DNA of 64,000 bases from Sandaracinus amylolyticus. GTDB taxonomy: Bacteria; Myxococcota_A; Polyangia; Polyangiales; Sandaracinaceae. Position numbers and translations under genes: made by a program. Location of the stretch: positions 1,488,001-1,552,000 of the forward strand of contig NZ_CP070225.1 of NCBI RefSeq assembly GCF_021631985.1, in the 5' to 3' direction. Below are positions 1-64,000 of this stretch, one piece after another. Below the pieces are notes generated by a model, which saw only the letters and a list, made by a program, of their open reading frames with translations, was not told where the DNA came from and did not search any database. Positions within the stretch are counted from its first letter, which is position 1; every line of letters starts with the position of its first letter.

Positions 1-1369
1 CCATCAGCGCGCTGGGGAAGGGCAGCTTCACGAAGTCGCCCGCGAGCCAGAGCCCCGGCACCGGCGTCTCCACGCCCGGCCGCGTCGCGTGCGATCCCGG
101 CGCGAACGAGGGGCAGTCACGACGCACGAGGTAACGCTCGTCGAGCACCTTCACGTCGCGCGCCTCGGGGTAGATCTCGTAGAGCCCGTCCATCAGCCCT
201 CGACGGATTTCGGCCTCGTCCATCCACTCGTCGACCGCGTACGCGTGCAGCTCGACGATCGATCCGCCGGTGCGTCGCGCCCACGCCGCGCTCTCGCCCT
301 CGAGCTTCTCGTAGATCGACACGTTGTCGAGGATGCCGAGCCCGGTCGTGCCCGCGAACGGCGCGCGATCCGCGCGCAGCGGGCGATCGATCCACAGCCT
401 CCACACGACGAACGGCAACGTCACCTCGAGCGACGCCACGTCGCGCTTCCACGCGTCCACCCGCGCCGACGATCCGTTCGCCTCCTCGCGCAGCGAAGGC
501 GACGCATCGATCAGCGCGCGCAGCGCGGGCACCGTCACCGCGAGCACCAGCGCGTCGCCCTCTTCGCTCCCGCTCGAGTGCTCGACCGTGAGGCGCGCGC
601 CCCGACGCACGACGCGCGAGACCTCGCTCTCCATCACGAAGCGCACGCCGCGCGCCTCGAGGTACGCGCGCAGCGGCTTCCACAGCGCGGTGGAGAACGG
701 CTCGCGCAGCACGTCGAACACGAGGCCCTCGGGGTTCCCGAGGAAGTAGAAGTGGAACATCGCGAGCAGCTCGGCCGCCGAGTACTCGTGCTCCGGATTG
801 AAGAACGAGTGCGCGAAGACATCGAACAGCATCTGCCGCGCGCGCGTCGGGAACCCCAGCGAGTCGAGGTACTCGCGCGCCGTCACGTGATCCCACTTCG
901 TGTAGGTCGCGCTCGGATCGAACGCGACCATCTCGGTCGCGGGCCGCACGTCGATGCGCGGCAGATCACGCAGGCGAAGCGACGGAGTGCGCCACACCAG
1001 CGCGAGCAGGTTGAGCGGCACGCGACGCGGCAGCCCCGAGAACGACTCGCTCCATCCGCGCGGTCCGAGCAGCGGATAGTCCTCGAGCGGCCGCAGGCAC
1101 GAGAGCGTCGGATCGATGCGCCGGAGCAGCGCGCGCACGCTGTAGTACTGCCGGAAGAACGCGTGGAACCCGCGCTCCATCTCGAAGCGCGTTCCATCCG
1201 CGAGCTGGTCCTCCCACGCGCCGACGCGCCCGCCGAGGTAGCGCTCCTTCTCGATCACCGTCACGCGCACGCCGCGCTCCGCGAGCACCGTCGCGGCCGC
1301 ACACCCCGCGAGCCCCCCGCCCACGATCACGACGTGCGCACGCTCGGCACCTGGACCCCTCGTCGTCAT
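1..1369 (-). CDS. FAD-dependent oxidoreductase, CrtU/phytoene-desaturase-like (3' end cut by window)
   Basis: Partial gene: about 456 codons are present and the reading frame runs off the left edge. The N-terminus carries the dinucleotide-binding Rossmann motif VVIVGGGLAG (residues about 13-22), followed by VIEKERYLGGRVGAWED, the FAD-binding pattern of the amine-oxidase/phytoene-desaturase superfamily. The segment GFHAFFRQYYSVRALLRRID (about residues 65-84) is typical of the isorenieratene-synthase (CrtU)-like branch. The last visible residues, GLWLAGDFVKLPFPS, are the second FAD-contact motif. Known members act on carotenoids or other polyprenoids; the substrate here is inferred only by family. 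The start ATG is at 1367-1369. It is divergent from the lipoprotein at 1476, leaving 106 bp for both promoters. No other carotenoid gene is visible nearby. Confidence 0.8.
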   Translation of the reverse strand, partial: MTTRGPGAERAHVVIVGGGLAGCAAATVLAERGVRVTVIEKERYLGGRVGAWEDQLADGTRFEMERGFHAFFRQYYSVRALLRRIDPTLSCLRPLEDYPLLGPRGWSESFSGLPRRVPLNLLALVWRTPSLRLRDLPRIDVRPATEMVAFDPSATYTKWDHVTAREYLDSLGFPTRARQMLFDVFAHSFFNPEHEYSAAELLAMFHFYFLGNPEGLVFDVLREPFSTALWKPLRAYLEARGVRFVMESEVSRVVRRGARLTVEHSSGSEEGDALVLAVTVPALRALIDASPSLREEANGSSARVDAWKRDVASLEVTLPFVVWRLWIDRPLRADRAPFAGTTGLGILDNVSIYEKLEGESAAWARRTGGSIVELHAYAVDEWMDEAEIRRGLMDGLYEIYPEARDVKVLDERYLVRRDCPSFAPGSHATRPGVETPVPGLWLAGDFVKLPFPSALM

Positions 1370-1475
1370 CCCCACCCTTTCGCGAGACCCGCTCACATGG
1401 GCACGCTCGCGCGCGCCGTCGAGACCACGCGCGCCGCTACTTACCACGCCGCGAGACCTGCTAGGTTCCGCGCGG

Positions 1476-1922
1476 ATGCGTCGCGCGCTCGGCTCGTTCG
1501 TGATCGCGATCGTGCTCGCCGCGTGCGGCGGAGTCGACCCCGGCACCGCGTGCAGCGCCGACGGCGAGTGCGGCGGTCGCATGATCTGCGTCACGATCGA
1601 CGAGATGCGATCCGCGTGCATGCTGCCCTGCAGCGACACGACGTGGGTCTGTCAGGACGGCAGCGTGTGCCTCCCGTCGCCGTCGAACGGTCGCGTGTGT
1701 TGGTACGGCGGCGGCATCCCCTTCGGCGCCGAGTGCGCCGAGGAGCTCGACTGCGAGCCCGGCGCGATCTGCCAGTCCGCGGTCTGCACGCAGTCGTGCC
1801 AGCTCACGCGCCCCGACTATCTCGACCCCGAAGATCCGTTCGTTCCCGAGTCGGTGTGCGACGAAGGACAGACCTGTCAGGGGCTCGCGTGGGACGGCAG
1901 CACCGGCTTCTGCACGCCCTAG
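1476..1922 (+). CDS. Small cysteine-rich lipoprotein, function unknown
   Basis: 148 residues. A short signal peptide with lipobox LAAC (Cys17) implies export and lipidation. The mature part has 16 further cysteines in pairs with acidic spacers (for example CSADGECGG, CAEELDCEPG, CQSAVCTQSC), suggesting a disulfide-rich extracytoplasmic module like those common in myxobacterial surface lipoproteins. No catalytic motif is seen. It stands alone. Its stop lies 2 bp from the stop of the convergent YjbQ gene, so the two transcripts must overlap or share a terminator. Function cannot be assigned. Confidence 0.72.
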   Translation: MRRALGSFVIAIVLAACGGVDPGTACSADGECGGRMICVTIDEMRSACMLPCSDTTWVCQDGSVCLPSPSNGRVCWYGGGIPFGAECAEELDCEPGAICQSAVCTQSCQLTRPDYLDPEDPFVPESVCDEGQTCQGLAWDGSTGFCTP

Positions 1923-1924
1923 GA

Positions 1925-2332
1925 TCACACGATCGAGATCGTCACGCGCCGCAGGTGCGACGCGCTGCGGTGCTCCCACAGGTACACGCCCTGCCACGTG
2001 CCGAGATCGCAGCGACCCTCGCTCACCGGCAGCGTGAGCGCGACCTGCGTGAGGACCGTGCGCACGTGCGCGGGCATGTCGTCGGGCCCTTCGTCGTCGT
2101 GCTCGAACAGCGCGTCTCCGTCGGGCACCAGGCGCGCGAAGAAGCGCTCGAGATCGCGCCGCACCGCGGCGTCGGCGTTCTCGCAGACGATCAAGCTCGC
2201 GCTCGTGTGGTGCACGAACACGTGACAGAGCCCCTCGTGCACGCCGGACTCCGCGACTGCGCGCTGCAGCTCGCGCGTGATCTCGTAGGTACCGCGACCG
2301 CGCGTCCGGACTTCGATCCTCTCTCGATGCAT
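1925..2332 (-). CDS. YjbQ/UPF0047 family protein
   Basis: 135 residues, the normal length for the family. The family core is visible: HHTSASLIVCENAD (about residues 41-54), DGDALFEHDDEGPDDMPAH and the C-terminal GTWQGVYLWEHR (about 111-122). These carry the conserved His/Ser/Glu cluster of the single-domain YjbQ fold. E. coli YjbQ was reported to have weak thiamine-phosphate-synthase activity when overexpressed; the true cellular role is not settled. The start ATG at 2330-2332 gives the family's N-terminus. A P460-like lipoprotein gene ends 14 bp upstream on the same strand, so the two may be co-transcribed. Confidence 0.9.
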   Translation of the reverse strand: MHRERIEVRTRGRGTYEITRELQRAVAESGVHEGLCHVFVHHTSASLIVCENADAAVRRDLERFFARLVPDGDALFEHDDEGPDDMPAHVRTVLTQVALTLPVSEGRCDLGTWQGVYLWEHRSASHLRRVTISIV

Positions 2333-2346
2333 CCGACTCCGATCCT

Positions 2347-2853
2347 TCAATCGAACAACGATCGATCGAATACGTAATCGCGATCGGGCACGAGCGTGTG
2401 ACACGAATTGCACGCTCCGTCGGACGAGCCCGGATATCCCGCGCCGGGCGGTGGGCTCTCTCCGCGCCAGACCACCACGACTCCGCCGCTCGCGTCGATC
2501 GCGAGATCGAAGAACTCCCATCCTCGCGCGCCGGTCGCGTTGAAGTCGCCGCCGCGCTTCACCATCGCGTGGATCTCCCACGTGGAGGGCTCTCCGAGCT
2601 CGGCGGTCTTCACGAGGATCGTGCCGACGGGGAAGGGCGCGCTCGCGCTCTCGGGCACGTGCGTGAAGTAGAGGCGACGCGTCGCTCCGTCCTCGTGCGC
2701 CATCGTCAGGCTGCCCGGCGGGAGCTCGAACGAAGGCCACTCGAGGAAGCGCTCGAAGTCCTCGTCGCGCGCGACGAATTCCGCGCCGGGCTCCGGCGCC
2801 GCGCACGCTGCGATCGAGCACGCGATCGCGAGCACGAAGAGCCCTCGGATCAT
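2347..2853 (-). CDS. Cytochrome P460-like haem lipoprotein
   Basis: 168 residues from the ATG at 2851-2853, chosen because it begins a clean signal peptide with lipobox SIAAC (Cys17). An upstream in-frame start at 2889 would add 12 charged residues before it and overlap the promoter zone of the imelysin operon. The mature domain resembles the P460/CXXCH group: aromatic strands (WEIHAMVKRGG, GWEFFDLAID) and one haem-attachment motif CNSCH (Cys148, Cys151, His152) near the C-terminus. A periplasmic or membrane-tethered mono-haem redox role is inferred. It is divergent from an iron-type operon whose second gene is also a c-type haem protein. P460 assignment is by pattern only. Confidence 0.68.
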   Translation of the reverse strand: MIRGLFVLAIACSIAACAAPEPGAEFVARDEDFERFLEWPSFELPPGSLTMAHEDGATRRLYFTHVPESASAPFPVGTILVKTAELGEPSTWEIHAMVKRGGDFNATGARGWEFFDLAIDASGGVVVVWRGESPPPGAGYPGSSDGACNSCHTLVPDRDYVFDRSLFD

Positions 2854-2904
2854 CACGCGAGAATGCCGATCTGGAGCTCGGCTTGACAATCGACGGTGCG
2901 CAAA

Positions 2905-2919
2905 TGAGAGTCGTTATCA
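2905..2919 (+). promoter_or_regulatory. Fur-like operator before the imelysin operon
   Basis: TGAGAGTCGTTATCA fits the 7-1-7 Fur/ferric-uptake box TGATAAT-N-ATTATCA at 11 of 14 arm positions. It is AT-rich against a very GC-rich background. A TTGACA hexamer lies just upstream (2883-2888), but no -10 at normal spacing is convincing. The site abuts or overlaps the start codon of the imelysin gene, so repressor binding would block both transcription and, on the DNA, the start region. A related 15-mer precedes the TonB-like gene at 7956. Fur binding is inferred. Confidence 0.55.
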
Positions 2920-4127
2920 TGGTATTTCCGACCCAGGGTCATCTATTCCGTGCTCTTCCGATCGCGCTCGCACTGAGCGCGTGTGGCGGCGAGAGCGCCC
3001 CACCGGTCACTGCGGAGGAGTCGCTCGAGGTGACCGAGACCTACGCGCGCATCCTGCACGCCGCGTACTCCGACGCGGTCACGGGCGCGCAGGCGCTCGA
3101 CGGCGCGATCGACGCGATGCTCGCGTCGCCCTCGGAGAGCACGCTCACCGCGGCGCGCACCGCGTGGACCGCGAGCCGCCCCGCGTACCTCGAGACCGAG
3201 GTCGCGCGCTTCTACGACGGCCCGATCGACGATCCCGAGACCGGCCCCGAGGGCCTCGTCAACGCGTGGCCGCTCGACGAGGCGTACATCGACTACGTCG
3301 TCGACGCGTCGGGCACGCCGGTCGAGGGTGGTCTGATCTACGACGACGCCGAGCTGCCCACGATCGACGAGGCATCGATCGCGGAGCGCAACCAGGTGGG
3401 CTCGGAGGAGAACGTCTCGACCGGCTATCACGCGGTCGAGTTCCTCCTCTGGGGCCAGGATCGCAGCACCACGGGCCCGGGCGCGCGCGCGCACACCGAC
3501 TACGTCGAGGGCGGCGAGGCCACTGGCGTGGCGCGTCGTCGTGCGTACCTCGCGGCGACCTCGTCGCTCCTCGTGACGCACCTCGAGGAGGTGCGCGACG
3601 CGTGGAGCGAGTCCGCCGGGAACTATCGCGCCGACATGATCGCCGCCGCCGACGAAGACCCGCGCGAGCCGCTGCGCCGCATCCTCGTGGGCATGGGCAG
3701 CCTCAGCGGCGCCGAGCTCGCGGGCGAGCGCATGAACGTCGCGTACATGACGAAGGAGCAGGAGGACGAGCACTCGTGCTTCAGCGACACGACGCTCCAG
3801 GATCAGCTCCACGACGCGATCGGCATCCGCAACGTCTACCTCGGTCGCTACACGCGCACCGACGGCAGCGTGGTCGAGGGCGAGAGCCTCTCGGATCTCG
3901 TCGCGTCGCGTGACGCCGATCTCGACGCGCGCATGCGCGAGCAGCTCGACGCGTCCGTCACCGCGATCGAGGCGATCCCCGGGCCCTTCGATCAGGCGAT
4001 CCTGGGCACCGACGACGCTGCCGGTCGCGTCGCGATCGCGGCCGCGGTCGATGCGCTGCGCGCGCAGACGCGTACGATCGCGGAGATCGCGGCGTTGCTC
4101 GGCGTGACGATCAACCTCGAGGAGTGA
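2919..4127 (+). CDS. Imelysin-family (M75) iron-regulated lipoprotein
   Basis: 402 residues from the ATG at 2919. It starts with a signal peptide ending in LSAC (Cys22), so it should be an outer-surface or periplasmic lipoprotein. The imelysin GxHxxE motif is present as GYHAVEFLLWGQD (Gly169, His171, Glu174). The two-lobed helical family includes IrpA and is tied to iron uptake rather than proteolysis. Start choice is awkward: ATG 2904 and TTG 2883 are also in frame, but only 2919 gives a plausible signal peptide, and the Fur-like box overlaps it. The stop overlaps the start of the di-haem gene (GTGATG), so translation is coupled. It heads an imelysin / di-haem oxidoreductase / imelysin / HTTM operon, an arrangement known around iron uptake. 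Confidence 0.88.
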   Translation: MVFPTQGHLFRALPIALALSACGGESAPPVTAEESLEVTETYARILHAAYSDAVTGAQALDGAIDAMLASPSESTLTAARTAWTASRPAYLETEVARFYDGPIDDPETGPEGLVNAWPLDEAYIDYVVDASGTPVEGGLIYDDAELPTIDEASIAERNQVGSEENVSTGYHAVEFLLWGQDRSTTGPGARAHTDYVEGGEATGVARRRAYLAATSSLLVTHLEEVRDAWSESAGNYRADMIAAADEDPREPLRRILVGMGSLSGAELAGERMNVAYMTKEQEDEHSCFSDTTLQDQLHDAIGIRNVYLGRYTRTDGSVVEGESLSDLVASRDADLDARMREQLDASVTAIEAIPGPFDQAILGTDDAAGRVAIAAAVDALRAQTRTIAEIAALLGVTINLEE

Positions 4128-5506
4128 TGGAACGCGCGGCGTCGTCGGTGATCCTGTCGGTCCTCGTGCTCGCGTGCGCGCCCGCGGATCCATCGGGCTA
4201 CGAGCCCGGTGAGGAGCGCTCGGGCGGAGACACGACGGTGTTCGACACGTCGCGCGCCGCGTACTCGATCTCCGCGCGCAACCTCACGTTCGACGAGCGC
4301 TCGCGCTTCCTCGTCGGCAACAACTTCTTCGGCGACAACTGGGTCGTCGCGCCGTCGTCGACGTCGGCGCGCGACGGCCTCGGGCCGCTGCACAACGCGC
4401 TCTCGTGTGGGTCCTGCCATCTCTTCGACGGACGCGGCGAGCCGCCGGGCGAAGGCGAGGAGATGGTCTCGATGCTCGTGCGCCTGAGCGTGCCCGGACA
4501 GGACGAGCACGGGGGCCCGCTCGGTGAGCCGACGTACGGCGGGCAGCTGCAGCCGCGCGCGATCCCCGGCGTGCCCCCCGAGGCCGCGACGCACCTCGCG
4601 TGGGAGGAGATCCCCGGCACCTACGAGGACGGCGAGGCGTACTCGCTGCGCCGTCCGATCCTCACGATCGACACGCTCGCCTACGGCCCGATGCAGGACG
4701 ACGTGATGACCAGCGCGCGCGTCGCGCCGCCGGTCTACGGCCTCGGCCTGCTCGAGGCGGTGCCCGACGCGACGCTGCTCGCGCTCGCCGATCCGAACGA
4801 CGCCGACGGCGACGGAATCTCGGGCCGCGTCAACCACGTGTGGGACGCGACGCGCGGCGAGACGGCGATCGGTCGCTTCGGATGGAAGGCGACGCAGCCC
4901 ACGATCCGCCAGCAGACCGCGGGCGCGTTCCTCGGTGATCTCGGGATCACGACGTCGCTCTTCCCGTCGCAGGAGTGCAGCGAGAGCGAGACCGAGTGCC
5001 GCGCGGCGACGGCCGGCGGTGAGCCGGAGTGCGAGGACGACATCCTCGACTTCGTCGTCTTCTACGGCCAGACGCTCGCCGTGCCGGCGCGCCGCGAGGC
5101 CGACGATCCCGAGGTGCTGCGCGGCAAGCGCCTGTTCCGCGACGCGGGCTGCGCGTCGTGCCACGTGCCACGCCTCGAGACCGGCGAGCACGAGATCAGC
5201 GCGCTCGCGGATCAGATCATCTACCCGTACACCGACATGCTGCTCCACGACGTCGGCGACGAGCTCGCGGATCACCGCCCCGACTTCGAGGCCGACGGTC
5301 GGGAGTGGCGCACGCCGCCGCTCTGGGGGATCGGGCTGCTCCAGACCGTGAATCGCCACCAGCTGCTGCTGCACGACGGGCGCGCGCGTGGCTTCGCGGA
5401 GGCGATCCTCTGGCACGGCGGTGAGGCCGAGGCGTCGCGCGAGGCGTTCCGCGCGATGTCGCGCGACGAGCGCGAGGCGGTCCTGCGCTTCCTGGAGTCG
5501 TTGTGA
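4127..5506 (+). CDS. Di-haem oxidoreductase (DUF1111 / thiol-oxidoreductase-like) lipoprotein
   Basis: 459 residues from the ATG at 4127 (a GTG three bases earlier is possible). A signal peptide with lipobox LVLAC (Cys17) precedes two c-type haem motifs, CGSCH (Cys94-His98) and CASCH (Cys342-His346), the spacing of the DHOR/DUF1111 family. A DADGDGISGRVN loop (about 226-237) looks calcium-binding, as in related cytochrome peroxidases. These proteins occur next to imelysins in iron-acquisition loci. A periplasmic redox step on iron or its ligand is an inference. Start and stop both overlap neighbouring genes by a few bases, so the operon is tightly coupled. Confidence 0.88.
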   Translation: MERAASSVILSVLVLACAPADPSGYEPGEERSGGDTTVFDTSRAAYSISARNLTFDERSRFLVGNNFFGDNWVVAPSSTSARDGLGPLHNALSCGSCHLFDGRGEPPGEGEEMVSMLVRLSVPGQDEHGGPLGEPTYGGQLQPRAIPGVPPEAATHLAWEEIPGTYEDGEAYSLRRPILTIDTLAYGPMQDDVMTSARVAPPVYGLGLLEAVPDATLLALADPNDADGDGISGRVNHVWDATRGETAIGRFGWKATQPTIRQQTAGAFLGDLGITTSLFPSQECSESETECRAATAGGEPECEDDILDFVVFYGQTLAVPARREADDPEVLRGKRLFRDAGCASCHVPRLETGEHEISALADQIIYPYTDMLLHDVGDELADHRPDFEADGREWRTPPLWGIGLLQTVNRHQLLLHDGRARGFAEAILWHGGEAEASREAFRAMSRDEREAVLRFLESL

Positions 5507-6570
5507 ACAAGCTCCGCTCCGCCGCGATCGTGCTCGTCGTCGCGCTCGTCGCGACCGCGTGCGTGATCATCAGCAGCAACGCCGGCGGGGTCGATCGCGC
5601 GCCGGTGCTCCGCGACTCCGCGGAGATCGTGATCGTGCCCGGTTATCGCGCGCTCGCCGCGGAGGCGGTCACGCTGCGCGAGTCGCTCGACACGCTCTGC
5701 GCCGCGCCCGACGCCGAGTCGCTCGAGGGCGCGCGCACCGCGTTCCGCACGACGTCGCGCGCGTGGGAGCGCACGCTGCCGTGGGCGATCGGACCGATCG
5801 TCGACGAGCGCATCGAGGGCGACATCGCGTTCTGGCCCACGCGCCCGACGACCATCGAGTCCAGCCTCGCGTCCGCGACGACCATCGACGACGCGTGGGT
5901 CGACGGGCTCGGCGCGACCGCGAAGGGTCTGCCCGCGCTCGAGTACCTGCTCTTCGAGCGCGACGCGGTGCTCGAGGACGCACGACGCTGCGCCTACGCG
6001 GCCGCGCTGGGCGCGCACCTCGCGCGTACCACGCAGCGCCTCGTGGCCGCCTGGGAGGGCGGCTACACCGAGTCGTTCGCGACCGCAGGGCGCGGCAGCA
6101 CCGCGTGGCGCACCCAGCTCGACGCGCTCTCCGCGATGCTCACCGAGATGATCGCGTCGGTGCAGACGACGAAGATGACGAAGCTCGGCGTCCCGCTCGG
6201 CAACGAAGCGGGCGGGGTTCCGCAGCCGAGCGCGGTCGAGCTCCCCTACGCGCACGTCTCGATCGACGCGATGATCGCGACGCTCGAGGGCCTCCGCGCG
6301 CTCTGGCTCGTCGAAGGAGGCGAGGGCCTCGACGAGTGGGTGCGCGAGCGCGATCCGGCGCTCGCCGATCGTGTGCTCGTCGAGATCGACGCCGCGATCG
6401 CCGCGCTCCGCGCGATCCCCGAGCCGCTCTCGACCTACGTGCAGAGCGGAGACCTCACGGCGGGCGAGACCGCGTTCACTGCGCTGCGCGCGCTCGAGCG
6501 CACGCTCGCGACCGACGTCTCGGGCGCGATCGCGCTCTCGGTGATGTTCACCGACAACGACGGAGACTGA
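5503..6570 (+). CDS. Second imelysin-family lipoprotein
   Basis: 355 residues starting at GTG 5503, which overlaps the preceding TGA by 3 bases (GTGA). Signal peptide with lipobox VATAC (Cys20). The imelysin core motif appears as GLPALEYLLFERD (142-154): the His of GxHxxE in the first imelysin is replaced by Pro while the Glu is kept, a variant seen in the 'imelysin-like' partner gene of these loci. The middle resembles a duplicated four-helix arrangement. Probably binds a metal or haem ligand differently from its upstream paralogue and works with it outside the inner membrane (inference). The HTTM gene follows immediately. Confidence 0.83.
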   Translation: MNKLRSAAIVLVVALVATACVIISSNAGGVDRAPVLRDSAEIVIVPGYRALAAEAVTLRESLDTLCAAPDAESLEGARTAFRTTSRAWERTLPWAIGPIVDERIEGDIAFWPTRPTTIESSLASATTIDDAWVDGLGATAKGLPALEYLLFERDAVLEDARRCAYAAALGAHLARTTQRLVAAWEGGYTESFATAGRGSTAWRTQLDALSAMLTEMIASVQTTKMTKLGVPLGNEAGGVPQPSAVELPYAHVSIDAMIATLEGLRALWLVEGGEGLDEWVRERDPALADRVLVEIDAAIAALRAIPEPLSTYVQSGDLTAGETAFTALRALERTLATDVSGAIALSVMFTDNDGD

Positions 6571-7887
6571 GTGCGCGCGACCCTCGAGAGGCCGGTCGAC
6601 GGCGCGTCGCTCGGGGCGTTCCGGATCGCGTTCGGCGTCGTGATGCTGATCGCGATCGTGCGCTTCGCCGCGATGGGGTGGATCGACGAGCTCTACGTCC
6701 GCCCCACGTTCCACTTCACGTTCTGGGGCTTCGAGTGGGTGCGCCCCTGGCCGGGCATCGGCATGCACGTCCACTTCGCGGCGCTCGGCGTGCTCGCCGC
6801 GATGATCGCGCTCGGCGTGCGCGCGCGCATCGCGGCGCTGCTCTTCACGATCGGCTTCGCGTACGTCGAGCTCTGCGACGCGACGTACTACCTGAACCAC
6901 TACTACGCGATCGTCCTCTTCGGCGCGCTGCTCGCGGCCACTCCGTGCGATCGCGTCCTCGCGCGGGATGCGCGCGGTCGTCGCGATGCCCAGGTGCCCT
7001 TCGCCGCGATCCTCGCGCTGCGCGCGCAGCTCGGGATCGTCTACCTGTTCGCGGGGCTCGCGAAGCTGAACGCCGACTGGCTCGTGCACGGCGAGCCGCT
7101 GCGCACGTGGCTGCTCGCGCGCACCGATCTCCCGATCCTCGGCCCGCTCTTCGTGCACGAGGAAGTCGCGCTCGCGATGAGCTGGGCGGGCGCGCTCTTC
7201 GATCTCTCGATCCCGTTCCTGCTCTCGTGGCGTCGCACCCGCCCCCTCGCGTACCTCGCGGTCGTCGCGTTCCACGTCACGACCGCCGCGCTCTTCCGCA
7301 TCGGCATGTTCCCGTGGGTGATGATCGCGCTCACCCCGATCTTCTTCGCGCCGGACTGGCCGCGACGTCTGCTGCGCGCCGCGCCGATCGAGCACGCACG
7401 CGAGCGCATCGCGATCTCGCCGCTGGTCCTCGCGGCGCTCGGCGCGTGGATGCTCGTGCAGATCGCGCTGCCGCTGCGCCACCTCGCGTACGACCGCGAC
7501 GTGTACGCGGGCGATCGCCTGTGGACCGGCGAGGGCATGCGCTGGGCGTGGCACGTGATGATCTCGGAGCGCGCGGGCCTCGCGGAGCTGCGCGCGATCG
7601 ACGACGAAGGACGCAGCTACACGATCGATCCCTCGCGCGAGCTCACGCCGCTGCAGGTGCGGATGATGGCGATCGAGCCCGATCTGCTGCTGCGCTACGC
7701 GCACCACGTGCGCGACGAGCACGCGCGCCGCGGCCATCACGTGCGCGTGCACGCCGACGTGTTCGTGTCGCTCAACGGTCGCCGCAGCCGTCGCCTCGTC
7801 GATCCCGAGGTCGACCTCGCGTCGCAGCAGGACGGCCTCGGCGGCTACGCGTGGGTCTACCGCCGCGACGAAGCGCCCATCGAGTGA
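6571..7887 (+). CDS. HTTM-domain membrane protein (vitamin-K carboxylase-like)
   Basis: 438 residues; starts with GTG directly after the stop of the second imelysin gene. The first two-thirds are membrane segments (about GAFRIAFGVVMLIAIVRFAA, the VLAAMIALGV region and LAYLAVVAFHVTTAALF), with the family segments ATYYLNHYYAIVLFGALLA and LGIVYLFAGLAKLNADWL. The C-terminal third is soluble and rich in His and Arg. The HTTM fold is shared with vitamin-K-dependent gamma-carboxylase. Bacterial members next to imelysins are recognised but their reaction is unknown. Here it closes a four-gene operon controlled by the Fur-like site upstream of the first gene. Confidence 0.85.
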   Translation: MRATLERPVDGASLGAFRIAFGVVMLIAIVRFAAMGWIDELYVRPTFHFTFWGFEWVRPWPGIGMHVHFAALGVLAAMIALGVRARIAALLFTIGFAYVELCDATYYLNHYYAIVLFGALLAATPCDRVLARDARGRRDAQVPFAAILALRAQLGIVYLFAGLAKLNADWLVHGEPLRTWLLARTDLPILGPLFVHEEVALAMSWAGALFDLSIPFLLSWRRTRPLAYLAVVAFHVTTAALFRIGMFPWVMIALTPIFFAPDWPRRLLRAAPIEHARERIAISPLVLAALGAWMLVQIALPLRHLAYDRDVYAGDRLWTGEGMRWAWHVMISERAGLAELRAIDDEGRSYTIDPSRELTPLQVRMMAIEPDLLLRYAHHVRDEHARRGHHVRVHADVFVSLNGRRSRRLVDPEVDLASQQDGLGGYAWVYRRDEAPIE

Positions 7888-7920
7888 GAACGGCCACGGC
7901 GCGGCGTACGTCGTTCGCAC

Positions 7921-7981
7921 TTGACGGAGCGGGTCGGGATCGCACATACCAGGCGTGAGAACGATTCTCGGATTCGTTCTC
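7921..7981 (+). promoter_or_regulatory. Candidate promoter and inverted-repeat operator before the TonB-like gene
   Basis: TTGACG at 7921-7926 could be a -35, with a weak -10 about 7944-7950 (ACATAC). Just downstream is a perfect inverted repeat: GAGAACGA (7957-7964), 9-bp centre, TCGTTCTC (7974-7981). Its left part, TGAGAACGATTCTCG (7956-7970), also fits the 7-1-7 Fur pattern at 10 of 14 arm positions and shares TGAGA with the operator at 2905. It lies 38 bp before the start codon, around the expected +1, so repression by blocking RNA polymerase is plausible (inference). Confidence 0.5.
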
Positions 7982-8018
7982 TGGGTCCCGCACCGCAGCC
8001 ATCGACGCAGCACCACGA

Positions 8019-9029
8019 ATGGACGCAGCAAGCCCTCGGTTGGACGCGGCCCCGGATCTCGGGACCGTGGAGCGCGCAGGCGAGATGCCCGATGCGCTCG
8101 CGAGCGACACGCCCTCGCGACGCCCACACGGGCCGCGCGCGACGCCTCCTGCGCCCACGCCGCCGCGGCGCGAGCGTGAGCGCGACGAGAGCGGCGCGAG
8201 CATCCCGGTCGTGCTGATGCTCTCGCTGGGCGCGCACGTGCTGCTCGCGGTGGTGCTCACCGCGCTGCCCGCGTCGGCGAGCCTCTCGCTCGGTGCGCCG
8301 ATGATCGAGATCGAGGTGTCGATGCCGGCGCCCACGATCGCGCCGCCCGAGCCCGAGCCCGAGGTCGTCCCCGAGCCGGAGCCCGAGATCGCGCCCGAGC
8401 CGGTGCGCGAGGCGCCGCGTGTCGCCGCCGCACCGCGTCCCGAGCGCGCCCCCGAGCCGGCGGCCGCAGAGCCTCCTCCCCCCGCGCCCGAGCCGCCCTC
8501 GAGCGCCCCGCCCTCGCTCGACGAGGTGTTCGGCGAGCCGCCTCCGCCGCTGCCCTCGCTGACCGCAGCCGGTGGTGAGGCGGCTGGCTTCGCCGTGCCC
8601 GCGGGCTCCGCCGACGGTGCCGCCGGCGGTGTGCCCGGTGGTCGTGGTCGCGCGATCGGCGCGTCGGGGATCGGCACCGGGAATGGCACTGGCCCCGCAG
8701 TGTCCGGCCCCAGCGCCGACGAGGTCCGCCGCGCGCGTCGTGCCTACGCAGAGCGCGTCCGCGAGCTCCTCAATCGCGTCGTGCGATACCCGGTGCCGGC
8801 GCGTCGCGGTGGCATCGAGGGCCGCGTCGTCGTCGCGCTGCGCATCGCGAACGACGGTCGCCTGCTCGCGACGCGCGTGAGGACCTCGTGCGGCTATGCG
8901 CTGCTCGACGAAGCCGCGCTCGCGGCGGCGAACGACCTGCGCCAGCTTCCCGCGCCGCCCTCGCTCGCCGGGTGGGACAGCGCCGGCGACGAGCTGAGCA
9001 TCCCGGTCGTCTTCGAGATCACTCGCTGA
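8019..9029 (+). CDS. TonB-like energy transducer
   Basis: 336 residues. A charged cytoplasmic N-terminus (about 1-62) is followed by one membrane segment (IPVVLMLSLGAHVLLAVVLT, about 62-82). Next comes a Pro/Glu-rich periplasmic spacer with repeated PEPEPE-type units (about 105-185), a Gly-rich hinge, and a C-terminal TonB/TolA-like domain beginning near RRAYAERVRELLNRVVRYP and ending LSIPVVFEITR. TonB proteins transmit proton-motive force via ExbBD to outer-membrane receptors. No exbB/exbD or receptor gene is in the window. Its position after the imelysin operon and its Fur-like upstream site suggest the iron regulon. Confidence 0.82.
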   Translation: MDAASPRLDAAPDLGTVERAGEMPDALASDTPSRRPHGPRATPPAPTPPRRERERDESGASIPVVLMLSLGAHVLLAVVLTALPASASLSLGAPMIEIEVSMPAPTIAPPEPEPEVVPEPEPEIAPEPVREAPRVAAAPRPERAPEPAAAEPPPPAPEPPSSAPPSLDEVFGEPPPPLPSLTAAGGEAAGFAVPAGSADGAAGGVPGGRGRAIGASGIGTGNGTGPAVSGPSADEVRRARRAYAERVRELLNRVVRYPVPARRGGIEGRVVVALRIANDGRLLATRVRTSCGYALLDEAALAAANDLRQLPAPPSLAGWDSAGDELSIPVVFEITR

Positions 9030-9039
9030 CGGAAAGCGA

Positions 9040-9072
9040 ACGAGCGCGCCCTCTCGCGAGGAGCGCGCTCGT
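9040..9072. terminator. Bidirectional hairpin between tonB-like and cyclophilin genes
   Basis: Perfect 10-bp stem ACGAGCGCGC / GCGCGCTCGT around a 13-nt loop. It sits 10 bp after one stop and 8 bp before the convergent stop. No strong T-tract on either side, so termination is by position and stem strength only. Confidence 0.6.
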
Positions 9073-9080
9073 CTTCGTGA

Positions 9081-9650
9081 TCAGGCGCGCGAGATCTGGA
9101 TCTCGTTCAGCGTGATCGGCGTGCGCGGACGGTCCTGCGCGTCGCGCGGCGAGTGCGTGATCTTGCTGATCAGCTCCTGCCCCGAGATCACGTGACCGAA
9201 GACGGCGTGCTTGCCGTCGAGCCACGGGGTCGGCACCTCGCACAGGAAGAACTGCGAGCCGTTCGTGTTCGGGCCGGCGTTCGCCATCGAGAGCACGCCC
9301 GGACGATCGTGGCGCAGCTTCGGGTGGATCTCGTCGCCGAAGCGCCAGCCCGGACCACCGCGGCCAGTGCCCGTCGGATCGCCGCCCTGGATCATGAACT
9401 CGGGGATCACGCGGTGGAAGATCGTGCCCGAGTAGAGCGGGCGCTTCGTCTTCTGGTTCGTCTTCGGATCGGTCCACTCGACCTGACCGGTCGCGAGCGC
9501 GACGAAGTTCGCGACGGTGCGGGGCGCCTCCGCCTCGAAGAGCTTCACGGTGATGTCGCCCATCGACGTCTTGAACGTCGCGCGGAGCTCGCCGGTGCCG
9601 GGGACGAGTGTCTCGATCGGCGGAGCAGGACTATCGGGATTGGCAGCCAT
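9081..9650 (-). CDS. Cyclophilin-type peptidyl-prolyl cis-trans isomerase
   Basis: 189 residues. All main cyclophilin blocks are present: FHRVIPEFMIQGGDPTGTG (about 78-96, with the catalytic Arg80), MANAGPNTNGSQFF (about 122-135) and PWLDGKHAVFG (about 142-152). There is no signal peptide. The first 20 residues (MAANPDSPAPPIETLVPG) form a short flexible lead, so the enzyme should be cytoplasmic. It catalyses proline isomerisation in folding proteins. The ATG at 9650 is the only sensible start. It converges on the TonB-like gene over a shared hairpin. Confidence 0.95.
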   Translation of the reverse strand: MAANPDSPAPPIETLVPGTGELRATFKTSMGDITVKLFEAEAPRTVANFVALATGQVEWTDPKTNQKTKRPLYSGTIFHRVIPEFMIQGGDPTGTGRGGPGWRFGDEIHPKLRHDRPGVLSMANAGPNTNGSQFFLCEVPTPWLDGKHAVFGHVISGQELISKITHSPRDAQDRPRTPITLNEIQISRA

Positions 9651-9712
9651 CGCTCAGGTCTCCTCGTTGGCTCGAATGGAGCGCGAGGATGCCATAGGCA
9701 CGCGCGAGCGGG

Positions 9713-10678
9713 TCAACTGAGCGTCTTCGCCTCGAGCGCTTCCTGCGCGAGCGCGTCGAAGCTCGCGGCGCGCGCGCGTCGTTCTTCTTCCTCGTCGTAG
9801 AGCACGCGGATCACCTTCGGATCGACGCCCATGATCCGACTGATCGCAGGGCCGAGGATCGGACCGCTCACCGGGTGGTTGAAGAGGTCCTGCAGCGCGC
9901 GGAGGAAACGCGTGAACGGGCGGTTCACGTGATCGGTCTTGCGACCGAGCAGCTGGATGCGCTTGAAGGCCTCGACGAGGCGCTTGTTCGTCGGATCGAC
10001 GAGCTCCATCGGCCCGAAGAACACGTCACGGAAGAAGGGCTGCGCGTGGTACATGAAGCCCACGAGCGCCCACGCCGCGCGCGCCTCTTCGAGCGCCGAC
10101 TTCTTGGGCCGCGAGGCGAGCCACGCGTCGTACTCGGGCGACGCGTAGTACTCGCTCATGTGGTAGTCGACCGCGATGTGCCGCGACTCGTCGCGGTTGA
10201 TGAGCTTCATCGCCTGGTGGCTCATCTCGTCGTCGACGTAGTCGTCGAGCGAGCGCAGCAGCGCGACGTCGAGGAGCAGCTCGCCGGTCGTGATGTACGC
10301 GTTCGCGATGTCGGGCGCGAGGTGCTGCACCGCGTTCACGAAGTGCTTCCGGAAGCGCACGAGGTGCGGATTCAGCTCGTAGCGCTGGTAGCGATGCACG
10401 TCGTAGTGACGCGCGAGCAGCGTCGCCACGCGCGAGTGCCGCTCCTCGTCGACCACGAACGTCGAGAAGATCTGGCGCATCGTCGCGTCGCGCGCCTGAT
10501 CGCGCTGCACCTCGAAGAGCGCGCCCGCGAGCAGCTCGATGCCGCTCATGTCGGTGAAGTACTGGCAGACCGCGATCTCGTCCTCGCGCGAGAGCGCGCG
10601 CGGCGTGACCGACCAGTCGAGGTCCTCGATCCGCCACTGATCGCGGCGGCACATGTCGAGCATCCGAGCGACGTCCAT
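9713..10678 (-). CDS. Ferritin-like diiron protein, possible oxygenase
   Basis: 321 residues from the ATG at 10676-10678, which has GGAGGTG eight bases upstream. The sequence shows a complete four-helix diiron ligand set: Glu48 (SGIELL), Glu78-x-x-His81 (DEERH), Glu133 (TTGELLLD) and Glu164-x-x-His167 (DESRH). This is the E / ExxH / E / ExxH pattern of ferritin-like oxygenases and ribonucleotide-reductase-like proteins. Length and helices exceed a simple ferritin. N-oxygenases of the AurF type and diiron fatty-acid enzymes share this pattern; the substrate cannot be read from the sequence. No metabolic partner gene is adjacent. Confidence 0.72.
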   Translation of the reverse strand: MDVARMLDMCRRDQWRIEDLDWSVTPRALSREDEIAVCQYFTDMSGIELLAGALFEVQRDQARDATMRQIFSTFVVDEERHSRVATLLARHYDVHRYQRYELNPHLVRFRKHFVNAVQHLAPDIANAYITTGELLLDVALLRSLDDYVDDEMSHQAMKLINRDESRHIAVDYHMSEYYASPEYDAWLASRPKKSALEEARAAWALVGFMYHAQPFFRDVFFGPMELVDPTNKRLVEAFKRIQLLGRKTDHVNRPFTRFLRALQDLFNHPVSGPILGPAISRIMGVDPKVIRVLYDEEEERRARAASFDALAQEALEAKTLS

Positions 10679-10742
10679 GGCGCGACCACCTCCACGGCTT
10701 CCGTGGAGCATACGCGCCCGGCGCGCGATCGACGAAGTCAGC

Positions 10743-12164
10743 TCACGGCGTCGCGGTGGTGCTCGGGCGCTCGGTCGCCGCGATCATCGCGGTCGGTCCG
10801 TCGTAGCCGTCGAGCAGCGCGCCGTGGAGCACCTCGCCGAGGCGCTGGTACCCACGCAGCGTGTAGTGCACGTGATCGCGCTGGGCCCACGCCGGGTCCT
10901 GCGCGGCCCACTGCACCATGTGCATCGGGCCTCCGCCGAAGCCCACGAGGTCGAAGAACCCGCAGCCCATCTCCGCGGCGACCCGGCGCTGGGTGTCGAC
11001 CACCATCGCGGTGCGCGGACGCTCCGAGAACGTGCCGTCGCGGTTCGCGATCGGACGATCGCTCGGACCGATCAGCAGGCACGAGGCGTTGGGCACCGTC
11101 GCGCGCGCGCGTGCGACGACGCGACGCAGATCGCGCTCGTAGATCTCGATCGGCTGATCGTCGTCGCCGCTCTCGTTGGTGCCGTATGCGAGCACCACGA
11201 GATCGGGATTGCGACGACGCACGTGCTCCGCCCACAGCGTCTCGTCCCAGAGCAGCTGCGCCGCGGCGCGCGCACCGTTGATGCCGAGCGTGTCGATCAC
11301 CACACCGGGCACCTCGCGCTCCACCGCGACGCCGTAGACCGTGACCGGCCCGTCGCCGCGCGGGCGGATCTCGAAGCTGTGCGGGCCGTCGGGCACCGTG
11401 AAGAGCGCGTAGTCCCCGCCGGTGTCCGCGCCGCGGGTGCGCACACGACCGACGACACGATCGTCGATGCGCACCTCGACCGTGCCGCCCTCGGGCTGGC
11501 GCAGATAGAAGAGCTCGAAGCGGCTCGCGTGGCGCTCGCCGGTGACGACGCGACCGAACGCGCGCGCCGAGCTCGAGGTGAGCGCGACGCCCGCGAGGCC
11601 GTAGAGGCCGGCGACGGTCTCGCCGACGCGCACGCGCGCCGCTTCCCAGAGGCGATGGTTGCTCTCGACGGTGATGTCGAGGTGGCGATAGTGCGGCCAC
11701 GGATGCGCGGGCATCACGAAGCCGTGGCCCGCGTCGCCGAACTCCTGCTGCAGCATGCGGCGCAGCGTGCCCGTCGCGAAATCACCCGCGACGTGCGAGG
11801 CGCCGTACACCACGACGCGCGCTTGTCCCTCGCCCATCGCCGCGCGACGCAGCGCCGCGTGGAACGTGCGCATCGAGGTGCCGCTCGGATCGAAGAGCGG
11901 CGTCTGCACGCCGAGGACGATCTCGCCGTTCTCGTCGAGCACCGGCGCTTCGCCCTCGATCGATCCCTCGGGACCGCTCTCCTCGGCGATCGCGTCGGCG
12001 AGGCGATCGGTGCGGGGATCGAGGGCCGCGGTCACGTCGCCTTCGAGGGGCGCGCCCCTCCGCACCTGCGGCTGCGCCTCCGCTTCCGCGCCGCACCCGA
12101 TCAGGGTGCCCGCGATCAGGAGCGCCGACAGCGCATCGCGCGCCGAGCGACGAGAGAAGCCCAC
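10743..12164 (-). CDS. SGNH/GDSL-hydrolase-like lipoprotein
   Basis: 473 residues from GTG 12164. It starts with a signal peptide and lipobox LIGC, preceded by a possible near-leaderless promoter. After a low-complexity acidic linker the hydrolase domain starts with VVVYGASHVAGD (Ser about 123, block I). Block III is AYGTNESGDDD, and the catalytic Asp/His pair lies in QRDHVHYTLRGYQRLGE near the C-terminus. A beta-rich insertion (about 170-300) separates blocks I and III. The family includes esterases acting on O-acetylated cell-wall or surface polysaccharides. An extracytoplasmic deacetylase/esterase role is inferred. Confidence 0.78.
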   Translation of the reverse strand: MGFSRRSARDALSALLIAGTLIGCGAEAEAQPQVRRGAPLEGDVTAALDPRTDRLADAIAEESGPEGSIEGEAPVLDENGEIVLGVQTPLFDPSGTSMRTFHAALRRAAMGEGQARVVVYGASHVAGDFATGTLRRMLQQEFGDAGHGFVMPAHPWPHYRHLDITVESNHRLWEAARVRVGETVAGLYGLAGVALTSSSARAFGRVVTGERHASRFELFYLRQPEGGTVEVRIDDRVVGRVRTRGADTGGDYALFTVPDGPHSFEIRPRGDGPVTVYGVAVEREVPGVVIDTLGINGARAAAQLLWDETLWAEHVRRRNPDLVVLAYGTNESGDDDQPIEIYERDLRRVVARARATVPNASCLLIGPSDRPIANRDGTFSERPRTAMVVDTQRRVAAEMGCGFFDLVGFGGGPMHMVQWAAQDPAWAQRDHVHYTLRGYQRLGEVLHGALLDGYDGPTAMIAATERPSTTATP

Positions 12165-12172
12165 CGAAAGAA

Positions 12173-12199
12173 AATGTAGAGACGGAGCGGCCTCGTCAA
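12173..12199 (-). promoter_or_regulatory. Candidate near-leaderless promoter for the SGNH lipoprotein
   Basis: On the minus strand TTGACG (12199-12194) is followed, after a short 15-bp spacer, by TACATT (12178-12173). This ends 8 bp before the chosen GTG. The region is visibly AT-richer than its surroundings. Spacing is below the optimum, so this is tentative. Confidence 0.3.
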
Positions 12200-12265
12200 A
12201 TTCTACGAGGTCACATGTGCGTGCTCGACTCCCGTCGAGCGACATTCGTTTGAGGTCCAACGATT

Positions 12266-13075
12266 TCAGGTCGTCCGGCCGACCAGTGCCTCGCATCGGG
12301 ACCAGAACGCGCCACGGAAGGTCGCGTCATCCGCGAGCGGGTGGCTCGGCGCGATGCGGGAGTCGGCCCAGTAGCGTCCGCTCTCGCGCCCGCCGTCGGC
12401 GTGGGTCGCGAGGTGCACGCTCGTGCGCGCGCCTTGCTCGACGCTCGCGCCGGTCGAGCCGAAGCCCTCGCGCAGCAGCTTCGTGGTGATGACGCCGGGA
12501 TGCAGGCTGTTCGACGTCACGTGCGTTCCGGTGAGGCGCTTCGCGAGCTCGTGCGCGAAGACGACGTTCGCGAGCTTGCTCGCCGAGTACGCACCGTAGC
12601 CGTCGAACGCGCGCTTCGTGAGCGCGAGGTCGTCGAGCTCCAGGCGACCGCGCTGATGCGCGACCGAGCTCACCGTGATGATGCGAGACGGAGCGGCGGC
12701 CTTCACCACGTCGAGCAGCGCGTGCGTGAGCACGAACGGCGCGAAGTGGTTCACCGCCATCGTCGTCTCGAATCCGTCGGACGTGACGCGCCGCTCGTTC
12801 ATGAACACGCCCGCGTTGTGCAGCAGCACGTCGAGCGCCGGCGCGAGCGCGCGCACCTCGCTCGCCAGCCCGCGCACCTGGTCCATCGACGCGAGATCCG
12901 CGCGGACGCGCTCGAGCGATGCGCTCGGCACCGCGCGCCGGATCGCGCTCACCGCCGCGTCGATGCGCGCGTCGGAGCGGCCGTGCACGATCACGCGCAT
13001 CCCACGTCGAGCGAGCTCGAGCGCGGTCGCGAGCCCGATGCCGTCGGTCGCGCCGGTGACCAGCGCGGTCTTCAC
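12266..13075 (-). CDS. Short-chain dehydrogenase/reductase
   Basis: 269 residues from GTG 13075, which overlaps the stop of the homogentisate dioxygenase gene (GTGA). Classical SDR features are all present: cofactor motif TGATDGIG (7-14), NAG (87-89), Ser137 and YSASK (Tyr163, Lys167). The long C-terminal part (HPGVITTKLLREGF) resembles retinol-dehydrogenase/WW-oxidoreductase-like SDRs. Substrate unknown. Tight coupling to hmgA suggests a role linked to aromatic catabolism or simple hitch-hiking in the operon. Arg34 after the second strand hints at NADP(H) preference (weak). Confidence 0.88.
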   Translation of the reverse strand: MKTALVTGATDGIGLATALELARRGMRVIVHGRSDARIDAAVSAIRRAVPSASLERVRADLASMDQVRGLASEVRALAPALDVLLHNAGVFMNERRVTSDGFETTMAVNHFAPFVLTHALLDVVKAAAPSRIITVSSVAHQRGRLELDDLALTKRAFDGYGAYSASKLANVVFAHELAKRLTGTHVTSNSLHPGVITTKLLREGFGSTGASVEQGARTSVHLATHADGGRESGRYWADSRIAPSHPLADDATFRGAFWSRCEALVGRTT

Positions 13076-14235
13076 TCGACGAAGCTGTCCTGGTAGGCCG
13101 CGTCCTCCACCGCGCGCGCCGCGTTCGTCGGCCGCAGCGGGAGGAAGCAGTCGAGCATCACCGCGAGCTCGTCGGTGCGATGCGTGCCCCGGCTCTTCTC
13201 GTACGCGCCGGGGTGCGGGCCGTGCGGGATGCCGGCGGGATGGAACGAGACGCTGCCCGGTCCGACGCCACGACGCGACGTGAAGTTGCCGCGCACGTAG
13301 AAGAGGAACTCGTCGACGTCGACGCTGGAGTGCGGGTAGGGGCAGGGGATCGCGTCGGGATGGAAGTCGACGACGCGCGGCACGAACGAGCAGATGAGCC
13401 CGCCGCGGATCGCGAACGTGCCGTGCCACGTCGGCGGCAGGTGCACGAGCCCGGCGCGCGGCTGGAAGTTGAGGATCGGGAACGCCCACGGATAGATCGA
13501 GCCGTCCCAGCCGACGACGTCGAGCGGCGAGTGCGTGAGCGAGAACGCGTGGAAGCGACCGTTCTTGCGCACGACCTGGGTGCGGACGTTCTCGTCGATC
13601 GGCCCGACGAAGTCGGGGCGACGGAAGTCGCGGTGCGAGTAGGGCGCGTCCATGCGGAGCTGCCCGACCTCGTTGCGCCACTGGCGCGGCAGGTGGAGCC
13701 CGCCGTGGCACTCGAAGATCAGCCAGCTCTGCGGGCCCTCGGGGATCCAACGATGGAGCAGACCACGCGGCACGAACACGTAGTCGTCCTGCTCGTAGCG
13801 CACGTCGCCGAGCATCGTGCGCAGCGTGCCGCGGCCCTCGAACACGTAGACCAGCGTGTCGGCGTCGCCGTCGACGAAGTAGACGGGATCGGGCGTGCTC
13901 GGCTTCGCGATCGAGAGCGTGACGTCGGCGTTGAAGAGCAGCGGCTCGCGCGCATCGATCGGCGCGGTGCCCTTCACCTTCAGCTCGTTCGTCTTGTAGT
14001 GACGCTTGAGCAGCCGGTGATCCTCGGACGCGCTCGCGTTCGTCGGGATCGTCCACCCGTGCGTCGTCGCGACGAGGCGCTGCTCGTGCGGACGATGCAG
14101 GTGGTACGCGATGGTGTACGGGCCCTCGAAGCCCTGCTGCGTGATGCACTCTTCCCAGCGCAGCTCACCGTCCGAGCCGGTGAGCGCGATGTGGTGCTTC
14201 GCAGGGATGTCGCCGAACGCGAGACGCTCGATCAT
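13072..14235 (-). CDS. hmgA: Homogentisate 1,2-dioxygenase
   Basis: 387 residues, the shorter bacterial form. Typical segments are QQGFEGPYTIAYHLHRP, DDYVFVPRGLLHRW, PPTWHGTFAIRGGLICSFVPR and the C-terminal SFHPAGIPHGPHPGAYEKS, which carries the His ligands and Glu of the Fe(II) site in the cupin fold. The enzyme opens the ring of homogentisate to maleylacetoacetate. Genes for the step before (HPPD) and the two steps after (MaiA, FAH) lie just upstream on the same strand, so the complete route from 4-hydroxyphenylpyruvate to fumarate and acetoacetate is encoded here. Confidence 0.92.
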   Translation of the reverse strand: MIERLAFGDIPAKHHIALTGSDGELRWEECITQQGFEGPYTIAYHLHRPHEQRLVATTHGWTIPTNASASEDHRLLKRHYKTNELKVKGTAPIDAREPLLFNADVTLSIAKPSTPDPVYFVDGDADTLVYVFEGRGTLRTMLGDVRYEQDDYVFVPRGLLHRWIPEGPQSWLIFECHGGLHLPRQWRNEVGQLRMDAPYSHRDFRRPDFVGPIDENVRTQVVRKNGRFHAFSLTHSPLDVVGWDGSIYPWAFPILNFQPRAGLVHLPPTWHGTFAIRGGLICSFVPRVVDFHPDAIPCPYPHSSVDVDEFLFYVRGNFTSRRGVGPGSVSFHPAGIPHGPHPGAYEKSRGTHRTDELAVMLDCFLPLRPTNAARAVEDAAYQDSFVE

Positions 14236-14305
14236 CGGTGCACGTTCCTCCGGCGCTCGTAGGTGCGCGTGGAGCTCCGAGGCGCGCTGAGGAAGCGCAC
14301 CTCGA

Positions 14306-15457
14306 TCAAATCCGTCCTTCCATCTTGTGCTGGCGCTCGATGCTCTCGAAGAGCGCGCGGAAGTTGCCGCCGCCGAAGCCCTGCGAGCCCTTGCGCTGGA
14401 TGATCTCGTAGAAGAACGGACCCGCCTCGCGCTCGCCGTAGAGACCCGCCGAGTCCTGCAGGAAGATCTGCAGCAGGTACTTCTTGAGCCCCTCGCCGTC
14501 GACGAGGATCTCGAGCTCGCGGAGGATGTCGCTCTTCTCGTCGATCTCCTTCACGCCGGTCTCTTCGAGGCGCTGCGGGAGCATGTCGTAGTAGGTCCCG
14601 GGCGTCGGCATGAAGCGCACGCCGCGCTCGCGCAGGCCACGCACCGCGGGGATGATGTCCTTCACGCTCAGCGCCGCGTGCTGGATGCCGTCGCCCTTCT
14701 GGTCCTCGTGGAAGAGGTTGATCTGCGACGCGCGGAAGAAGGGACGCTTGGGCTCGTTGTTCGCGAACTTCGCGCCGCTCTTGCGATCCCACATGACGGT
14801 CGACTTGAGGCCCGAGCCGCTCTCGCGCTCGCCCGCGACGTCGTTGGTGTGGAACTGGATGTCCCAGAAGCGCTCGAAGCCCATCACGTGCTCCATCCAG
14901 AGCAGCGCGGGCGACATCGTCTCGAAGTTCGACGTGATGTGATCGATGCCGAGGAAGCCGAACGCGTTCTTCCCGCCCTGCGGCGCCGCGTGCTTCTTCA
15001 TGCCGGGGTACGTGCCGTCGTAGCGATCGCGCTGCACGAAGCGGAACGTGCTGCCGCCGAACGGCGTGGTGATCGAGAACGTCTTGAACGTGCCGAGATC
15101 GTCCTTGGTCTCGATCACGTCGGAGATCGGCGTCGCGCCGCGCGACTCGAGGACGCGCAGCGCGTGCGCCGCGTCCTCGACCTCGAAGATGAGCGTGCCG
15201 ACGCCGTCGGGATGCTTCTGCAGCCAGCGCCACGCACGCCCGCCTTCGCCGACCGGCTGGCTGACGAGCACGCGCACCGCGCCCGCCTCGAAGATCACGC
15301 TCTTCTGCTTGCCGCGCGCGGCGAGCGCGTCGTCGGACACCGCCGTCTCCGCGAAGTCGAGCGCGCCGGTGTAGAAGTGGCGGCTGCGATCGAGATCGTG
15401 GACGTAGTAGTGGATCGCTTCGAGGCGACGGATTCCGACGGGCTCACGCGAGGTCAT
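14306..15457 (-). CDS. hppD: 4-hydroxyphenylpyruvate dioxygenase
   Basis: 383 residues from the ATG at 15457 (GGAG just upstream); an in-frame earlier start would overlap maiA. The two-domain vicinal-oxygen-chelate fold is recognisable, with the Fe(II) facial triad at His173 (GIDHITSNFE), His260 (GDGIQHAALS) and Glu351 (PFFYEIIQRKG). The C-terminal helix GFGGGNFRALFESIER is a family hallmark. It converts 4-hydroxyphenylpyruvate to homogentisate in tyrosine breakdown. It follows maiA by 25 bp and precedes hmgA by 70 bp, consistent with one operon. Confidence 0.95.
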   Translation of the reverse strand: MTSREPVGIRRLEAIHYYVHDLDRSRHFYTGALDFAETAVSDDALAARGKQKSVIFEAGAVRVLVSQPVGEGGRAWRWLQKHPDGVGTLIFEVEDAAHALRVLESRGATPISDVIETKDDLGTFKTFSITTPFGGSTFRFVQRDRYDGTYPGMKKHAAPQGGKNAFGFLGIDHITSNFETMSPALLWMEHVMGFERFWDIQFHTNDVAGERESGSGLKSTVMWDRKSGAKFANNEPKRPFFRASQINLFHEDQKGDGIQHAALSVKDIIPAVRGLRERGVRFMPTPGTYYDMLPQRLEETGVKEIDEKSDILRELEILVDGEGLKKYLLQIFLQDSAGLYGEREAGPFFYEIIQRKGSQGFGGGNFRALFESIERQHKMEGRI

Positions 15458-15482
15458 GCAGTCTCCGGAAAATCGTTGGAGC

Positions 15483-16133
15483 TCAAACGGGTTTGGGAGC
15501 GTCCGGCTGCGCATCGGGGTGCGCCTGCTGGAACGCGGGGAGCGCGAGGCACGCGGCCTCGACGCGGACGAGCAGCGGGAAGCGCGCGTCGAGATCGGGC
15601 ACCTCGAAGCGGCGCGCGGCGTTGAGCTGAGGGACGAGGCAGAGGTCCGCGATGCTCGGCGAGTCGCCGACCGAGAAGCGGCCCGCGACGTCCTTCGCGC
15701 GCGCCTCGTACGCGGCGAGGCCGAGCTCGTTGAAGTGGCGCGCGTGGAGCCTGCCCGCGCCCGCCTGGAGCGCGTCCATACGCGCCATCGGGGCGAGGTT
15801 CTGGTGCGGCTGGATGCCCGAGTTGACGATCTCCGCGAGCTCGCGCGCGCGGCAGCGCAGATAGGGATCGCGCGGGAGCAGCGCGGGCTCGGGGTGGAGC
15901 TCGTCGAGGAGCTCGATGATCGCGATCGACTGCGAGACGACGACTCGCTTGCCGTTCACCTCGAGCTCGAGCGCGGGCACCTGGTCCATCGGGTTGCGCG
16001 CGTGGTGCTCTGCGCTGCGCTGCTCGCCGTGCACGATGTGCACGGGCACGTACTCGTACGAGAGACCCTTGAGCGCGAGCGCGGTGCGCACACGCCACGA
16101 CGCGGACGAACGCCAGTAGTTGTAGAGCTTCAT
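15483..16133 (-). CDS. maiA: Maleylacetoacetate isomerase (zeta-class GST)
   Basis: 216 residues, full length for the family. The zeta-GST glutathione-binding motif SSASWRVR is at 9-16. NPMDQVPALE (48-57) and SQSIAIIELLDE (68-79) form the rest of the thioredoxin-like G-site, and the C-terminal all-helical domain follows. It isomerises maleylacetoacetate to fumarylacetoacetate. It begins 2 bp after the FAH stop, so the two are translated from the same message. Confidence 0.95.
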   Translation of the reverse strand: MKLYNYWRSSASWRVRTALALKGLSYEYVPVHIVHGEQRSAEHHARNPMDQVPALELEVNGKRVVVSQSIAIIELLDELHPEPALLPRDPYLRCRARELAEIVNSGIQPHQNLAPMARMDALQAGAGRLHARHFNELGLAAYEARAKDVAGRFSVGDSPSIADLCLVPQLNAARRFEVPDLDARFPLLVRVEAACLALPAFQQAHPDAQPDAPKPV

Positions 16134-16135
16134 GC

Positions 16136-17146
16136 TCAGACTTTCGTGCGACGCGTGTCGCTGCGCTTCTCGAAAGGCACGACGGTCTGTGCGATTCGTC
16201 CGAAGAGGCTCCGTCCCGACGCGTCGCTCATCTCGATCTCGACGCGATTGCCGTACGTGAGGAAGGGCGTGCTCGGCGCGCCGGTGTCGAGGATCTCGCG
16301 CATGCGACGCTCCGCGAGGCACGAGATGCCGCGCGCGGGATCGGCGTTGCTCACGGTGCCGCTGCCGAGGATCGTGCCGGCGCCGAACGCGCGCGTCTTC
16401 GTGATGTGCGCGATGAGGTCGTAGAACGAGAAGTGCATCTCGGGGCCCGCCTCGGGATCGCCGACGAGGCGACCGTCGAGCCAGGTGCGCAGCCGGAGGT
16501 GAACGCGCCCGTCCTTCCACGCGTCGCCGAGCTCGTCGGGCGTGATCGCGAACGGCGAGAACGCGGTCGCGGGCTTGCTGCCGAAGAAGCCGAAGCCCTT
16601 CGCGAGCTCGTCGGGCACGAGGTTCCGCAGCGTGACGTCGTTCGCGAGCATCAGGAGGCGCACGTGGCGCGCGGCCTCCTCCTTCGTCGTGCCCTGCGGC
16701 GTGTCGCCGAGGATCACGCAGACCTCGGACTCGAAGTCGCAGCCCCACGCGACGTCGGCGAGCGGGATGTCGTCGGTCGGTGCGAGGAAGTCGCTCGAGC
16801 CACCCTGGTACACGAGGGGATCGGTCTCGAGCGTCGCCGGAGGCTGCGCGCCGCGCGCCTTCCGGACGAGCACGATGTGATTGATGTACGCGGAGCCGTC
16901 GACCCACTCGTACGCGCGCGGAAGCGGCGCGCGGAGCTGCGCGACGTCGAGCGGGCGCGACTCGATCTGATCGTGCTCGAGCCGATCGGCGACGGCGCGG
17001 AGCGCGGGCTCGACCGCGTCCCACTCGTCGAGCGCGCGCTGCAGCGTGGGCGCGATCTCGGTGGCCGGCGCGTAGCGCGTTCCGTCGCGACGAACGACGA
17101 CGAGAGCTCCGTCGCGCGTGCCGTTCCTCAGCGTGGCGAGCTTCAT
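16136..17146 (-). CDS. Fumarylacetoacetate hydrolase family protein
   Basis: 336 residues. The FAH-superfamily metal-site segments are visible: WGCDFESEVCVILGD (acidic ligands), LANDVTLRN, KGFGFFGSKPATAFSPF and AGTILGSGTVSNADP. The N-terminal part (MKLATLRNGTRDGALVVVRRD) is the short lead domain of bacterial fumarylacetoacetases. It cleaves fumarylacetoacetate to fumarate and acetoacetate. It is the first gene of the tyrosine-degradation run; two palindromes lie 54-120 bp upstream of its start and are candidate control sites. Confidence 0.9.
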   Translation of the reverse strand: MKLATLRNGTRDGALVVVRRDGTRYAPATEIAPTLQRALDEWDAVEPALRAVADRLEHDQIESRPLDVAQLRAPLPRAYEWVDGSAYINHIVLVRKARGAQPPATLETDPLVYQGGSSDFLAPTDDIPLADVAWGCDFESEVCVILGDTPQGTTKEEAARHVRLLMLANDVTLRNLVPDELAKGFGFFGSKPATAFSPFAITPDELGDAWKDGRVHLRLRTWLDGRLVGDPEAGPEMHFSFYDLIAHITKTRAFGAGTILGSGTVSNADPARGISCLAERRMREILDTGAPSTPFLTYGNRVEIEMSDASGRSLFGRIAQTVVPFEKRSDTRRTKV

Positions 17147-17199
17147 GGGCGGGGCAGTCTACTCCTCGCTTCGCAGCGAGCTTCGACCGCGATCCGCGC

Positions 17200-17266
17200 C
17201 GGTGAGCATGCTCACCGGATCGACGCACTGCGGCGTGAGCGATGAGCCGCTCTCCGCATGCGGAGG
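17200..17266. promoter_or_regulatory. Two perfect palindromes upstream of the tyrosine-degradation operon
   Basis: CCGGTGAGCATGCTCACCGG at 17200-17219 is a perfect 20-bp palindrome, and CTCCGCATGCGGAG at 17253-17266 a perfect 14-bp one. Both share the GCATGC core and lie 54 and 107 bp before the FAH start. Either could be operator sites for a dimeric regulator; the second could also be part of the terminator region of the preceding gene. No promoter hexamers are convincing between them and the start. Confidence 0.4.
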
Positions 17267-17302
17267 CACTCGACGAAGCGTCCGCGCGCTCCCTCCGGGA
17301 CC

Positions 17303-17323
17303 TGCGGGACGAGCACTCCCGCA
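17303..17323 (-). terminator. Hairpin after the lipoprotein gene
   Basis: TGCGGGA / TCCCGCA, a perfect 7-bp stem with a 7-nt loop. It starts 5 bases beyond the stop codon of the 384-residue lipoprotein. There is no T-run. Confidence 0.45.
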
Positions 17324-17328
17324 AGCAC

Positions 17329-18483
17329 TCAACGCGTCGCGGCTTCCAGGTACGAGCGCGGGTGCTCGTCGAGGTCGACGCGGATCAACATCGCGCGTCG
17401 CACGTGCTCGGGACGCGGCTCGATCGCGAGCGGCGCGATGCGCTCGACCTCGCGCTCGGGCAGCCAGTAGAAGAGCGAGTCGATCGGCGGCACGAACGCC
17501 TGTCGGCGCAGCCCCTCGATCTCGGCGCGCGCGCCGCCAAAGAACGAGACGTCCCACGCCGCGCGGAACGCGGCGACCTCGGCATCGGTGAGCGCGAACG
17601 ACTCGCGGAGCGCGCCGTAGATCGCGTCGCGCGCGGGATCGATCGCAGCGTCGGGCGTGGTGACCGAGATGGTCGCGCCGGGCGCGGGCACATCGATCAC
17701 GCGCACGCGGGTCGCGCTGGGATCGTCCTCGCGATGCACGAGCACGAGGCGCCCCGGCAGCGCGCTCTCACCCGCGTGGTGCACGCGCAGGGTTCCGTCC
17801 TCGGCGCGCGTGATCTGCAGCGGAAGGCGCGCGGGGAGCGCGCCGCGATAGAAGAGGTGATTGAAGTCTCGACCATCGACCTCGAGGCACGCCGCGTCCG
17901 ATGCCTCGTAGCGACGCAGCTCCGAGGCCTCGCAGTAGAAGCGCAGCGCTTGGTCGCAGGGCGCTTCACCGGGCGCGGGATACGACGAGCCGGTGCACGA
18001 CTCGGTGCGCGCGGTCGCGCGCCAGCGGACCCACTGCGTGCGCTCGTCGTGATCGGAGGTGAGCGGCCAGTGCTCTTCGATCGTTCCGCCGGGGAGCTCG
18101 ACGCGGACGCTGAGATCGATCGGCGCGTGCCCCGGCGGGAGGTGCACGTAGAGCAGCGGCGCGCGCGGACGACCGACCGGAGGGCGCGGCGGCGTGGGCG
18201 TCGGAGTCGGAGACAGGCCGAGCGGCACCGGCACGTCGCGCATCAGCTCGTCGCGCGGCACGCCGCGACCGGGCACGCCCGAGAGCGCGAGCTCTCCGAG
18301 CGGCCCGCGGTCGGCGCGCACGTCGATGACGCCCCACTCGTGCACCGCGAGCCCCGCGATCACCTCGACGTCACTGAGCGGCGCAGGTGGAGGCGCTTCG
18401 GTCCTCGTGGTGGACGCGGGACGATCCTCGCCGCACGCAGCGAGCGAGAGCGCGATCAGAGCGAGCAGAGGAGGTCGGCGCAC
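17329..18483 (-). CDS. Lipoprotein of unknown function
   Basis: 384 residues from GTG 18483, chosen because it starts the signal peptide (VRRPPLLALIALSLAACG; lipobox LAAC). Earlier in-frame starts would run into the divergent promoter. A Thr/Pro-rich linker (about 95-112, SPTPTPTPPRPP) splits a small N-terminal part beginning AGLAVHEWGVIDVRAD from a larger beta-rich domain with LLYVHLPPGHAPIDLSVRVE. The pattern HEWGV near the N-terminus recurs in large myxobacterial and planctomycete surface proteins. No enzymatic motif is recognised. Surface location is inferred. Confidence 0.7.
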   Translation of the reverse strand: MRRPPLLALIALSLAACGEDRPASTTRTEAPPPAPLSDVEVIAGLAVHEWGVIDVRADRGPLGELALSGVPGRGVPRDELMRDVPVPLGLSPTPTPTPPRPPVGRPRAPLLYVHLPPGHAPIDLSVRVELPGGTIEEHWPLTSDHDERTQWVRWRATARTESCTGSSYPAPGEAPCDQALRFYCEASELRRYEASDAACLEVDGRDFNHLFYRGALPARLPLQITRAEDGTLRVHHAGESALPGRLVLVHREDDPSATRVRVIDVPAPGATISVTTPDAAIDPARDAIYGALRESFALTDAEVAAFRAAWDVSFFGGARAEIEGLRRQAFVPPIDSLFYWLPEREVERIAPLAIEPRPEHVRRAMLIRVDLDEHPRSYLEAATR

Positions 18484-18553
18484 GCCGCGAGTATGGCCGC
18501 TTTTTTGACCCGCGATCGCCGGGCGTAGTACCGGCGTCTCCGGAGGCACCGCC

Positions 18554-19090
18554 ATGCACCGATCGCTCGTCACGCTCGTGATCTTCGCGCTCCTCGGCAT
18601 CGGTTGCTCGGCGGCGCACGAGCCGCGCGACGTCGCGACCGGCATCTACGATCTCCGCGTGCGCGGCGAGGTCGATGCGTGCTCGCCGTCGCGCGCGACC
18701 GGCGAGATGGGGCTCGTCGGGATCGTCGCGGGCTCGGGCGTGGTGAACGTGGGCGTGCCCGACGTGACGTCGCTCGCGATGTCGCGCGTGTCGCTCGCGG
18801 CGACCGCCGGGTTCCACACCGAGGCGATCACCGCGATCGAAGGATGCGAGGGCGCGAGCGTGCGCCGCGCGTGGACGCTGCTCGAGACGACGTCGTCGGG
18901 CTTCGGGCTCGCGATGACCGAGGAGTGGACCGGTCTCGCGGGGTGCGCCGCAGCGCGCGATCGCATGCCCGCCGCGCCCGAGAGCGACTGCCACGCGGAG
19001 CGCGTGCTCGAGTACCGGCTGATGGAGATGTGCGAAGCGCCGTGCTCGGTCCGCGTGAGCGCGGGCGTCGTGAGCTGCACCTGTGACTGA
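18554..19090 (+). CDS. Lipoprotein of unknown function
   Basis: 178 residues. Signal peptide with lipobox LGIGC (Cys18). The mature part contains eight further cysteines, several of them clustered near the C-terminus (CEAPCSVRVSAGVVSCTCD), implying disulfides. No known domain is recognised. A possible promoter is TTGACC at 18505-18510 with TAGTAC at 18526-18531. GGAGG lies 8 bases before the ATG. It is divergent from the other lipoprotein, with 70 bp between starts. Confidence 0.68.
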   Translation: MHRSLVTLVIFALLGIGCSAAHEPRDVATGIYDLRVRGEVDACSPSRATGEMGLVGIVAGSGVVNVGVPDVTSLAMSRVSLAATAGFHTEAITAIEGCEGASVRRAWTLLETTSSGFGLAMTEEWTGLAGCAAARDRMPAAPESDCHAERVLEYRLMEMCEAPCSVRVSAGVVSCTCD

Positions 19091-19128
19091 CGCTTGAGCT
19101 CCGCCGCGCATCGCGGTCTCCTCGCGGG

Positions 19129-20283
19129 ATGGACTTCGAAGAGCGTGAGGAGCAGCGGATGCTGCGCGAGGGCGTGCGTCGCATCGCGACGTCGTTCGGC
19201 CATCGCTGGTACGTCGAGCGTGCACGACGCGGCGAGAAGACGCAGGAGCTCTGGGACGCGCTCGCGCGCGAGGGCTACCTCGGTGTGAGCCTGCCCGAGC
19301 AGTACGGCGGCGGAGGGCTCGGGATCAGCGAGCTCTGCATCGTGTGCGAGGAGCTCAGCGCCCAGGGCTGCCCGCTGCTTCTGCTCGTCGTGTCACCCGC
19401 GATCTGCGGCACCGTGATCGCGCGCTTCGGCGACGACGCGCAGCGCGCGCGATGGCTGCCCGGCCTCGCGAAGGGCACCTCGACGATGGTGTTCGCGCTC
19501 ACCGAGCCCGACGCGGGATCGAACTCGCACCAGGTCTCGACCACCGCGGTGCGCGACGGCGACGGATGGCGGATCTCCGGCCAGAAGTACTACATCTCGG
19601 GCGTCGACGAGGCCGAGCAGATGCTCCTCGTCGCGCGCACCGGCACCGACGCGCGCACCGGGCGCGGGCAGCTCTCGCTCTTCGTCGTCGACACCGACGC
19701 GCCGGGCCTGAAGCGCGATGCGATCCCGATGGAGATCGTCTCGCCGGAGAAGCAGTTCACGCTCTTCTTCGACGACGTGCGCGTGCCCGGTGATCGTCTG
19801 ATCGGCGGCGAGGGCAACGGCCTCAAGGCGCTGTTCCACGGGCTCAATCCCGAGCGCATCACGTCGGCCGCGTACTGCGTGGGGCTCGCGCGCTACGCCC
19901 TCGACAAGGGCGCGGCGTACGCGCGTGAGCGCAAGGTGTGGTCGGTGCCGATCGGCGCGCACCAGGGCATCGCGCATCCGCTCGCGCGCGCGTGCATCCA
20001 GATGGAGCTCGCGAAGCTGATGACGCAGAAGGCGGCGTGGCTGCACGACGCGGGCAAGGACGCGGGCGAGGCGTCGAACATGGCGCGCCTCTCCGCGGCC
20101 GATGCCGCGATCGACTCGCTCGACGCGGCGATCCAGACGCACGGCGGCAACGGTCTCGCGTCGGAGTACGGCCTCGCGGACCTCTGGGGCTTCGCGCGCT
20201 TGCAGCGCATCGCGCCGGTGAGCCGCGAGATGGTGCTCAACTTCGTGTCGCAGCACTCGCTCGGGCTGCCGAAGTCGTACTGA
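19129..20283 (+). CDS. Acyl-CoA dehydrogenase
   Basis: 384 residues, standard length. FAD/substrate motifs are ALTEPDAGSN (123-132) and WRISGQKYYISGV. The C-terminal signature QTHGGNGLASEYGLADLWGFARLQRIAPVS has the usual QxxGG. The catalytic base is probably Glu242 in GLNPERITSA, the position used by isovaleryl-CoA-type dehydrogenases; the medium-chain-type Glu near the C-terminus is absent. It oxidises an acyl-CoA to the trans-2-enoyl-CoA and passes electrons to ETF. No other beta-oxidation gene is adjacent, so the chain is not known. Confidence 0.9.
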   Translation: MDFEEREEQRMLREGVRRIATSFGHRWYVERARRGEKTQELWDALAREGYLGVSLPEQYGGGGLGISELCIVCEELSAQGCPLLLLVVSPAICGTVIARFGDDAQRARWLPGLAKGTSTMVFALTEPDAGSNSHQVSTTAVRDGDGWRISGQKYYISGVDEAEQMLLVARTGTDARTGRGQLSLFVVDTDAPGLKRDAIPMEIVSPEKQFTLFFDDVRVPGDRLIGGEGNGLKALFHGLNPERITSAAYCVGLARYALDKGAAYARERKVWSVPIGAHQGIAHPLARACIQMELAKLMTQKAAWLHDAGKDAGEASNMARLSAADAAIDSLDAAIQTHGGNGLASEYGLADLWGFARLQRIAPVSREMVLNFVSQHSLGLPKSY

Positions 20284-20295
20284 GGAACAGCGTCG

Positions 20296-20345
20296 ACCGC
20301 AGAGGACCACAGAGAAGAGTTTTCCCTCTCTGCGGCCCTCCGTGG
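20296..20345. repeat. Intergenic CCGCAGAG/CTCTGCGG hairpin repeat, copy 1
   Basis: ACCGCAGAGGACCACAGAGA and its partner CTCTCTGCGGCCCTCCGTGG form an imperfect stem around a TTTTCC loop, exactly in the gap between two convergent stops. A longer relative lies at 43651-43726. Likely acts as a bidirectional terminator or a dispersed repetitive hairpin. It is AT-richer and of different composition from the flanking genes. Confidence 0.55.
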
Positions 20346-20353
20346 CGAGACCC

Positions 20354-21706
20354 TCAGACCGCCGAGAGCGCGGCCACGAAGCGATCGAGATCTTCCTTCG
20401 AGTGACGCTCGGTCACCGCGACGAGGAGCTCGCGCTCACGGCCCGGGAACGACTTGCCGAGGTCCACGCCCGCGAGGATGTGCTTCGCCGCGAGCGCCGC
20501 GAGCAGCGGGGCCGCCGCGCCCTCGTTGCGACGCACGACGAACTCGTTGAACGTCGGCGCCGTCGTCGCGATCGTGAAGCGCCCGGTCTCCGCGATCTTC
20601 TTCTTCAGGTACTCGGCCTTCGCGAGGCACGCGCGGCCGACCTGCTCGAAGCCCTTCTTGCCGAGCATCGAGCAACGGATCGTCATCGCGAGCGCGATGA
20701 GCCCGTGGTTCGTGCAGATGTTCGACGTCGCGCGCTCGCGGCGGATGTGCTGCTCGCGCGTGCTCAGCGTGAGCACGAAGCCGCGCTCGCCCGCCTGGTC
20801 GACGGTCTCGCCGCAGATGCGGCCCGGCATCTCGCGGATGAACTCCATCTTCGTCGCGAAGAGGCCGACGCCGGGACCGCCGAGCTGGGGCGGGCACGCG
20901 AGCGGCTGACCCTCACCCACCGCGATGTCGACGTCGTACGCGCCCGGCGGCTTGATCACCGAGAGCGCGTAGGGCTCCGCGGTCGCGGTCACGAGCAGCG
21001 CGCCCGCCGCGCGCGTCTTCTCGCGCAGCGTCGCGAGATCTTCGACCGCGCCGAAGAAGTTCGGATAGCCGACGATCACCGCCGCGACGTTGCCGTCGAG
21101 CAGCTCCAGGACCGACGCGACGTCGGTGCGCCCGTCGTCCGCGACCTTCGCGATGCGGACCTCGATCTCGCCCGAGTCGAAGCCGCGCACGTAGGTCTGC
21201 ACGGTCTGCACGTACTCGGGGTGCAGCGCGCCCGAGAGGACCACGTGCTTCTTGCCGGTCACGCGGCGGGCCATCAGCGCGGCCTCGGCGACGGCGCTCG
21301 CCGCGTCGTACATCGACGCGTTCGAGACCTCCATGCCGAGCAGCTCGCAGACCGTGGTCTGGAACTCGAAGATCGACTGGAGCGTGCCCTGCGAGACCTC
21401 GGCCTGGTACGGCGTGTACGCCGTGTAGAACTCGCTGCGCAGCAGGAGCTGGTCGACGGCCGGCGGCACGTGGTGGTCGTAGATGCCGGCGCCGAGGAAC
21501 GAGAGCGCGCGAGACGCCTCGTTCTTCGCCGCGAGCGTCTCGAGGTGCGCCATCAGCGTCGGCTCGTCGAGCGCGGGCTCGACCGCGAGCGGACGCCCGA
21601 GGCGGTGCGCCTTCGGGATGTCGGCGAAGAGGTCGTCGATCGACTGCACGCCGATCGTGGCCAGCATCGCGCGGATCTCGTCGTCGGTATGGGGCAGGTA
21701 CCGCAT
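20354..21706 (-). CDS. gcvPA: Glycine dehydrogenase (decarboxylating) subunit 1
   Basis: 450 residues from the ATG at 21706. The N-terminus MRYLPHTDDEIRAMLATIGV and the segments SFLGAGIYDHHVPPAVDQL, EFYTAYTPYQAEVSQGTLQ and GEGQPLACPPQLGGPGVGLFA are those of the alpha subunit of the split P-protein. The PLP-binding lysine resides in the other subunit (GcvPB), which is not encoded next to it. It acts in the glycine cleavage system with GcvT and GcvH upstream. The 206-bp gap before gcvH is G/C-run rich (repeated GGGGCCCC blocks) and shows no glycine-riboswitch pattern that I can recognise. Confidence 0.94.
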   Translation of the reverse strand: MRYLPHTDDEIRAMLATIGVQSIDDLFADIPKAHRLGRPLAVEPALDEPTLMAHLETLAAKNEASRALSFLGAGIYDHHVPPAVDQLLLRSEFYTAYTPYQAEVSQGTLQSIFEFQTTVCELLGMEVSNASMYDAASAVAEAALMARRVTGKKHVVLSGALHPEYVQTVQTYVRGFDSGEIEVRIAKVADDGRTDVASVLELLDGNVAAVIVGYPNFFGAVEDLATLREKTRAAGALLVTATAEPYALSVIKPPGAYDVDIAVGEGQPLACPPQLGGPGVGLFATKMEFIREMPGRICGETVDQAGERGFVLTLSTREQHIRRERATSNICTNHGLIALAMTIRCSMLGKKGFEQVGRACLAKAEYLKKKIAETGRFTIATTAPTFNEFVVRRNEGAAAPLLAALAAKHILAGVDLGKSFPGRERELLVAVTERHSKEDLDRFVAALSAV

Positions 21707-21912
21707 GTGCCGTCGCCTTCTGCTGGAGCCGCTGCTTCGGATCAGCAACGGCCCGGAATCTCGGGGCTGTCGAAACGTCGCGCCGTGCTGGCGAGGGGCA
21801 AGTGGGGTCGGGGCCCCGCGCGCAGCGTTTGGGGTGGGGGGCCCCGATCCGGCTTTTCCGGTCGGGGGAGGGGCTGCTCCTAAGAAAGCAGAGCCAAGAC
21901 CCCTCCGAGAGC

Positions 21913-22302
21913 TCAGTGATCCAGGGTGCCGAGGAACGCTTCGTAGGCCGCCGCGTCCATGAGGCCGTCGAGGCCGCCGGCGGGCTTGAGCGCGATCATC
22001 CAGCCCTTGTCGTACGGGCCTTCGTTCACGAGCTCGGGCTTGCCGTCGAGCGCGTCGTTCACCGCGACGACCTCACCGGCGATCGGCGAGAAGAGCTCGC
22101 TCACCGTCTTCACCGACTCGATGTCGCCGAAGCGGCCGTGCTCCTCGAGCTTCGTGCCGACCTTGGGCAGATCGACGAGCGTGACGTCGCCGAGCTGCTC
22201 GACCGCGTACGCCGTGACGCCGACGCGAACGGTGCCGTCCGCCTCGAGACGCGCCCACTCGTGGTCCTTCGTGTACTTCAGATCGCTCGGGTAGCTCGCC
22301 AT
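21913..22302 (-). CDS. gcvH: Glycine cleavage system H protein
   Basis: 129 residues, normal length. The lipoyl-lysine is Lys65 in DIESVKTVSEL. The barrel segments VGVTAYAVEQLGDVTLVDLP and GWMIALKPAG are typical. It carries the aminomethyl-lipoyl intermediate between P, T and L proteins. It sits between gcvT (82 bp upstream) and gcvPA on the same strand. Confidence 0.97.
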   Translation of the reverse strand: MASYPSDLKYTKDHEWARLEADGTVRVGVTAYAVEQLGDVTLVDLPKVGTKLEEHGRFGDIESVKTVSELFSPIAGEVVAVNDALDGKPELVNEGPYDKGWMIALKPAGGLDGLMDAAAYEAFLGTLDH

Positions 22303-22384
22303 GGCTCTTCTCCTCGAGGGTCGATGTGCGAATCGCGAGTCGACTCGTGCGACTCGCGATCGGAAACGAACGAAGCGCGCGCTC

Positions 22385-23524
22385 TCAGCGGCTGCGCTTG
22401 TAGAACGGCGTCTTCACCACGACGGCTTCGATCGAGCGGCCGGGACGCACTTCGATCCCGATCCGCGAGCCGATCTCCGCCAGCGCGGCCGGGACGTACC
22501 CGAGGCCGATGTTCTTGTCGAGCGTCGGCGAGGGCGATCCGCTCGTGACGAGCCCGATCGTCTTCCCCGGGGTCTCGCTGCCGGTCCACTCGACGATCGC
22601 GTGGCCGTGGCGCGCGATGCCACGTCCGACCATCTCGAAGCCGACCATGCGGCGCCCGGTGCCTGGCGATGCAGCGCCCGCCGCCTTGATCTTCTGGAGC
22701 GCGGCCTTGCCCAGGAAGTCGCGCGGCTTGTCGAGCTTCACGACCCATGCGAGGCCCGCCTCGAGCGGGTTCGTGGTCTCGTCGATCTCGTTGCCGTAGA
22801 GCGAGAGACGGCCCTCGAGGCGCAGCGTGTCGCGCGCGCCGAGGCCCGCGGGCTCGAGGCCGAGCGGCTTGCCCGCCTCGACGAGCGCGCGCCACAGCGT
22901 CGCCGCGTGCTCGTTCGCGCAGAAGAGCTCGAAGCCGTCCTCCGCGGTGTAGCCGGTGCGCGCGGCGATCACGGGCACGCCCGCGACCTTGCCGTCGGTG
23001 AGCGAGAACGACGACAGCGAGGTGATCGCATCGTCGGCGCCCGCAGCGCGCGCGACGTCGAGCGCCTTCGGGCCCTGGAGCGCGATCAGCGCGAAGCGAT
23101 CCGAGGCGTCCTCGAAGCTCGTCTTGCGACCCTGCACGTGCTTCGCGAAGTGCGCCGCGATCTTGTCGCGGTTCGACGCGTTGCACACGACGAGGAACTT
23201 CTCGCGGCCGCGGCGATACACGATCAGATCGTCGAGGATCGTGCCCTGCTCGTTGCACGCGACGCAGTACACGGCCTTGCCGTCGGGCAGCTTCGTGAGG
23301 TCCGCGGTGACGAGCTCGTCGATCACCGCCTCGCTCTCCGGCCCCTCGAGGAGGAGCTCGCCCATGTGCGAGACGTCGAAGAGACCCGCCGCGTTGCGCA
23401 CGGCGTGGTGCTCCTTGACGAGCCCCGCGTACTGGACCGGCATGCTCCAGCCGGCGAAGGGGACGATGCGTGCGCCGAGCGTCTTGTGCTCGTCGAAGAG
23501 GGGAGTACGGCGAAGGTCGGTCAT
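22385..23524 (-). CDS. gcvT: Aminomethyltransferase (glycine cleavage T protein)
   Basis: 379 residues. N-terminal TPLFDEHKTLGARIVPFAGWSMPVQY and LFDVSHMGELLLEGPE are the folate-binding GcvT signature. GRLSLYGNEIDETTNPLEAG and the C-terminal beta-barrel GLVTSGSPSPTLDKNIGLGYV complete the protein. It transfers the methylene group to tetrahydrofolate. It is the first gene of the minus-strand gcv cluster; its start is divergent from the FHA-type activator, with 133 bp between starts. Confidence 0.96.
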   Translation of the reverse strand: MTDLRRTPLFDEHKTLGARIVPFAGWSMPVQYAGLVKEHHAVRNAAGLFDVSHMGELLLEGPESEAVIDELVTADLTKLPDGKAVYCVACNEQGTILDDLIVYRRGREKFLVVCNASNRDKIAAHFAKHVQGRKTSFEDASDRFALIALQGPKALDVARAAGADDAITSLSSFSLTDGKVAGVPVIAARTGYTAEDGFELFCANEHAATLWRALVEAGKPLGLEPAGLGARDTLRLEGRLSLYGNEIDETTNPLEAGLAWVVKLDKPRDFLGKAALQKIKAAGAASPGTGRRMVGFEMVGRGIARHGHAIVEWTGSETPGKTIGLVTSGSPSPTLDKNIGLGYVPAALAEIGSRIGIEVRPGRSIEAVVVKTPFYKRSR

Positions 23525-23657
23525 CGAAGGCGCCGGACATTAGCGGCGTGATCGGGTGCGTTCAAGGCGCTCCGAGGCGCCTCCGCGGCGCGTCACGCGC
23601 AGTGCTCACGCGGGTGCGCAACGGTGGGAGAGCGACGCCGATAGCGCGGCCACGCCT

Positions 23658-25202
<1,545 letters not shown>

Positions 25203-25265
25203 TCGAGCGGGGTCGCGCGGGATGGGGCGCGGGACTATATGGCCTGAGTGTCCGCTGCGAGCTCG

Positions 25266-26192
25266 ATGACGACACGCGCGCGCTGGGCGTTCGCCCTCAA
25301 GCCGGCGAGCTGGCCGAAGCTGCTCGTGCCGATGGCGCTCGGACAGGCCATCGGGATCGATGCGAACGGCGGGGTCTCGATCGCGGGCCTCGTGATCGGT
25401 GCGCTCTTCACGGTGCTCGATCTCGTGTTCGTCGTGCTGCTGAACGACTGGGGCGATCAGGAGGTCGATCGCGTGAAGCGATCGATGTTCCCGCACTCGT
25501 CGCAGAAGACGATCCCCGACGGGATCCTGCCCGCACCGACGTTGCTCCTCGTCGGCGGGCTCGCGGGCGTCGGTGCCGCGCTCGTCGCGCTCGCGGGGGA
25601 GATCGCGCTCGATCGACCGTGGCTCACCGTCGGGGCGGTCGCGTCGCTCGGGATCTTCGTCGCGTACACGCTGCCTCCGCTGCGCCTCAACTACCGCGGG
25701 GGCGGTGAGCTGCTCGAGGCGCTGGGCGTCGGCGTCGCACTGCCGTGGATCAACGCGTACGCGCAGAGCGGTCGCGCGCTGCCGCCCGCGCTGATCGTGC
25801 TCCCGGGCTTCGCCGCGTTCGCGCTCTCGTGTGCGGTCGCGAGCGGTCTCGCCGACGAGCGCAGCGATCGCATGGGCGGCAAGCGCACGTTCACGACGAT
25901 GCTCGGCAACACACTCGCGCGGCGCCTCACGAACGTCCTCGCGCTCGCGGGCGGTCTGATCTGGGCGCTGACGGCCTGGATCGGCGCGCACGGCACGCCG
26001 ACGATCCCGCTGGTCGCCGCGGCGGCGAGCGCCCTGCTCGCGTGGGACGGAGTGCGGCGCGCGAGCGCGGCCGCCGTGACCGACGCGTTCGATGCGCAGC
26101 GGAGCTACAAGTCGTCGCTGCACCGGCTGGTCTGGGAATCGAGCATCGTGCTCGCGGTCGGCATGGCGATCGGACCTCTGCTCGGCTTCTGA
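25266..26192 (+). CDS. UbiA-family prenyltransferase
   Basis: 308 residues from ATG 25266 (GTG 25248 is an alternative). About eight hydrophobic helices. The Mg-prenyl-diphosphate motif NDWGDQEVD (NDxxDxxxD) is in the second helical block, and a second acidic motif LADERSDRMGGKR in the fifth. KPASWPKLLVPMALGQA at the N-terminus resembles MenA-type enzymes, so quinone or similar aromatic prenylation is plausible. The next gene starts directly after its stop, so it is co-translated with an unknown soluble protein. Confidence 0.85.
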   Translation: MTTRARWAFALKPASWPKLLVPMALGQAIGIDANGGVSIAGLVIGALFTVLDLVFVVLLNDWGDQEVDRVKRSMFPHSSQKTIPDGILPAPTLLLVGGLAGVGAALVALAGEIALDRPWLTVGAVASLGIFVAYTLPPLRLNYRGGGELLEALGVGVALPWINAYAQSGRALPPALIVLPGFAAFALSCAVASGLADERSDRMGGKRTFTTMLGNTLARRLTNVLALAGGLIWALTAWIGAHGTPTIPLVAAAASALLAWDGVRRASAAAVTDAFDAQRSYKSSLHRLVWESSIVLAVGMAIGPLLGF

Positions 26193-26927
26193 ATGACGAC
26201 CATCCAGACCCACGCGCACGACGAGATCGAGGCGCTGCTCGCGGAGCGCGACGAGGCCTTGGGAGCACGCTGGCGCTCGCTCTGCCCGGGGCGCGAGCTC
26301 GCACGCCCGCTGCGCGACCTGATCCCCGATCGCGCGCTGCCGATCGACGTACGGCTCGCGGCCGCGCGCGGGATCGCGGCGGTCGCCGAGGCGGTGCACC
26401 GCAACTTCCCCGACAACCTGTTCTGCGATCTCGAGCTCGTCCTCGCGCGGCTCGAGCGCGGCGGCGCGACGCACGGCACGTCGTGGATCGACGCGACCGT
26501 CTCGACGATCGTCGACCTTCACGATCTCTTCGGGCACGCGACGACGATCCAGTTCCGCTACGTGCACGACTTCCTCTACGGGTTCGACTGGGCGCGCTGG
26601 GTGCGTCGCGATCCCGAGACGCGACGCGTGATCGGACCCTTCGATCCCGGCTTCCTCGCATACGCGCGACGTCGTGGTGGCGAGCTCGTCGAGCTCATCG
26701 CGCACGACGACGAGAAGTACCACCGCATCCCGCGCGGCCATGATCGCAACCCGTTCGCGTTCCATCGCGATCCCGAGTCCGAGGCCAAGCTGCTCTCGGA
26801 TCTCGCGACGCGCGGATGGATCCCGGTCGAGGCATGGAAGCGCGACGCGGCACCGCGCTGGGATCGCGACTACGCGCTCGAGCGCGAGCGGCGCGCGCGC
26901 GACCTCGGGCTCGTGCTCGACCGCTGA
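26193..26927 (+). CDS. Conserved-looking protein of unknown function, coupled to UbiA
   Basis: 244 residues; the ATG follows the UbiA stop with no gap. I do not recognise the family. Soluble, mixed charge, no signal peptide. Visible features: a helical N-terminal half ending EAVHRNFPDNLFCDLELV, a distinctive centre DLHDLFGHATTIQFRYVHDF with several His and aromatic residues, and a C-terminal stretch RGWIPVEAWKRDAAPRWDRD. The His/Asp-rich centre could bind a metal, but that is speculation. Codon use matches neighbours. Strict coupling suggests it works with the prenyltransferase or its product. Confidence 0.7.
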   Translation: MTTIQTHAHDEIEALLAERDEALGARWRSLCPGRELARPLRDLIPDRALPIDVRLAAARGIAAVAEAVHRNFPDNLFCDLELVLARLERGGATHGTSWIDATVSTIVDLHDLFGHATTIQFRYVHDFLYGFDWARWVRRDPETRRVIGPFDPGFLAYARRRGGELVELIAHDDEKYHRIPRGHDRNPFAFHRDPESEAKLLSDLATRGWIPVEAWKRDAAPRWDRDYALERERRARDLGLVLDR

Positions 26928-26966
26928 GGCGGCCCAGAGAGCGCTCTGCGCGGGTTGCTGGCGGCC

Positions 26967-26988
26967 GATGCATAACGTGTTATGCATC
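26967..26988 (+). promoter_or_regulatory. 22-bp inverted repeat, probable MarR operator
   Basis: GATGCATAAC-GT-GTTATGCATC is perfect over 10-bp arms, AT-rich in a GC-rich genome, and ends 4 bp before the GTG start of a MarR-type regulator. MarR dimers usually bind such palindromes in their own promoters, so autoregulation is the simplest reading (inference). Confidence 0.7.
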
Positions 26989-26992
26989 TGTC

Positions 26993-27958
26993 GTGGCGGA
27001 CATCCTCGCGGACCTGGGCTACGTCGCGCTCGGCAGTCGGTTGAAGCGATTGGCGGAGCGCCTCCAGACCGATGCGGCGGCGATCATGGCTCGCGCGGGG
27101 CTGCCGACGCAGCCGAGCCATTTTCCGCTCCTCACCGCGCTCGATCGCCATCAGGCGCTCACCGTGACCGAGGTCGCCGACATCCTCGGCACGAGCCAAC
27201 CCGCGGTCACTCGGACCTTCACGAGCCTCGTCGAGCTGGGGCTCGTGACGACCGACGTCGATCCCGCGGACAAGAGGGTGAAGCGCATGCGGCTGACCGC
27301 TGCGGGCGCCAGCGTCGTCGCACGCATGAAGACGCTGGTGTGGCCCTCCGTCGATCTCGCGGTGCGCGAGATGGCCGCCGGGCCCCCGACGGACCTGCTC
27401 GGGCAGATCGCGCGCATCGAGGACGCGTTGGCTCGAGAGAGCCTCGTCTCGCGCACGCGCGCGCCGCTCGCGCTGGTCGAGTGGGACGACGCTCTCGCCG
27501 AGCGCTTCTACACGATCAACGCGGAGTGGATCCGCCAGATGTTCGCGCTCGAAGCGACCGACGAGGACGTCCTTCGCCATCCTCGCGAGCGCATCATCGA
27601 TCGCGGCGGGACGATTCTCTTCGTCGAGGCCGAGGGGCTCGGCATCGTCGGCACCTGCGCGCTGATGCCGATCGCGCCCGGCGTGGTCGAGCTCACCAAG
27701 ATGGGCGTGCTCGAGTCTGCGCGCGGCAGGAAGGCCGGTGAGTTCCTGCTCGCTGCAGCGCTGGACCGCGCGCGCATCATGGCCCCGCGGTCGCTCTTCC
27801 TCCTCACGAGCCGGAAGTGCGAGGCGGCCATCCACCTCTACGAGAAGGTCGGCTTCGTGCACGACGCCGACGTCATGGCGAAGCACGGGCGCAAGTACGC
27901 ACGCTGCGACGTGGCGATGTCGTTCCCCTTGGCGGCGAAGGGGAAGGCTCGACGCTGA
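26993..27958 (+). CDS. MarR-family regulator fused to a GNAT acetyltransferase domain
   Basis: 321 residues from GTG 26993. The N-terminal half is a MarR winged helix (PSHFPLLTALDRHQALTVTEVADILGTSQPAVTRTFTSL; wing DPADKRVKRMRLT). The C-terminal half is a GNAT fold: GIVGTCALMPIAPGVVELTKM, then VLESARGRKAGEFLLAAALDRAR, where the RGRKAG loop is the acetyl-CoA-binding motif, then CEAAIHLYEKVGFVHD. MarR-GNAT fusions are known. Ligand and substrate are unknown. The operator ends just before the start codon and no Shine-Dalgarno is visible, so the message may be leaderless. Its stop is 9 bp from the convergent UbiA stop. Confidence 0.88.
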   Translation: MADILADLGYVALGSRLKRLAERLQTDAAAIMARAGLPTQPSHFPLLTALDRHQALTVTEVADILGTSQPAVTRTFTSLVELGLVTTDVDPADKRVKRMRLTAAGASVVARMKTLVWPSVDLAVREMAAGPPTDLLGQIARIEDALARESLVSRTRAPLALVEWDDALAERFYTINAEWIRQMFALEATDEDVLRHPRERIIDRGGTILFVEAEGLGIVGTCALMPIAPGVVELTKMGVLESARGRKAGEFLLAAALDRARIMAPRSLFLLTSRKCEAAIHLYEKVGFVHDADVMAKHGRKYARCDVAMSFPLAAKGKARR

Positions 27959-27967
27959 CGCGGAGAG

Positions 27968-28855
27968 TCATCCCGAGGCGAGCGCGATCGTCCACGCGAC
28001 GAGCGCGCCGGTGCTCGCGCCCCCGACGGCGATCATGAACACGAGGAGCTCGCGTCGCCGCATGCCCTCGCGCGGCAGGAGCGGCAGCGACGCGCCGAGC
28101 ACGCCGAGCGGGATCGCGGTCGCGAGCACACGCGCGAGGTGCGTGGGGAAGGGCAGCACGATCGCGCCGAGCAGGATCGCGAGCGCGACCAGCGCGACGA
28201 GGTCGCGCGCCGCGCGCGGCACGCCGCGACGCACCGCCCAGGTGTGCTTCGACGCCGCGCGATCCGCCGGCTCGTCGGGCAGCGCGGTGAGCACGTTCCC
28301 CGCGAGGCCGAGCACGATCGAGGGCACGAGCGCGAGCCACGGGATCGCGCGGATCGAGGGCTCCTGTGCGTGGAACCCGACGAGCGGCAGCACGAGCCCG
28401 ACGCCGATCGCCTGGAGCCACTCGCCGCCGCCGCGATACGAGAGCGCGAGCGGCGGGTAGCTGTACATGATCATCAGCGCGATCGCGGCGCACGCGAGCA
28501 CCGGCAGGAGCGGGCGCTCGAGCGCGAACGGGATCGTCCCTGCGACGAGCGCGATCGAGCTCGCGATCGCGAGGCCGAGGATCACGCGCGGCGCGAGGCG
28601 CCCCTCGGGCAGCACGCGCGAGCCTCCGGAGAACGCGTTGTAGGCGTCGTTGCGCGCGTCGGCCTCGCGGTCGGCGAAGTCGTTCGCGAACACGATGAAC
28701 AGGTGATCGACGAGCCCGAAGATCTGCGCGAGCACCAGCGCGCGCCACGAGAACGCACCGGTCATCGCGTACGCGAGCGCCTGTCCGTAGAGGATCGGCG
28801 GCGCGACGTTGGCGTGCGCGAGCGGACGAGTCGCCTGGAGAAGAGCGCGCAGCAC
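27968..28855 (-). CDS. Second UbiA-family prenyltransferase
   Basis: 295 residues from GTG 28855. Polytopic. The prenyl-diphosphate motifs are NDFADREADARND and LPDEPADRAASKHTW, the two Asp-rich loops of the UbiA superfamily. It also carries MIMYSYPPLALSYRGGGEWLQAIGVG, which closely parallels YTLPPLRLNYRGGGELLEALGVG of the UbiA protein at 25266, so the two are probably paralogues. It probably prenylates a quinone head group or related aromatic. Only 14 bp separate its start from the divergent gmk start. Confidence 0.85.
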   Translation of the reverse strand: MLRALLQATRPLAHANVAPPILYGQALAYAMTGAFSWRALVLAQIFGLVDHLFIVFANDFADREADARNDAYNAFSGGSRVLPEGRLAPRVILGLAIASSIALVAGTIPFALERPLLPVLACAAIALMIMYSYPPLALSYRGGGEWLQAIGVGLVLPLVGFHAQEPSIRAIPWLALVPSIVLGLAGNVLTALPDEPADRAASKHTWAVRRGVPRAARDLVALVALAILLGAIVLPFPTHLARVLATAIPLGVLGASLPLLPREGMRRRELLVFMIAVGGASTGALVAWTIALASG

Positions 28856-28869
28856 GGGGATCTCGTACC

Positions 28870-29493
28870 ATGCGCCCTGCGATGGACGACCTGGTCCTGC
28901 TGATCCTCTGCTCCCCGTCAGGCGCCGGGAAGACCACGCTGACGCGCCACCTGCTCGACAACCTGAAGGACTTCACGTTCTCGGTCTCACACACGACGCG
29001 CAGGCCGCGTGCGGGTGAGCAGGACGGGCGCGAGTATCACTTCGTCGATCGCGTGCGCTTCCAGACGTTGATCGCGGAAGGCGAGTTCGCGGAGTGGGCC
29101 GAGGTCCACGGCAACCTCTACGGGACCAGCGTGCGCGAGATCGAGCGCGCGCGCGCCGAGGGCAAGCGCGGGATCGTGTTCGACGTCGACTACCAGGGTG
29201 CGCGGCAGATCAAGGCGAAGCTGCGCGACGCGGTCGGCGTGTTCGTGCTCCCGCCCTCGATGGACGAGCTGCGGCGCCGGCTCGAGGGCCGCGGCACCGA
29301 GGACGCCGCGGCGGTGGAGCGTCGCTTCGCGAACGCGTGGCACGAGATCGAGCACTACGGGTTCTTCGACTACCTCGTGGTGAACGACGATCTCGCGCGC
29401 GCGAAGGCGGCGGTGCTCGGCATCGCGCTCGCGGAGCGTCATCGCCGCTGGCGTCTCGCGCCGACGGCCGAGCTGCTGCTCAAGGCGCGCTGA
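28870..29493 (+). CDS. gmk: Guanylate kinase
   Basis: 207 residues from ATG 28870 (ATG 28882 also possible). P-loop SPSGAGKTT (15-23), then the GMP-binding SHTTRRPRAGEQDGREYHFV and the segment GIVFDVDYQGARQIK. Phosphorylates GMP/dGMP to the diphosphate. The usual bacterial neighbour rpoZ is absent. The 3' end is 3 bp from the convergent glycosyltransferase stop. Confidence 0.95.
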   Translation: MRPAMDDLVLLILCSPSGAGKTTLTRHLLDNLKDFTFSVSHTTRRPRAGEQDGREYHFVDRVRFQTLIAEGEFAEWAEVHGNLYGTSVREIERARAEGKRGIVFDVDYQGARQIKAKLRDAVGVFVLPPSMDELRRRLEGRGTEDAAAVERRFANAWHEIEHYGFFDYLVVNDDLARAKAAVLGIALAERHRRWRLAPTAELLLKAR

Positions 29494-29496
29494 TCG

Positions 29497-30198
29497 CTAG
29501 AGCCCGCGGAAGCGGCGCACGCGCAGATCGACGAGGTCCCGCGCGACGCCGACGATGCGGTGCCACTGCGTGCTCTTGCTGTGCCCTGCGCGGCGCGGAC
29601 GGCACGCGATGACGACGGTGTCGATGCGCAGGCCCGCGGAGAGCGCGCGGATCGGGAACTCGAAGTTCAGGAAGAACGTGTCGGGGCGCAGCTGCTCGGG
29701 GTCGAAGAGCCGACGCCGGAACAGATAGGGGCCGTCGCTCTTGAGCCACACGCCGTGCACGGCGGCGATCAGCGCGCGCACCCCGAACGAGAACACCTTG
29801 CGATCGAGCCCGTCGTCGCGGTGGTCGTAGACCGAGAGCACGACGTCCGCGTCGCTGCGCGCCTGCGCCTCGCGCAGCGTTTCGACCGCGTCGGGCGCGA
29901 TCTGGCCGTCGGCGGGAAGGAACGTGACGAATTCGCCGCGCGCCGCGGCGACGCCGGTCTTCAGCGCGGCGCCGATGCCGTGGTTCGTGTCGTGACGGAG
30001 GACCGCGTGCGGCATCCCGACCAACGCCCGGCGCGCTGCGTCCGCGGTCCGATCGCGCGAGCCGTCGTCGACGAACACGATCTCCGCGCCCGGCTCGTGC
30101 TGCTCGAGCCACGCGCGCAGCTCGCCGAGCACGGGCCCGATGTTCTCCTCTTCGTCGAACGCGAAGACGATGATGCTGAGCGGGACTTCTTCGTTCAT
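29497..30198 (-). CDS. Family 2 glycosyltransferase (dolichol-phosphate mannosyltransferase-like)
   Basis: 233 residues. GT-A fold motifs: PLSIIVFAFDEEENIGPVL, EIVFVDDGSRDRT (Asp44, Asp45) and the metal-binding PADGQ (95-99). No C-terminal membrane helices, so it should be a peripheral enzyme using a nucleotide sugar on a polyprenyl phosphate. Its start overlaps the stop of the hexapeptide acyltransferase (ATGA). It is the last gene of a minus-strand envelope-glycan group that also includes the LPG-synthase-like and DUF2723 proteins. Confidence 0.9.
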   Translation of the reverse strand: MNEEVPLSIIVFAFDEEENIGPVLGELRAWLEQHEPGAEIVFVDDGSRDRTADAARRALVGMPHAVLRHDTNHGIGAALKTGVAAARGEFVTFLPADGQIAPDAVETLREAQARSDADVVLSVYDHRDDGLDRKVFSFGVRALIAAVHGVWLKSDGPYLFRRRLFDPEQLRPDTFFLNFEFPIRALSAGLRIDTVVIACRPRRAGHSKSTQWHRIVGVARDLVDLRVRRFRGL

Positions 30199-30713
30199 TC
30201 GGGGCGCTCTCGGAGAACGCGCGCGGGGTTGCCCGCGACGACGGAGTAGGGCGCGACGTCGCGCGTGACCACCGCGCCCGCGCCGACCTGCACACCGCGG
30301 CCGATGCGCACGCCGGGCAGGACGATCGCGCCGACGCCGACGTCGACGTCGTCCTCGATGACGACCGGCGCGAAGTCGATCGGCGCGTGGAGGATCGGGA
30401 TCGCGCGACCGGCCTCGCGATGCGACGACGTGATCACATGCACGCCCGGCCCGATGCCGACGTTCGCGCCGATGGTGAGCCCGCCCGCGGCGTGGAGGAA
30501 CACGCCCTGTCCGATCCACGTGCCGTCGCCGATGCGCAGCTCGTTCTTGTAGTAGCCCTTCAGCATCGCGAGGTGCCCGACGTAGACGTCGCGACCGAGG
30601 TGCACGCGCTCGGGATGGAAGATCAGGCAGCCCTCTTCGAGCACGCAGCCCTCGCCGCACGAGGCGAGATCCTCGATGCGGAAGCGACCGGTGCCGTGGC
30701 TGCGAGGGGGCAT
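30195..30713 (-). CDS. Left-handed beta-helix (hexapeptide) acyltransferase
   Basis: 172 residues made largely of hexapeptide repeats ([LIV]GxxxX), for example VHLGRDVYVGHLAML, LRIGDGTWIGQGVFL, LTIGANVGIGPGVHVI, VVIEDDVDVGVGAIVLPGV and IGRGVQVGAGAVVTRDV, ending with the usual VVAGNPARVLRER. His in ITSSHRE is the likely catalytic residue. Probably O-acetylates a sugar or lipid-linked glycan. Coupled by 4 bp to the GT2 gene and 2 bp from the membrane protein upstream. Confidence 0.92.
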   Translation of the reverse strand: MPPRSHGTGRFRIEDLASCGEGCVLEEGCLIFHPERVHLGRDVYVGHLAMLKGYYKNELRIGDGTWIGQGVFLHAAGGLTIGANVGIGPGVHVITSSHREAGRAIPILHAPIDFAPVVIEDDVDVGVGAIVLPGVRIGRGVQVGAGAVVTRDVAPYSVVAGNPARVLRERPE

Positions 30714-30715
30714 GC

Positions 30716-31690
30716 TCAGGTGCTGGGCGGCGTCGTCGCGCCGGGCGCGGGCTCGTCGCTCGGCGGGATGCGCAGGAGGCCCCCGAGCGCGCCGATCAGA
30801 TAGTAGAGCGACGCGAGCATGAGCGACGCGGCGGTCGCGTCCTCGAACGACACGCCGACGTGCGAGTAGAGCTCCTGGAACGCCGCTTCGCGCGCGCCGG
30901 CGCCGCCCGCGGTGATCGGCAGGTACGAGGTCGACATCGCGAGCGGCACGATCGCGAACGACGTCACGAGCGGCAGCTCGGGGTGGAGCGCGGCGACGAA
31001 CACGTGGCCGGTGAGCGCGACGAGCGACTGCGTGATCAGCGAGAGCCCCAGCGCGAACACGAAGGGCGCGGGCCGCGAGATCTCGGGCAGCCCCGCGAGG
31101 ATGCGCGCGATCGGGCCGGGCGCGCGCCCCGCGAATTGTCGGCCGAGCGCGATCGCGATCACCGCGCCTGCGCCCGCGGCGATGCCGATCGCGCTCCACA
31201 TCAGCACTCCGTCCACGCCCTGGATGGGATGGAGGATCGACGACGTGCCGACGATGAGGAGCAGGCCGACGAGGCCGAGCACGCGCTCGACGAACACCAC
31301 CGCGACGCCGCTGGTCGCGCCCGCGGGACCGAACGCCGCGCGCGACGCGATGCCGCGCACCACGTCGCCCCCGACGCCTCCGGGGAGCCACACGTTGTAG
31401 AAGAAGCCGATCAGATAGAGCCGGTAGAGCAGCTTGAACGGCGGCAGCTTCGGCGCGCCGTAGGCCGAGAGCAGCGCGCGCCAGCGCAGCGTGCCCACGC
31501 CCATGTTGATCATCGTGACCGCGATCGCGAGCACGAAGGTGAGCCACGAGACGCGCAGGAACGCTGCGCCGAGCGCGTCGAGGCTCACGCGCGAGAGCAC
31601 CCATGCGAACGCGAGCACCGTCACGACGACCCGCACGATCCGCCACGTCCACTGGCGCACCGTGCTCTTCGGCGGCGGGGTCTCGCTCAT
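30716..31690 (-). CDS. LPG-synthase-like (YbhN/UPF0104) integral membrane protein
   Basis: 324 residues with about eight membrane segments. Family hallmarks: TLRWRALLSAYGAPKLPPFKL, LIGFFYNVWLPGGVGGDVVRG, VVFVERVLGLVGLLLI and PITAGGAGAREAAFQELY. The family comprises the flippase-like domain of lysylphosphatidylglycerol synthases and stand-alone proteins next to glycosyltransferases. A role in handling lipid-linked sugars is inferred from the neighbours on both sides. Confidence 0.9.
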   Translation of the reverse strand: MSETPPPKSTVRQWTWRIVRVVVTVLAFAWVLSRVSLDALGAAFLRVSWLTFVLAIAVTMINMGVGTLRWRALLSAYGAPKLPPFKLLYRLYLIGFFYNVWLPGGVGGDVVRGIASRAAFGPAGATSGVAVVFVERVLGLVGLLLIVGTSSILHPIQGVDGVLMWSAIGIAAGAGAVIAIALGRQFAGRAPGPIARILAGLPEISRPAPFVFALGLSLITQSLVALTGHVFVAALHPELPLVTSFAIVPLAMSTSYLPITAGGAGAREAAFQELYSHVGVSFEDATAASLMLASLYYLIGALGGLLRIPPSDEPAPGATTPPST

Positions 31691-31712
31691 CGCGCGGGCC
31701 TTGTAGCACGGC

Positions 31713-33695
31713 TCATCGGAGGCGCGCTCCGAGCGCCTCGAGCTCGCGCTCGCGATCGGGATGGAGCGCGCGATACCGCGCGACCGCGGCGCGCGCCGGC
31801 TCGAGCAGGCCGTCCTCGAGCTGGATCCACGCGAGCTGCACGAGCGCGCGATCGTCGCCGCGCGCAGCCTGGGCCTCGAGGAGCTGCATCGCGCGGCCGG
31901 GCTCACCGAGCGCGACGAGGATCGTCGCGAGGGCGCGCACCACGTCCTCTTCGGTCGCGAAGATCGCGGTCGGATCGTCGACGAGCGGCGGAGGCGCTCG
32001 TCGCGGCGCGCCGGTGACGCCCTCGGCGATCGCGGTCTCCTCGGGCGCGAGCGGCGCCGACGCGCGTCGCAGCGCGGCGATCGCGAGCGGCGCGCGATCG
32101 CGCACCAGCCACCGGCTCGCGCGTGCGATCTCGAGGTCGCGCACCACGCCGTGCCCGAGGCCGCCGTACCACGCGGGCACGTCGCGCATCGCGCGCGCCG
32201 GTGCGCCCGCCGTGCGCTCCGCGAACGCGCGCCGGAGGTCGGCTGCGTCGGTCGCGAGCACGAGGTACGCGCCCACCACGCTCCCGCGGCCCGACACCGG
32301 CTCGTCGTGCTCCGACACGATCGCGACGTGACCGCGCGCGCGGTCGATCGCGCCACGCACCCAGGCCGCGTGACCGCTGCCCGCGCCGCGCGAGGGCGTC
32401 CCGTCGAAGCGGGGATGACCGGCGAACGATCGCCAATGCCACGACGACGTCGCGAGCCCTTCGATCATCACCGCGAGGTCGGGCCGGGCGCCCTCCACGT
32501 CGCGCGCCTGCATCCACGCGGCCGCGACGAAGTCGCTGCGCACCACGACGAGCGCCCGCGGCGGAGGCGCGTCGACGAGCGAGAACGCGAGCGTCTCGAG
32601 CTGCGTCTGCTCGGCGCGCAGCGCGCTCGCGACGTCGCTCGTCGCCAGCGGTGCGATCACCAGCGCGAGCGCGCCGAGCGAGATCACCGGACGAGGTGCG
32701 CGCGACGTCGCGAGCGCCGCCCCGCCGAGCGCGAGCATCAGCGTCATGGCGGGCGCGGCGTACGCGACGTTGTCGGGGTTCGCGCGCTCGTGGGGCTGCA
32801 GGCACGCCGCGACGACCGCGGCACACGCCGCGGCGCCGATCACGATGACGCTCTTCGAGCGCGCACGCGCGAGCAGCGCGATCGCGATCCCGATCCCCCC
32901 GCCGATCACCACGTATGCGATGGGCTCGACGATCACCGCGGCCCACGACCCGCTTCGCGCACCGAGGTTCGCGCCGTATGCGCGCCCCGAGAGGTACGCG
33001 ACGATCCCGTCGAGCGTCGTCGGATCGCCCCACGTGCGCGCGCCCGCCATCGCGCGCACCGGCAGGTACGCGATCATGCCGAGCCCGATCACGCACGCGA
33101 CCGCGGCCCATCCGATCCCGCGCCACGCATCGCGCCGCCATGCGATCAGCGTCACCGCACCGATCGCGATCAGCGCGAGCGCGTGCGGCGGATGCACCGC
33201 GACCGCGAGGCCCGCGATCAGCGCCGCCACGCGCAGCGCGCGACGATCCCCGCACGCCCACGCGATCAGCCTCCGCGCGCCCGCGAGCGTGAGCGCGAGC
33301 GCGAGGGTGTAGACCTCGGGCCGCGCGAGCTGGGGCGCGACCGCCGGCGCGATCAACACCGCGAGCGCCGTGAGCGCGGGCAGGACGCGACCCTCGCGCC
33401 CGTCTCGCGCCATCGCATCCGCGACGATCCCCGCTGCCTCGTGCGCGGCCCAGAGGCCCATCGCCGCGCTCAGCAGCGCGACGCGCCACGCGAGCGGTCC
33501 GAGCGGCACCAGCGTCGCCGCGTATCCGAGGAGCGCGTGCAGCGGCTGTCCCGGCGGATGCCCCGCGCCGAGCTGCGCTGCCGCCGCGACCAGCTCGCCC
33601 GCATCGAACACGTGCGGGCTCGCCGCCGCGCCCCACGTCAGCGCGATCGCGGCGACGACGAGCAGCGCTGCTTCGAGCCCGCGGGTCGCGCTCAA
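31713..33695 (-). CDS. DUF2723 membrane glycosyltransferase (protein O-mannosyltransferase-like)
   Basis: 660 residues. The start is TTG at 33695, overlapping the stop of the PEGA kinase (TTTTGA); no ATG or GTG lies near, and the next residues run directly into the first helix. The family signature DAGELVAAAAQLGAGHPPGQPLH (residues about 30-52) contains the acidic catalytic-type Asp. About ten membrane helices follow, then a soluble C-terminal region with TPR-like helices (ALVQLAWIQLEDGLLEPARAAVARY). Relatives (TMEM260 type) transfer mannose from a lipid donor to exported proteins. Coupling to a kinase is unusual. Confidence 0.85.
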   Translation of the reverse strand: MSATRGLEAALLVVAAIALTWGAAASPHVFDAGELVAAAAQLGAGHPPGQPLHALLGYAATLVPLGPLAWRVALLSAAMGLWAAHEAAGIVADAMARDGREGRVLPALTALAVLIAPAVAPQLARPEVYTLALALTLAGARRLIAWACGDRRALRVAALIAGLAVAVHPPHALALIAIGAVTLIAWRRDAWRGIGWAAVACVIGLGMIAYLPVRAMAGARTWGDPTTLDGIVAYLSGRAYGANLGARSGSWAAVIVEPIAYVVIGGGIGIAIALLARARSKSVIVIGAAACAAVVAACLQPHERANPDNVAYAAPAMTLMLALGGAALATSRAPRPVISLGALALVIAPLATSDVASALRAEQTQLETLAFSLVDAPPPRALVVVRSDFVAAAWMQARDVEGARPDLAVMIEGLATSSWHWRSFAGHPRFDGTPSRGAGSGHAAWVRGAIDRARGHVAIVSEHDEPVSGRGSVVGAYLVLATDAADLRRAFAERTAGAPARAMRDVPAWYGGLGHGVVRDLEIARASRWLVRDRAPLAIAALRRASAPLAPEETAIAEGVTGAPRRAPPPLVDDPTAIFATEEDVVRALATILVALGEPGRAMQLLEAQAARGDDRALVQLAWIQLEDGLLEPARAAVARYRALHPDRERELEALGARLR

Positions 33696-35890
33696 AACGT
33701 GATGCGCGTGCGCGTGGTCTGGCCCGGATGCACGTCGACCTGCAGCGTGCGGCTCTGGCCCGAGTCCGGATTCGTGCACACGACCGTGTGGCGTCCCGCG
33801 GGGACGCTGCGATTCACGATCGGCGTCTGACCCAGCGCGCGCCCGTCGAGCGTCACGTTGCACCACGGACGCGCGTCGATGGTCACGTGGCCGGGCCCGG
33901 CCGCCGCGGCCTCTCCGCTGCTGCCACCACCACCACCGCCGCCACCACCCGACGCGCGACGCTCGCGCTCGAGATCGATCCGCAGCTCGCTCTGCTCACC
34001 ACCGGCGAGCGCGACCTCGCGCTCGTGGGTGCGGAACCCGTCGCGCGCGACGCGCAGTCGATAACGACGCGCCGGCACCCGCAGCACGTACGGGCTGCCG
34101 CTCGAGTGCCACTCGGTGTCGAGCTGCACCCGCGCCTCGGGCGGATCGGTCGTGATCGTCACGAGGTGCTCGGTCGGCGAGAGCGGCGTGCGCTCGAGCG
34201 AGAGCCGCACCTCCTGCACTCCGCCCGCGGCGACCATCAGCGGCACCGTCTGGGTCACCCATCCGTCGAGCGACACGACGATCGTGTGCTGCACGCCGGG
34301 CTCGATGCCCGACACCGTCGCGGGCGAGACGAGATCGGTCTCCGTCCCGTCGAGCAGGATGCGCGCGCCCGGCGGCGTCGTCTCGACGCGTGCCACGCCC
34401 ATCGCGCTCGCGCTGGGACGCTCCAGGGTCGCCGCGATCTCTGCGCGCGTCGTGCCGTCGGTGAGCTCGACCTCCTGACGGAACGGCGCGAACCCGTCCG
34501 CGGTGATCGTCACCGTGTAGCGCCCGAGCGGCAGGTGCTCGATCGTCGCGGGCGTGCGCTCCTCGCGCCGCGATCCGTCGATCAGGATCGCCGCGCCCGG
34601 CGGCGTGCTCGAGAGCGCGAGCACGCCCGGACCGGTCGGTGCCGACGGTGCGGTCTGCGTCATCGCGAACCACACCGCGCCCACCGCCGCGAGCAGGCCC
34701 ATCACCGCCATCACGATCCACGGCGCGCGGCTCGGCTGCTTGGTGCGAACGACCGAGCCCGTGCCCTCGTGCGAGTGGCGCGCCTCTTCTTCGGCTGCCG
34801 TCTGCGCCGCGATCACCTCGGCGAGCTGACGGCCCTCCTGCAGCATCTGTCGCTGCTGCTGCAGCTTCTCCCCGAAGAGCTGCTGCATCCACGCGGCGAG
34901 CGAGAGCGGCGAGACCTTGAGCTGGTTCTCGCGGATGTAGTCCTCGAGCTCCGCCTGCATGTCGCGCGCGCTCTGGTAGCGGCGCCCCGGGTCCTTCGCG
35001 AGCGAGCGGAGGATGATCTGCTCGAGCTTCGGGTGAAGGTTCGGATTGAGCGCGCGAGGGCGCGGGTACTCGCCCTCCACGATCATCTTCAGCGTGTCCA
35101 TCTCGCTCGCACCGCGGAACAACCGCTTCCCGGTGCAGAGCTCGAACAGCATGATCCCGAGCGAGAAGATGTCGCTGCGCCCGTCGAGCGGGAGGCCCTG
35201 CGCTTGCTCCGGGCTCATGTAGGGCACCTTGCCCTTGAGCTGCCCCGAGCCCGTGTCCTCCATGTGGCTCCGGCCCGCCTTCGCGATGCCGAAGTCGACG
35301 AGCTTCACGTCGCCGGTGAACGTGACGAGGATGTTCTGCGGCGAGACGTCGCGATGGACGATGTTCATCGGCTCGCCGTCGAGGTCGCGCTTCTCGTGCG
35401 CGTAGGCGAGACCGGCGCAGCAACCGAGCACGATCGCGAGCGCGTGCTCGAGCGGGAAGGCCGTGACCGCGACCTTCTTCATCTGGCGCACGATCGAGCG
35501 CAGGTCCTCGCCGTGGATGTGCTCCATGGCGATGTAGAACTGCCCGTCGACCTCGCCGACGTCGTAGATGTGCGCGACGTTCGGGTGGTTGAGGGTCGCC
35601 GCGATGCGCGCCTCGGTCAGCAGGAGCTCGATGAACGAGCGATCCTGCGCGAGGTTCGGCAGCACGCGCTTGACGACGATCAGCTTCTCGAAGCCGGCGA
35701 CGCTGCGCTGCAGAGCGAGGAAGAGCTCCGCCATGCCGCCGGTCGCGAGCTTGCGCATCAGCGTGTATTTGCCGAAGCGCCGCGGCATCCCGTCGATGTC
35801 GCTGGCGCTCCCGCCGCCTCTTGCGTCACCGCCTCCTGCCGCGGGCGGGACGGGAGGCGGGTTCGGGACGGACGCGCGCGCAGTGCTCAC
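33692..35890 (-). CDS. Membrane Ser/Thr protein kinase with PEGA repeats
   Basis: 732 residues from GTG 35890 (GAGG 9 bases upstream). The kinase domain lies at about 38-300: Gly loop KLATGGMAELFLA, VKRV lysine, catalytic HRDVSPQNIL, metal-binding VDFGIAK, activation-segment PYMSPEQAQG. A linker with a basic/Gln-rich helix follows, then one membrane helix (WIVMAVMGLLAAVGAVWFAM, about 405-425). Outside are four PEGA-type beta modules (STPPGAAILIDG, TTPPGARILLDG, TDPPEARVQLDT, DARPWCNVTLDG). A poly-Gly stretch of 10 precedes the last. Typical myxobacterial eukaryote-like kinase; the PEGA tails may sense or bind the envelope. Downstream gene DUF2723 is translationally coupled. Confidence 0.94.
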   Translation of the reverse strand: MSTARASVPNPPPVPPAAGGGDARGGGSASDIDGMPRRFGKYTLMRKLATGGMAELFLALQRSVAGFEKLIVVKRVLPNLAQDRSFIELLLTEARIAATLNHPNVAHIYDVGEVDGQFYIAMEHIHGEDLRSIVRQMKKVAVTAFPLEHALAIVLGCCAGLAYAHEKRDLDGEPMNIVHRDVSPQNILVTFTGDVKLVDFGIAKAGRSHMEDTGSGQLKGKVPYMSPEQAQGLPLDGRSDIFSLGIMLFELCTGKRLFRGASEMDTLKMIVEGEYPRPRALNPNLHPKLEQIILRSLAKDPGRRYQSARDMQAELEDYIRENQLKVSPLSLAAWMQQLFGEKLQQQRQMLQEGRQLAEVIAAQTAAEEEARHSHEGTGSVVRTKQPSRAPWIVMAVMGLLAAVGAVWFAMTQTAPSAPTGPGVLALSSTPPGAAILIDGSRREERTPATIEHLPLGRYTVTITADGFAPFRQEVELTDGTTRAEIAATLERPSASAMGVARVETTPPGARILLDGTETDLVSPATVSGIEPGVQHTIVVSLDGWVTQTVPLMVAAGGVQEVRLSLERTPLSPTEHLVTITTDPPEARVQLDTEWHSSGSPYVLRVPARRYRLRVARDGFRTHEREVALAGGEQSELRIDLERERRASGGGGGGGGGSSGEAAAAGPGHVTIDARPWCNVTLDGRALGQTPIVNRSVPAGRHTVVCTNPDSGQSRTLQVDVHPGQTTRTRITF

Positions 35891-36050
35891 GACGAACCTC
35901 GGGGACGGCCCGCAGTATGGCACGTCGAATCGAGCACGTGTCAATCGTGCGAGCGTCCGCGCGAGGAAGATCTGTGAGGTCCCCCGCGCCCCGAAATCGG
36001 GCCGAAACCTCGGTCGCGCGCGTGTCCGGATCGGACAGCGCGGAGCGCGC

Positions 36051-37706
36051 TCAGTGACCCATCGCGGGGCCGGTCGGATGCGGCACCTGGATCAGCACGA
36101 CATCCACGTTCTTCAGCTTCGCCTCGGTGCGGTAGTCGTGGATCGCGTCGATCACGTCGGGGTGGATGAAGCGGGAGCGCGTCCCGTCGATCTCCACCAC
36201 CGAGCCCTTCGGGATCTCCTGCAGCGCCTTGATGACCGCGGCCTTGTTCAGGAACGTCACGTTCTCCGAGAGCTCGATCCGCACGTAGGGCAGGCCCGCG
36301 TCCGTGTGCTTCTCCTTCGAGATGTAGAACGGCATCTCGAAGTTGCGCTTGAGGATGAAGAAGATCGCGACCGCCATGCCGATCGCGACGCCCTTCAGCA
36401 GATCGGTCAGCAGGATCCCGAGGAACGTCGCGAGGAAGGGCAGGAACTCGCTCCACCCGCGCCGGAACATCTGCCGGAACAGGCTGATCGGCGAGAGCTT
36501 GTAGCCGACGTGCAGGAGCACCGCGGCGAGCGCCGCGAGCGGGATCAGGTTCAGCACCAGCGGGATCACCAGCACCGCGAGCAGGAGCAGCACGCCGTGC
36601 GAGAACGCGCTCGCCTTGGTGCGCGCGCCCGACTGCACGTTCGCCGAGCCGCGCACGATCACCGCGGTCATCGGCAGGCCGCCGATCATGCCCGCCGCGA
36701 TGTTGCCGAGGCCCTGCGCGACCAGCTCGCGGTTCGTCGGCGTGGTGCGCTTGTAGGGATCGATCTTGTCGACCGCCTCGATGCTCAGCAGCGTCTCGAT
36801 GCTCGCGACCACCGCGAGCGTCGCGGCCGTGGTCCAGACCGCGAAGTCGCCGATGCGCGAGAAGTCGGGGAAGCGCAGCGACTCGAGGAGCGCGCCGGGG
36901 CCTCCGGTCGGCAGCTGCACCGAGTGCTCCGGCGAGATGACGAGGTCCGGCGCGACGGCCGCGAACACGAAGTTCGCGAGCGCGCCGAGGGTCACCACGA
37001 GCAGCGGCGCGGGCAGCCACTTCGGCTTCTTGTCGACGGGGATGCGATCCCACCCGAAGAGGATCACCAGCCCGATCGCCGCGACGATCAGCGCGCCGAA
37101 CCGCAGGTTCGTGAGCGCGTAGCCGATCTCCTCGATCGTGTTGCGCGAGTCCGACCCGATGAACGACTCGTCGCCCATGTAGTCGGTGTCGAGCCCGATC
37201 GCGTGGGGGAACTGCTTGAGGATCAGCAGCGCGCCGATCGCGGCGAGCAGCCCGCGGATCACGGTCGCCGGGAAGTACCAGCCGATGATGCCGGCGCGCA
37301 GCGCGCCGAGGCCGATTTGGAACGCGCCCGCGAGCACCACCGCGAGCAGGAACGTCTCGTAGCTCCCGAGCGACTCGATGCCGTGCATCACGATCACGGC
37401 GAGGCCGGCTGCGGGACCGCTCACCGCGAGCGGCGAGCCGCTCACGAGTGAGACCACGATGCCGCCCACGATGCCGGTGATCATCCCGGCGAGCAGGGGT
37501 GCGCCCGAAGCGAGCGCGATACCCAGGCAGAGCGGCAGCGCGACCAGGAACACGACGACCGACGCGGGCAGGTCGTGCTTCAGCTGCGACAGCGGCGTCG
37601 GCGGCTCCACGTGCGGGCCCACCGAGGGGCGCGCGGGGGCGCGGCTGCTGCGGGCCTGTGCGGACGAGGAGCTCGAGCTCTCGGCGGAAGTGGGAGGGGC
37701 GCTCAT
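36051..37706 (-). CDS. SulP-family anion transporter with STAS domain
   Basis: 551 residues from the ATG at 37706. A Ser/Pro-rich tail (1-35) is followed by LKHDLPASVVVFLVALPLCLGIALASGAPL, the SulP signature, and about 11-12 helices including NRELVAQGLGNIAAGMIGGLPMTAVIVRGSAN. A C-terminal cytosolic STAS domain follows (about 455-545, VEIDGTRSRFIHPDVIDAIHDY). SulP proteins carry sulfate or bicarbonate. The GLPMTAVIVRGSAN variant and the conserved acidic residues resemble BicA-like uptake, but substrate is not certain. The 83-bp gap to the AcpH gene contains a small GGGGA/TCCCC hairpin. Confidence 0.92.
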   Translation of the reverse strand: MSAPPTSAESSSSSSAQARSSRAPARPSVGPHVEPPTPLSQLKHDLPASVVVFLVALPLCLGIALASGAPLLAGMITGIVGGIVVSLVSGSPLAVSGPAAGLAVIVMHGIESLGSYETFLLAVVLAGAFQIGLGALRAGIIGWYFPATVIRGLLAAIGALLILKQFPHAIGLDTDYMGDESFIGSDSRNTIEEIGYALTNLRFGALIVAAIGLVILFGWDRIPVDKKPKWLPAPLLVVTLGALANFVFAAVAPDLVISPEHSVQLPTGGPGALLESLRFPDFSRIGDFAVWTTAATLAVVASIETLLSIEAVDKIDPYKRTTPTNRELVAQGLGNIAAGMIGGLPMTAVIVRGSANVQSGARTKASAFSHGVLLLLAVLVIPLVLNLIPLAALAAVLLHVGYKLSPISLFRQMFRRGWSEFLPFLATFLGILLTDLLKGVAIGMAVAIFFILKRNFEMPFYISKEKHTDAGLPYVRIELSENVTFLNKAAVIKALQEIPKGSVVEIDGTRSRFIHPDVIDAIHDYRTEAKLKNVDVVLIQVPHPTGPAMGH

Positions 37707-37789
37707 CGGCGTCGCGAACCTACTGGACGGCCGGCCTCCCTTCCAGACGATTTGGGGAGAAATTCCCCGAACAGGTGGTCCGATGTGCG

Positions 37790-38440
37790 CTATCTGACGA
37801 ATTCCTCGCGGATCAGGCCCGCTCGTGTGGTGCGGACCAGCTCGGCGGCCGCGTCCTCGACGTCGCCCCGCAGCGCGTGCATCGCGGCGCGCAGCGTCGC
37901 GCGATGGGCCTCGTCGACCGCCAGGCGCGGCCGCCCCGCGAGGATCTGGATCAGCCGATCCGCGACCACCTCGGGCTCGCGATAGAAGTCCGGCGTGCCG
38001 TGGCCGCGCACCCGCTCGAGCACCGAGGGCCATCGCTCCGCGCCCGGTCCCGAGACCCGCATCGCGGCGAGGATCTCCGCGTCGTGCAGCGACGCCACCG
38101 CGTCGAGGTACGCGCGCCTCGTCGCGTCGTGATCGAGCAGCAGTCCGTCGAGCAGCATCTCGGTGCCGACGTGCGCGACCGCGCGTGCCGCGCCCCATCC
38201 GATCCCGCGCTGCTCGAGCTCCGCGCCCCAGGTCGCGCAGATGCGCACGAACGCCGGCGCCGAGTGGAACGCGTCGTCGGTGCGGTGGTGCAGCGCGACG
38301 CCCGCGGCGAGCTCGCGGTGGGTCGGCGTCTCGAGGCGCGCCCGCGACATCGACGCGAAGTCGGGCAGCATCGAGCCCAGCACGAACGTCGGCGCGTCTC
38401 CGTGATCCAGCGCGACGTGCGCGTGGCCGATGAAGTTCAT
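37790..38440 (-). CDS. Acyl carrier protein phosphodiesterase-like (AcpH)
   Basis: 216 residues. N-terminal FIGHAHVALDHGDAPTFVLGSMLPDF and the helical HRELAAGVALHHRTDDAFHSAPAF carry the His/Asp pattern of the AcpH/HD-like family. Members of this family remove 4'-phosphopantetheine from acyl carrier protein. It begins with ATG 38440 overlapping the miaA stop (4 bp), so they are co-translated. Confidence 0.85.
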   Translation of the reverse strand: MNFIGHAHVALDHGDAPTFVLGSMLPDFASMSRARLETPTHRELAAGVALHHRTDDAFHSAPAFVRICATWGAELEQRGIGWGAARAVAHVGTEMLLDGLLLDHDATRRAYLDAVASLHDAEILAAMRVSGPGAERWPSVLERVRGHGTPDFYREPEVVADRLIQILAGRPRLAVDEAHRATLRAAMHALRGDVEDAAAELVRTTRAGLIREEFVR

Positions 38441-39378
38441 CGCGCGTGCTCCGTGAAGAACGCGCGGATGCGCGCTTCGCCCTCGGGCGAGAGCAGCGTC
38501 TTCGCGTCGGTGCGCCACGCCACGTCGGGCTCGTTGCCGAGCCAGGTGCGCTGCCGCCGCGTGTAGACGCGCGTCGACTTCCGCACGTGCTGCACGGTCT
38601 CGTCCCACGGCACGCCGTGCACCAGGTGATCGCGCAGCTCGCGATATCCGACGCTGCCGAAGGGGCGCACGTCGGGCCCCCATCGCGCGAGCAGCGCGCG
38701 CGCCTCGTCGAGCCATCCTGCGGCGATCATCGTGTCGATCCTCGCGTCGATCCGGGCATAGAGCTCGTCGCGCGGGAGGTCGAGGGCGACGTGGAGATAC
38801 GGATAGCGCGGCGCGCCGAGCGCGTGCTCCGCGCGCAGCTCGCCGAGCGGGCGTCCCGTCTGCTCGAAGACCTCGAGCGCGCGCACGATGCGCAGCTCGT
38901 CGTTCTCGTGGATCGCGGACGCGGCGCGGGGATCGATCTCCCTCAAGCGCGCGTGCAGCGCGGCGGTGCCGAGGGTGCGCGCTTCTTCTTCCAGGCGCGC
39001 GCGGATCACGGCATCGGGCGCGGGCAGATCGACGAGCCCGCGCAAGAGCGCGCGCTGCCAGAGCCCGGTGCCGCCCACGACGATCGCGATCTTTCCGCGT
39101 GCATCGAGCTCCGCGATCGCCGCGTCGGCGAGCGACGCGTAGCGCGCGGCGTCGATCTCCTCGTCGGGATCGATCACGTCGACGAGGTGGTGCGCGATGC
39201 CGCCGAGCTCCGCGGGCGTCGCCTTCGCCGAGCCGATGTCGAAGCCGCGAGAGACCTGCACGCTGTCGCAGCCGATCAGCTCGCCGCCGAGCCGACGCGC
39301 GAGCTCGATCGCCGCGCCGGTCTTGCCCGACGCCGTCGTGCCCGCGACCACGAGCACCGCGGGGCTAACGTCCGACAC
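38437..39378 (-). CDS. miaA: tRNA dimethylallyltransferase
   Basis: 313 residues from GTG 39378, inside the last codons of mutL (14-bp overlap). P-loop GTTASGKTG, DSVQVSRGFDIGSAKAT (substrate Asp/Ser), VVGGTGLWQRALLRGL and the DMAPP/tRNA-binding C-terminal part YTRRQRTWL are all present. It adds the isopentenyl group to A37 of tRNAs reading UNN codons. The mutL-miaA adjacency is widespread in bacteria. Confidence 0.96.
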   Translation of the reverse strand: MSDVSPAVLVVAGTTASGKTGAAIELARRLGGELIGCDSVQVSRGFDIGSAKATPAELGGIAHHLVDVIDPDEEIDAARYASLADAAIAELDARGKIAIVVGGTGLWQRALLRGLVDLPAPDAVIRARLEEEARTLGTAALHARLREIDPRAASAIHENDELRIVRALEVFEQTGRPLGELRAEHALGAPRYPYLHVALDLPRDELYARIDARIDTMIAAGWLDEARALLARWGPDVRPFGSVGYRELRDHLVHGVPWDETVQHVRKSTRVYTRRQRTWLGNEPDVAWRTDAKTLLSPEGEARIRAFFTEHAR

Positions 39379-41140
39379 GACGCGCGAGCTCGAGGAACGA
39401 GATCTCGTAGGCCACCGGTCGACCGTGCGGGCAGTGCCGCGCGAAGTCGCCCACACGATCGAGCGCGCGCAGCAGCTCCTCGCACTCCCGCGGCGAGAGC
39501 GTGTCGCCGGCGCGGATCGCACCGTGGCAGGCCATCGTCGCGATCGCGGTGTCGATCGCATCGCCGAACGCGCGCTCGCCGCTCATCGCGAGCTGTGCGA
39601 GCACGTCGCGCACGAGGCGCTCGGGCGCGGCGCGCTTCACCAGCGCGGGCACCGCGTGCACCGCGAGCGTGGTGTCGCCGATGCGCGCGACCTCGAGCCC
39701 CAGCGCCAGCAACGTCTCGGCGCGCTCCTCGACCAGCGTCGCCTCCGAGGGCGCGACCTCGACGCGCTCGGGGATCAGCAGGCGCTGCATCGCGATCTCG
39801 CGCGACTCGTGCTGCGCGCGCAGCCGATCGAAGCGCACCCGCTCGTCGGCCGCGTGCTGATCGAGCACGTAGAGCCCGTCGTGCGCCTCGCACACGACGT
39901 AGGTGCGCGCGACCTGACCCACGACCCGCAGCGCGCCGAAGAACCCCGGCTTCGGCAGCAGCGAGGGACCTTCGGAGGCGCGCGACGTGAGCGCGCCGAG
40001 CGCGGAGTAGGGCAGCGGCGTGCTCGGTGGCGGCGGCGGTGCCGGCGCTTCGGGCGCCGCGAGGCCCCAGGGATCGCTCTCCGCCGCGCTCTCCTCCTTC
40101 GGCCCCACCCCGAGGCGCTGCGCCCAGAAGTCCGCGCCGCGCGACGAGGGCCCGCGGAAGGGCGACGTCCCGAGCCCCTGCGCGAGCACCCGCGTGATCG
40201 CATCGAGCACCGCGCGCGCATCGTCGAAGCGCACCTCGGCCTTCTGCGGGTGCACGTTCACGTCGACCCGCTCGGGCGCGATCCGCACGTACACCACGCC
40301 CACCGGATAGCGCCCCGCGGGCAGCACGCTCCCGTAGGCGAACGCCACCGCGCGAGCGAGCGCGCGATCGCGCACCGGCCGGCCGTTCACGTAGAGGTGC
40401 AGCTGCGCCGCGCCGTTCCGCGCGCGCTCCGGTGCCGAGAGGAACGCCTCGATCTCGATCGCGTCGCGCACGCCCTCGATGCGCGCCAGCGACTCCTCGG
40501 GGAAGAGCAGCGACGCGCGCTTGCCGAGCTCGCTCGTCGGCAAGAGCTCGAGCGCCACCCGCCCATCGCGCACCAGCGTCAATCGCAGCGACGCATCGGC
40601 GAGCGCCGCGCGCACCAGCGCCTCGCGCACGTGCGCGCTCTCGGTGCCCACTGCCTTCAAGAACTTCCTTCGCGCGGGCACGTTGAAGAAGAGATCGCGC
40701 ACCGTGACCGTGGTGCCCGGCGCGCATCCGATCTCGCGCACCTCGGGCTCGGTGCCGCCCTCGATCCGCACCTCGGTGCCCGCCACCGCGTCGCGGGTGC
40801 GCGACGTCAGCGAGAAGCGCGACACCGACGCGATCGACGGCAGCGCCTCGCCGCGGAACCCCAGCGTCGCGATGCGCTCGAGGTCCTCGCGCGCCGCGAT
40901 CTTGCTCGTCGCGTGACGGCGCACCGCGAGCCGCGCGTCGTCCTCGCGCATCCCGTGCCCGTCGTCGCTCACGCGCACCAGCGCGATGCCGCCGCCCTCG
41001 ATCTCGACCTTGATCGTGCGCGCGCCCGCGTCGATCGCGTTCTCGACCAGCTCCTTCACCACGCTCGCCGGACGCTCGACCACCTCACCGGCCGCGATCT
41101 GATCGGCGAGGTCGTCGGGCAGGATGCGCACCGGTCGCAT
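39365..41140 (-). CDS. mutL: DNA mismatch repair protein MutL
   Basis: 591 residues. The GHKL ATPase motifs are intact: ELVENAIDAGA, DDGHGM, TLGFRGEALPSI and GTTVTVRDLFFNVPARRKFLK. The C-terminal domain carries the endonuclease-type metal site, starting DQHAADERVRFD near residue 427 (consensus DQHAxxExxxxE, last residue here Asp), with ACHGAIRAGD and CPHGRP later. That implies a nicking MutL of the MutH-independent type. A Pro-rich linker (about 360-385) joins the halves. Confidence 0.96.
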   Translation of the reverse strand: MRPVRILPDDLADQIAAGEVVERPASVVKELVENAIDAGARTIKVEIEGGGIALVRVSDDGHGMREDDARLAVRRHATSKIAAREDLERIATLGFRGEALPSIASVSRFSLTSRTRDAVAGTEVRIEGGTEPEVREIGCAPGTTVTVRDLFFNVPARRKFLKAVGTESAHVREALVRAALADASLRLTLVRDGRVALELLPTSELGKRASLLFPEESLARIEGVRDAIEIEAFLSAPERARNGAAQLHLYVNGRPVRDRALARAVAFAYGSVLPAGRYPVGVVYVRIAPERVDVNVHPQKAEVRFDDARAVLDAITRVLAQGLGTSPFRGPSSRGADFWAQRLGVGPKEESAAESDPWGLAAPEAPAPPPPPSTPLPYSALGALTSRASEGPSLLPKPGFFGALRVVGQVARTYVVCEAHDGLYVLDQHAADERVRFDRLRAQHESREIAMQRLLIPERVEVAPSEATLVEERAETLLALGLEVARIGDTTLAVHAVPALVKRAAPERLVRDVLAQLAMSGERAFGDAIDTAIATMACHGAIRAGDTLSPRECEELLRALDRVGDFARHCPHGRPVAYEISFLELARRVGR

Positions 41141-41227
41141 GGCGGGCGACTCTACCAGCCCCGTGGATCCGCGCCCAAAGAGCTGGAAATCACACGCGCT
41201 TTCACACGATCGCCCCGCGCGCGTCGA

Positions 41228-41256
41228 TTGACCCGCCGCGCGGAACGGGTGTAGCG
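41228..41256 (+). promoter_or_regulatory. Candidate sigma-70-type promoter of the second kinase gene
   Basis: TTGACC (41228-41233), 17-bp spacer, GTAGCG (41251-41256). The start codon lies 29 bp downstream, with GAGG at 41272-41275 as the ribosome site. The -10 is a weak match. Confidence 0.4.
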
Positions 41257-41284
41257 TCGCCTCGCTCACCCGAGGGATCCGCTC

Positions 41285-42955
<1,671 letters not shown>

Positions 42956-43117
42956 GCGGCGCCTCTCGGATCGTCGACGTGCACGTGCACGTGCAGGTGC
43001 AGGTGCACGGTCTCGTGCATGCGGCGCTTCGTCGTGCGCACGGCTGCGATCACGACGGAGCTCGACCTCGATCGAGTCGCGCGACGATCGCGAGCCCATC
43101 GGTGCTCGAGGTCGACC

Positions 43118-43268
43118 TGGTCGGTGCACTGGACCGAGCTGGTCGGTGCTGGACCGAGCTGGTCGGTGCACTGGATCGATCCGGTCGGTGCCCTGGATCG
43201 ATGTGGTCGTGCACCGGACCGACCTGGTCGGTGCACGGGATCGATCTGGTCGGTGCACTGGGCCGGAC
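43118..43268. repeat. Tandem repeat, seven units of 20-22 bp
   Basis: Units begin TGGTCGGTGCACTGGATCGA at 43118, 43140, 43160, 43182, 43204, 43225 and 43247, with point changes and 1-2-bp length differences. Units are adjacent with no spacers. The GGTGCAC part also occurs in the next repeat family. Confidence 0.75.
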
Positions 43269-43310
43269 CCCTCGCGCGACCACCGACGACGTCACCGTCG
43301 TTGGGATCGG

Positions 43311-43473
43311 ATCCCATCGGTGCACCACCGAGCATCCCCAGCCTGGTGGGATCGAATCCCATCGGTGCACCACCGAGCATCCCTAGCCTGGTGGGATCGG
43401 ATCCCATCGGATCACCACCGAGGACCCCATCGGATCACCACCGAGGACCCCACCGGATCACCACCGCGAATCC
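43311..43473. repeat. Tandem repeats of 45 bp then 23 bp
   Basis: ATCCCATCGGTGCACCACCG starts at 43311 and 43356 (45-bp period) and continues as ATCCCATCGGATCACCACCG at 43401, 43424 and 43447 (23-bp period, about half the longer unit). Each long unit also carries CAGCCTGGTGGGATCGGA, complementary in part to CCCATCGG/CACCACC, so hairpins are possible. Confidence 0.72.
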
Positions 43474-43650
43474 CAAGAACGGTGACGTCCCGCGAGATGG
43501 GCGGAATTGGCTTGGAAAGTGACGATTTCGGCGAGCTCGTCGACGACGAAATGGTCGAAGATCGATCGAGATCGGGTGATCGTGAGCGCGTTCTGCGTCG
43601 AGATCGCGATCGATCACGTGGGATTCGAGCTGCGAGCGGGAGGATTTCAA

Positions 43651-43726
43651 CCACAGAGAGCCGCCGAGGGCCGCAGAGAAGAGCAGAATTCTCCGATCTC
43701 TGCGGCTCTCCGTGGCCCTCTGCGGT
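43651..43726. repeat. CCGCAGAG/CTCTGCGG hairpin repeat, copy 2
   Basis: GCCGCAGAGA (43670-43679) pairs perfectly with TCTCTGCGGC (43697-43706). An outer imperfect pair is CCACAGAGAG (43651-43660) with CTCTCCGTGG. A further CCCTCTGCGG follows. It shares CACAGAGA, CAGAGAAGAG, CTCTGCGG and CTCCGTGG with the element at 20296. Composition is AT-richer than the surroundings. Confidence 0.65.
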
Positions 43727-43802
43727 GAATTCCGATCGAGCCCGTGGTGATCTCGAGCGCGCTCGTTGTCTTGCGATGGCGAATCGCGAGAACGATCACG
43801 TC

Positions 43803-43968
43803 GTACGCCGTCGCGATCGCTGCCGCGCTCGCGCCGTCGATCGCGCATCACGTCCGTACGCCGTCGCGATCGCTGTCGCGCTCGCGCCGTCGCTCGCGCA
43901 TCACGTCCATCCGCCGTCGCGATCGCTGCCGCGCTCGTGCCGTCGATCGCGCCTATCGACGTCACGTC
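43803..43968. repeat. Tandem repeat, three units of 53 bp
   Basis: Units start at 43803, 43856 and 43909 with GCCGTCGCGATCGCTGCCGC followed by GCTCGCGCCGTCGATCGCGC and ATCACGTCC. Copies differ at few positions; the third has a 7-bp insertion (TATCGAC) near its end. No reading frame through it looks genic. Confidence 0.75.
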
Positions 43969-44120
43969 CGCGTCGTGCTCATCGCGCTTCGATTCCCGCG
44001 CGAAGCGCGCACACGCGCGCAGCGCGGTGCTACGCGCGAGCGTCCGGGCCGCGGCGAAGCGCGGACCGGTCGCGAGCCATCTCACCCCCACCCAGCGAGG
44101 CGGCAGAACCGCGGTACCGG

Positions 44121-44302
44121 GCGCGAGGGGGTGGGTCCGGCGGCCGACGCGACGGGGGCTCGCAGAGGCCGACCACAGACTGAACGAAGCATCGCGGCAG
44201 AGCGCAACGCGCGCGCCGCGATGCGACCACCGCTTCCCGACGCTCGCGGCCTCTCGTACGGCAGCCCGCGAGCACACCGGCCGCCGGACCCACCCCTCGC
44301 GC
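44121..44302. other. Nested inverted-repeat element, candidate structured RNA or long 3' hairpin
   Basis: Outer arms: GCGCGAGGGG(G)TGGGTCCGG from 44121 pairs with CCGGACCCACCCCTCGCGC ending 44302, with only a one-base bulge, extending into CGGCC/GGCCG. Inside, AGAGGCC (about 44163) pairs with GGCCTCT (about 44249). Innermost, GCATCGCGGC (about 44189) pairs perfectly with GCCGCGATGC (about 44215). The three stems are nested, about 182 nt in all. It begins 3 bp beyond the stop of the antiporter gene on the minus strand. It could be that gene's 3' structure, an independent RNA, or a miniature inverted-repeat element; no target duplication is obvious. Confidence 0.5.
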
Positions 44303-44305
44303 CTC

Positions 44306-45553
44306 TCACCGAAGCGCCAGCCAGGCTCCGATCAGCACGTACACAGGCGTCAACACCGCGATCGCTTGCAGCGCATAGCCGAAGAAGAGCGGCATCCGAT
44401 AGCCCGACTCCTCGGCGATCGCCTTCACCATGAAGTTCGGGCCGTTCCCGATGTACGTGTTGGCGCCCATGAACACCGCGCCCAGCGAGATCGCGGTGAG
44501 GAACGTCGCGGGCACGCCCACGACGTCGGCGGGGAGCTGCAGCGCCTGCGCCGCGCTGAGGAACGTCAGGTACGTCGGCGCGTTGTCGAGCACCGACGAG
44601 AGCGCGCCCGTCACGAGGAAGAACTGCCACGGCTGCGCGAGGCCGAGCTCGTCGCCGCGCGCCTCGAGCAGCGCGAGCGCGGGCACCATCGTCACGAAGA
44701 TCCCCGCGAACAGGATCGCGACCTCGACGATCGGCGCCCACGTGAAGCCGTTCGCGTCGCGGGCCTCGCGCGGCGCGGCGCGCAGGCTCAGCAGCGCCAT
44801 CCCGACCATCACGAGCTCGCGCCACGGCGAGGGCAGGAACACCGCGGCGATCACGCCCGCGAGGTAGACGACGTTGATCGCGCCCCGCACCCGCACCGGC
44901 ACCGCCTCGGCGCGATCGCGCGCGAGCGTCTCGCGCGTCTCGAGCGCGTGGGCGCGGCGATCGACGACCCAGAAGAGCGCGACGAGATAGCCGACCGCGA
45001 GCAGCCAGTACGGCGCGAGCCCGAGCGTCCAGGTGAAGGGCACGCCGCGCAGGTAGCCGAGGAAGAGCGGGGGATCGCCGAGCGGCGTGAGCAGACCGCC
45101 GCAGTTCGACACGATCAGGATGAAGAAGAACGGGATGTGCGCGTTGTTCTTCCGCTGCTTGTTGGTGCGGAGCAGCGTGCGGATGAGCAGCATGCTCGCG
45201 CCGGTCGTGCCGACGAAGTTCGCGAGCACCGCGCCGAGCGCGAGCAGGCTCGCGTTGCGACCCGGCGTGCCCTCGAGGTCGCCGCTCACGTGGATGCCGC
45301 CCGCGATCACGTAGAGCGAGCCGAGCAGCACGAGGAACGAGACGTACTCGAGCATGCTGTGCGCGAGCGCGCTCGAGTCGACGAAGAGGAGCCAGAGGGC
45401 GATCGGCAGCGACACCGCCGCCGTGTAGAGCGCGCGGTTGCGGTTCGACTCCCACCAGTGCGAGAGCGCGAGCGGCATCACCGCGATCCCGCCGAGCATC
45501 AGCGCGAACGGGATCACGGACCAGAGCGGGGTCGAGGCGCCGAGACCGTGCAT
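44306..45553 (-). CDS. Sodium:proton antiporter of the ArsB/NhaD superfamily
   Basis: 415 residues with about 11-12 membrane segments. Family segments: GAVLANFVGTTGASMLLIR, HIPFFFILIVSNCGGLLTPLGDPPLFLGYL, SSVLDNAPTYLTFL and the C-terminal NTYIGNGPNFMVKAIAEESGY. The conserved N/D/T residues in the two unwound helices match ion-transporter proteins of this superfamily. Probably exchanges Na+ for H+. The start is 11 bp after the stop of the giant lipoprotein, so both may share a transcript. The nested hairpin element follows its stop. Confidence 0.86.
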   Translation of the reverse strand: MHGLGASTPLWSVIPFALMLGGIAVMPLALSHWWESNRNRALYTAAVSLPIALWLLFVDSSALAHSMLEYVSFLVLLGSLYVIAGGIHVSGDLEGTPGRNASLLALGAVLANFVGTTGASMLLIRTLLRTNKQRKNNAHIPFFFILIVSNCGGLLTPLGDPPLFLGYLRGVPFTWTLGLAPYWLLAVGYLVALFWVVDRRAHALETRETLARDRAEAVPVRVRGAINVVYLAGVIAAVFLPSPWRELVMVGMALLSLRAAPREARDANGFTWAPIVEVAILFAGIFVTMVPALALLEARGDELGLAQPWQFFLVTGALSSVLDNAPTYLTFLSAAQALQLPADVVGVPATFLTAISLGAVFMGANTYIGNGPNFMVKAIAEESGYRMPLFFGYALQAIAVLTPVYVLIGAWLALR

Positions 45554-45564
45554 CGGAGTGGCTC

Positions 45565-48500
45565 TCAGAGCGTGCAGACGCCGAGCGAGCACGTCCCCGC
45601 CACGCACGGCGGGCCGTCGCCGCAGCGGCAGGTGCCGGCGACGCACGAGTCGGCGCTCGCCGGGTCGCACGGGGTGTTGCACGCGCCGCAGTGCTCGATC
45701 GACGACGAGGTGTCGGTCTCGCAGCCCGCGGCCGTCGTGCAGTCTCCGAAGCCGCTGGTGCAGCTGCACGCGCGCGCGCTGCAGGTCGCGTTCGGACCGC
45801 AGTCGTTGTTGCACGCGCCGCAGTGCGCGGCGGTGGTGCGGAGATCGGTCTCGCAGCCCGGCGCCGCGGTGCAGTCGCCGAAGTTGCCGCCACACGTGCA
45901 CGCGGTGCCGACGCAGTTGGAGCCCGGTCCGCACGCGTTGCCGCACGCGCCGCAGTGCGCGTCGGTCGAGCGCAGATCGGTCTCGCATCCCGCGGCCGCG
46001 GTGCAGTCGCCGAAGTTGACGGCGCAGCCGCACGCGCTGCCGGAGCACGTCGCGTTCGGTCCGCAGTCGTTGTTGCACGCGCCGCAGTGCGCAGTGGTGG
46101 TGCGGAGATCGCTCTCGCATCCCGCGGCGCCGGTGCAGTTGCCGAAGCTCGGCGCGCACATGCACCCGCTGCCGACGCAGCTCGCGTTGGGACCGCAGTT
46201 GTTGCCGCACGCGCCGCAGTGCGCGGCGGTGGTGCGGAGATCGGTCTCGCATCCCGCGGTCGCGGTGCAGTCGCCGAAGCTCGGGGCGCACATGCAACCG
46301 CCGCCCGCGCACGTCGCGTTGGGGCCGCAGTCGTTGCCGCAGCGCCCGCAGTGCGCGGCGGTGGTGCGGAGATCGGTCTCGCATCCCGCGCCGCCGCTGC
46401 AGTCGCCGAAGTTGGCGAGGCACACGCAGCTCCGGCCCGTGCAGGTCTGGTTCGCGCTGCACGCGACGCCGCACGCGCCGCAGTTCGACACCGAGGTGCG
46501 CAGATCGGTCTCGCACCCGAGCGTGGCCGCGCTGCAGTCGCCGAAGTTGGTGTCGCACGAGCACCCGCCGCCGGTGCAGGTCGCGTTCGCGCCGCAGCGG
46601 ATGTTGCACCCGCCGCAGTGCTCCTCGTCGCTGCGGGTGTCGATCTCGCAGCCGTTGCCGTCGACGCCGTCGCAGTTCGCGCGGCCCGCGGTGCAGCTGC
46701 CGGTCTGGCAGGCGCTGTCGACGCACACCGCGTTGGCGCCGGCGCGGGTGCAGACGTTGCGGCAGACGCCGCAGTGGTTGGAGTCGGTGCGGGTGTCGGT
46801 CTCGCAGCCGGTCGCGGGGTTGGTGTCGCAGTCGGCGAAGCCGGGGTCGCAGGTGCAGCGACCGGCGACGCACGTCGAGCTCACGCCGCAGACGTTGCCG
46901 CAGACGCCGCAGTTGTTCTCGTCGGTCTGGGTGTCGACGCAGCCCGCGCCGCAGCACGTCGCGCCCGCGTCGCACGGGCTGCCCAGCGTGCCGCAGGAGC
47001 ACGATCCATCGACGCAGCGATCCGACGCGTCGTCGCACGCGAGGCCGCAGAAGCCGCAGTTCGCGACGTCGGTCTGGAGATCGCGGCAGCCCGCGCCGCT
47101 GCAGCACGTGGTGCCGCTGGTGCACGCGCCGAGCGCGCCGCCCTGCGAGCTGCAGTCGCACACGCCGCCGATGCACACGTCGGCGACGACGTTGCCGCCC
47201 GCGACGTTGCAGGCGACGCGGCAGCCGCCGCAGTGGAAGACGCTGGTGAGGAAGTCGGTGACGCACGCGCCCGTGCCGGCGCACGCAGCGCCGAGGCGCG
47301 CGTCGCCGAGCACGCAGCCGCTCGGGCCGTAGGGCAGGCCCGCGACCGGCGTGCCGAGGACCTCGTTGGTCGTGCCGTCGCAGTCGTCGTCGAGCGTGTT
47401 GCACGCCTCGGGCTGACCGGGGGCCTGCGCCGGGTCCTCGGGGCCGCAGTCGGCGGGCGGGACGTACTGATCGGCGTCGGTGTCGGCGCCCGCGCAGTCG
47501 ACGTCGGCGATGCAGCTCTGCGCGATGCCGTCGCCGCAGCGCTCGGGCGCGCCGGGGTAGACGCTCGCGCTGGTGTCGTCGCAGTCGGCGCCGCCCGCGG
47601 CGAGCGACGCGAAGCCGTCGCGATCGGCGTCGCCCGCGGGGCACGCGGAGTCGACGCCGTTCTGGTCCTCGTCGAGGCCGTTGCCGCAGAAGTCGATCGC
47701 GCCGGGGTGGATGCCGGCGTCGCAGTCGTCGCAGTCGCAGTCGTTGCGCGCGCAGCCGGCGCCGGGGGCGACGTCGGTGCACGCCGGCGTGCCGTCGCGA
47801 TCGAGATCGTCGTCGGTGCAGTCGGGCGCGTCGTCGACGAAGCCGTTGCAGTCCTCGTCGCGCGCGACGGCGTCGGGATCGTCGCGCGGCGTGCACACCT
47901 CGGTCGCGCCGGGGAAGACCTCGGGATCGGTGTCGTCGCAGTCGGGCGAGCCGCCGGTCTCGCGATCGGCCTCGAAGCCGTCGCCGTCCTGATCGCAGAT
48001 GCCGTCGCGGCCGTCGCAGTCCTGATCGACTCCGTCGCGACAGAGCTCGGTCGCGCCGGGGTTGATCTCGGGGACGCCGTCCTCGCAGTCGCAGGTGCCG
48101 GGCGCGTCGGCTGCGCTGCACGAGCGCCAGTCGTCGCCGTCGCGATCCTCGCACTCGGCGTCGCGACCGTCGCAGTCCTGGTCGACGTCGTCGCGGCAGA
48201 GCTCGGGCGCGCCGGGGTGGATCGTGGCGTCGGCGTCGTTGCAGTCGGCGCCTTCGGTGCTGTCGCACGCGAAGTCGCAGGACGTGGTGCGCCCTTCTTC
48301 GCCGGGGTCGCGGCACGCGGCGCCGGGATCGACGGGGAACGCGTCGCCGTCGGCGTCGAGGTCCTCGCCGATCGGGCCGACGAGGAGCACGGTGTCGCGC
48401 ACCACGCCGCCCGCGTCGTAGCAGCGCGTCGCGACGAAGCGCTGCGTCGCGTCGCGCCCCGTCGCGACGACGTGCACCAGCACGCGCATCGGTCCGGGCA

Positions 48501-48750
48501 GGGGCACGGCGACGCGCACCGGCTCGCCGGTCGCGATGTCCTCGGCGGTGCGGCGCACCGGGCGCGGGCTGGTGCGCGTGGGCGGGCGCTCTCCCGAGAG
48601 ATCGATGACGGTGACCTGCAGCGTCTCGACGTCGCCTTGCGAGCGGGCTTCGATCAGGACCGCGTGCTCGGGCTGGGCGCAGCCCGGGAGGGATGCGGCG
48701 GTGCAGACGAGGAACGAAGCGAAGAGCGCGCGCGCGCGACCTGGCGACAC
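45565..48750 (-). CDS. Large MopE/cysteine-repeat lipoprotein
   Basis: 1,061 residues from GTG 48750. Signal peptide with lipobox SLPGC. After a beta-rich N-terminal domain comes a calcium-type Asp-rich region (about 130-430) with repeats of the MopE pattern (GADCNDADATIHPGAPELC, QDCDGRD, DGDGF). After a bridging Cys-rich part, nine tandem units of about 44 residues each begin GCETDLRTTAAHCGACG and contain CGPNATC and FGDCT. Eight to nine Cys per unit suggest a rigid disulfide-stabilised stalk. Such proteins are common surface or adhesion-type lipoproteins of myxobacteria. No catalytic motif. The downstream antiporter starts 11 bp later. Confidence 0.88.
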   Translation of the reverse strand: MSPGRARALFASFLVCTAASLPGCAQPEHAVLIEARSQGDVETLQVTVIDLSGERPPTRTSPRPVRRTAEDIATGEPVRVAVPLPGPMRVLVHVVATGRDATQRFVATRCYDAGGVVRDTVLLVGPIGEDLDADGDAFPVDPGAACRDPGEEGRTTSCDFACDSTEGADCNDADATIHPGAPELCRDDVDQDCDGRDAECEDRDGDDWRSCSAADAPGTCDCEDGVPEINPGATELCRDGVDQDCDGRDGICDQDGDGFEADRETGGSPDCDDTDPEVFPGATEVCTPRDDPDAVARDEDCNGFVDDAPDCTDDDLDRDGTPACTDVAPGAGCARNDCDCDDCDAGIHPGAIDFCGNGLDEDQNGVDSACPAGDADRDGFASLAAGGADCDDTSASVYPGAPERCGDGIAQSCIADVDCAGADTDADQYVPPADCGPEDPAQAPGQPEACNTLDDDCDGTTNEVLGTPVAGLPYGPSGCVLGDARLGAACAGTGACVTDFLTSVFHCGGCRVACNVAGGNVVADVCIGGVCDCSSQGGALGACTSGTTCCSGAGCRDLQTDVANCGFCGLACDDASDRCVDGSCSCGTLGSPCDAGATCCGAGCVDTQTDENNCGVCGNVCGVSSTCVAGRCTCDPGFADCDTNPATGCETDTRTDSNHCGVCRNVCTRAGANAVCVDSACQTGSCTAGRANCDGVDGNGCEIDTRSDEEHCGGCNIRCGANATCTGGGCSCDTNFGDCSAATLGCETDLRTSVSNCGACGVACSANQTCTGRSCVCLANFGDCSGGAGCETDLRTTAAHCGRCGNDCGPNATCAGGGCMCAPSFGDCTATAGCETDLRTTAAHCGACGNNCGPNASCVGSGCMCAPSFGNCTGAAGCESDLRTTTAHCGACNNDCGPNATCSGSACGCAVNFGDCTAAAGCETDLRSTDAHCGACGNACGPGSNCVGTACTCGGNFGDCTAAPGCETDLRTTAAHCGACNNDCGPNATCSARACSCTSGFGDCTTAAGCETDTSSSIEHCGACNTPCDPASADSCVAGTCRCGDGPPCVAGTCSLGVCTL
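45640..46810. repeat. DNA-level tandem repeats of about 132 bp inside the lipoprotein gene
   Basis: Nine imperfect copies encode the 44-residue Cys-rich unit. Sequences such as GCCGCAGTGCGCGGCGGTGG and GAGATCGGTCTCGCA recur with about 132-135-bp spacing. High identity between copies suggests recent duplication or gene conversion; copy number could vary between strains. Confidence 0.75.
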
Positions 48751-48821
48751 ATCCGCATCGTATCAGAACGGGCTCTCGCGCACGGTGGCCGCAGCTCTCC
48801 GCCCATGACAGATTCGCGGCG

Positions 48822-49016
48822 GTGACGTTCGGTTACGTCGGATACGTCTGGGCGATCCTGGGCTGTGCGTCGGTCGTGCTGTTCCTCTCTGCGATCGGCG
48901 CCGGGCTCTATGTGATCGGCAAGCGCGCGGAGCGCCGCGGTCCTCGCACCGTGGTGCAGTCGCTCTCCGGACGCGACGATTCCTCCTCTACTTCTCCCTC
49001 GAACGTCACGCGGTGA
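48822..49016 (+). CDS. Small single-pass membrane protein upstream of mutS2
   Basis: 64 residues from GTG 48822. One N-terminal membrane helix (VGYVWAILGCASVVLFLSAIGAGLYVIG) is followed by a basic stretch KRAERRGPR and a Ser/Thr-rich tail. The stop TGA (49014-49016) directly precedes the mutS2 ATG at 49019 and overlaps an alternative GTG at 49013. No family recognised; the size and shape resemble CcmD-like or other small anchors. No clear Shine-Dalgarno, so confidence is moderate. Codon pattern fits neighbours. Confidence 0.55.
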   Translation: MTFGYVGYVWAILGCASVVLFLSAIGAGLYVIGKRAERRGPRTVVQSLSGRDDSSSTSPSNVTR

Positions 49017-49018
49017 CC

Positions 49019-51499
49019 ATGGAAGCGATCGAGACGCACTCGACGCGATCGAGTGCGGAGGCCGGTGATCTCGGCCTCGCGAAGACGTTGCGCGACCTGC
49101 AGTGGTCGCGCGTGGTGGACGCGGTCGCGCAGCGATGCGCGGGGCCGCTCGGCGGGCGCTTGCGCTCGCTCGCGCTCGCGCCCGATCTCGCGACGGCGCG
49201 GGTGTCGATGGACGAGACGCGCGAGGCGCTCGCGCTGCGCAACGACGGTGAGCCGCTGCCGCTGAGCGGGATCCGCGAGGTGCGGCCGAGCCTCGATCGG
49301 GTGGCGCGCGCGGGCTCGCTCGAGGGGATCGCGCTGCGCGACGTGCGGGTGACGCTCGGCGCGGCGCGCACGCTGCGGCTCTTCCTGGCGCGGCGTCGGG
49401 ATCGGGCGCCGGCGCTGGTCGCGGCGTGCCCGATCGATCCGACGCTCGACTCGCTCGAGGAGGAGATCGGCGCGGCGATCGAGGCCGACGGGACGGTGAG
49501 CGATCACGCGTCGCCCGAGCTGCGGCGGCTGCGTCAGGAGGTCGCGAACCTCCGCGCGAAGATCATCGCGCGCCTCGAGCAGATGCTGATCGAGCACGGC
49601 GACGTCGTGCAGGATCGCTTCCACACGATCCGCGACGGCCGCTACGTGCTGCCGATGCGCACCGACGCGCACGACAAGATCCCCGGCATCGTGCACGGCA
49701 CGAGCGGCAGCGGCGCGACGGTGTTCATCGAGCCGCGCGCGCTGATCGAGCAGCAGAACCGGCTGACGCTCGCGCTGGGCGAGATGGAGGCCGAGGAGGC
49801 GCGCATCCTCGCGCAGCTGAGCGAGCTGGTGCGGGAGCGCCTGCCCGAGCTGCGCGCCGCGGTCGACGCGCTCGATCGCGCGGATCTGCGGAGCGCGTCG
49901 GCGCGGCTCGCCGAGGACCTGAAGGCGCGGGTGCCGGACCTGGTGCCCGAGGCGCGCATCGACGTGAAGGACGCGCGGCATCCGCTCTTGATCCTCGAGG
50001 GGATCGACGTGGTGCCGAACGATCTCGCGCTCTCCGCGGGACACGCGCTGGTGCTCTCGGGGCCCAACGCGGGCGGCAAGACGGTCGCGCTCAAGCTGAT
50101 GGGCGTGTTCGCGCTGATGGTGCGCGCGGGATTGCCGGTGCCGGCGCAGGAGGGCGCGGTCGTTGGGTTCTTCGATCCGGTGCTCAGCGACGTCGGCGAC
50201 GAGCAGTCGATCGAGAAGAACCTCAGCACGTTCTCGGCGCACGTGCGGCGCCTCGCGACGATCCTCGACGAGGCGGGCCCGCACGCGCTGGTGCTGCTCG
50301 ACGAGGTCGCGACCGGCACCGATCCCGGCGAGGGCGCGGCGCTCGCGTGCGCGGTGGTGGACTCGCTGTGCCGGCGCGGTGCGGCGCTCGCGGTGACGAC
50401 GCACTACGAGCCGCTCAAGGCGATGGCGCTCAACGATCCGCGGCTGCGCAATGCGTCGGTGGGCTTCGACGTGGCGCGCATGGCGCCGACGTTCCACGTG
50501 CGCATGGACGTGCCGGGCGCGTCGAGCGCGCTCGCGGTGGCGCAGCGCTTCGGGCTCGATCGGGTGGTGATCGAGCGCGCGAAGGAGATGCTGCCCGAGC
50601 AGGCGCGCACGTTCGACGCGCTGGTGCGGCGCCTCGAGCAGCAGCACGACGAGGTGACGAAGGAGCGCGAGGCGCTGGCGCTCGAGCGTCGCGCGCTCGA
50701 CGGCGAGCGGGCGCGCGTGCAGGACGAGCTGCGCAAGCTGAAGGAGCGCGAGGAGCGGAAGCTGACCGACGAGGGCCAGCGGCTGCTCAAGATGATCCGC
50801 GAGACGCGCGACGAGGTTCGCTCCGCGCGCACCGCGATGCGCAAGAAGGAAGGCGATCAGGCGCTCGTCGAGGAGGCGCGCAAGGCGGTGGAGCGCGCGG
50901 CGTTGCGCACGCGCGAGGGCGACCTCGCGGGCGTGATCGCTCCGGAGGCGGGGCCCGAGGAGCGCGGCGCGCCGGCGAGCGCGGGCGCGCTCGGGCCGGG
51001 CGTGCGGGTCTGGGTGCCGCGGCTCCGCGCGGAGCTCGAGATCGTCGAGGGACCGACCCGCGGTCGGGTGCGTGTCGCGTCGGGCGCGGTGAAGCTCTGG
51101 GCGAACGTCGACGAGGTGCGCGTGCTCGGCGCCGATGGTGGCGGCGAGGGCGCATCGACGAAGGGCGAGCCCGCGAAGAGCGAGAAGAAGCGCGAGACGC
51201 CCGCCCCCGCGCACGCACCGCCGCCGGCGGCCGAGCCGATCGCGGTGCGGACCGACTCGAACACGCTCGATCTGCGTGGGCTGCGCGTCGACGAGGCGCT
51301 GGGCCTCGCGGAGTCGTTCCTCGATCGCCTGTACGGAAGCGGCGAGAAGATCGGCTTCCTCGTGCACGGCGTCGGCACCGGCGCGCTGCGCGATGCGGTG
51401 CGCGACTACCTGCGTGGTGCGACGCGCTACGTGAAGCGATGGCGCCCCGGGGGGAGCGACGAGGGCGGCGATCGCGTCACGGTCGTGCAGATCGCGTGA
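49019..51499 (+). CDS. mutS2: Endonuclease MutS2
   Basis: 826 residues from ATG 49019 (GTG 49013 possible). The clamp/core part has RFHTIRDGRYVLPMRTD and HGTSGSGATVFIEP. The ABC-type ATPase has Walker A GPNAGGKT (about 348-355) and Walker B LVLLDEVATGTDPGEGAA, with THYEPLKAMA. A long coiled-coil (about 530-640) leads to a KOW-like segment and the C-terminal Smr nuclease domain (from about 750, LDLRGLRVDEAL and FLVHGVGTGALRDAV). MutS2 acts on recombination intermediates or collided ribosomes in different bacteria. The Smr domain is complete. A strong hairpin follows the stop. Confidence 0.95.
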   Translation: MEAIETHSTRSSAEAGDLGLAKTLRDLQWSRVVDAVAQRCAGPLGGRLRSLALAPDLATARVSMDETREALALRNDGEPLPLSGIREVRPSLDRVARAGSLEGIALRDVRVTLGAARTLRLFLARRRDRAPALVAACPIDPTLDSLEEEIGAAIEADGTVSDHASPELRRLRQEVANLRAKIIARLEQMLIEHGDVVQDRFHTIRDGRYVLPMRTDAHDKIPGIVHGTSGSGATVFIEPRALIEQQNRLTLALGEMEAEEARILAQLSELVRERLPELRAAVDALDRADLRSASARLAEDLKARVPDLVPEARIDVKDARHPLLILEGIDVVPNDLALSAGHALVLSGPNAGGKTVALKLMGVFALMVRAGLPVPAQEGAVVGFFDPVLSDVGDEQSIEKNLSTFSAHVRRLATILDEAGPHALVLLDEVATGTDPGEGAALACAVVDSLCRRGAALAVTTHYEPLKAMALNDPRLRNASVGFDVARMAPTFHVRMDVPGASSALAVAQRFGLDRVVIERAKEMLPEQARTFDALVRRLEQQHDEVTKEREALALERRALDGERARVQDELRKLKEREERKLTDEGQRLLKMIRETRDEVRSARTAMRKKEGDQALVEEARKAVERAALRTREGDLAGVIAPEAGPEERGAPASAGALGPGVRVWVPRLRAELEIVEGPTRGRVRVASGAVKLWANVDEVRVLGADGGGEGASTKGEPAKSEKKRETPAPAHAPPPAAEPIAVRTDSNTLDLRGLRVDEALGLAESFLDRLYGSGEKIGFLVHGVGTGALRDAVRDYLRGATRYVKRWRPGGSDEGGDRVTVVQIA

Positions 51500-51506
51500 T
51501 CCGACG

Positions 51507-51530
51507 CGTGGCCCGGGTCGCCGGGCCACG
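51507..51530. terminator. Bidirectional hairpin after mutS2
   Basis: Perfect 10-bp stem CGTGGCCCGG / CCGGGCCACG with a GTCG tetraloop, 7 bp after the mutS2 stop and followed by TTCTC. It also lies downstream of the convergent response-regulator gene. Confidence 0.7.
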
Positions 51531-51561
51531 TTCTCGGATCACGCGGGCTCGACTTCGGTCC

Positions 51562-51975
51562 CTAACTCTCTGCGACGTCGCGGACCAGCGCCTGCAGCTC
51601 TTCGAGGCGGAACGGCTTCTCGACCCGCGGGTTGGGCACGCGATCGAGGAACGCGCGCGCCTCCGCGGTGTACGCGCCGCCGGTCATGAAGATCATGCGC
51701 GCGGCGACGTCGGGCAGGGTGCCCACGAGCCAGTCGTGAAGGTCCATCCCCGAGACGTCGCGCATCGCGAGGTCACAGAGGATCGCGTCGAAGCTCGCGT
51801 CGCGCTCGAGCCGCTCGCGGGCTGCGGATCCCGACGTGACCACGTCCACGTCGTGCTCGTCGCCGAGCAGGATCTGAAGCGTCCGCGCGAGGTGCGGCTC
51901 GTCGTCGACGATCAGGAGACGCCGACGGCGCCCCTGCCGAGCGGGCTTCTCGGTCGAGATGCTCGCCATGTCCAT
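51562..51975 (-). CDS. Single-domain response regulator
   Basis: 137 residues from the ATG at 51975, which has GGAGTGGGGGG upstream; ATGs at 51987 and 51969 are alternatives. REC fold: LLIVDDEPHLARTLQILL (acidic pair), phospho-acceptor Asp in DAILCDLAMRDVSGMDL, IFMTGGAYT and the conserved Lys in PRVEKPFRLEEL. There is no output domain, so it probably works by protein contact or as a phosphate relay. It is divergent from the sensor-kinase operon at 52088, so the two may be functionally related. Confidence 0.9.
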   Translation of the reverse strand: MDMASISTEKPARQGRRRRLLIVDDEPHLARTLQILLGDEHDVDVVTSGSAARERLERDASFDAILCDLAMRDVSGMDLHDWLVGTLPDVAARMIFMTGGAYTAEARAFLDRVPNPRVEKPFRLEELQALVRDVAES

Positions 51976-52087
51976 TTTACCCCCCACTCCCGCCCCCCCG
52001 GGCAGAGGGGCAGCCTAGCAACACGAGGGCGCAAAATTCAATCGCTCATCGCCAAGCCGCGATCACTTCCCAAGCAATCACACGCTG

Positions 52088-53647
52088 ATGCACTCTCGAT
52101 CGGCGATGCGCCTGCGCGCCGCGCCCCTCGTGCTCGTCGCGATCATGGGGATCGCCGCGTGCGATCGACAGACGTGGCGCGATGTCCCGCGCGAGTGGTC
52201 CGACGCGCAGGAGCGATGGCACACCCAGCGCGACCCCGACGCGTGGCGCGCGTGGGACGCGATCGACGCGACGACGCCCGAGGGACGCGAGGCCCATCGA
52301 CTGCTCGCCGAGGCCGACACGCTGTATCGCGAGGGCATCGCGCGGGTCGACGAGGGCGATCCCGATGCGCGTCGATCGTTCGAGGACGCGCTCTTGCTCG
52401 CGCCGATGGATCCGCGCCTGAACCTGCCGCTCGCCCGCGCGTTCCGGCGGCGCGCCGATCTCGACCCCGAGAACCCGCACCTCTTCATCCGCGCGGCGTT
52501 CACGTACCGGAAGTTCCTCCTGCTCGTGCCCGAGGATCCCGACGCGGCGATCGCGCGGCGCGAGCTCGAGCAGCTCGATCCCGAGGCGGCCGCGTGGCTC
52601 GATGCGCTGGGGCCCGAGCCGCAGGCGGCGAGCGCGACGAGCGGGGCCGATGCCGCGTCGTGGCTCGCGCTCGCGTCGCTGGTGCTCGCGCTGATCGCGC
52701 TCGTGCTGTTGATGCTGCGACCGGGACGTCGGGTGCGATCGCTCGAGGAGCTCGCGTCGTCGCGCCCCGAGCTGCACCCGGCGATCGCGTACCTCGTGTC
52801 GGGGCTGCGGCACGAGCTGCTCAAGCATCGCATCGGCGCGGTCGCGAGCGCGGTGGAGGCGCTCGCGGAAGGGCGCGCGAGCGTGCCGCAGCGCGAGTTC
52901 GTGAGCGGTCGTCTGTTCGGCGGCGAGCCACTGCGCGACGCGTGGGAAGGGCACCTGCGCGCGTTCGAGCGCGCGCTCGGGCCGGAGCTCGATCTGCATC
53001 GTCGCGATCGCGAATTCGCGCGCGCAGGCAAGGCGATCGTGGCGATCGCGAAGCTCGAGGGCGCGCTGCGTGCCGGGGACGCGAAGGCGATGGCGAAGCT
53101 GCGCCGCGCGCACGAGGAGCTGCGCGCGCTCGATCGGAGGCTCGCATCGCTCGTCGCGAAGCTCGTGCGCACGCACGTCGATGCCGGGCTCTTGCGCGAC
53201 GTCGTGGACGAGGTGCGGAAGGAGTACGCGCCTTCGCGCGTCGCGCTCGACGCCCTCGCGATCGAAGCCCCCGATCCCGCGCCTGCGATCGAGGTGTTCC
53301 GCGTGGATCTCGTGCTCGTGCTGAAGAACGTGGTGCGCAACGCGATCCTCGCGGTCGGTCGCGCCGAGGCGCCGCGACGCATCCGGCTCGACGTGCGCAC
53401 CGAGCTCGAGCCGACGGGCGAGGAGAACGTCGTGATCCGCGTGCACGACACGAGCCCCGACGCGCTGACGACCGAGGCGATCTACGAGCGCCGCGTGGGG
53501 AGCGGGCTCGGGCTCGTGACCGCGGCGCTGAGCCGATACGATGGCGCGATCGTGGTCGAGCCGGGCGAGACGGGCTGGGCGAAGGCGGTCGCGCTGCGCT
53601 TCTTTCGTGTGTACGACGAAGGGTCGGCGCGCGTGGAGGCCGCGTGA
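52088..53647 (+). CDS. Sensor histidine kinase with lipoprotein-like N-terminus and TPR-like sensor
   Basis: 519 residues. An N-terminal signal with lipobox-like IAAC (Cys25) is followed by a helical, TPR-like region (about 60-165, including DPDARRSFEDALLLAPMDPR), a membrane helix (191-210, WLALASLVLALIALVLLMLR) and a cytoplasmic kinase part. The putative phospho-His is in SGLRHELLKHRIG (about 238-250). The ATPase lobe has N-box FRVDLVLVLKNVVRNAILAV, G1 VIRVHDTSPD (shortened DxGxG) and G2 GSGLGLVTAALSRYDG. If Cys25 is lipidated, the protein is anchored twice. It heads a four-gene operon; the next gene overlaps its stop by 4 bp. Confidence 0.82.
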   Translation: MHSRSAMRLRAAPLVLVAIMGIAACDRQTWRDVPREWSDAQERWHTQRDPDAWRAWDAIDATTPEGREAHRLLAEADTLYREGIARVDEGDPDARRSFEDALLLAPMDPRLNLPLARAFRRRADLDPENPHLFIRAAFTYRKFLLLVPEDPDAAIARRELEQLDPEAAAWLDALGPEPQAASATSGADAASWLALASLVLALIALVLLMLRPGRRVRSLEELASSRPELHPAIAYLVSGLRHELLKHRIGAVASAVEALAEGRASVPQREFVSGRLFGGEPLRDAWEGHLRAFERALGPELDLHRRDREFARAGKAIVAIAKLEGALRAGDAKAMAKLRRAHEELRALDRRLASLVAKLVRTHVDAGLLRDVVDEVRKEYAPSRVALDALAIEAPDPAPAIEVFRVDLVLVLKNVVRNAILAVGRAEAPRRIRLDVRTELEPTGEENVVIRVHDTSPDALTTEAIYERRVGSGLGLVTAALSRYDGAIVVEPGETGWAKAVALRFFRVYDEGSARVEAA

Positions 53648-54072
53648 AGATCCTGCTCATCGAAGACGGCGGCGAGTACGAGGAGTTCGCGCGGCTCTTC
53701 CTGAGCGAGCACGAGCTCGCGGCTGCGCACTCGGCGTCGGAAGCGCTCGCGCGCGCGGCGGAGACGCGCTTCGATGCGTTCCTCGTCGATCTGCGCTTCG
53801 AGCGTGCACCGCAGGAGTCGCTGGTCGGCGATCTCGACGACACCGCGCGCCGCCTCTTCGGTGGTGATCGCGCGCGCGCGCTGCGCTGGCTGAAGGATCA
53901 GCAGGGCACGCTGGTGCTCGCCGAGCTGCGCCGCGCGGGGCACGCGCAGCCCGCGCTCTTCGTGCACGACTTTCCGGCGCAGCGGCTCGCGAACCTGCGC
54001 CGCCTCTACGGCGACGTGCGCGCAGTGCCGGGCTTCGATGCAGCGGCGATCCGCGAGGCGCTCGGCGCATGA
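53644..54072 (+). CDS. REC-domain protein
   Basis: 142 residues from GTG 53644 (GTGA overlap with the kinase stop). The N-terminal half is REC-like: KILLIEDGGEYEEFARLFL (the second acidic residue of the usual DD pair is replaced by Gly), phospho-acceptor Asp49 in FDAFLVDLRFE. The beta5 Lys is not evident (ALFVHDFPAQRL). The C-terminal half ends with VRAVPGFDAAAIREALGA. Atypical receiver, probably phosphorylated slowly or not at all. Coupled on both sides by 4-bp overlaps. Confidence 0.72.
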   Translation: MKILLIEDGGEYEEFARLFLSEHELAAAHSASEALARAAETRFDAFLVDLRFERAPQESLVGDLDDTARRLFGGDRARALRWLKDQQGTLVLAELRRAGHAQPALFVHDFPAQRLANLRRLYGDVRAVPGFDAAAIREALGA

Positions 54073-54434
54073 GCGAGGCACGACGGCTCGCCGCGACGCT
54101 GCTGCACGACGTCGGCAAGTACGTCGCGCGCACCGCGCGCAACCTGCGCGACGGGCAGGCGATCGAGGCGCCCTTCGCGTCGATGTTGCTGCGCGACGTG
54201 TACGAGACCTACCGCGGGGCGCGCGCATCCGCGCGCTTCGAGGAGCTCGCGCAGCCGCTCGCGGCGCTCGTGCCCGACGTGCGGCTCGACGAGGTGCGCG
54301 CGCTGCTCGGTGCGATCGACGCGCGCGAGAACGAAGCACGCGCCGGAGATGCCGCCGCGCTGAGCGCGATCGCCCGCGATGCGCGGGTGATCGAGGAGAC
54401 CCTGCGCGCGATCGCGCGCGAACGGATGTCATGA
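54069..54434 (+). CDS. Unknown 121-residue helical protein in the two-component operon
   Basis: Starts ATGA over the REC stop and ends ATGA over the activator start. All-helical. The N-terminus LAATLLHDVGKYVARTARNL resembles the first helix of an HD or HPt-like bundle (His13-Asp14), but no HD metal site follows, so it may be a histidine phosphotransfer or adapter protein (speculative). No membrane segment. No family recognised. Confidence 0.7.
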   Translation: MSEARRLAATLLHDVGKYVARTARNLRDGQAIEAPFASMLLRDVYETYRGARASARFEELAQPLAALVPDVRLDEVRALLGAIDARENEARAGDAAALSAIARDARVIEETLRAIARERMS

Positions 54435-56134
54435 GCGCCACCCGCCCCAAGCTGCTCGTCGTCGACGACGGCGATCGATACGTCGAGCTCGCCCACGCGT
54501 TCTTGCGCGACTACGACTACGCGACGCGCTGCGATCAGCCCGGGCCCTGCTGGGAGTGCGCGCGACGCAGCGGCTGCACGCTCACCCACGCGCACGATGC
54601 GCGCGAGGCGGAGGAAGCGCTCGCGCGTCATCGCGACGTCGACGTCGTGCTGCTCGACGTCGCGTTCGACGTGCCCGAGGAGCGCCTGCTTCCGTCCGAC
54701 GAGCCCGACCTCGAGCGACGCCGTCGCCTGCAGGGCATCGACATCCTCGCGCACCTGCGTCGCGCGCGCGGCGAGCTGCCCGTCGTGCTCATGACGTCGG
54801 AGGAGGAGATCGCGTTCGAGGACGCGGCCGAGGCGCTCTCGGTCGACGAGTTCGCGACGCTCGCCGGTGAAGCGGCATACGACGCGCGTGCGCTCTCGTT
54901 GCTCGTGGAGCGCGTGCTCGCGCGGCGCCGCGACTCGCCGGAGGCCGGCGGGTACACGTGGGGCGGCGCCGCGGCGATGGCGCGCCTGCGTCGCGATGCG
55001 CTCGCCCTCGCGCGCACCTCGCTGCCGATGTTGGTCCTCGGCGAGACCGGCACCGGCAAGAGCGCGCTCGCGGAGCGGGTGATCCATCCCGCGACGCGGC
55101 GCAGCGGGCCCTTCGTCGCGGTCGATCTCGCGGCGATCCCCGAGACGCTGATCGCGTCGGAGCTCTTCGGCACCACGCGCGGCGCGTTCAGCGGTGCGGT
55201 CGATCGGCGCGGTCGGTTCGAGGAGGCGAGCGGCGGCACGCTCTTCCTCGACGAGATCGGGAACCTGCCGCCCGAGGCGCAGCGCATGTTGCTCCTCGCG
55301 CTGCAGGACGGACGCATCACGCGGCTCGGCGAGACCACGCCGCGCGCGGTGGACGTGAAGCTGATCGCCGCGACCAACGCGGACCTGCGCGCGAAGGTGA
55401 CGAGCGGCGCGTTCCGCGCCGATCTCTACGCGCGCTTGAACCCCGCGGCGCGCCTGGTGGTGCCGCCGCTTCGCGATCGGCTCGAGGATCTCGAGGAGCT
55501 CGCGCACGTGTTCGTGCGGCGGAAGCTCGCGGCGGGCGCCGACCGCGCGCTGCTCGCGGAGTACATGGAGGTCGCGGGGATCCGCGGCGCGCCGCACGCA
55601 GAGCTGCGGATCGCGGGGCGCGGCGGCGCGCTGAAGCCCCCGGCGCGGGGCGTGGGGTTCGTGCTCGCGCGATCGAGCCTCGACGAGCTGATGCGGCACG
55701 CGTGGCCGGGGAACGTGCGCGAGCTCGAGCTGCTGGTGGCGAGCGCGATCGTGTTCGCGCTCTCCGACGCGCTCGAGGCGGCGCGCGAAGGTCGCGGTGC
55801 GAGCGGCGAGCCTGCGCGCACGATCCCGATCCCCGCGAAGCTGATCCGCGAGCTGCTCGGCGCGCTGGCGCCCGACGTGGCGCCGAGCGAGAGAGGCCCG
55901 CGCGGCGCGGCGAGCTTCGACGTGCGCCCCGGCGCGTCGCTGCACGAGGTCGCGCGCAGCCTCGAGGCGCAGCTCTACGAGAGGCTCTTCGCCGAGACGA
56001 AGGGGGACTTCGACGCGATGGCGAGGCGCCTGCTCGAAGGTCGCGATCCGAGCGGCGCGCGCCGGGTGCGGCTGCGCTTCAACCAGCTCGGGCTGCGCGC
56101 GCGGAAGCCGTCTTCGCGCGGTCGCAAATCGTAG
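54431..56134 (+). CDS. REC-sigma54 activator with a four-cysteine insertion
   Basis: 567 residues. The receiver has VVDDGDRYVEL, phospho-acceptor Asp76 (VVLLDVAFD) and VVLMTSEEE. It is expanded by an insertion holding four cysteines (Cys34, Cys40, Cys43, Cys49; C-x5-C-x2-C-x5-C) and by a charged loop near 83-100. The AAA+ domain has Walker A GETGTGKS (204-211), the sigma-54 loop as GAFSGA (251-256) rather than GAFTGA, and Walker B TLFLDEIGN. The C-terminus (LRFNQLGLRARK) is a Fis-like helix-turn-helix. Likely activates the sigma-54-type promoter at 56211, directly after its own gene. Confidence 0.88.
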   Translation: MSATRPKLLVVDDGDRYVELAHAFLRDYDYATRCDQPGPCWECARRSGCTLTHAHDAREAEEALARHRDVDVVLLDVAFDVPEERLLPSDEPDLERRRRLQGIDILAHLRRARGELPVVLMTSEEEIAFEDAAEALSVDEFATLAGEAAYDARALSLLVERVLARRRDSPEAGGYTWGGAAAMARLRRDALALARTSLPMLVLGETGTGKSALAERVIHPATRRSGPFVAVDLAAIPETLIASELFGTTRGAFSGAVDRRGRFEEASGGTLFLDEIGNLPPEAQRMLLLALQDGRITRLGETTPRAVDVKLIAATNADLRAKVTSGAFRADLYARLNPAARLVVPPLRDRLEDLEELAHVFVRRKLAAGADRALLAEYMEVAGIRGAPHAELRIAGRGGALKPPARGVGFVLARSSLDELMRHAWPGNVRELELLVASAIVFALSDALEAAREGRGASGEPARTIPIPAKLIRELLGALAPDVAPSERGPRGAASFDVRPGASLHEVARSLEAQLYERLFAETKGDFDAMARRLLEGRDPSGARRVRLRFNQLGLRARKPSSRGRKS

Positions 56135-56158
56135 AATCATCGGTCTACGATTCGTAGA
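56127..56158 (+). promoter_or_regulatory. TCGTAGA inverted/direct repeat cluster, candidate activator binding site
   Basis: AATCGTAGA (56127-56135) pairs with TCTACGATT (56144-56152), 8 bp between. The right half overlaps a second palindrome TCTACGA-T-TCGTAGA (56144-56158). The cluster overlaps the stop codon of the activator gene and lies about 80-110 bp upstream of the expected start point of the -24/-12 promoter, the usual place for an upstream activating sequence. Confidence 0.55.
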
Positions 56159-56210
56159 TTCCAGCGCGTCGTCTGCCGTGGTTCGTCCGGATTCTTCGGC
56201 GTTTCTCGCG

Positions 56211-56226
56211 TGGCGCGGCCGCTGCT
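56211..56226 (+). promoter_or_regulatory. Candidate sigma-54 (-24/-12) promoter
   Basis: TGGCGCG-GCCG-CTGCT against consensus TGGCACG-N4-TTGCW: two mismatches, with exactly 10 bp between the essential GG and GC. It lies 46 bp before the coiled-coil gene start. A 14-bp palindrome CGTGCTCGAGCACG (56245-56258) follows in the leader. Confidence 0.55.
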
Positions 56227-56271
56227 GAAGGGCTCTCCCGAGCGCGTGCTCGAGCACGGCGGGAGGCGGCG

Positions 56272-56982
56272 ATGGCGACGAGCGAGAACAGCGTGATGGT
56301 GGCCCTTTCGGAGCTCCGGCAGCTGGAGTCGGACCGGATCGAGGCGCAGCGTCGCGAGGAGGACGAGCGTCGTCGCGCCGAGGAGGCGAAGGCCGCGGAG
56401 GCGTCGCGTCGCGAGGTCGAGGCGCGCGCGGCGGCCGAGGCGGAGCGCGAGCGCGATCGCCTGTGCGTGGAGGCCGAGGCGCGGCTGAGGATCGAGGCGG
56501 AAGCGGCGCGCGATCGATCGCTCGACACCCTGCGCGCGCAGATCGCGGCGGTGCAGGCCGAGCGCGAGACGATGCGCAGCGAGCTCGAGGCGCGCATCGC
56601 GAGCGCGGAGTCGTCGCCCGCGTCGCGCCGAGGGCCGTGGGCGCTCGCGTTCGGTCTCTCGAGCCTGGTCGCTGCGGCGCTCGCGGGGGTGCTCGTGGTG
56701 CAGCGCGCGTCGCCGCCTCCGAGCGCTCCGCCGCCCGTGATCGAGCGAGTGGTGGTCGCGGCACCGGAGCCCGCGCCGATCGCAGCGCCGGAGATCGTCG
56801 AGGCCGAGCCCGCGGCGGTGGTCGAGGTCGCGCAGCCGGCGCGCCGGCGGCGGCCGGTGGATCGTGGTCGCGATCGGGCGCGCGAGGAGCCGCGCGATCT
56901 CTCGCACGACCTCGGGCTCGAAGAGGAGGGCGACGAGGTGCTGAGCGATCGCTTCCTGCACGATGCGACGCGCCCTCGCTGA
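56272..56982 (+). CDS. Coiled-coil single-pass membrane protein
   Basis: 236 residues from the ATG at 56272 (GGGAGG upstream). Residues about 12-118 form one long, Arg/Glu/Ala-rich coiled coil. A membrane helix follows at about 124-143 (ALAFGLSSLVAAALAGVLVV), then a Pro/Ala/Glu-rich spacer and a basic then acidic tail (RRRRPVDRGRDRAREEPRD; EEEGDE). The arrangement is like a TolA or TonB-type adapter, but with a coiled coil on the N-terminal side. No family recognised. It is the first gene after the sigma-54 promoter and is probably under the activator encoded just upstream (inference). Confidence 0.78.
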   Translation: MATSENSVMVALSELRQLESDRIEAQRREEDERRRAEEAKAAEASRREVEARAAAEAERERDRLCVEAEARLRIEAEAARDRSLDTLRAQIAAVQAERETMRSELEARIASAESSPASRRGPWALAFGLSSLVAAALAGVLVVQRASPPPSAPPPVIERVVVAAPEPAPIAAPEIVEAEPAAVVEVAQPARRRRPVDRGRDRAREEPRDLSHDLGLEEEGDEVLSDRFLHDATRPR

Positions 56983-57094
56983 CGAGGCGCACGGAGCGCT
57001 CCGCGCTCCTCGTCGATGCTCCGAAAAACACGCGGTTTCCCTTTGGATCCGGGCGTGCGGATCGTCTACGCTGGCCGCGATCCACGGAGGGCGA

Positions 57095-57454
57095 ATGCGC
57101 AGACTGATGACGGTGATGGGGCTCGTGCTCGCGGTGGGCTGCGGTGGCGGCGGTGGCGCGGCGGCCGGCGGCGAGGAAGCGGGCGGCGGCGAGGAGACGG
57201 CGGGCGGCGAGTACGCCGGCGGCATCACATCGACCGACGTCGCGCTCGGTCAGGAGAAGTACCAGTCGCGCTGCGCCGGATGCCACGAGGGCGAGGCGCC
57301 GCGGCTCGAGAACATCCACTGGACCCCGGAGCGCATGCGGCAGCAGATCCGCGAGGGCTCGGGCCAGATGGCCGCGATCCCCGAGCACCGCCTCAGCGCG
57401 GACGAGATGGAAGCGGTGATCGCGTACCTGAACACGATCGGCGCGGTGGACTGA
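57095..57454 (+). CDS. Cytochrome c lipoprotein
   Basis: 119 residues from the ATG at 57095 (GGAGGG upstream). Signal with lipobox LAVGC (Cys16), a Gly/Glu-rich low-complexity linker (17-43), then a small mono-haem cytochrome c domain: CAGCH (Cys60, Cys63, His64) with Met92 (GQMAAIP) as likely sixth ligand. The C-terminal helix is MEAVIAYLNTI. A membrane-tethered periplasmic electron carrier. It follows the coiled-coil gene by 112 bp. Two hairpins lie after its stop. Confidence 0.92.
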   Translation: MRRLMTVMGLVLAVGCGGGGGAAAGGEEAGGGEETAGGEYAGGITSTDVALGQEKYQSRCAGCHEGEAPRLENIHWTPERMRQQIREGSGQMAAIPEHRLSADEMEAVIAYLNTIGAVD

Positions 57455-57461
57455 CTCTCCC

Positions 57462-57482
57462 GGGGGGGGCTGCGCGCCCCCC
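57462..57482 (+). terminator. G/C-run hairpin after the cytochrome c gene
   Basis: A run of eight G (57462-57469) and, after CTGCGCG, a run of six C (57477-57482) form a strong short stem 8 bp beyond the stop. No T-tract follows directly. Confidence 0.5.
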
Positions 57483-57551
57483 TGTCGACCCCCCGAGCTG
57501 CGCGCGGGTCCCCACCCGCTTGCGTCTCTCGCGACACGGCCACGTCGAATG

Positions 57552-57580
57552 AGCCCCGTCGATCATTGATCGACGGGGCT
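57552..57580. terminator. Strong bidirectional terminator
   Basis: AGCCCCGTCGATCA and TGATCGACGGGGCT form a perfect 14-bp stem with one unpaired centre base, followed by TCTTCGTCTC on the plus side. It lies 24 bp from the stop of the convergent TPR-like gene. The best hairpin terminator in the window. Confidence 0.8.
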
Positions 57581-57604
57581 TCTTCGTCTCCGCTCTCTCG
57601 CGCG

Positions 57605-58495
57605 TCAGCGGTACGGAGACTCGAGCGGATGCTCGAGGCCATGCACCAGCGGCGACGCGGGGCCCGGGCACGACGCGGCGAGACGCTCGGCGCGAGCGCG
57701 CGCCTCGGCATCGAGCTCGCGCAGCAGCGCCCGCGCGCCGTGGGCCTCGCCGCGACCCGCCAGGACGTGCGCGCGGGCGAGCGCGATCATCGCGCGATCG
57801 AGCGGGCTCGCGAGCACACCGGTGATGCGGCTGATCCCGATCAGCGCGCGGCGCGCGTGACCGTCGACCGCGTCGAGCAGCGCCCACACCGCGCGCGCCG
57901 TCGAGACCTCGGGCGCGCCCAGCGGTGCACGACCGAGCGCACGCGCGGTGAACTCCCTCGCGCGCGCCGTCTCTCCGCGCTCGACCGCGAGCAGCGCGAT
58001 CGCGAGCGAGATGCGCGCGGCCTCGCGCGGTGCGAGCAGCGTGCGCGGCAGTCGCTCGAGCGCGTACTCCGCGTCGCGCGTGCGGCCCATCTCGTCGAGC
58101 GCACGCGCGATCGCGAGCGTGTGATCGACGCGCAGCGCGCTCGCGCCGCGACGTGCCTCGAGCACACCCAGCCACTCGCGCGCAGCGCGCACGCCCTCGT
58201 CGCGCCGCGCGGGATCGCGCATCGCGGCGAGCACGAGCTCGAGCCGCTGCTCGTCACGACGTGCGGCCCAGACCATCAACAAGAGCGCCGCGTCGAACCC
58301 CGCGAGCACCAGCAGCGCGACGCCGTACGAGACGAGCATCGGCGGCAGCGCGAGAGCGTGCAGGAAGATCGCCGCGCGCACGTACGCGGCGAGGGCCTGC
58401 GCGCTCCGGTCGGGGTCGTGGATCGCGGCACGCAGCATGAGCGCGCCGACGACGGGAGCCCAGAGCACGAACAGCAGCACCCACTCCACGATCAC
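57605..58495 (-). CDS. Membrane protein with TPR-like helical repeats
   Basis: 296 residues from GTG 58495. Two hydrophobic segments at the N-terminus (WVLLFVLWAPVVGALML; then ALPPMLVSYGVALLVLAGFDAALLLMVW) are followed by helix pairs rich in Ala/Arg/Leu with TPR-like spacing (for example ARALDEMGRTRDAEYALERLP and ISLAIALLAVERGETARAREF). Protein-protein scaffold by look; no catalytic motif, no family assigned. Divergent from the monooxygenase with 97 bp between starts. Confidence 0.66.
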   Translation of the reverse strand: MIVEWVLLFVLWAPVVGALMLRAAIHDPDRSAQALAAYVRAAIFLHALALPPMLVSYGVALLVLAGFDAALLLMVWAARRDEQRLELVLAAMRDPARRDEGVRAAREWLGVLEARRGASALRVDHTLAIARALDEMGRTRDAEYALERLPRTLLAPREAARISLAIALLAVERGETARAREFTARALGRAPLGAPEVSTARAVWALLDAVDGHARRALIGISRITGVLASPLDRAMIALARAHVLAGRGEAHGARALLRELDAEARARAERLAASCPGPASPLVHGLEHPLESPYR

Positions 58496-58592
58496 GATGC
58501 TGGACCCGGGCGCCGCGCGTCGCAAGCGGCCTCGCCGCGACGTGTGGGTGTCGTGTACCGTGAACGCCCACGAATCGAGGCATTCGAGAGCG

Positions 58593-59915
58593 ATGAGCCT
58601 GCCCCGTACTTGCATCATCGGCGCCGGATCCTCCGGCATCGCGACCGCGAAGGTGCTGCACCAGCGTGGTCTTCCCTTCGACTGCTACGAGAAGAGCGAC
58701 CGCGTCGGCGGCAACTGGGTCCATCGCAACAAGAACGGGATGAGCGCCTGCTATCGCGGGCTCTACATCAACACGAGCCGCGGGCGGATGGCGTACTCGG
58801 ACTTCCCGATGCCCGCCGAGTATCCGGATTTCCCGCATCACTCGCAGATCGCGGCGTACTTCGAGCGCTACGTCGACCACTTCGGGTTCCGTCGCGCGAT
58901 CCGCTTCGAGACGGGCGTCGAGCGCGCGGTGCGTCGCGCCGATGGGCGCTTCGACGTGACGCTCTCGAGCGGAGAGACGAAGACGTACGACGCGCTCGCG
59001 GTCGCGAACGGGCACCACTGGGATCCGCGCTGGCCCGAGCCCGCGTTCCCCGGGCACTTCGACGGCGTGCAGATGCACGCGCACGAGTACGACGAGCCCG
59101 ACGCGTGGAAGGACGCGAACGTGCTGGTGCTCGGCATGGGCAACAGCGCGATGGACATCGCGGTGGAGGCCTCGTACGTCGCGAAGAAGACGTTCCTCGC
59201 GTCGCGCCGCGGCGCCTGGATCGTGCCCAAGCACATGTTCGGTCGGCCGCTCGACACGATCATCACCGACCCCCGCGTGCCCTTCCGCATCCGCCGCCGC
59301 ATCGGTGAGACGCTGCTCGCGCTGACCGCGGGATCGCCCACGAATTATGGGCTTCCGATGCCCGATCATCGATTCGGATCGGCGCACCCGACGATCAGCG
59401 GGCGCATCCTCGATCGGCTCTCGCACGGCGCGATCGAGTACCGGCCGAACATCGAGCGGCTCGAGGGGAAGCAGGTGCGCTTCGTCGACGGACGCGTCGA
59501 GGACGTCGACGTGATCGTCTACTGCACCGGCTACAAGGTGACGTTCCCGTTCTTCGATCCTTCGTTCGTGTCGGCGCCGGACAACGACCTGCCGCTCTTC
59601 CGGCGCGTGTTCCATCCGGCGTACCCGAACCTGTTCTTCGTCGGGCTGCTGCAGCCGCTCGGCGCGATCATGCCGCTCGCCGAGGCGCAGTCGGAGTGGA
59701 TCGCCGAGTACCTGCAGGGCGAGTACGCGCTGCCGTCGCGACGCGAGATGGAGGGCGACGTCGCGCGCGAGCGCGACACGATGTTCGACCGCTACGTCGC
59801 GTCACCTCGCCACACGATGCAGGTCGACTTCGACGACTACCTGATGGACCTCGATGCGGAGCGCGCGCGAGGGCGGCGCCGGGCGCGCGACGTGCGCTTC
59901 GCGAAGGTGCGCTGA
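58593..59915 (+). CDS. Flavin-containing monooxygenase
   Basis: 440 residues. FAD motif IIGAGSSG (8-15), NAD(P)H motif VLGMGNSAMD, and the FMO/Baeyer-Villiger fingerprint approximated by FPGHFDGVQMHAHEYDEP. DVIVYCTGYKVTFPF matches the family's C-terminal ATG/CTGY motif. Oxygenates a soft nucleophile (N or S) or a ketone using NADPH and O2. Substrate unknown. A BON-domain gene follows at 38 bp, probably in the same transcript. Confidence 0.9.
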   Translation: MSLPRTCIIGAGSSGIATAKVLHQRGLPFDCYEKSDRVGGNWVHRNKNGMSACYRGLYINTSRGRMAYSDFPMPAEYPDFPHHSQIAAYFERYVDHFGFRRAIRFETGVERAVRRADGRFDVTLSSGETKTYDALAVANGHHWDPRWPEPAFPGHFDGVQMHAHEYDEPDAWKDANVLVLGMGNSAMDIAVEASYVAKKTFLASRRGAWIVPKHMFGRPLDTIITDPRVPFRIRRRIGETLLALTAGSPTNYGLPMPDHRFGSAHPTISGRILDRLSHGAIEYRPNIERLEGKQVRFVDGRVEDVDVIVYCTGYKVTFPFFDPSFVSAPDNDLPLFRRVFHPAYPNLFFVGLLQPLGAIMPLAEAQSEWIAEYLQGEYALPSRREMEGDVARERDTMFDRYVASPRHTMQVDFDDYLMDLDAERARGRRRARDVRFAKVR

Positions 59916-59952
59916 GTTGGAAGGGCCCGGACGCGGGCCTACGACCCATCAC

Positions 59953-60513
59953 ATGCGGCGTGATCGCAGGTGGGAGGAGTTCAAGCGCCGGCTCCGGACG
60001 CCGAGCGACCTCGAGGACGAAGCTCATCACGAGCTCGATCGCCGCGGCCTGCTGTACGGCATGGACGCGCACTCCCACTCGTACGGTGGGCTCGGGCACC
60101 TCGACGAGCGCGACTACGGCGCGTTCGCCGAGCATCGTCCTCCGTGGCTCGGGCCCTCGCGCGACGCGCGCATCATGCAGCCGCGCGTGATGCGCCAGCC
60201 GCCGCCGCGCGAAGGTGTGCCCGCGTTCCGCGCGACGCGCAGCGATGCGCGCATCCGCGACGACGTGTGCGAGGCGATGACGCACGAGGGCTGGCTCGAC
60301 GCGAGCGATCTCGAGGTGCGCGTCGAGCAGCAGCGCGTGACGATCGAGGGCACGGTCGCGGATCGCGAGCAGAAGTGGCTCGCGGAGGAGATCGCGGAGC
60401 ACGTGCTCGGGGTGCGTTCCGTGGTGAACCGTATCCGGGTGCGACGCGAGATGGCGACCGAGGAGGCCGCGCCGCGCGCGCCCGAGGGCCACGAGAACGG
60501 GCGTCGCGCCTGA
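59953..60513 (+). CDS. BON-domain protein
   Basis: 186 residues from the ATG at 59953. A His/Arg-rich N-terminal half (FKRRLRTPSDLEDEAHHELD, then GMDAHSHSYGGLGHLDERDYGAF) is followed by one BON domain (about 100-165: VPAFRATRSDARIRDDVCEAMT, VEQQRVTIEGTVADREQKWLAEE, VLGVRSVVNRIRV). BON modules bind phospholipid or peptidoglycan-associated partners. No signal peptide, so cytoplasmic here. The N-terminal part is not recognised. Confidence 0.84.
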   Translation: MRRDRRWEEFKRRLRTPSDLEDEAHHELDRRGLLYGMDAHSHSYGGLGHLDERDYGAFAEHRPPWLGPSRDARIMQPRVMRQPPPREGVPAFRATRSDARIRDDVCEAMTHEGWLDASDLEVRVEQQRVTIEGTVADREQKWLAEEIAEHVLGVRSVVNRIRVRREMATEEAAPRAPEGHENGRRA

Positions 60514-60518
60514 GCTCA

Positions 60519-60534
60519 GCGCGCGATCGCGCGC
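60519..60534. terminator. Perfect 16-bp palindrome between convergent genes
   Basis: GCGCGCGATCGCGCGC, 5 bp after the BON-gene stop and before the SGNH-gene stop. Could form a short stem in RNA, but with little loop. Weak as a terminator. Confidence 0.3.
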
Positions 60535-60591
60535 GGTCTCGCGTCGACGCCGTGTGCTCGTCTCGCTCTCGGAATCGAGCCCTCGGGGATC

Positions 60592-62514
60592 TCACGGGAT
60601 CTCCACGACGTGCGCCGCGCCCGTGTCGGCGGTCTCGCTGTCGGCGTCGTGCCCGGGCTCGCCGAGCGCGGCGTGCGTGCCCGACGCATCGAGGGCGACC
60701 GACCATCCGAGCTGGCGCGTCGCGTCCGACGCGTCCACCGGCACGACGACGTGATCCTCGTGGAACGCGCCGTCGCGACGAACGAACACGCGCGCGCTGC
60801 CCGTCGCCGCGCGCATCACCACCGGCCCGTCGAGCGGCGCACCCACGAGCGCGCGCGAGCCGTCCGCGCTCAGCGCGACCGCGTGCCCGAACGCGCTCGC
60901 CGGCGAGCCGATCAGCGTCTGCTCCTCGGACCACGTCGAGCCGCTGCGCACGTACACGACCGCCCGCAGCGCGTCGGGCTGGCCCACCAGCGCGCGCGCG
61001 CCGTCACCCGAGATCGCGACGGGCACGCGACCGCTGGTGAGCGTCGCCTCGACGCTCCACGTGCTCTCGCTCCGAACGAGCACGCGCACCGCGCCGTCCG
61101 ACACGATCGCGCGCTCGCCCGCTGCATCCATCGCGACGGTGACGTCGGTGAAGAACGAGGGCTCGCTCGCGACGATCGGCGCTTCGTCCGCCCACGTCTC
61201 GCCGCTCCGCACGAGCACGCGTGCGCTCACCATCGTGCCGTCGCCCCGATCCCACATGCCGCCCACGATCGCGCGCGTACCGTCGGCGCTCAGCGCGACC
61301 GATCGACCTCGTCCCGCGAACGAGCCGGGCCCCGGCGGGATCGTCGCTTCTTCGGTCCACGTCGCGATCTCGCGCCGCATCACGCGATCTCCGACGATCG
61401 CGCGCGCGCCGTCGCCGCTCAGCGCGAGGTCGTCGCGCGCGCCGCTCCACGCGATCTCTTCGGCCCACGACGTTCCGTCGCGCGCGAGCAGTCGCGCGCT
61501 CCCCATCGTGCTCGCGCCCACGAGCACGCGCGACCCATCGGACGACGTCGCGATCGAGAGCCCGGCGCGCCCGAAGAGCGGCCCCTCGTCGATCGACAGC
61601 GCCTCGGTGCGCACGATCGCGGGCACGCTCCAGCGCGGATCGCCGAGCGCGCGCGCGCACGCGTCGCGGAGCGCGGCGGAGATCTCCGCGCCGAGCGTCG
61701 GCTCGTCGGCGAACGCACGGGGATCGTCACCGGTGATCGTCCCTGCGATCACGCATGCCGCGAGGTACGCGCCGCGCACCGAGGGATGCGACTCGTCGGG
61801 CTCGTAGAGCGCGTCGAACGCGCTGCCTTCTTCGTCGGGATCGCCGCCCGCGCGCACCACGTCGTCGTGCACGACGTGGAACGCGCCACCGACGGGTGCG
61901 ATGCGCACGTCGACGCCTTCGTCGCGCAGCAGCGCTGCGAGCCCGAGGTAGCCCGCGTCGAGCATCGCCTGCATCGAGAGATATCTTGCGTATGGCGGGT
62001 ACCCGGAGTCGTCGCCGCGCTCGCGGCCCCACGTCGCGTAGAGCACGACGCGCGCGCCGCGTGCGCGCGCGAGCGCTGCGAGCTCCGAGGCCGCGCCGAT
62101 CGACGCGACGCGAACGGGCTCGTATGCGTAGTAGCCGCCGATCTGGCTCTGCTCCTGGAGCACGACGACGTCGAACGCGCCGTCGTCGCCGAGCGCGCGC
62201 GCGAGCTCGGTGCCCGCGGTGCGCGCGTCCACGGCGTGCTGCGCGAACGTGTATCCGCCCTCCGTCACTTCTTCGACGCGGCCTCCGGGCACCAGCGCGC
62301 CGTAGTGGCCGGCGACGTCGTTCACGAAGACGTAGCTGTTGCCGACGAAGAGCACGTCGGGAGGCCCGGCGTCGGGCGGTGCGTCGGGCGCGTCGCTCTG
62401 CGCGACGGCGTCGGGGAGCTCGGTGCCGCCGTCGCTCGGTGCCGCTGGGTCGTCGCACGCGGCGACGACGACGAGCCACACGAGGAGCGAGACGCGCGAG
62501 GAGAACGGCCGCAC
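60592..62514 (-). CDS. SGNH-like hydrolase with beta-propeller repeats, lipoprotein
   Basis: 640 residues from GTG 62514. Signal and lipobox VVAAC, then an acidic Ala/Pro/Asp linker. The hydrolase-like domain runs from about 50 to 280: block I VLFVGNSYVFVNDVAG (Ser nucleophile), VVLQEQSQIGG and the catalytic Asp/His in PDESHPSVRGAYLAA. The remaining 350 residues are seven or so repeats of about 45 residues ending in SxDGxRALVG (for example LSADGTRAIVGG, ISGDGARALVGQ), a beta-propeller of the integrin/FG-GAP-like type. Suggests an extracytoplasmic esterase tethered to a binding propeller. Confidence 0.82.
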   Translation of the reverse strand: MRPFSSRVSLLVWLVVVAACDDPAAPSDGGTELPDAVAQSDAPDAPPDAGPPDVLFVGNSYVFVNDVAGHYGALVPGGRVEEVTEGGYTFAQHAVDARTAGTELARALGDDGAFDVVVLQEQSQIGGYYAYEPVRVASIGAASELAALARARGARVVLYATWGRERGDDSGYPPYARYLSMQAMLDAGYLGLAALLRDEGVDVRIAPVGGAFHVVHDDVVRAGGDPDEEGSAFDALYEPDESHPSVRGAYLAACVIAGTITGDDPRAFADEPTLGAEISAALRDACARALGDPRWSVPAIVRTEALSIDEGPLFGRAGLSIATSSDGSRVLVGASTMGSARLLARDGTSWAEEIAWSGARDDLALSGDGARAIVGDRVMRREIATWTEEATIPPGPGSFAGRGRSVALSADGTRAIVGGMWDRGDGTMVSARVLVRSGETWADEAPIVASEPSFFTDVTVAMDAAGERAIVSDGAVRVLVRSESTWSVEATLTSGRVPVAISGDGARALVGQPDALRAVVYVRSGSTWSEEQTLIGSPASAFGHAVALSADGSRALVGAPLDGPVVMRAATGSARVFVRRDGAFHEDHVVVPVDASDATRQLGWSVALDASGTHAALGEPGHDADSETADTGAAHVVEIP

Positions 62515-62536
62515 GCGCGCAGGATAGCTCGACGGG

Positions 62537-62572
62537 TGCTACGGAATGCGTAGCGCTACGCATTCCGTAGCA
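62537..62572. terminator. Perfect 36-bp palindrome
   Basis: TGCTACGGAATGCGTAGC followed by its exact reverse complement, an 18-bp arm on each side with no loop. It lies 7 bp after the stop of the S9 peptidase gene and 22 bp before the start of the SGNH/propeller gene (both minus strand). Could be a terminator hairpin for the first, an operator for the second, or both. Confidence 0.6.
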
Positions 62573-62579
62573 GCCGCGC

Positions 62580-64000
62580 TCATCGCACCAGGTTGCGCCG
62601 GAAGAACTCGATCATGCGGGTCTGGAGTCGACGCGTGACGAGCGGCTCGGGGACCATGTGCGTGAGCCCGGCGAGCGGCAGGAACTCGTGATCGCGCCCG
62701 GCGCGGAACATCGCGTCGCTCAGCTTGATCGCGTGGCTGAAGTAGACGTTGTCGTCCGCGGTGCCGTGCACGATCAGGAGCGGGCGCTGATCGCCCTCGC
62801 TGCGCGCGGCGTAGGTGAGCACCGAGCTCTGCGCGTACGCGCCCTGCTGGCCTTCGGCCTCGGGCAGGCCGAGGTAGCGCTCCGTGTAGTGCGTGTCGTA
62901 GTCGCGCCACTCGCTCACCGGCGCGCCTGCGATGCCCGCGCGGAACACGTCGGGGCGTCGCAGCACCGCCATCGCCGAGAAGTAGCCGCCGAACGACCAC
63001 CCGTAGATCCCGACGTGCTCGAGATCCATCTCGGGATGCGCCGCGCCCGCCGCCTGCAGCGCCGCGACCTGATCCTCGAGCGGCACCGTGATGAAGTCCC
63101 CGCGGATGGCGCGCTCCCACTCGCGACCGCGGCCCGGCGTGCCGCGACCGTCGAACGTCACGACGATGAAGCCGTGATCCGCGAACCACTGGTTGAGCAT
63201 CCAGCGATCACGATCCGCGCTCACGTAGCGCACACCCGGACCCGCGTAGACGTGCACGAGCACCGGATAGCGGCGGCCTTCCTCGAAGTTGCGAGGACGC
63301 ACGATCGCCGCGCGCCATGCGCGCGCGCCGACGTTCTCGATCGTCACGTTCGGCGCGAACGGCGCCTCCTCCGCGTACGAACGCACCACACCGGCCTCGG
63401 CGCCGTCGGCGCGCTTCACCGTGCTCGTGCGCGGGCCCTCGAGCGTGCGCGCGGTGTGGACCCACGCGCTGCCGTTCCGCGCGACGACCGCTTCGTGCAT
63501 CGCGCGCCCCGAGGTCATCTGCTCGGGCTCTCCGGTGCCGTCGAGCGACACGCGGTACACGTGCATCTCGCTCGGCTCGTTCGACGCGCTCAGCCAGATC
63601 TTGCCGCTCGCCTCGTCGACCGCGACGAGCCCGTGGTAGCCGAGCTCCTGCGGCGTGAGCTCGCGGATCAGCGCGCCGTCCGCGGTGTTGCGTACCTCGA
63701 GGCGCCACTCGCCCGAGCGCTCGCTCGTCCACAGGAACTGCGCGCCGTTCGCGATGAAGCGCGGCACGTCCTGATCGAGGTTGAGCCACGCGTCGTCGCG
63801 CTCGGTGAGCAGCGTGCGCTGCTCGAGCGAGCTCGGATCGATCGCGAGCAGCGCCTCCTCCTGCTGCGCGCGATCCTGCACGAGGATCGTGATCGGCGCG
63901 TTCTGCGCCCAGCGCACGGTGGCGAGGTACGGGTAGCGCTCGCGGTCCCAGTCGACGTAGCGGAGCGCGCCGCCGTTCGCCGAGACGAGCGCGAGGCGCA
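62580..64000 (-). CDS. S9 family (DPP-IV/prolyl oligopeptidase-type) peptidase, 5' end cut
   Basis: 473 codons visible; the N-terminus lies beyond the right edge. The left part is the end of a beta-propeller (WRLEVRNTADGALIRELTPQ, KIWLSASNEPSEMHVYRVSLD), the right part an alpha/beta-hydrolase. Catalytic Ser is in GIYGWSFGGYFS, Asp in HGTADDNVYF and His in GLTHMVPEP. DGRGTPGRGREWERAIRGD and YAGPGVRYVS are DPP-IV-like. Cleaves after proline or similar in short peptides. Whether it is exported cannot be told because the start is missing. Confidence 0.94.
   Translation of the reverse strand, partial: RLALVSANGGALRYVDWDRERYPYLATVRWAQNAPITILVQDRAQQEEALLAIDPSSLEQRTLLTERDDAWLNLDQDVPRFIANGAQFLWTSERSGEWRLEVRNTADGALIRELTPQELGYHGLVAVDEASGKIWLSASNEPSEMHVYRVSLDGTGEPEQMTSGRAMHEAVVARNGSAWVHTARTLEGPRTSTVKRADGAEAGVVRSYAEEAPFAPNVTIENVGARAWRAAIVRPRNFEEGRRYPVLVHVYAGPGVRYVSADRDRWMLNQWFADHGFIVVTFDGRGTPGRGREWERAIRGDFITVPLEDQVAALQAAGAAHPEMDLEHVGIYGWSFGGYFSAMAVLRRPDVFRAGIAGAPVSEWRDYDTHYTERYLGLPEAEGQQGAYAQSSVLTYAARSEGDQRPLLIVHGTADDNVYFSHAIKLSDAMFRAGRDHEFLPLAGLTHMVPEPLVTRRLQTRMIEFFRRNLVR

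Follow-up and report, generated by a model that had tools for sequence, protein, structure and literature searches.

The Spo0 phosphorelay of Bacillus comprises a histidine kinase (KinA to KinE), a receiver without an output domain (Spo0F), a kinase-derived histidine phosphotransferase (Spo0B), and a DNA-binding receiver (Spo0A), each on its own protein (PMC6136694; PMC12471899), and an HK-SDRR-HPt-RR relay on four proteins is a recognized architecture (PMC12471899). The bundle of Spo0B is formed by two subunits (PMC3433190). Kinase-derived phosphotransferases have also been described in Alphaproteobacteria, where ChpT belongs to the CckA-ChpT-CtrA pathway and PhyT to the Pak-SdrG-PhyT-PhyR pathway (PMC3433190; PMC5898713).

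We analyzed a 64,000-nucleotide stretch of the Sandaracinus amylolyticus genome (the window) that carries four adjacent genes, A to D (Table 1). This species belongs to the Myxococcota, in which many orphan regulators are known. As seen in their sequences and structural models, the four products share the Spo0-type arrangement, with a histidine kinase, an output-less receiver, a candidate histidine phosphotransferase, and an output receiver on four proteins. Unlike those of Spo0, the genes lie together in a single operon or cluster, D as the terminal regulator is an NtrC-type sigma54 activator, the receivers of B and D lack the conserved lysine, and C matches the His domain of its own kinase. 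C also differs from Spo0B in being a single-chain bundle of ~121 amino acids with no ATPase remnant. As a candidate intermediate phosphotransferase that evolved from a kinase, C resembles ChpT and PhyT, but in those proteins an ATPase-like domain persists in degenerate form, along with ordinary DHp features, whereas C has neither and carries a lysine four residues after its histidine (H+4). We consider it likely that A to D constitute a His-Asp-His-Asp phosphorelay ending in sigma54-dependent transcription. It probably arose by duplication of a protein pair, and we propose that its His domains supply a lysine in trans. The literature searched, which covered a minority of subscription journals, contained no description of such a module.

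The operon, its sensor kinase, and its sigma54 activator

Genes A to D are a real operon. The sequence-only reading had described four co-directional open reading frames joined by 4-bp overlaps, and both the coordinates and the junction sequences (GTGA for A/B and ATGA for both B/C and C/D) were confirmed.

Table 1. Features of the four-gene operon, given as positions in the window
Feature	Position	Strand	Basis or remark
Gene A, sensor histidine kinase, 519 aa	52088..53647	+	alternative start ATG 52106
Lipoprotein-type signal of A, ends Cys25, lipobox IAAC	52106..52162	+	from sequence
TPR-like periplasmic sensor, A residues 33-173	52184..52606	+	AF2; Pfam TPR in long orthologues
Transmembrane helix of A, residues 186-210	52643..52717	+	AF2 helix, hydrophobic sequence
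His phosphoacceptor domain of A, residues 227-360	52766..53167	+	RHE[LVI][LI]KH box; profile homology to C
H242 of A	52811-52813	+	K246 = H+4
ATP-binding (CA) domain of A, residues 360-507	53165..53608	+	AF2, Foldseek, VIA-align, conserved residues
Gene B, single-domain receiver	53644..54072	+	GTG start; profile-profile match to ordinary receivers
Phospho-Asp D49 of B	53788-53790	+	
Gene C, 121-aa His phosphotransfer candidate	54069..54434	+	AF2 bundle; homology to A's His domain
C residues H13, D14, and K17	H13 54105-54107; K17 54117-54119	+	
Gene D, REC-sigma54 activator, 567 aa	54431..56134	+	Sigma54_activat E 1e-54
D receiver; T122 kept, Lys lost	54431..54925	+	
Phospho-Asp D76 of D	54656-54658	+	
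Cys cluster C34-x5-C40-x2-C43-x5-C49, insert in D receiver	54530..54577	+	
Sigma54-interaction AAA+ domain of D	54947..55522	+	GAFSGA loop 55181-55198
Conserved C-terminal segment of D, GDFxAMARxLL...RKVRLRFNQLGL, probable DNA-binding helix-turn-helix	55928..56111	+	by eye

The proposed combination of a lipoprotein-like signal, a TPR-like sensor, and a membrane helix in kinase A also held (Table 1). Lipobox-like signal ends were found in three further loci (L003, L004, and L026), the helical hairpins predicted for the sensor have pLDDT values of mostly 77 to 97, and Pfam TPR models gave significant matches in long A orthologues. Residues 360-507 have a histidine kinase ATP-binding fold in the predicted model, with N, G1, and G2 residues, although the G1 box of the window protein is degenerate. 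HATPase_c matched the window protein at E 0.0017, which falls short of the curated cut-off, and was matched in 12 of 14 relatives; the AF2 model matched histidine kinases at a Foldseek probability of 1.00, and residues 360-509 aligned with them at VIA-align Z scores of 14 to 15. N418, D454, and G473 are invariant where aligned (75 of 76 orthologues). No Pfam HisKA match to a dimerization domain was obtained in 14 A members.

D had been called a REC-sigma54 activator, in agreement with its Sigma54_activat match, and 18 of 18 relatives match both sigma54 and REC models. Like NtrC-type enhancer-binding regulators, it joins a receiver to a sigma54 AAA+ domain with a GAFTGA-like loop and arginine-containing motifs, and rpoN is present in the genome. 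It is unlike them in its lysine-less receiver, its long beta3-alpha3 segment, the four-Cys insert of some members (identically spaced in 14 of 92 orthologues, which fall into two separate groups), and a C terminus that gave no match to Pfam HTH models. This C-terminal segment is strongly conserved, and since Pfam gave no match there, its assignment as a helix-turn-helix was made by eye. A scan for sigma54 -24/-12 elements showed neither enrichment compared to shuffled sequence nor a conserved site, so it yielded no target.

The receivers of B and D

Both receivers had been regarded as odd, with a DG where a DD pair is usual. The oddity exists but had been placed on the wrong residues: in 161 receivers the acidic pair is intact in both proteins, and the glycine is the residue after it. 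The pair E7-D8 and the phospho-Asp D49 are present in 71 of 71 B orthologues, as are D12-D13 and the phospho-Asp in all aligned D orthologues. What has been lost is the beta5 lysine, which is among the most conserved residues in bacterial signaling; it is absent from all 71 B and all 90 D receivers, whereas each of 30 ordinary receivers from the same genome has it. In addition, the Thr/Ser position is occupied by Tyr or His in most B receivers, and Thr is invariant in D.

Profile-profile comparison matched B to ordinary receivers (probability 98.7, E 3e-16) and more strongly to the receiver of D (E 1e-22, score 135, versus 94 and 120 for the comparisons with ordinary receivers). The B and D receivers occupy one side of a tree branch (SH-aLRT 93) and have in common an extra segment between beta3 and alpha3 that ends in an invariant Q-G. 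By these comparisons they are sister receivers.

Because B lacks both the Thr/Ser and the lysine, it could be a pseudo-receiver. If B and D were both of this kind, the system might be a scaffold without phosphorylation, with C attached to the D receiver in an adapter or anti-activator role and signals passing by binding alone. The absence of the lysine from every B and D orthologue, and of Thr/Ser from most B, fits such a scheme, but pure scaffolds are not expected to keep the invariant H-box, N-box, D, and G residues of A, and the acidic pair and phospho-Asp (in every B and every aligned D) and the Thr of D are likewise invariant. We regard signaling by binding alone as improbable.

The small histidine protein C and the H+4 lysine

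Across families, C is retained upstream of D, and its dN/dS values compared to its nearest relative are 0.07/0.18, indicating that it is a true gene and not a spurious frame. The suggestion that its product is a phosphotransfer or adapter protein is supported by an HPt-like four-helix bundle in the AF2 model (pLDDT 95), with H13, the sole histidine of the window protein, on the first helix. Of the 89 members aligned at H13, 88 have the histidine, as does every readable true member; D14 is conserved in 90 of 90, and Lys or Arg at position 17 in 90 of 90 (85 K and 5 R).

The relationships of C were examined by hhalign with shuffled and reversed nulls, which is not a database-calibrated search. 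C aligned with the His domain of A at a score of 33.6 over 129 columns, histidine on histidine, compared to nulls of at most 15.7, and the score was still 26.1 with the H-box masked. The comparison with Hpt reached 15.9, which is null level, as did HisKA comparisons with C and with the His domain of A. No Pfam match was obtained in 20 C members, including to the Hpt, SPOB_a, other DHp, and HD models. These profiles indicate that C is homologous to the His domain of its own histidine kinase, a Spo0B-type feature, and not to Pfam Hpt, and it is best read as a stand-alone copy of the kinase phosphoacceptor domain without the ATPase. An NCBIfam PaaN_2 match (E 1.7e-4, in 1 of 20 members) was rejected as a composition artifact.

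C may resemble canonical HPt proteins (PF01627; Ypd1, ArcB, and CheA P1) in its predicted four-helix bundle and its one conserved helix histidine, but its motif is HDxGK, not HxxKG, and H+4 is a lysine, not a small residue. In Foldseek and VIA searches, the C model matched nothing more specific than helical bundles of a generic kind (talin VBS3, FAT domains, and designed proteins). The rice HPt 1yvi_B ranked 33rd in Foldseek (E 2.3), so the fold by itself is no proof of an HPt. PDB sequences matched by the C profile were designed and coiled-coil proteins only. C appears to add an unannotated putative phosphotransfer family that occurs in about a quarter of the Myxococcota genomes sampled. The HDVGK string of C also resembles the HDxGK motif of HD domains, and the sequence-only reading had allowed for an HD fold, which would make C a small HD-type hydrolase or other enzyme, not a signaling protein. 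However, with its single histidine the window protein lacks the histidines by which HD domains bind metal, and an HD hydrolase is therefore not supported; together with the lack of Pfam HD matches and the homology to A, this leaves a purely enzymatic role barely credible.

Lys or Arg occupies H+4 in 166 of 166 His domains of A and C. In the RHE[LVI][LI]KH box of A, H242 and H247 are present in 76 of 76 orthologues, and position 246 is K in 74 and R in 2. Compared to these, H+4 in the same genome is T or N in 27 of 27 HisKA domains and G in 8 of 8 clear Hpt domains, and 98% of HPts carry a small residue there (PMC6341664). H+4 lies where the receiver lysine would sit. As aligned, the loss of lysine from both receivers complements the presence of Lys or Arg in both His domains, and we infer that the active-site lysine of the receivers is supplied in trans by the His domain. 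Such a chemical replacement for the missing lysine also speaks against a scaffold that works by binding alone. With rather less than even confidence, we propose that the lysine moved from the receivers to the donor His domains of A and C in a relay derived from a duplicated His-protein/receiver pair, one copy of which was stripped of its ATPase. If true, this lysine swap would show that proteins can share a catalytic site, and it would give the pathway built-in specificity.

The proposed relay and its distribution in Myxococcota

The homology of A to C and the sister relationship of the B and D receivers make the set look like a duplicated pair of His protein and receiver (A-B and C-D), and the relay was probably built by such a duplication. 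In the relay that we infer, including the occurrence and direction of phosphotransfer, the signal, and the regulon, A would sense through its periplasmic TPR domain, joined by a membrane helix to the histidine kinase, and phosphorylate its own H242. The phosphate would then pass to D49 of the output-less receiver B, to H13 of C, and to D76 of D, whose AAA+ domain would open sigma54 promoters once D is phosphorylated, with the His domains of A and C supplying the catalytic Lys/Arg charge to the B and D receivers in trans.

The same proteins could instead make up a branched two-component system. In that case A would phosphorylate B and D without intermediates, B would serve as a phosphate sink, and C would act on D as a brake or as a phosphatase, in the manner of a kinase-derived DHp-only phosphatase. 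C is kinase-derived and always paired with D, and B is paired with A, as this would predict. There is also a precedent for kinase-derived proteins with a negative role, as PhyT/PhyP was initially reported to be a phosphatase of PhyR (PMC5898713). On the other hand, the strong divergence between B and D is what one would expect if A were unable to use the two equally. The output-less B is always kept, as is the phosphoacceptor histidine of C without exception in true members, and both observations favor an obligate relay over a side branch. We therefore consider the branched arrangement unlikely, though less so than the scaffold, and retain the four-protein relay.

When 377 Myxococcota genomes were searched with profiles, A was present in 99, B in 97, C in 80, and all three in 73, and the four-gene set occurs in about a quarter of the sampled genomes. 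A, B, and C co-occur far beyond chance (Fisher p of 1e-81 for A-B, 4e-51 for A-C, and 3e-50 for B-C, although the kinship of the genomes overstates their independence). Orthologues of the four genes were not scattered, as they might have been, but co-conserved and adjacent. Recurrent neighbors depend on the clade and include a Na+/H+ antiporter, a thioesterase, a TSP3-repeat lipoprotein, and an EspC-like receiver; since they differ by clade, context does not give the function. A and B lie on the same strand within 1 kb in 83 of 95 cases, and among complete single-contig arrangements the order is C-(D)-A-B in 41 and A-B-C-(D) in 5. D lies directly 3' of C wherever the contig reaches that far, with the exceptions of L034, in which Gln replaces H13 of C, and L092. 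In ~20 genomes, A and B are present and C was not found by profile, and most of those with a readable D region have C-like ORFs upstream of D that are weak homologues. In most genomes of one genus (g113), C-D and A-B are on separate loci or contigs.

Organization and conservation of the signaling module

The region from 52088 to 56134 contains four co-directional open reading frames, here called A to D. The sequence-only reading had them all joined by 4-bp ATGA/GTGA overlaps, and such an overlap was indeed read at each of the three junctions (GTGA, ATGA, and ATGA). The host is an 11-Mb Myxococcota genome in which rpoN was found.

Features of the module and its surroundings in the window
Feature	Coordinates	Strand	Length	Description
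1061-aa protein	45565-48750	-	1061 aa	Many near-identical Cys-rich repeats (GCETDLRTTAAHCGACGN-type)
EspC/EspA-like receiver	51562-51987	-		Single-domain, divergently transcribed, resembling Myxococcus receivers; NCBIfam E 1.7e-38, far below full-length cut-off
A	52088-53647	+	519 aa	Sensor histidine kinase: lipoprotein-type signal, helical-hairpin region, one membrane helix, C-terminal kinase
B	53644-54072	+	142 aa	Receiver without output domain
C	54069-54434	+	121 aa	Without Pfam family
D	54431-56134	+	567 aa	Receiver fused to sigma54 AAA+ domain
Four-Cys insert in D receiver	54530-54577			C-x5-C-x2-C-x5-C, D residues 34-49
Coiled-coil protein	56272-56982	+		Next gene downstream; one membrane helix, without Pfam family

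Conservation was assessed in 377 Myxococcota genomes. A protein search with C gave matches in 18 of these; in profile searches, 80 genomes had C, 97 had strong matches to B, and 99 had the A kinase core. A and B occurred together in 95 genomes, with A adjoining B in 83 of them, and A, B, and C occurred together in 73; these counts and the comparison of gene order across the Myxococcota bear out the four genes as a co-conserved set. Fisher p values for co-occurrence were 1e-81 (A-B), 4e-51 (A-C), and 3e-50 (B-C), all made too small by the kinship of the genomes, and the pattern is plain despite that kinship. The commonest order among relatives was C-D-A-B, the A-B-C-D order of the window being that of its own bacterial order and C-D-B-A being seen in one further family. 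D lies directly 3' of C wherever the contig reaches that far, except at two loci from related genomes, L034 and L092. A C-like frame with H-D-x-x-K/R lies 5' of D in several genomes where C had initially been counted as absent, and in most genomes of genus g113 the C-D and A-B pairs, each intact, are at separate loci or contigs. At L034, a C-like paralogue (460-861) has Gln replacing His13, with no D in the stretch read.

Receivers and histidine proteins

The claim that DG replaces DD in both receivers was a misreading: the acidic pair is intact (E7-D8 in B, D12-D13 in D) and the G comes next. The phospho-Asp is also intact (D49 in B, D76 in D). The Lys at the end of beta5 was absent from all orthologues within four columns either way (0/71 for B, 0/90 for D) and present in 30/30 ordinary receivers from the same genome, used as the control. 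The receiver Thr/Ser was found in 90/90 D orthologues, and in B that position usually holds Tyr or His. Profile comparison with ordinary receivers gave E values of 3e-16 for B and 7e-21 for the D receiver, and the two matched each other better than either matched those (E 1e-22), with 28% identity across an alignment of 141 columns that takes in an extra beta3-alpha3 segment. In a tree with the 30 ordinary receivers, B and D grouped together (SH-aLRT 93), which is suggestive only. The Cys spacing of the D insert was the same in 14/92 orthologues from two distant groups, the window's order and loci L093, L109, L112, and L113; a metal or redox input is a possible role.

The model of A matched histidine kinases (Foldseek probability 1.00, E down to 3e-7), as did residues 360-509 (VIA-align Z 14-15). 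H242, K/R246, and H247 were retained in 76/76 A orthologues, and N418, D454, and G473 were invariant where aligned (75/76). Profile comparison and domain search for HisKA in its His domain were both negative. In other families, the periplasmic region of A is much longer, with significant Pfam TPR matches.

AlphaFold2 (six sequences) modeled C as a helical bundle (mean pLDDT 95) with H13 within the first helix. His13 was present in 88/89 orthologues aligned there (L034 being the exception) and D14 in 90/90. Pfam Hpt did not match C, and the C profile scored 15.9 and 13.3, the null level, against Hpt and HisKA domains from the same genome. Against the region of A around the H-box, it scored 33.6 over 129 columns, with His aligned to His, and still 26.1 with the H-box masked; 60 column-shuffled and 40 reversed-rotated controls reached at most 15.7 and 11.4. 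Because both scores exceed these nulls, C is, as judged from the profiles, a relative of the phosphoacceptor domain of its own kinase, with which it shares the box H-[ED]-x-x-K.

The residue four after the phosphoacceptor His (H+4) is small in 98% of HPt sequences (PMC6341664), and in this genome it is T/N in HisKA domains and G in clear Hpt domains. It was Lys or Arg in 76/76 A and 90/90 C orthologues (K246 and K17 in the window), and the receiver Lys was absent from all 161 B and D sequences. Since Lys is lost in the receivers and gained in the His domains, this suggests that the His domain may provide the catalytic charge in place of the lost receiver Lys. This complementary pattern is the module's most surprising feature and is open to direct test.

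A proposed relay and its origin

The simplest reading of the module is a Spo0-like phosphorelay, with phosphate predicted to pass from the His of A to the Asp of B, the His of C, and the Asp of D, after which D would drive sigma54 transcription. The Spo0 relay uses the same His-Asp-His-Asp scheme. Four-protein relays of this architecture have already been recognised (PMC12471899), and phosphotransferases derived from kinases are known in Spo0B, ChpT, and PhyT (PMC3433190, PMC5898713, PMC6136694). The module is real and widely conserved, a putative relay that is apparently undescribed in the literature searched. From the likeness of A to C in the His domain and of B to D in the receiver, together with the pairing of the genes as A-B and C-D, we propose that a single His-protein/receiver pair was duplicated; one His-protein copy would then have shed its ATPase, and the receiver of that copy would have acquired the sigma54 module.

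Genomic neighborhood

A scan for sigma54 sites found nothing, and the neighbors of the module differ between clades. In five genomes of family f37 (L030, L032, L033, L035, and L036), a divergent lipoprotein with TSP3-type repeats adjoins the module beside C and is a possible target of it; by eye, this protein is thioredoxin-like in some. The EspC/EspA-like receiver also adjoins the module in L006, L024, L025, and L026, and the coiled-coil protein gene likewise lies 3' of D in L005 and L024.
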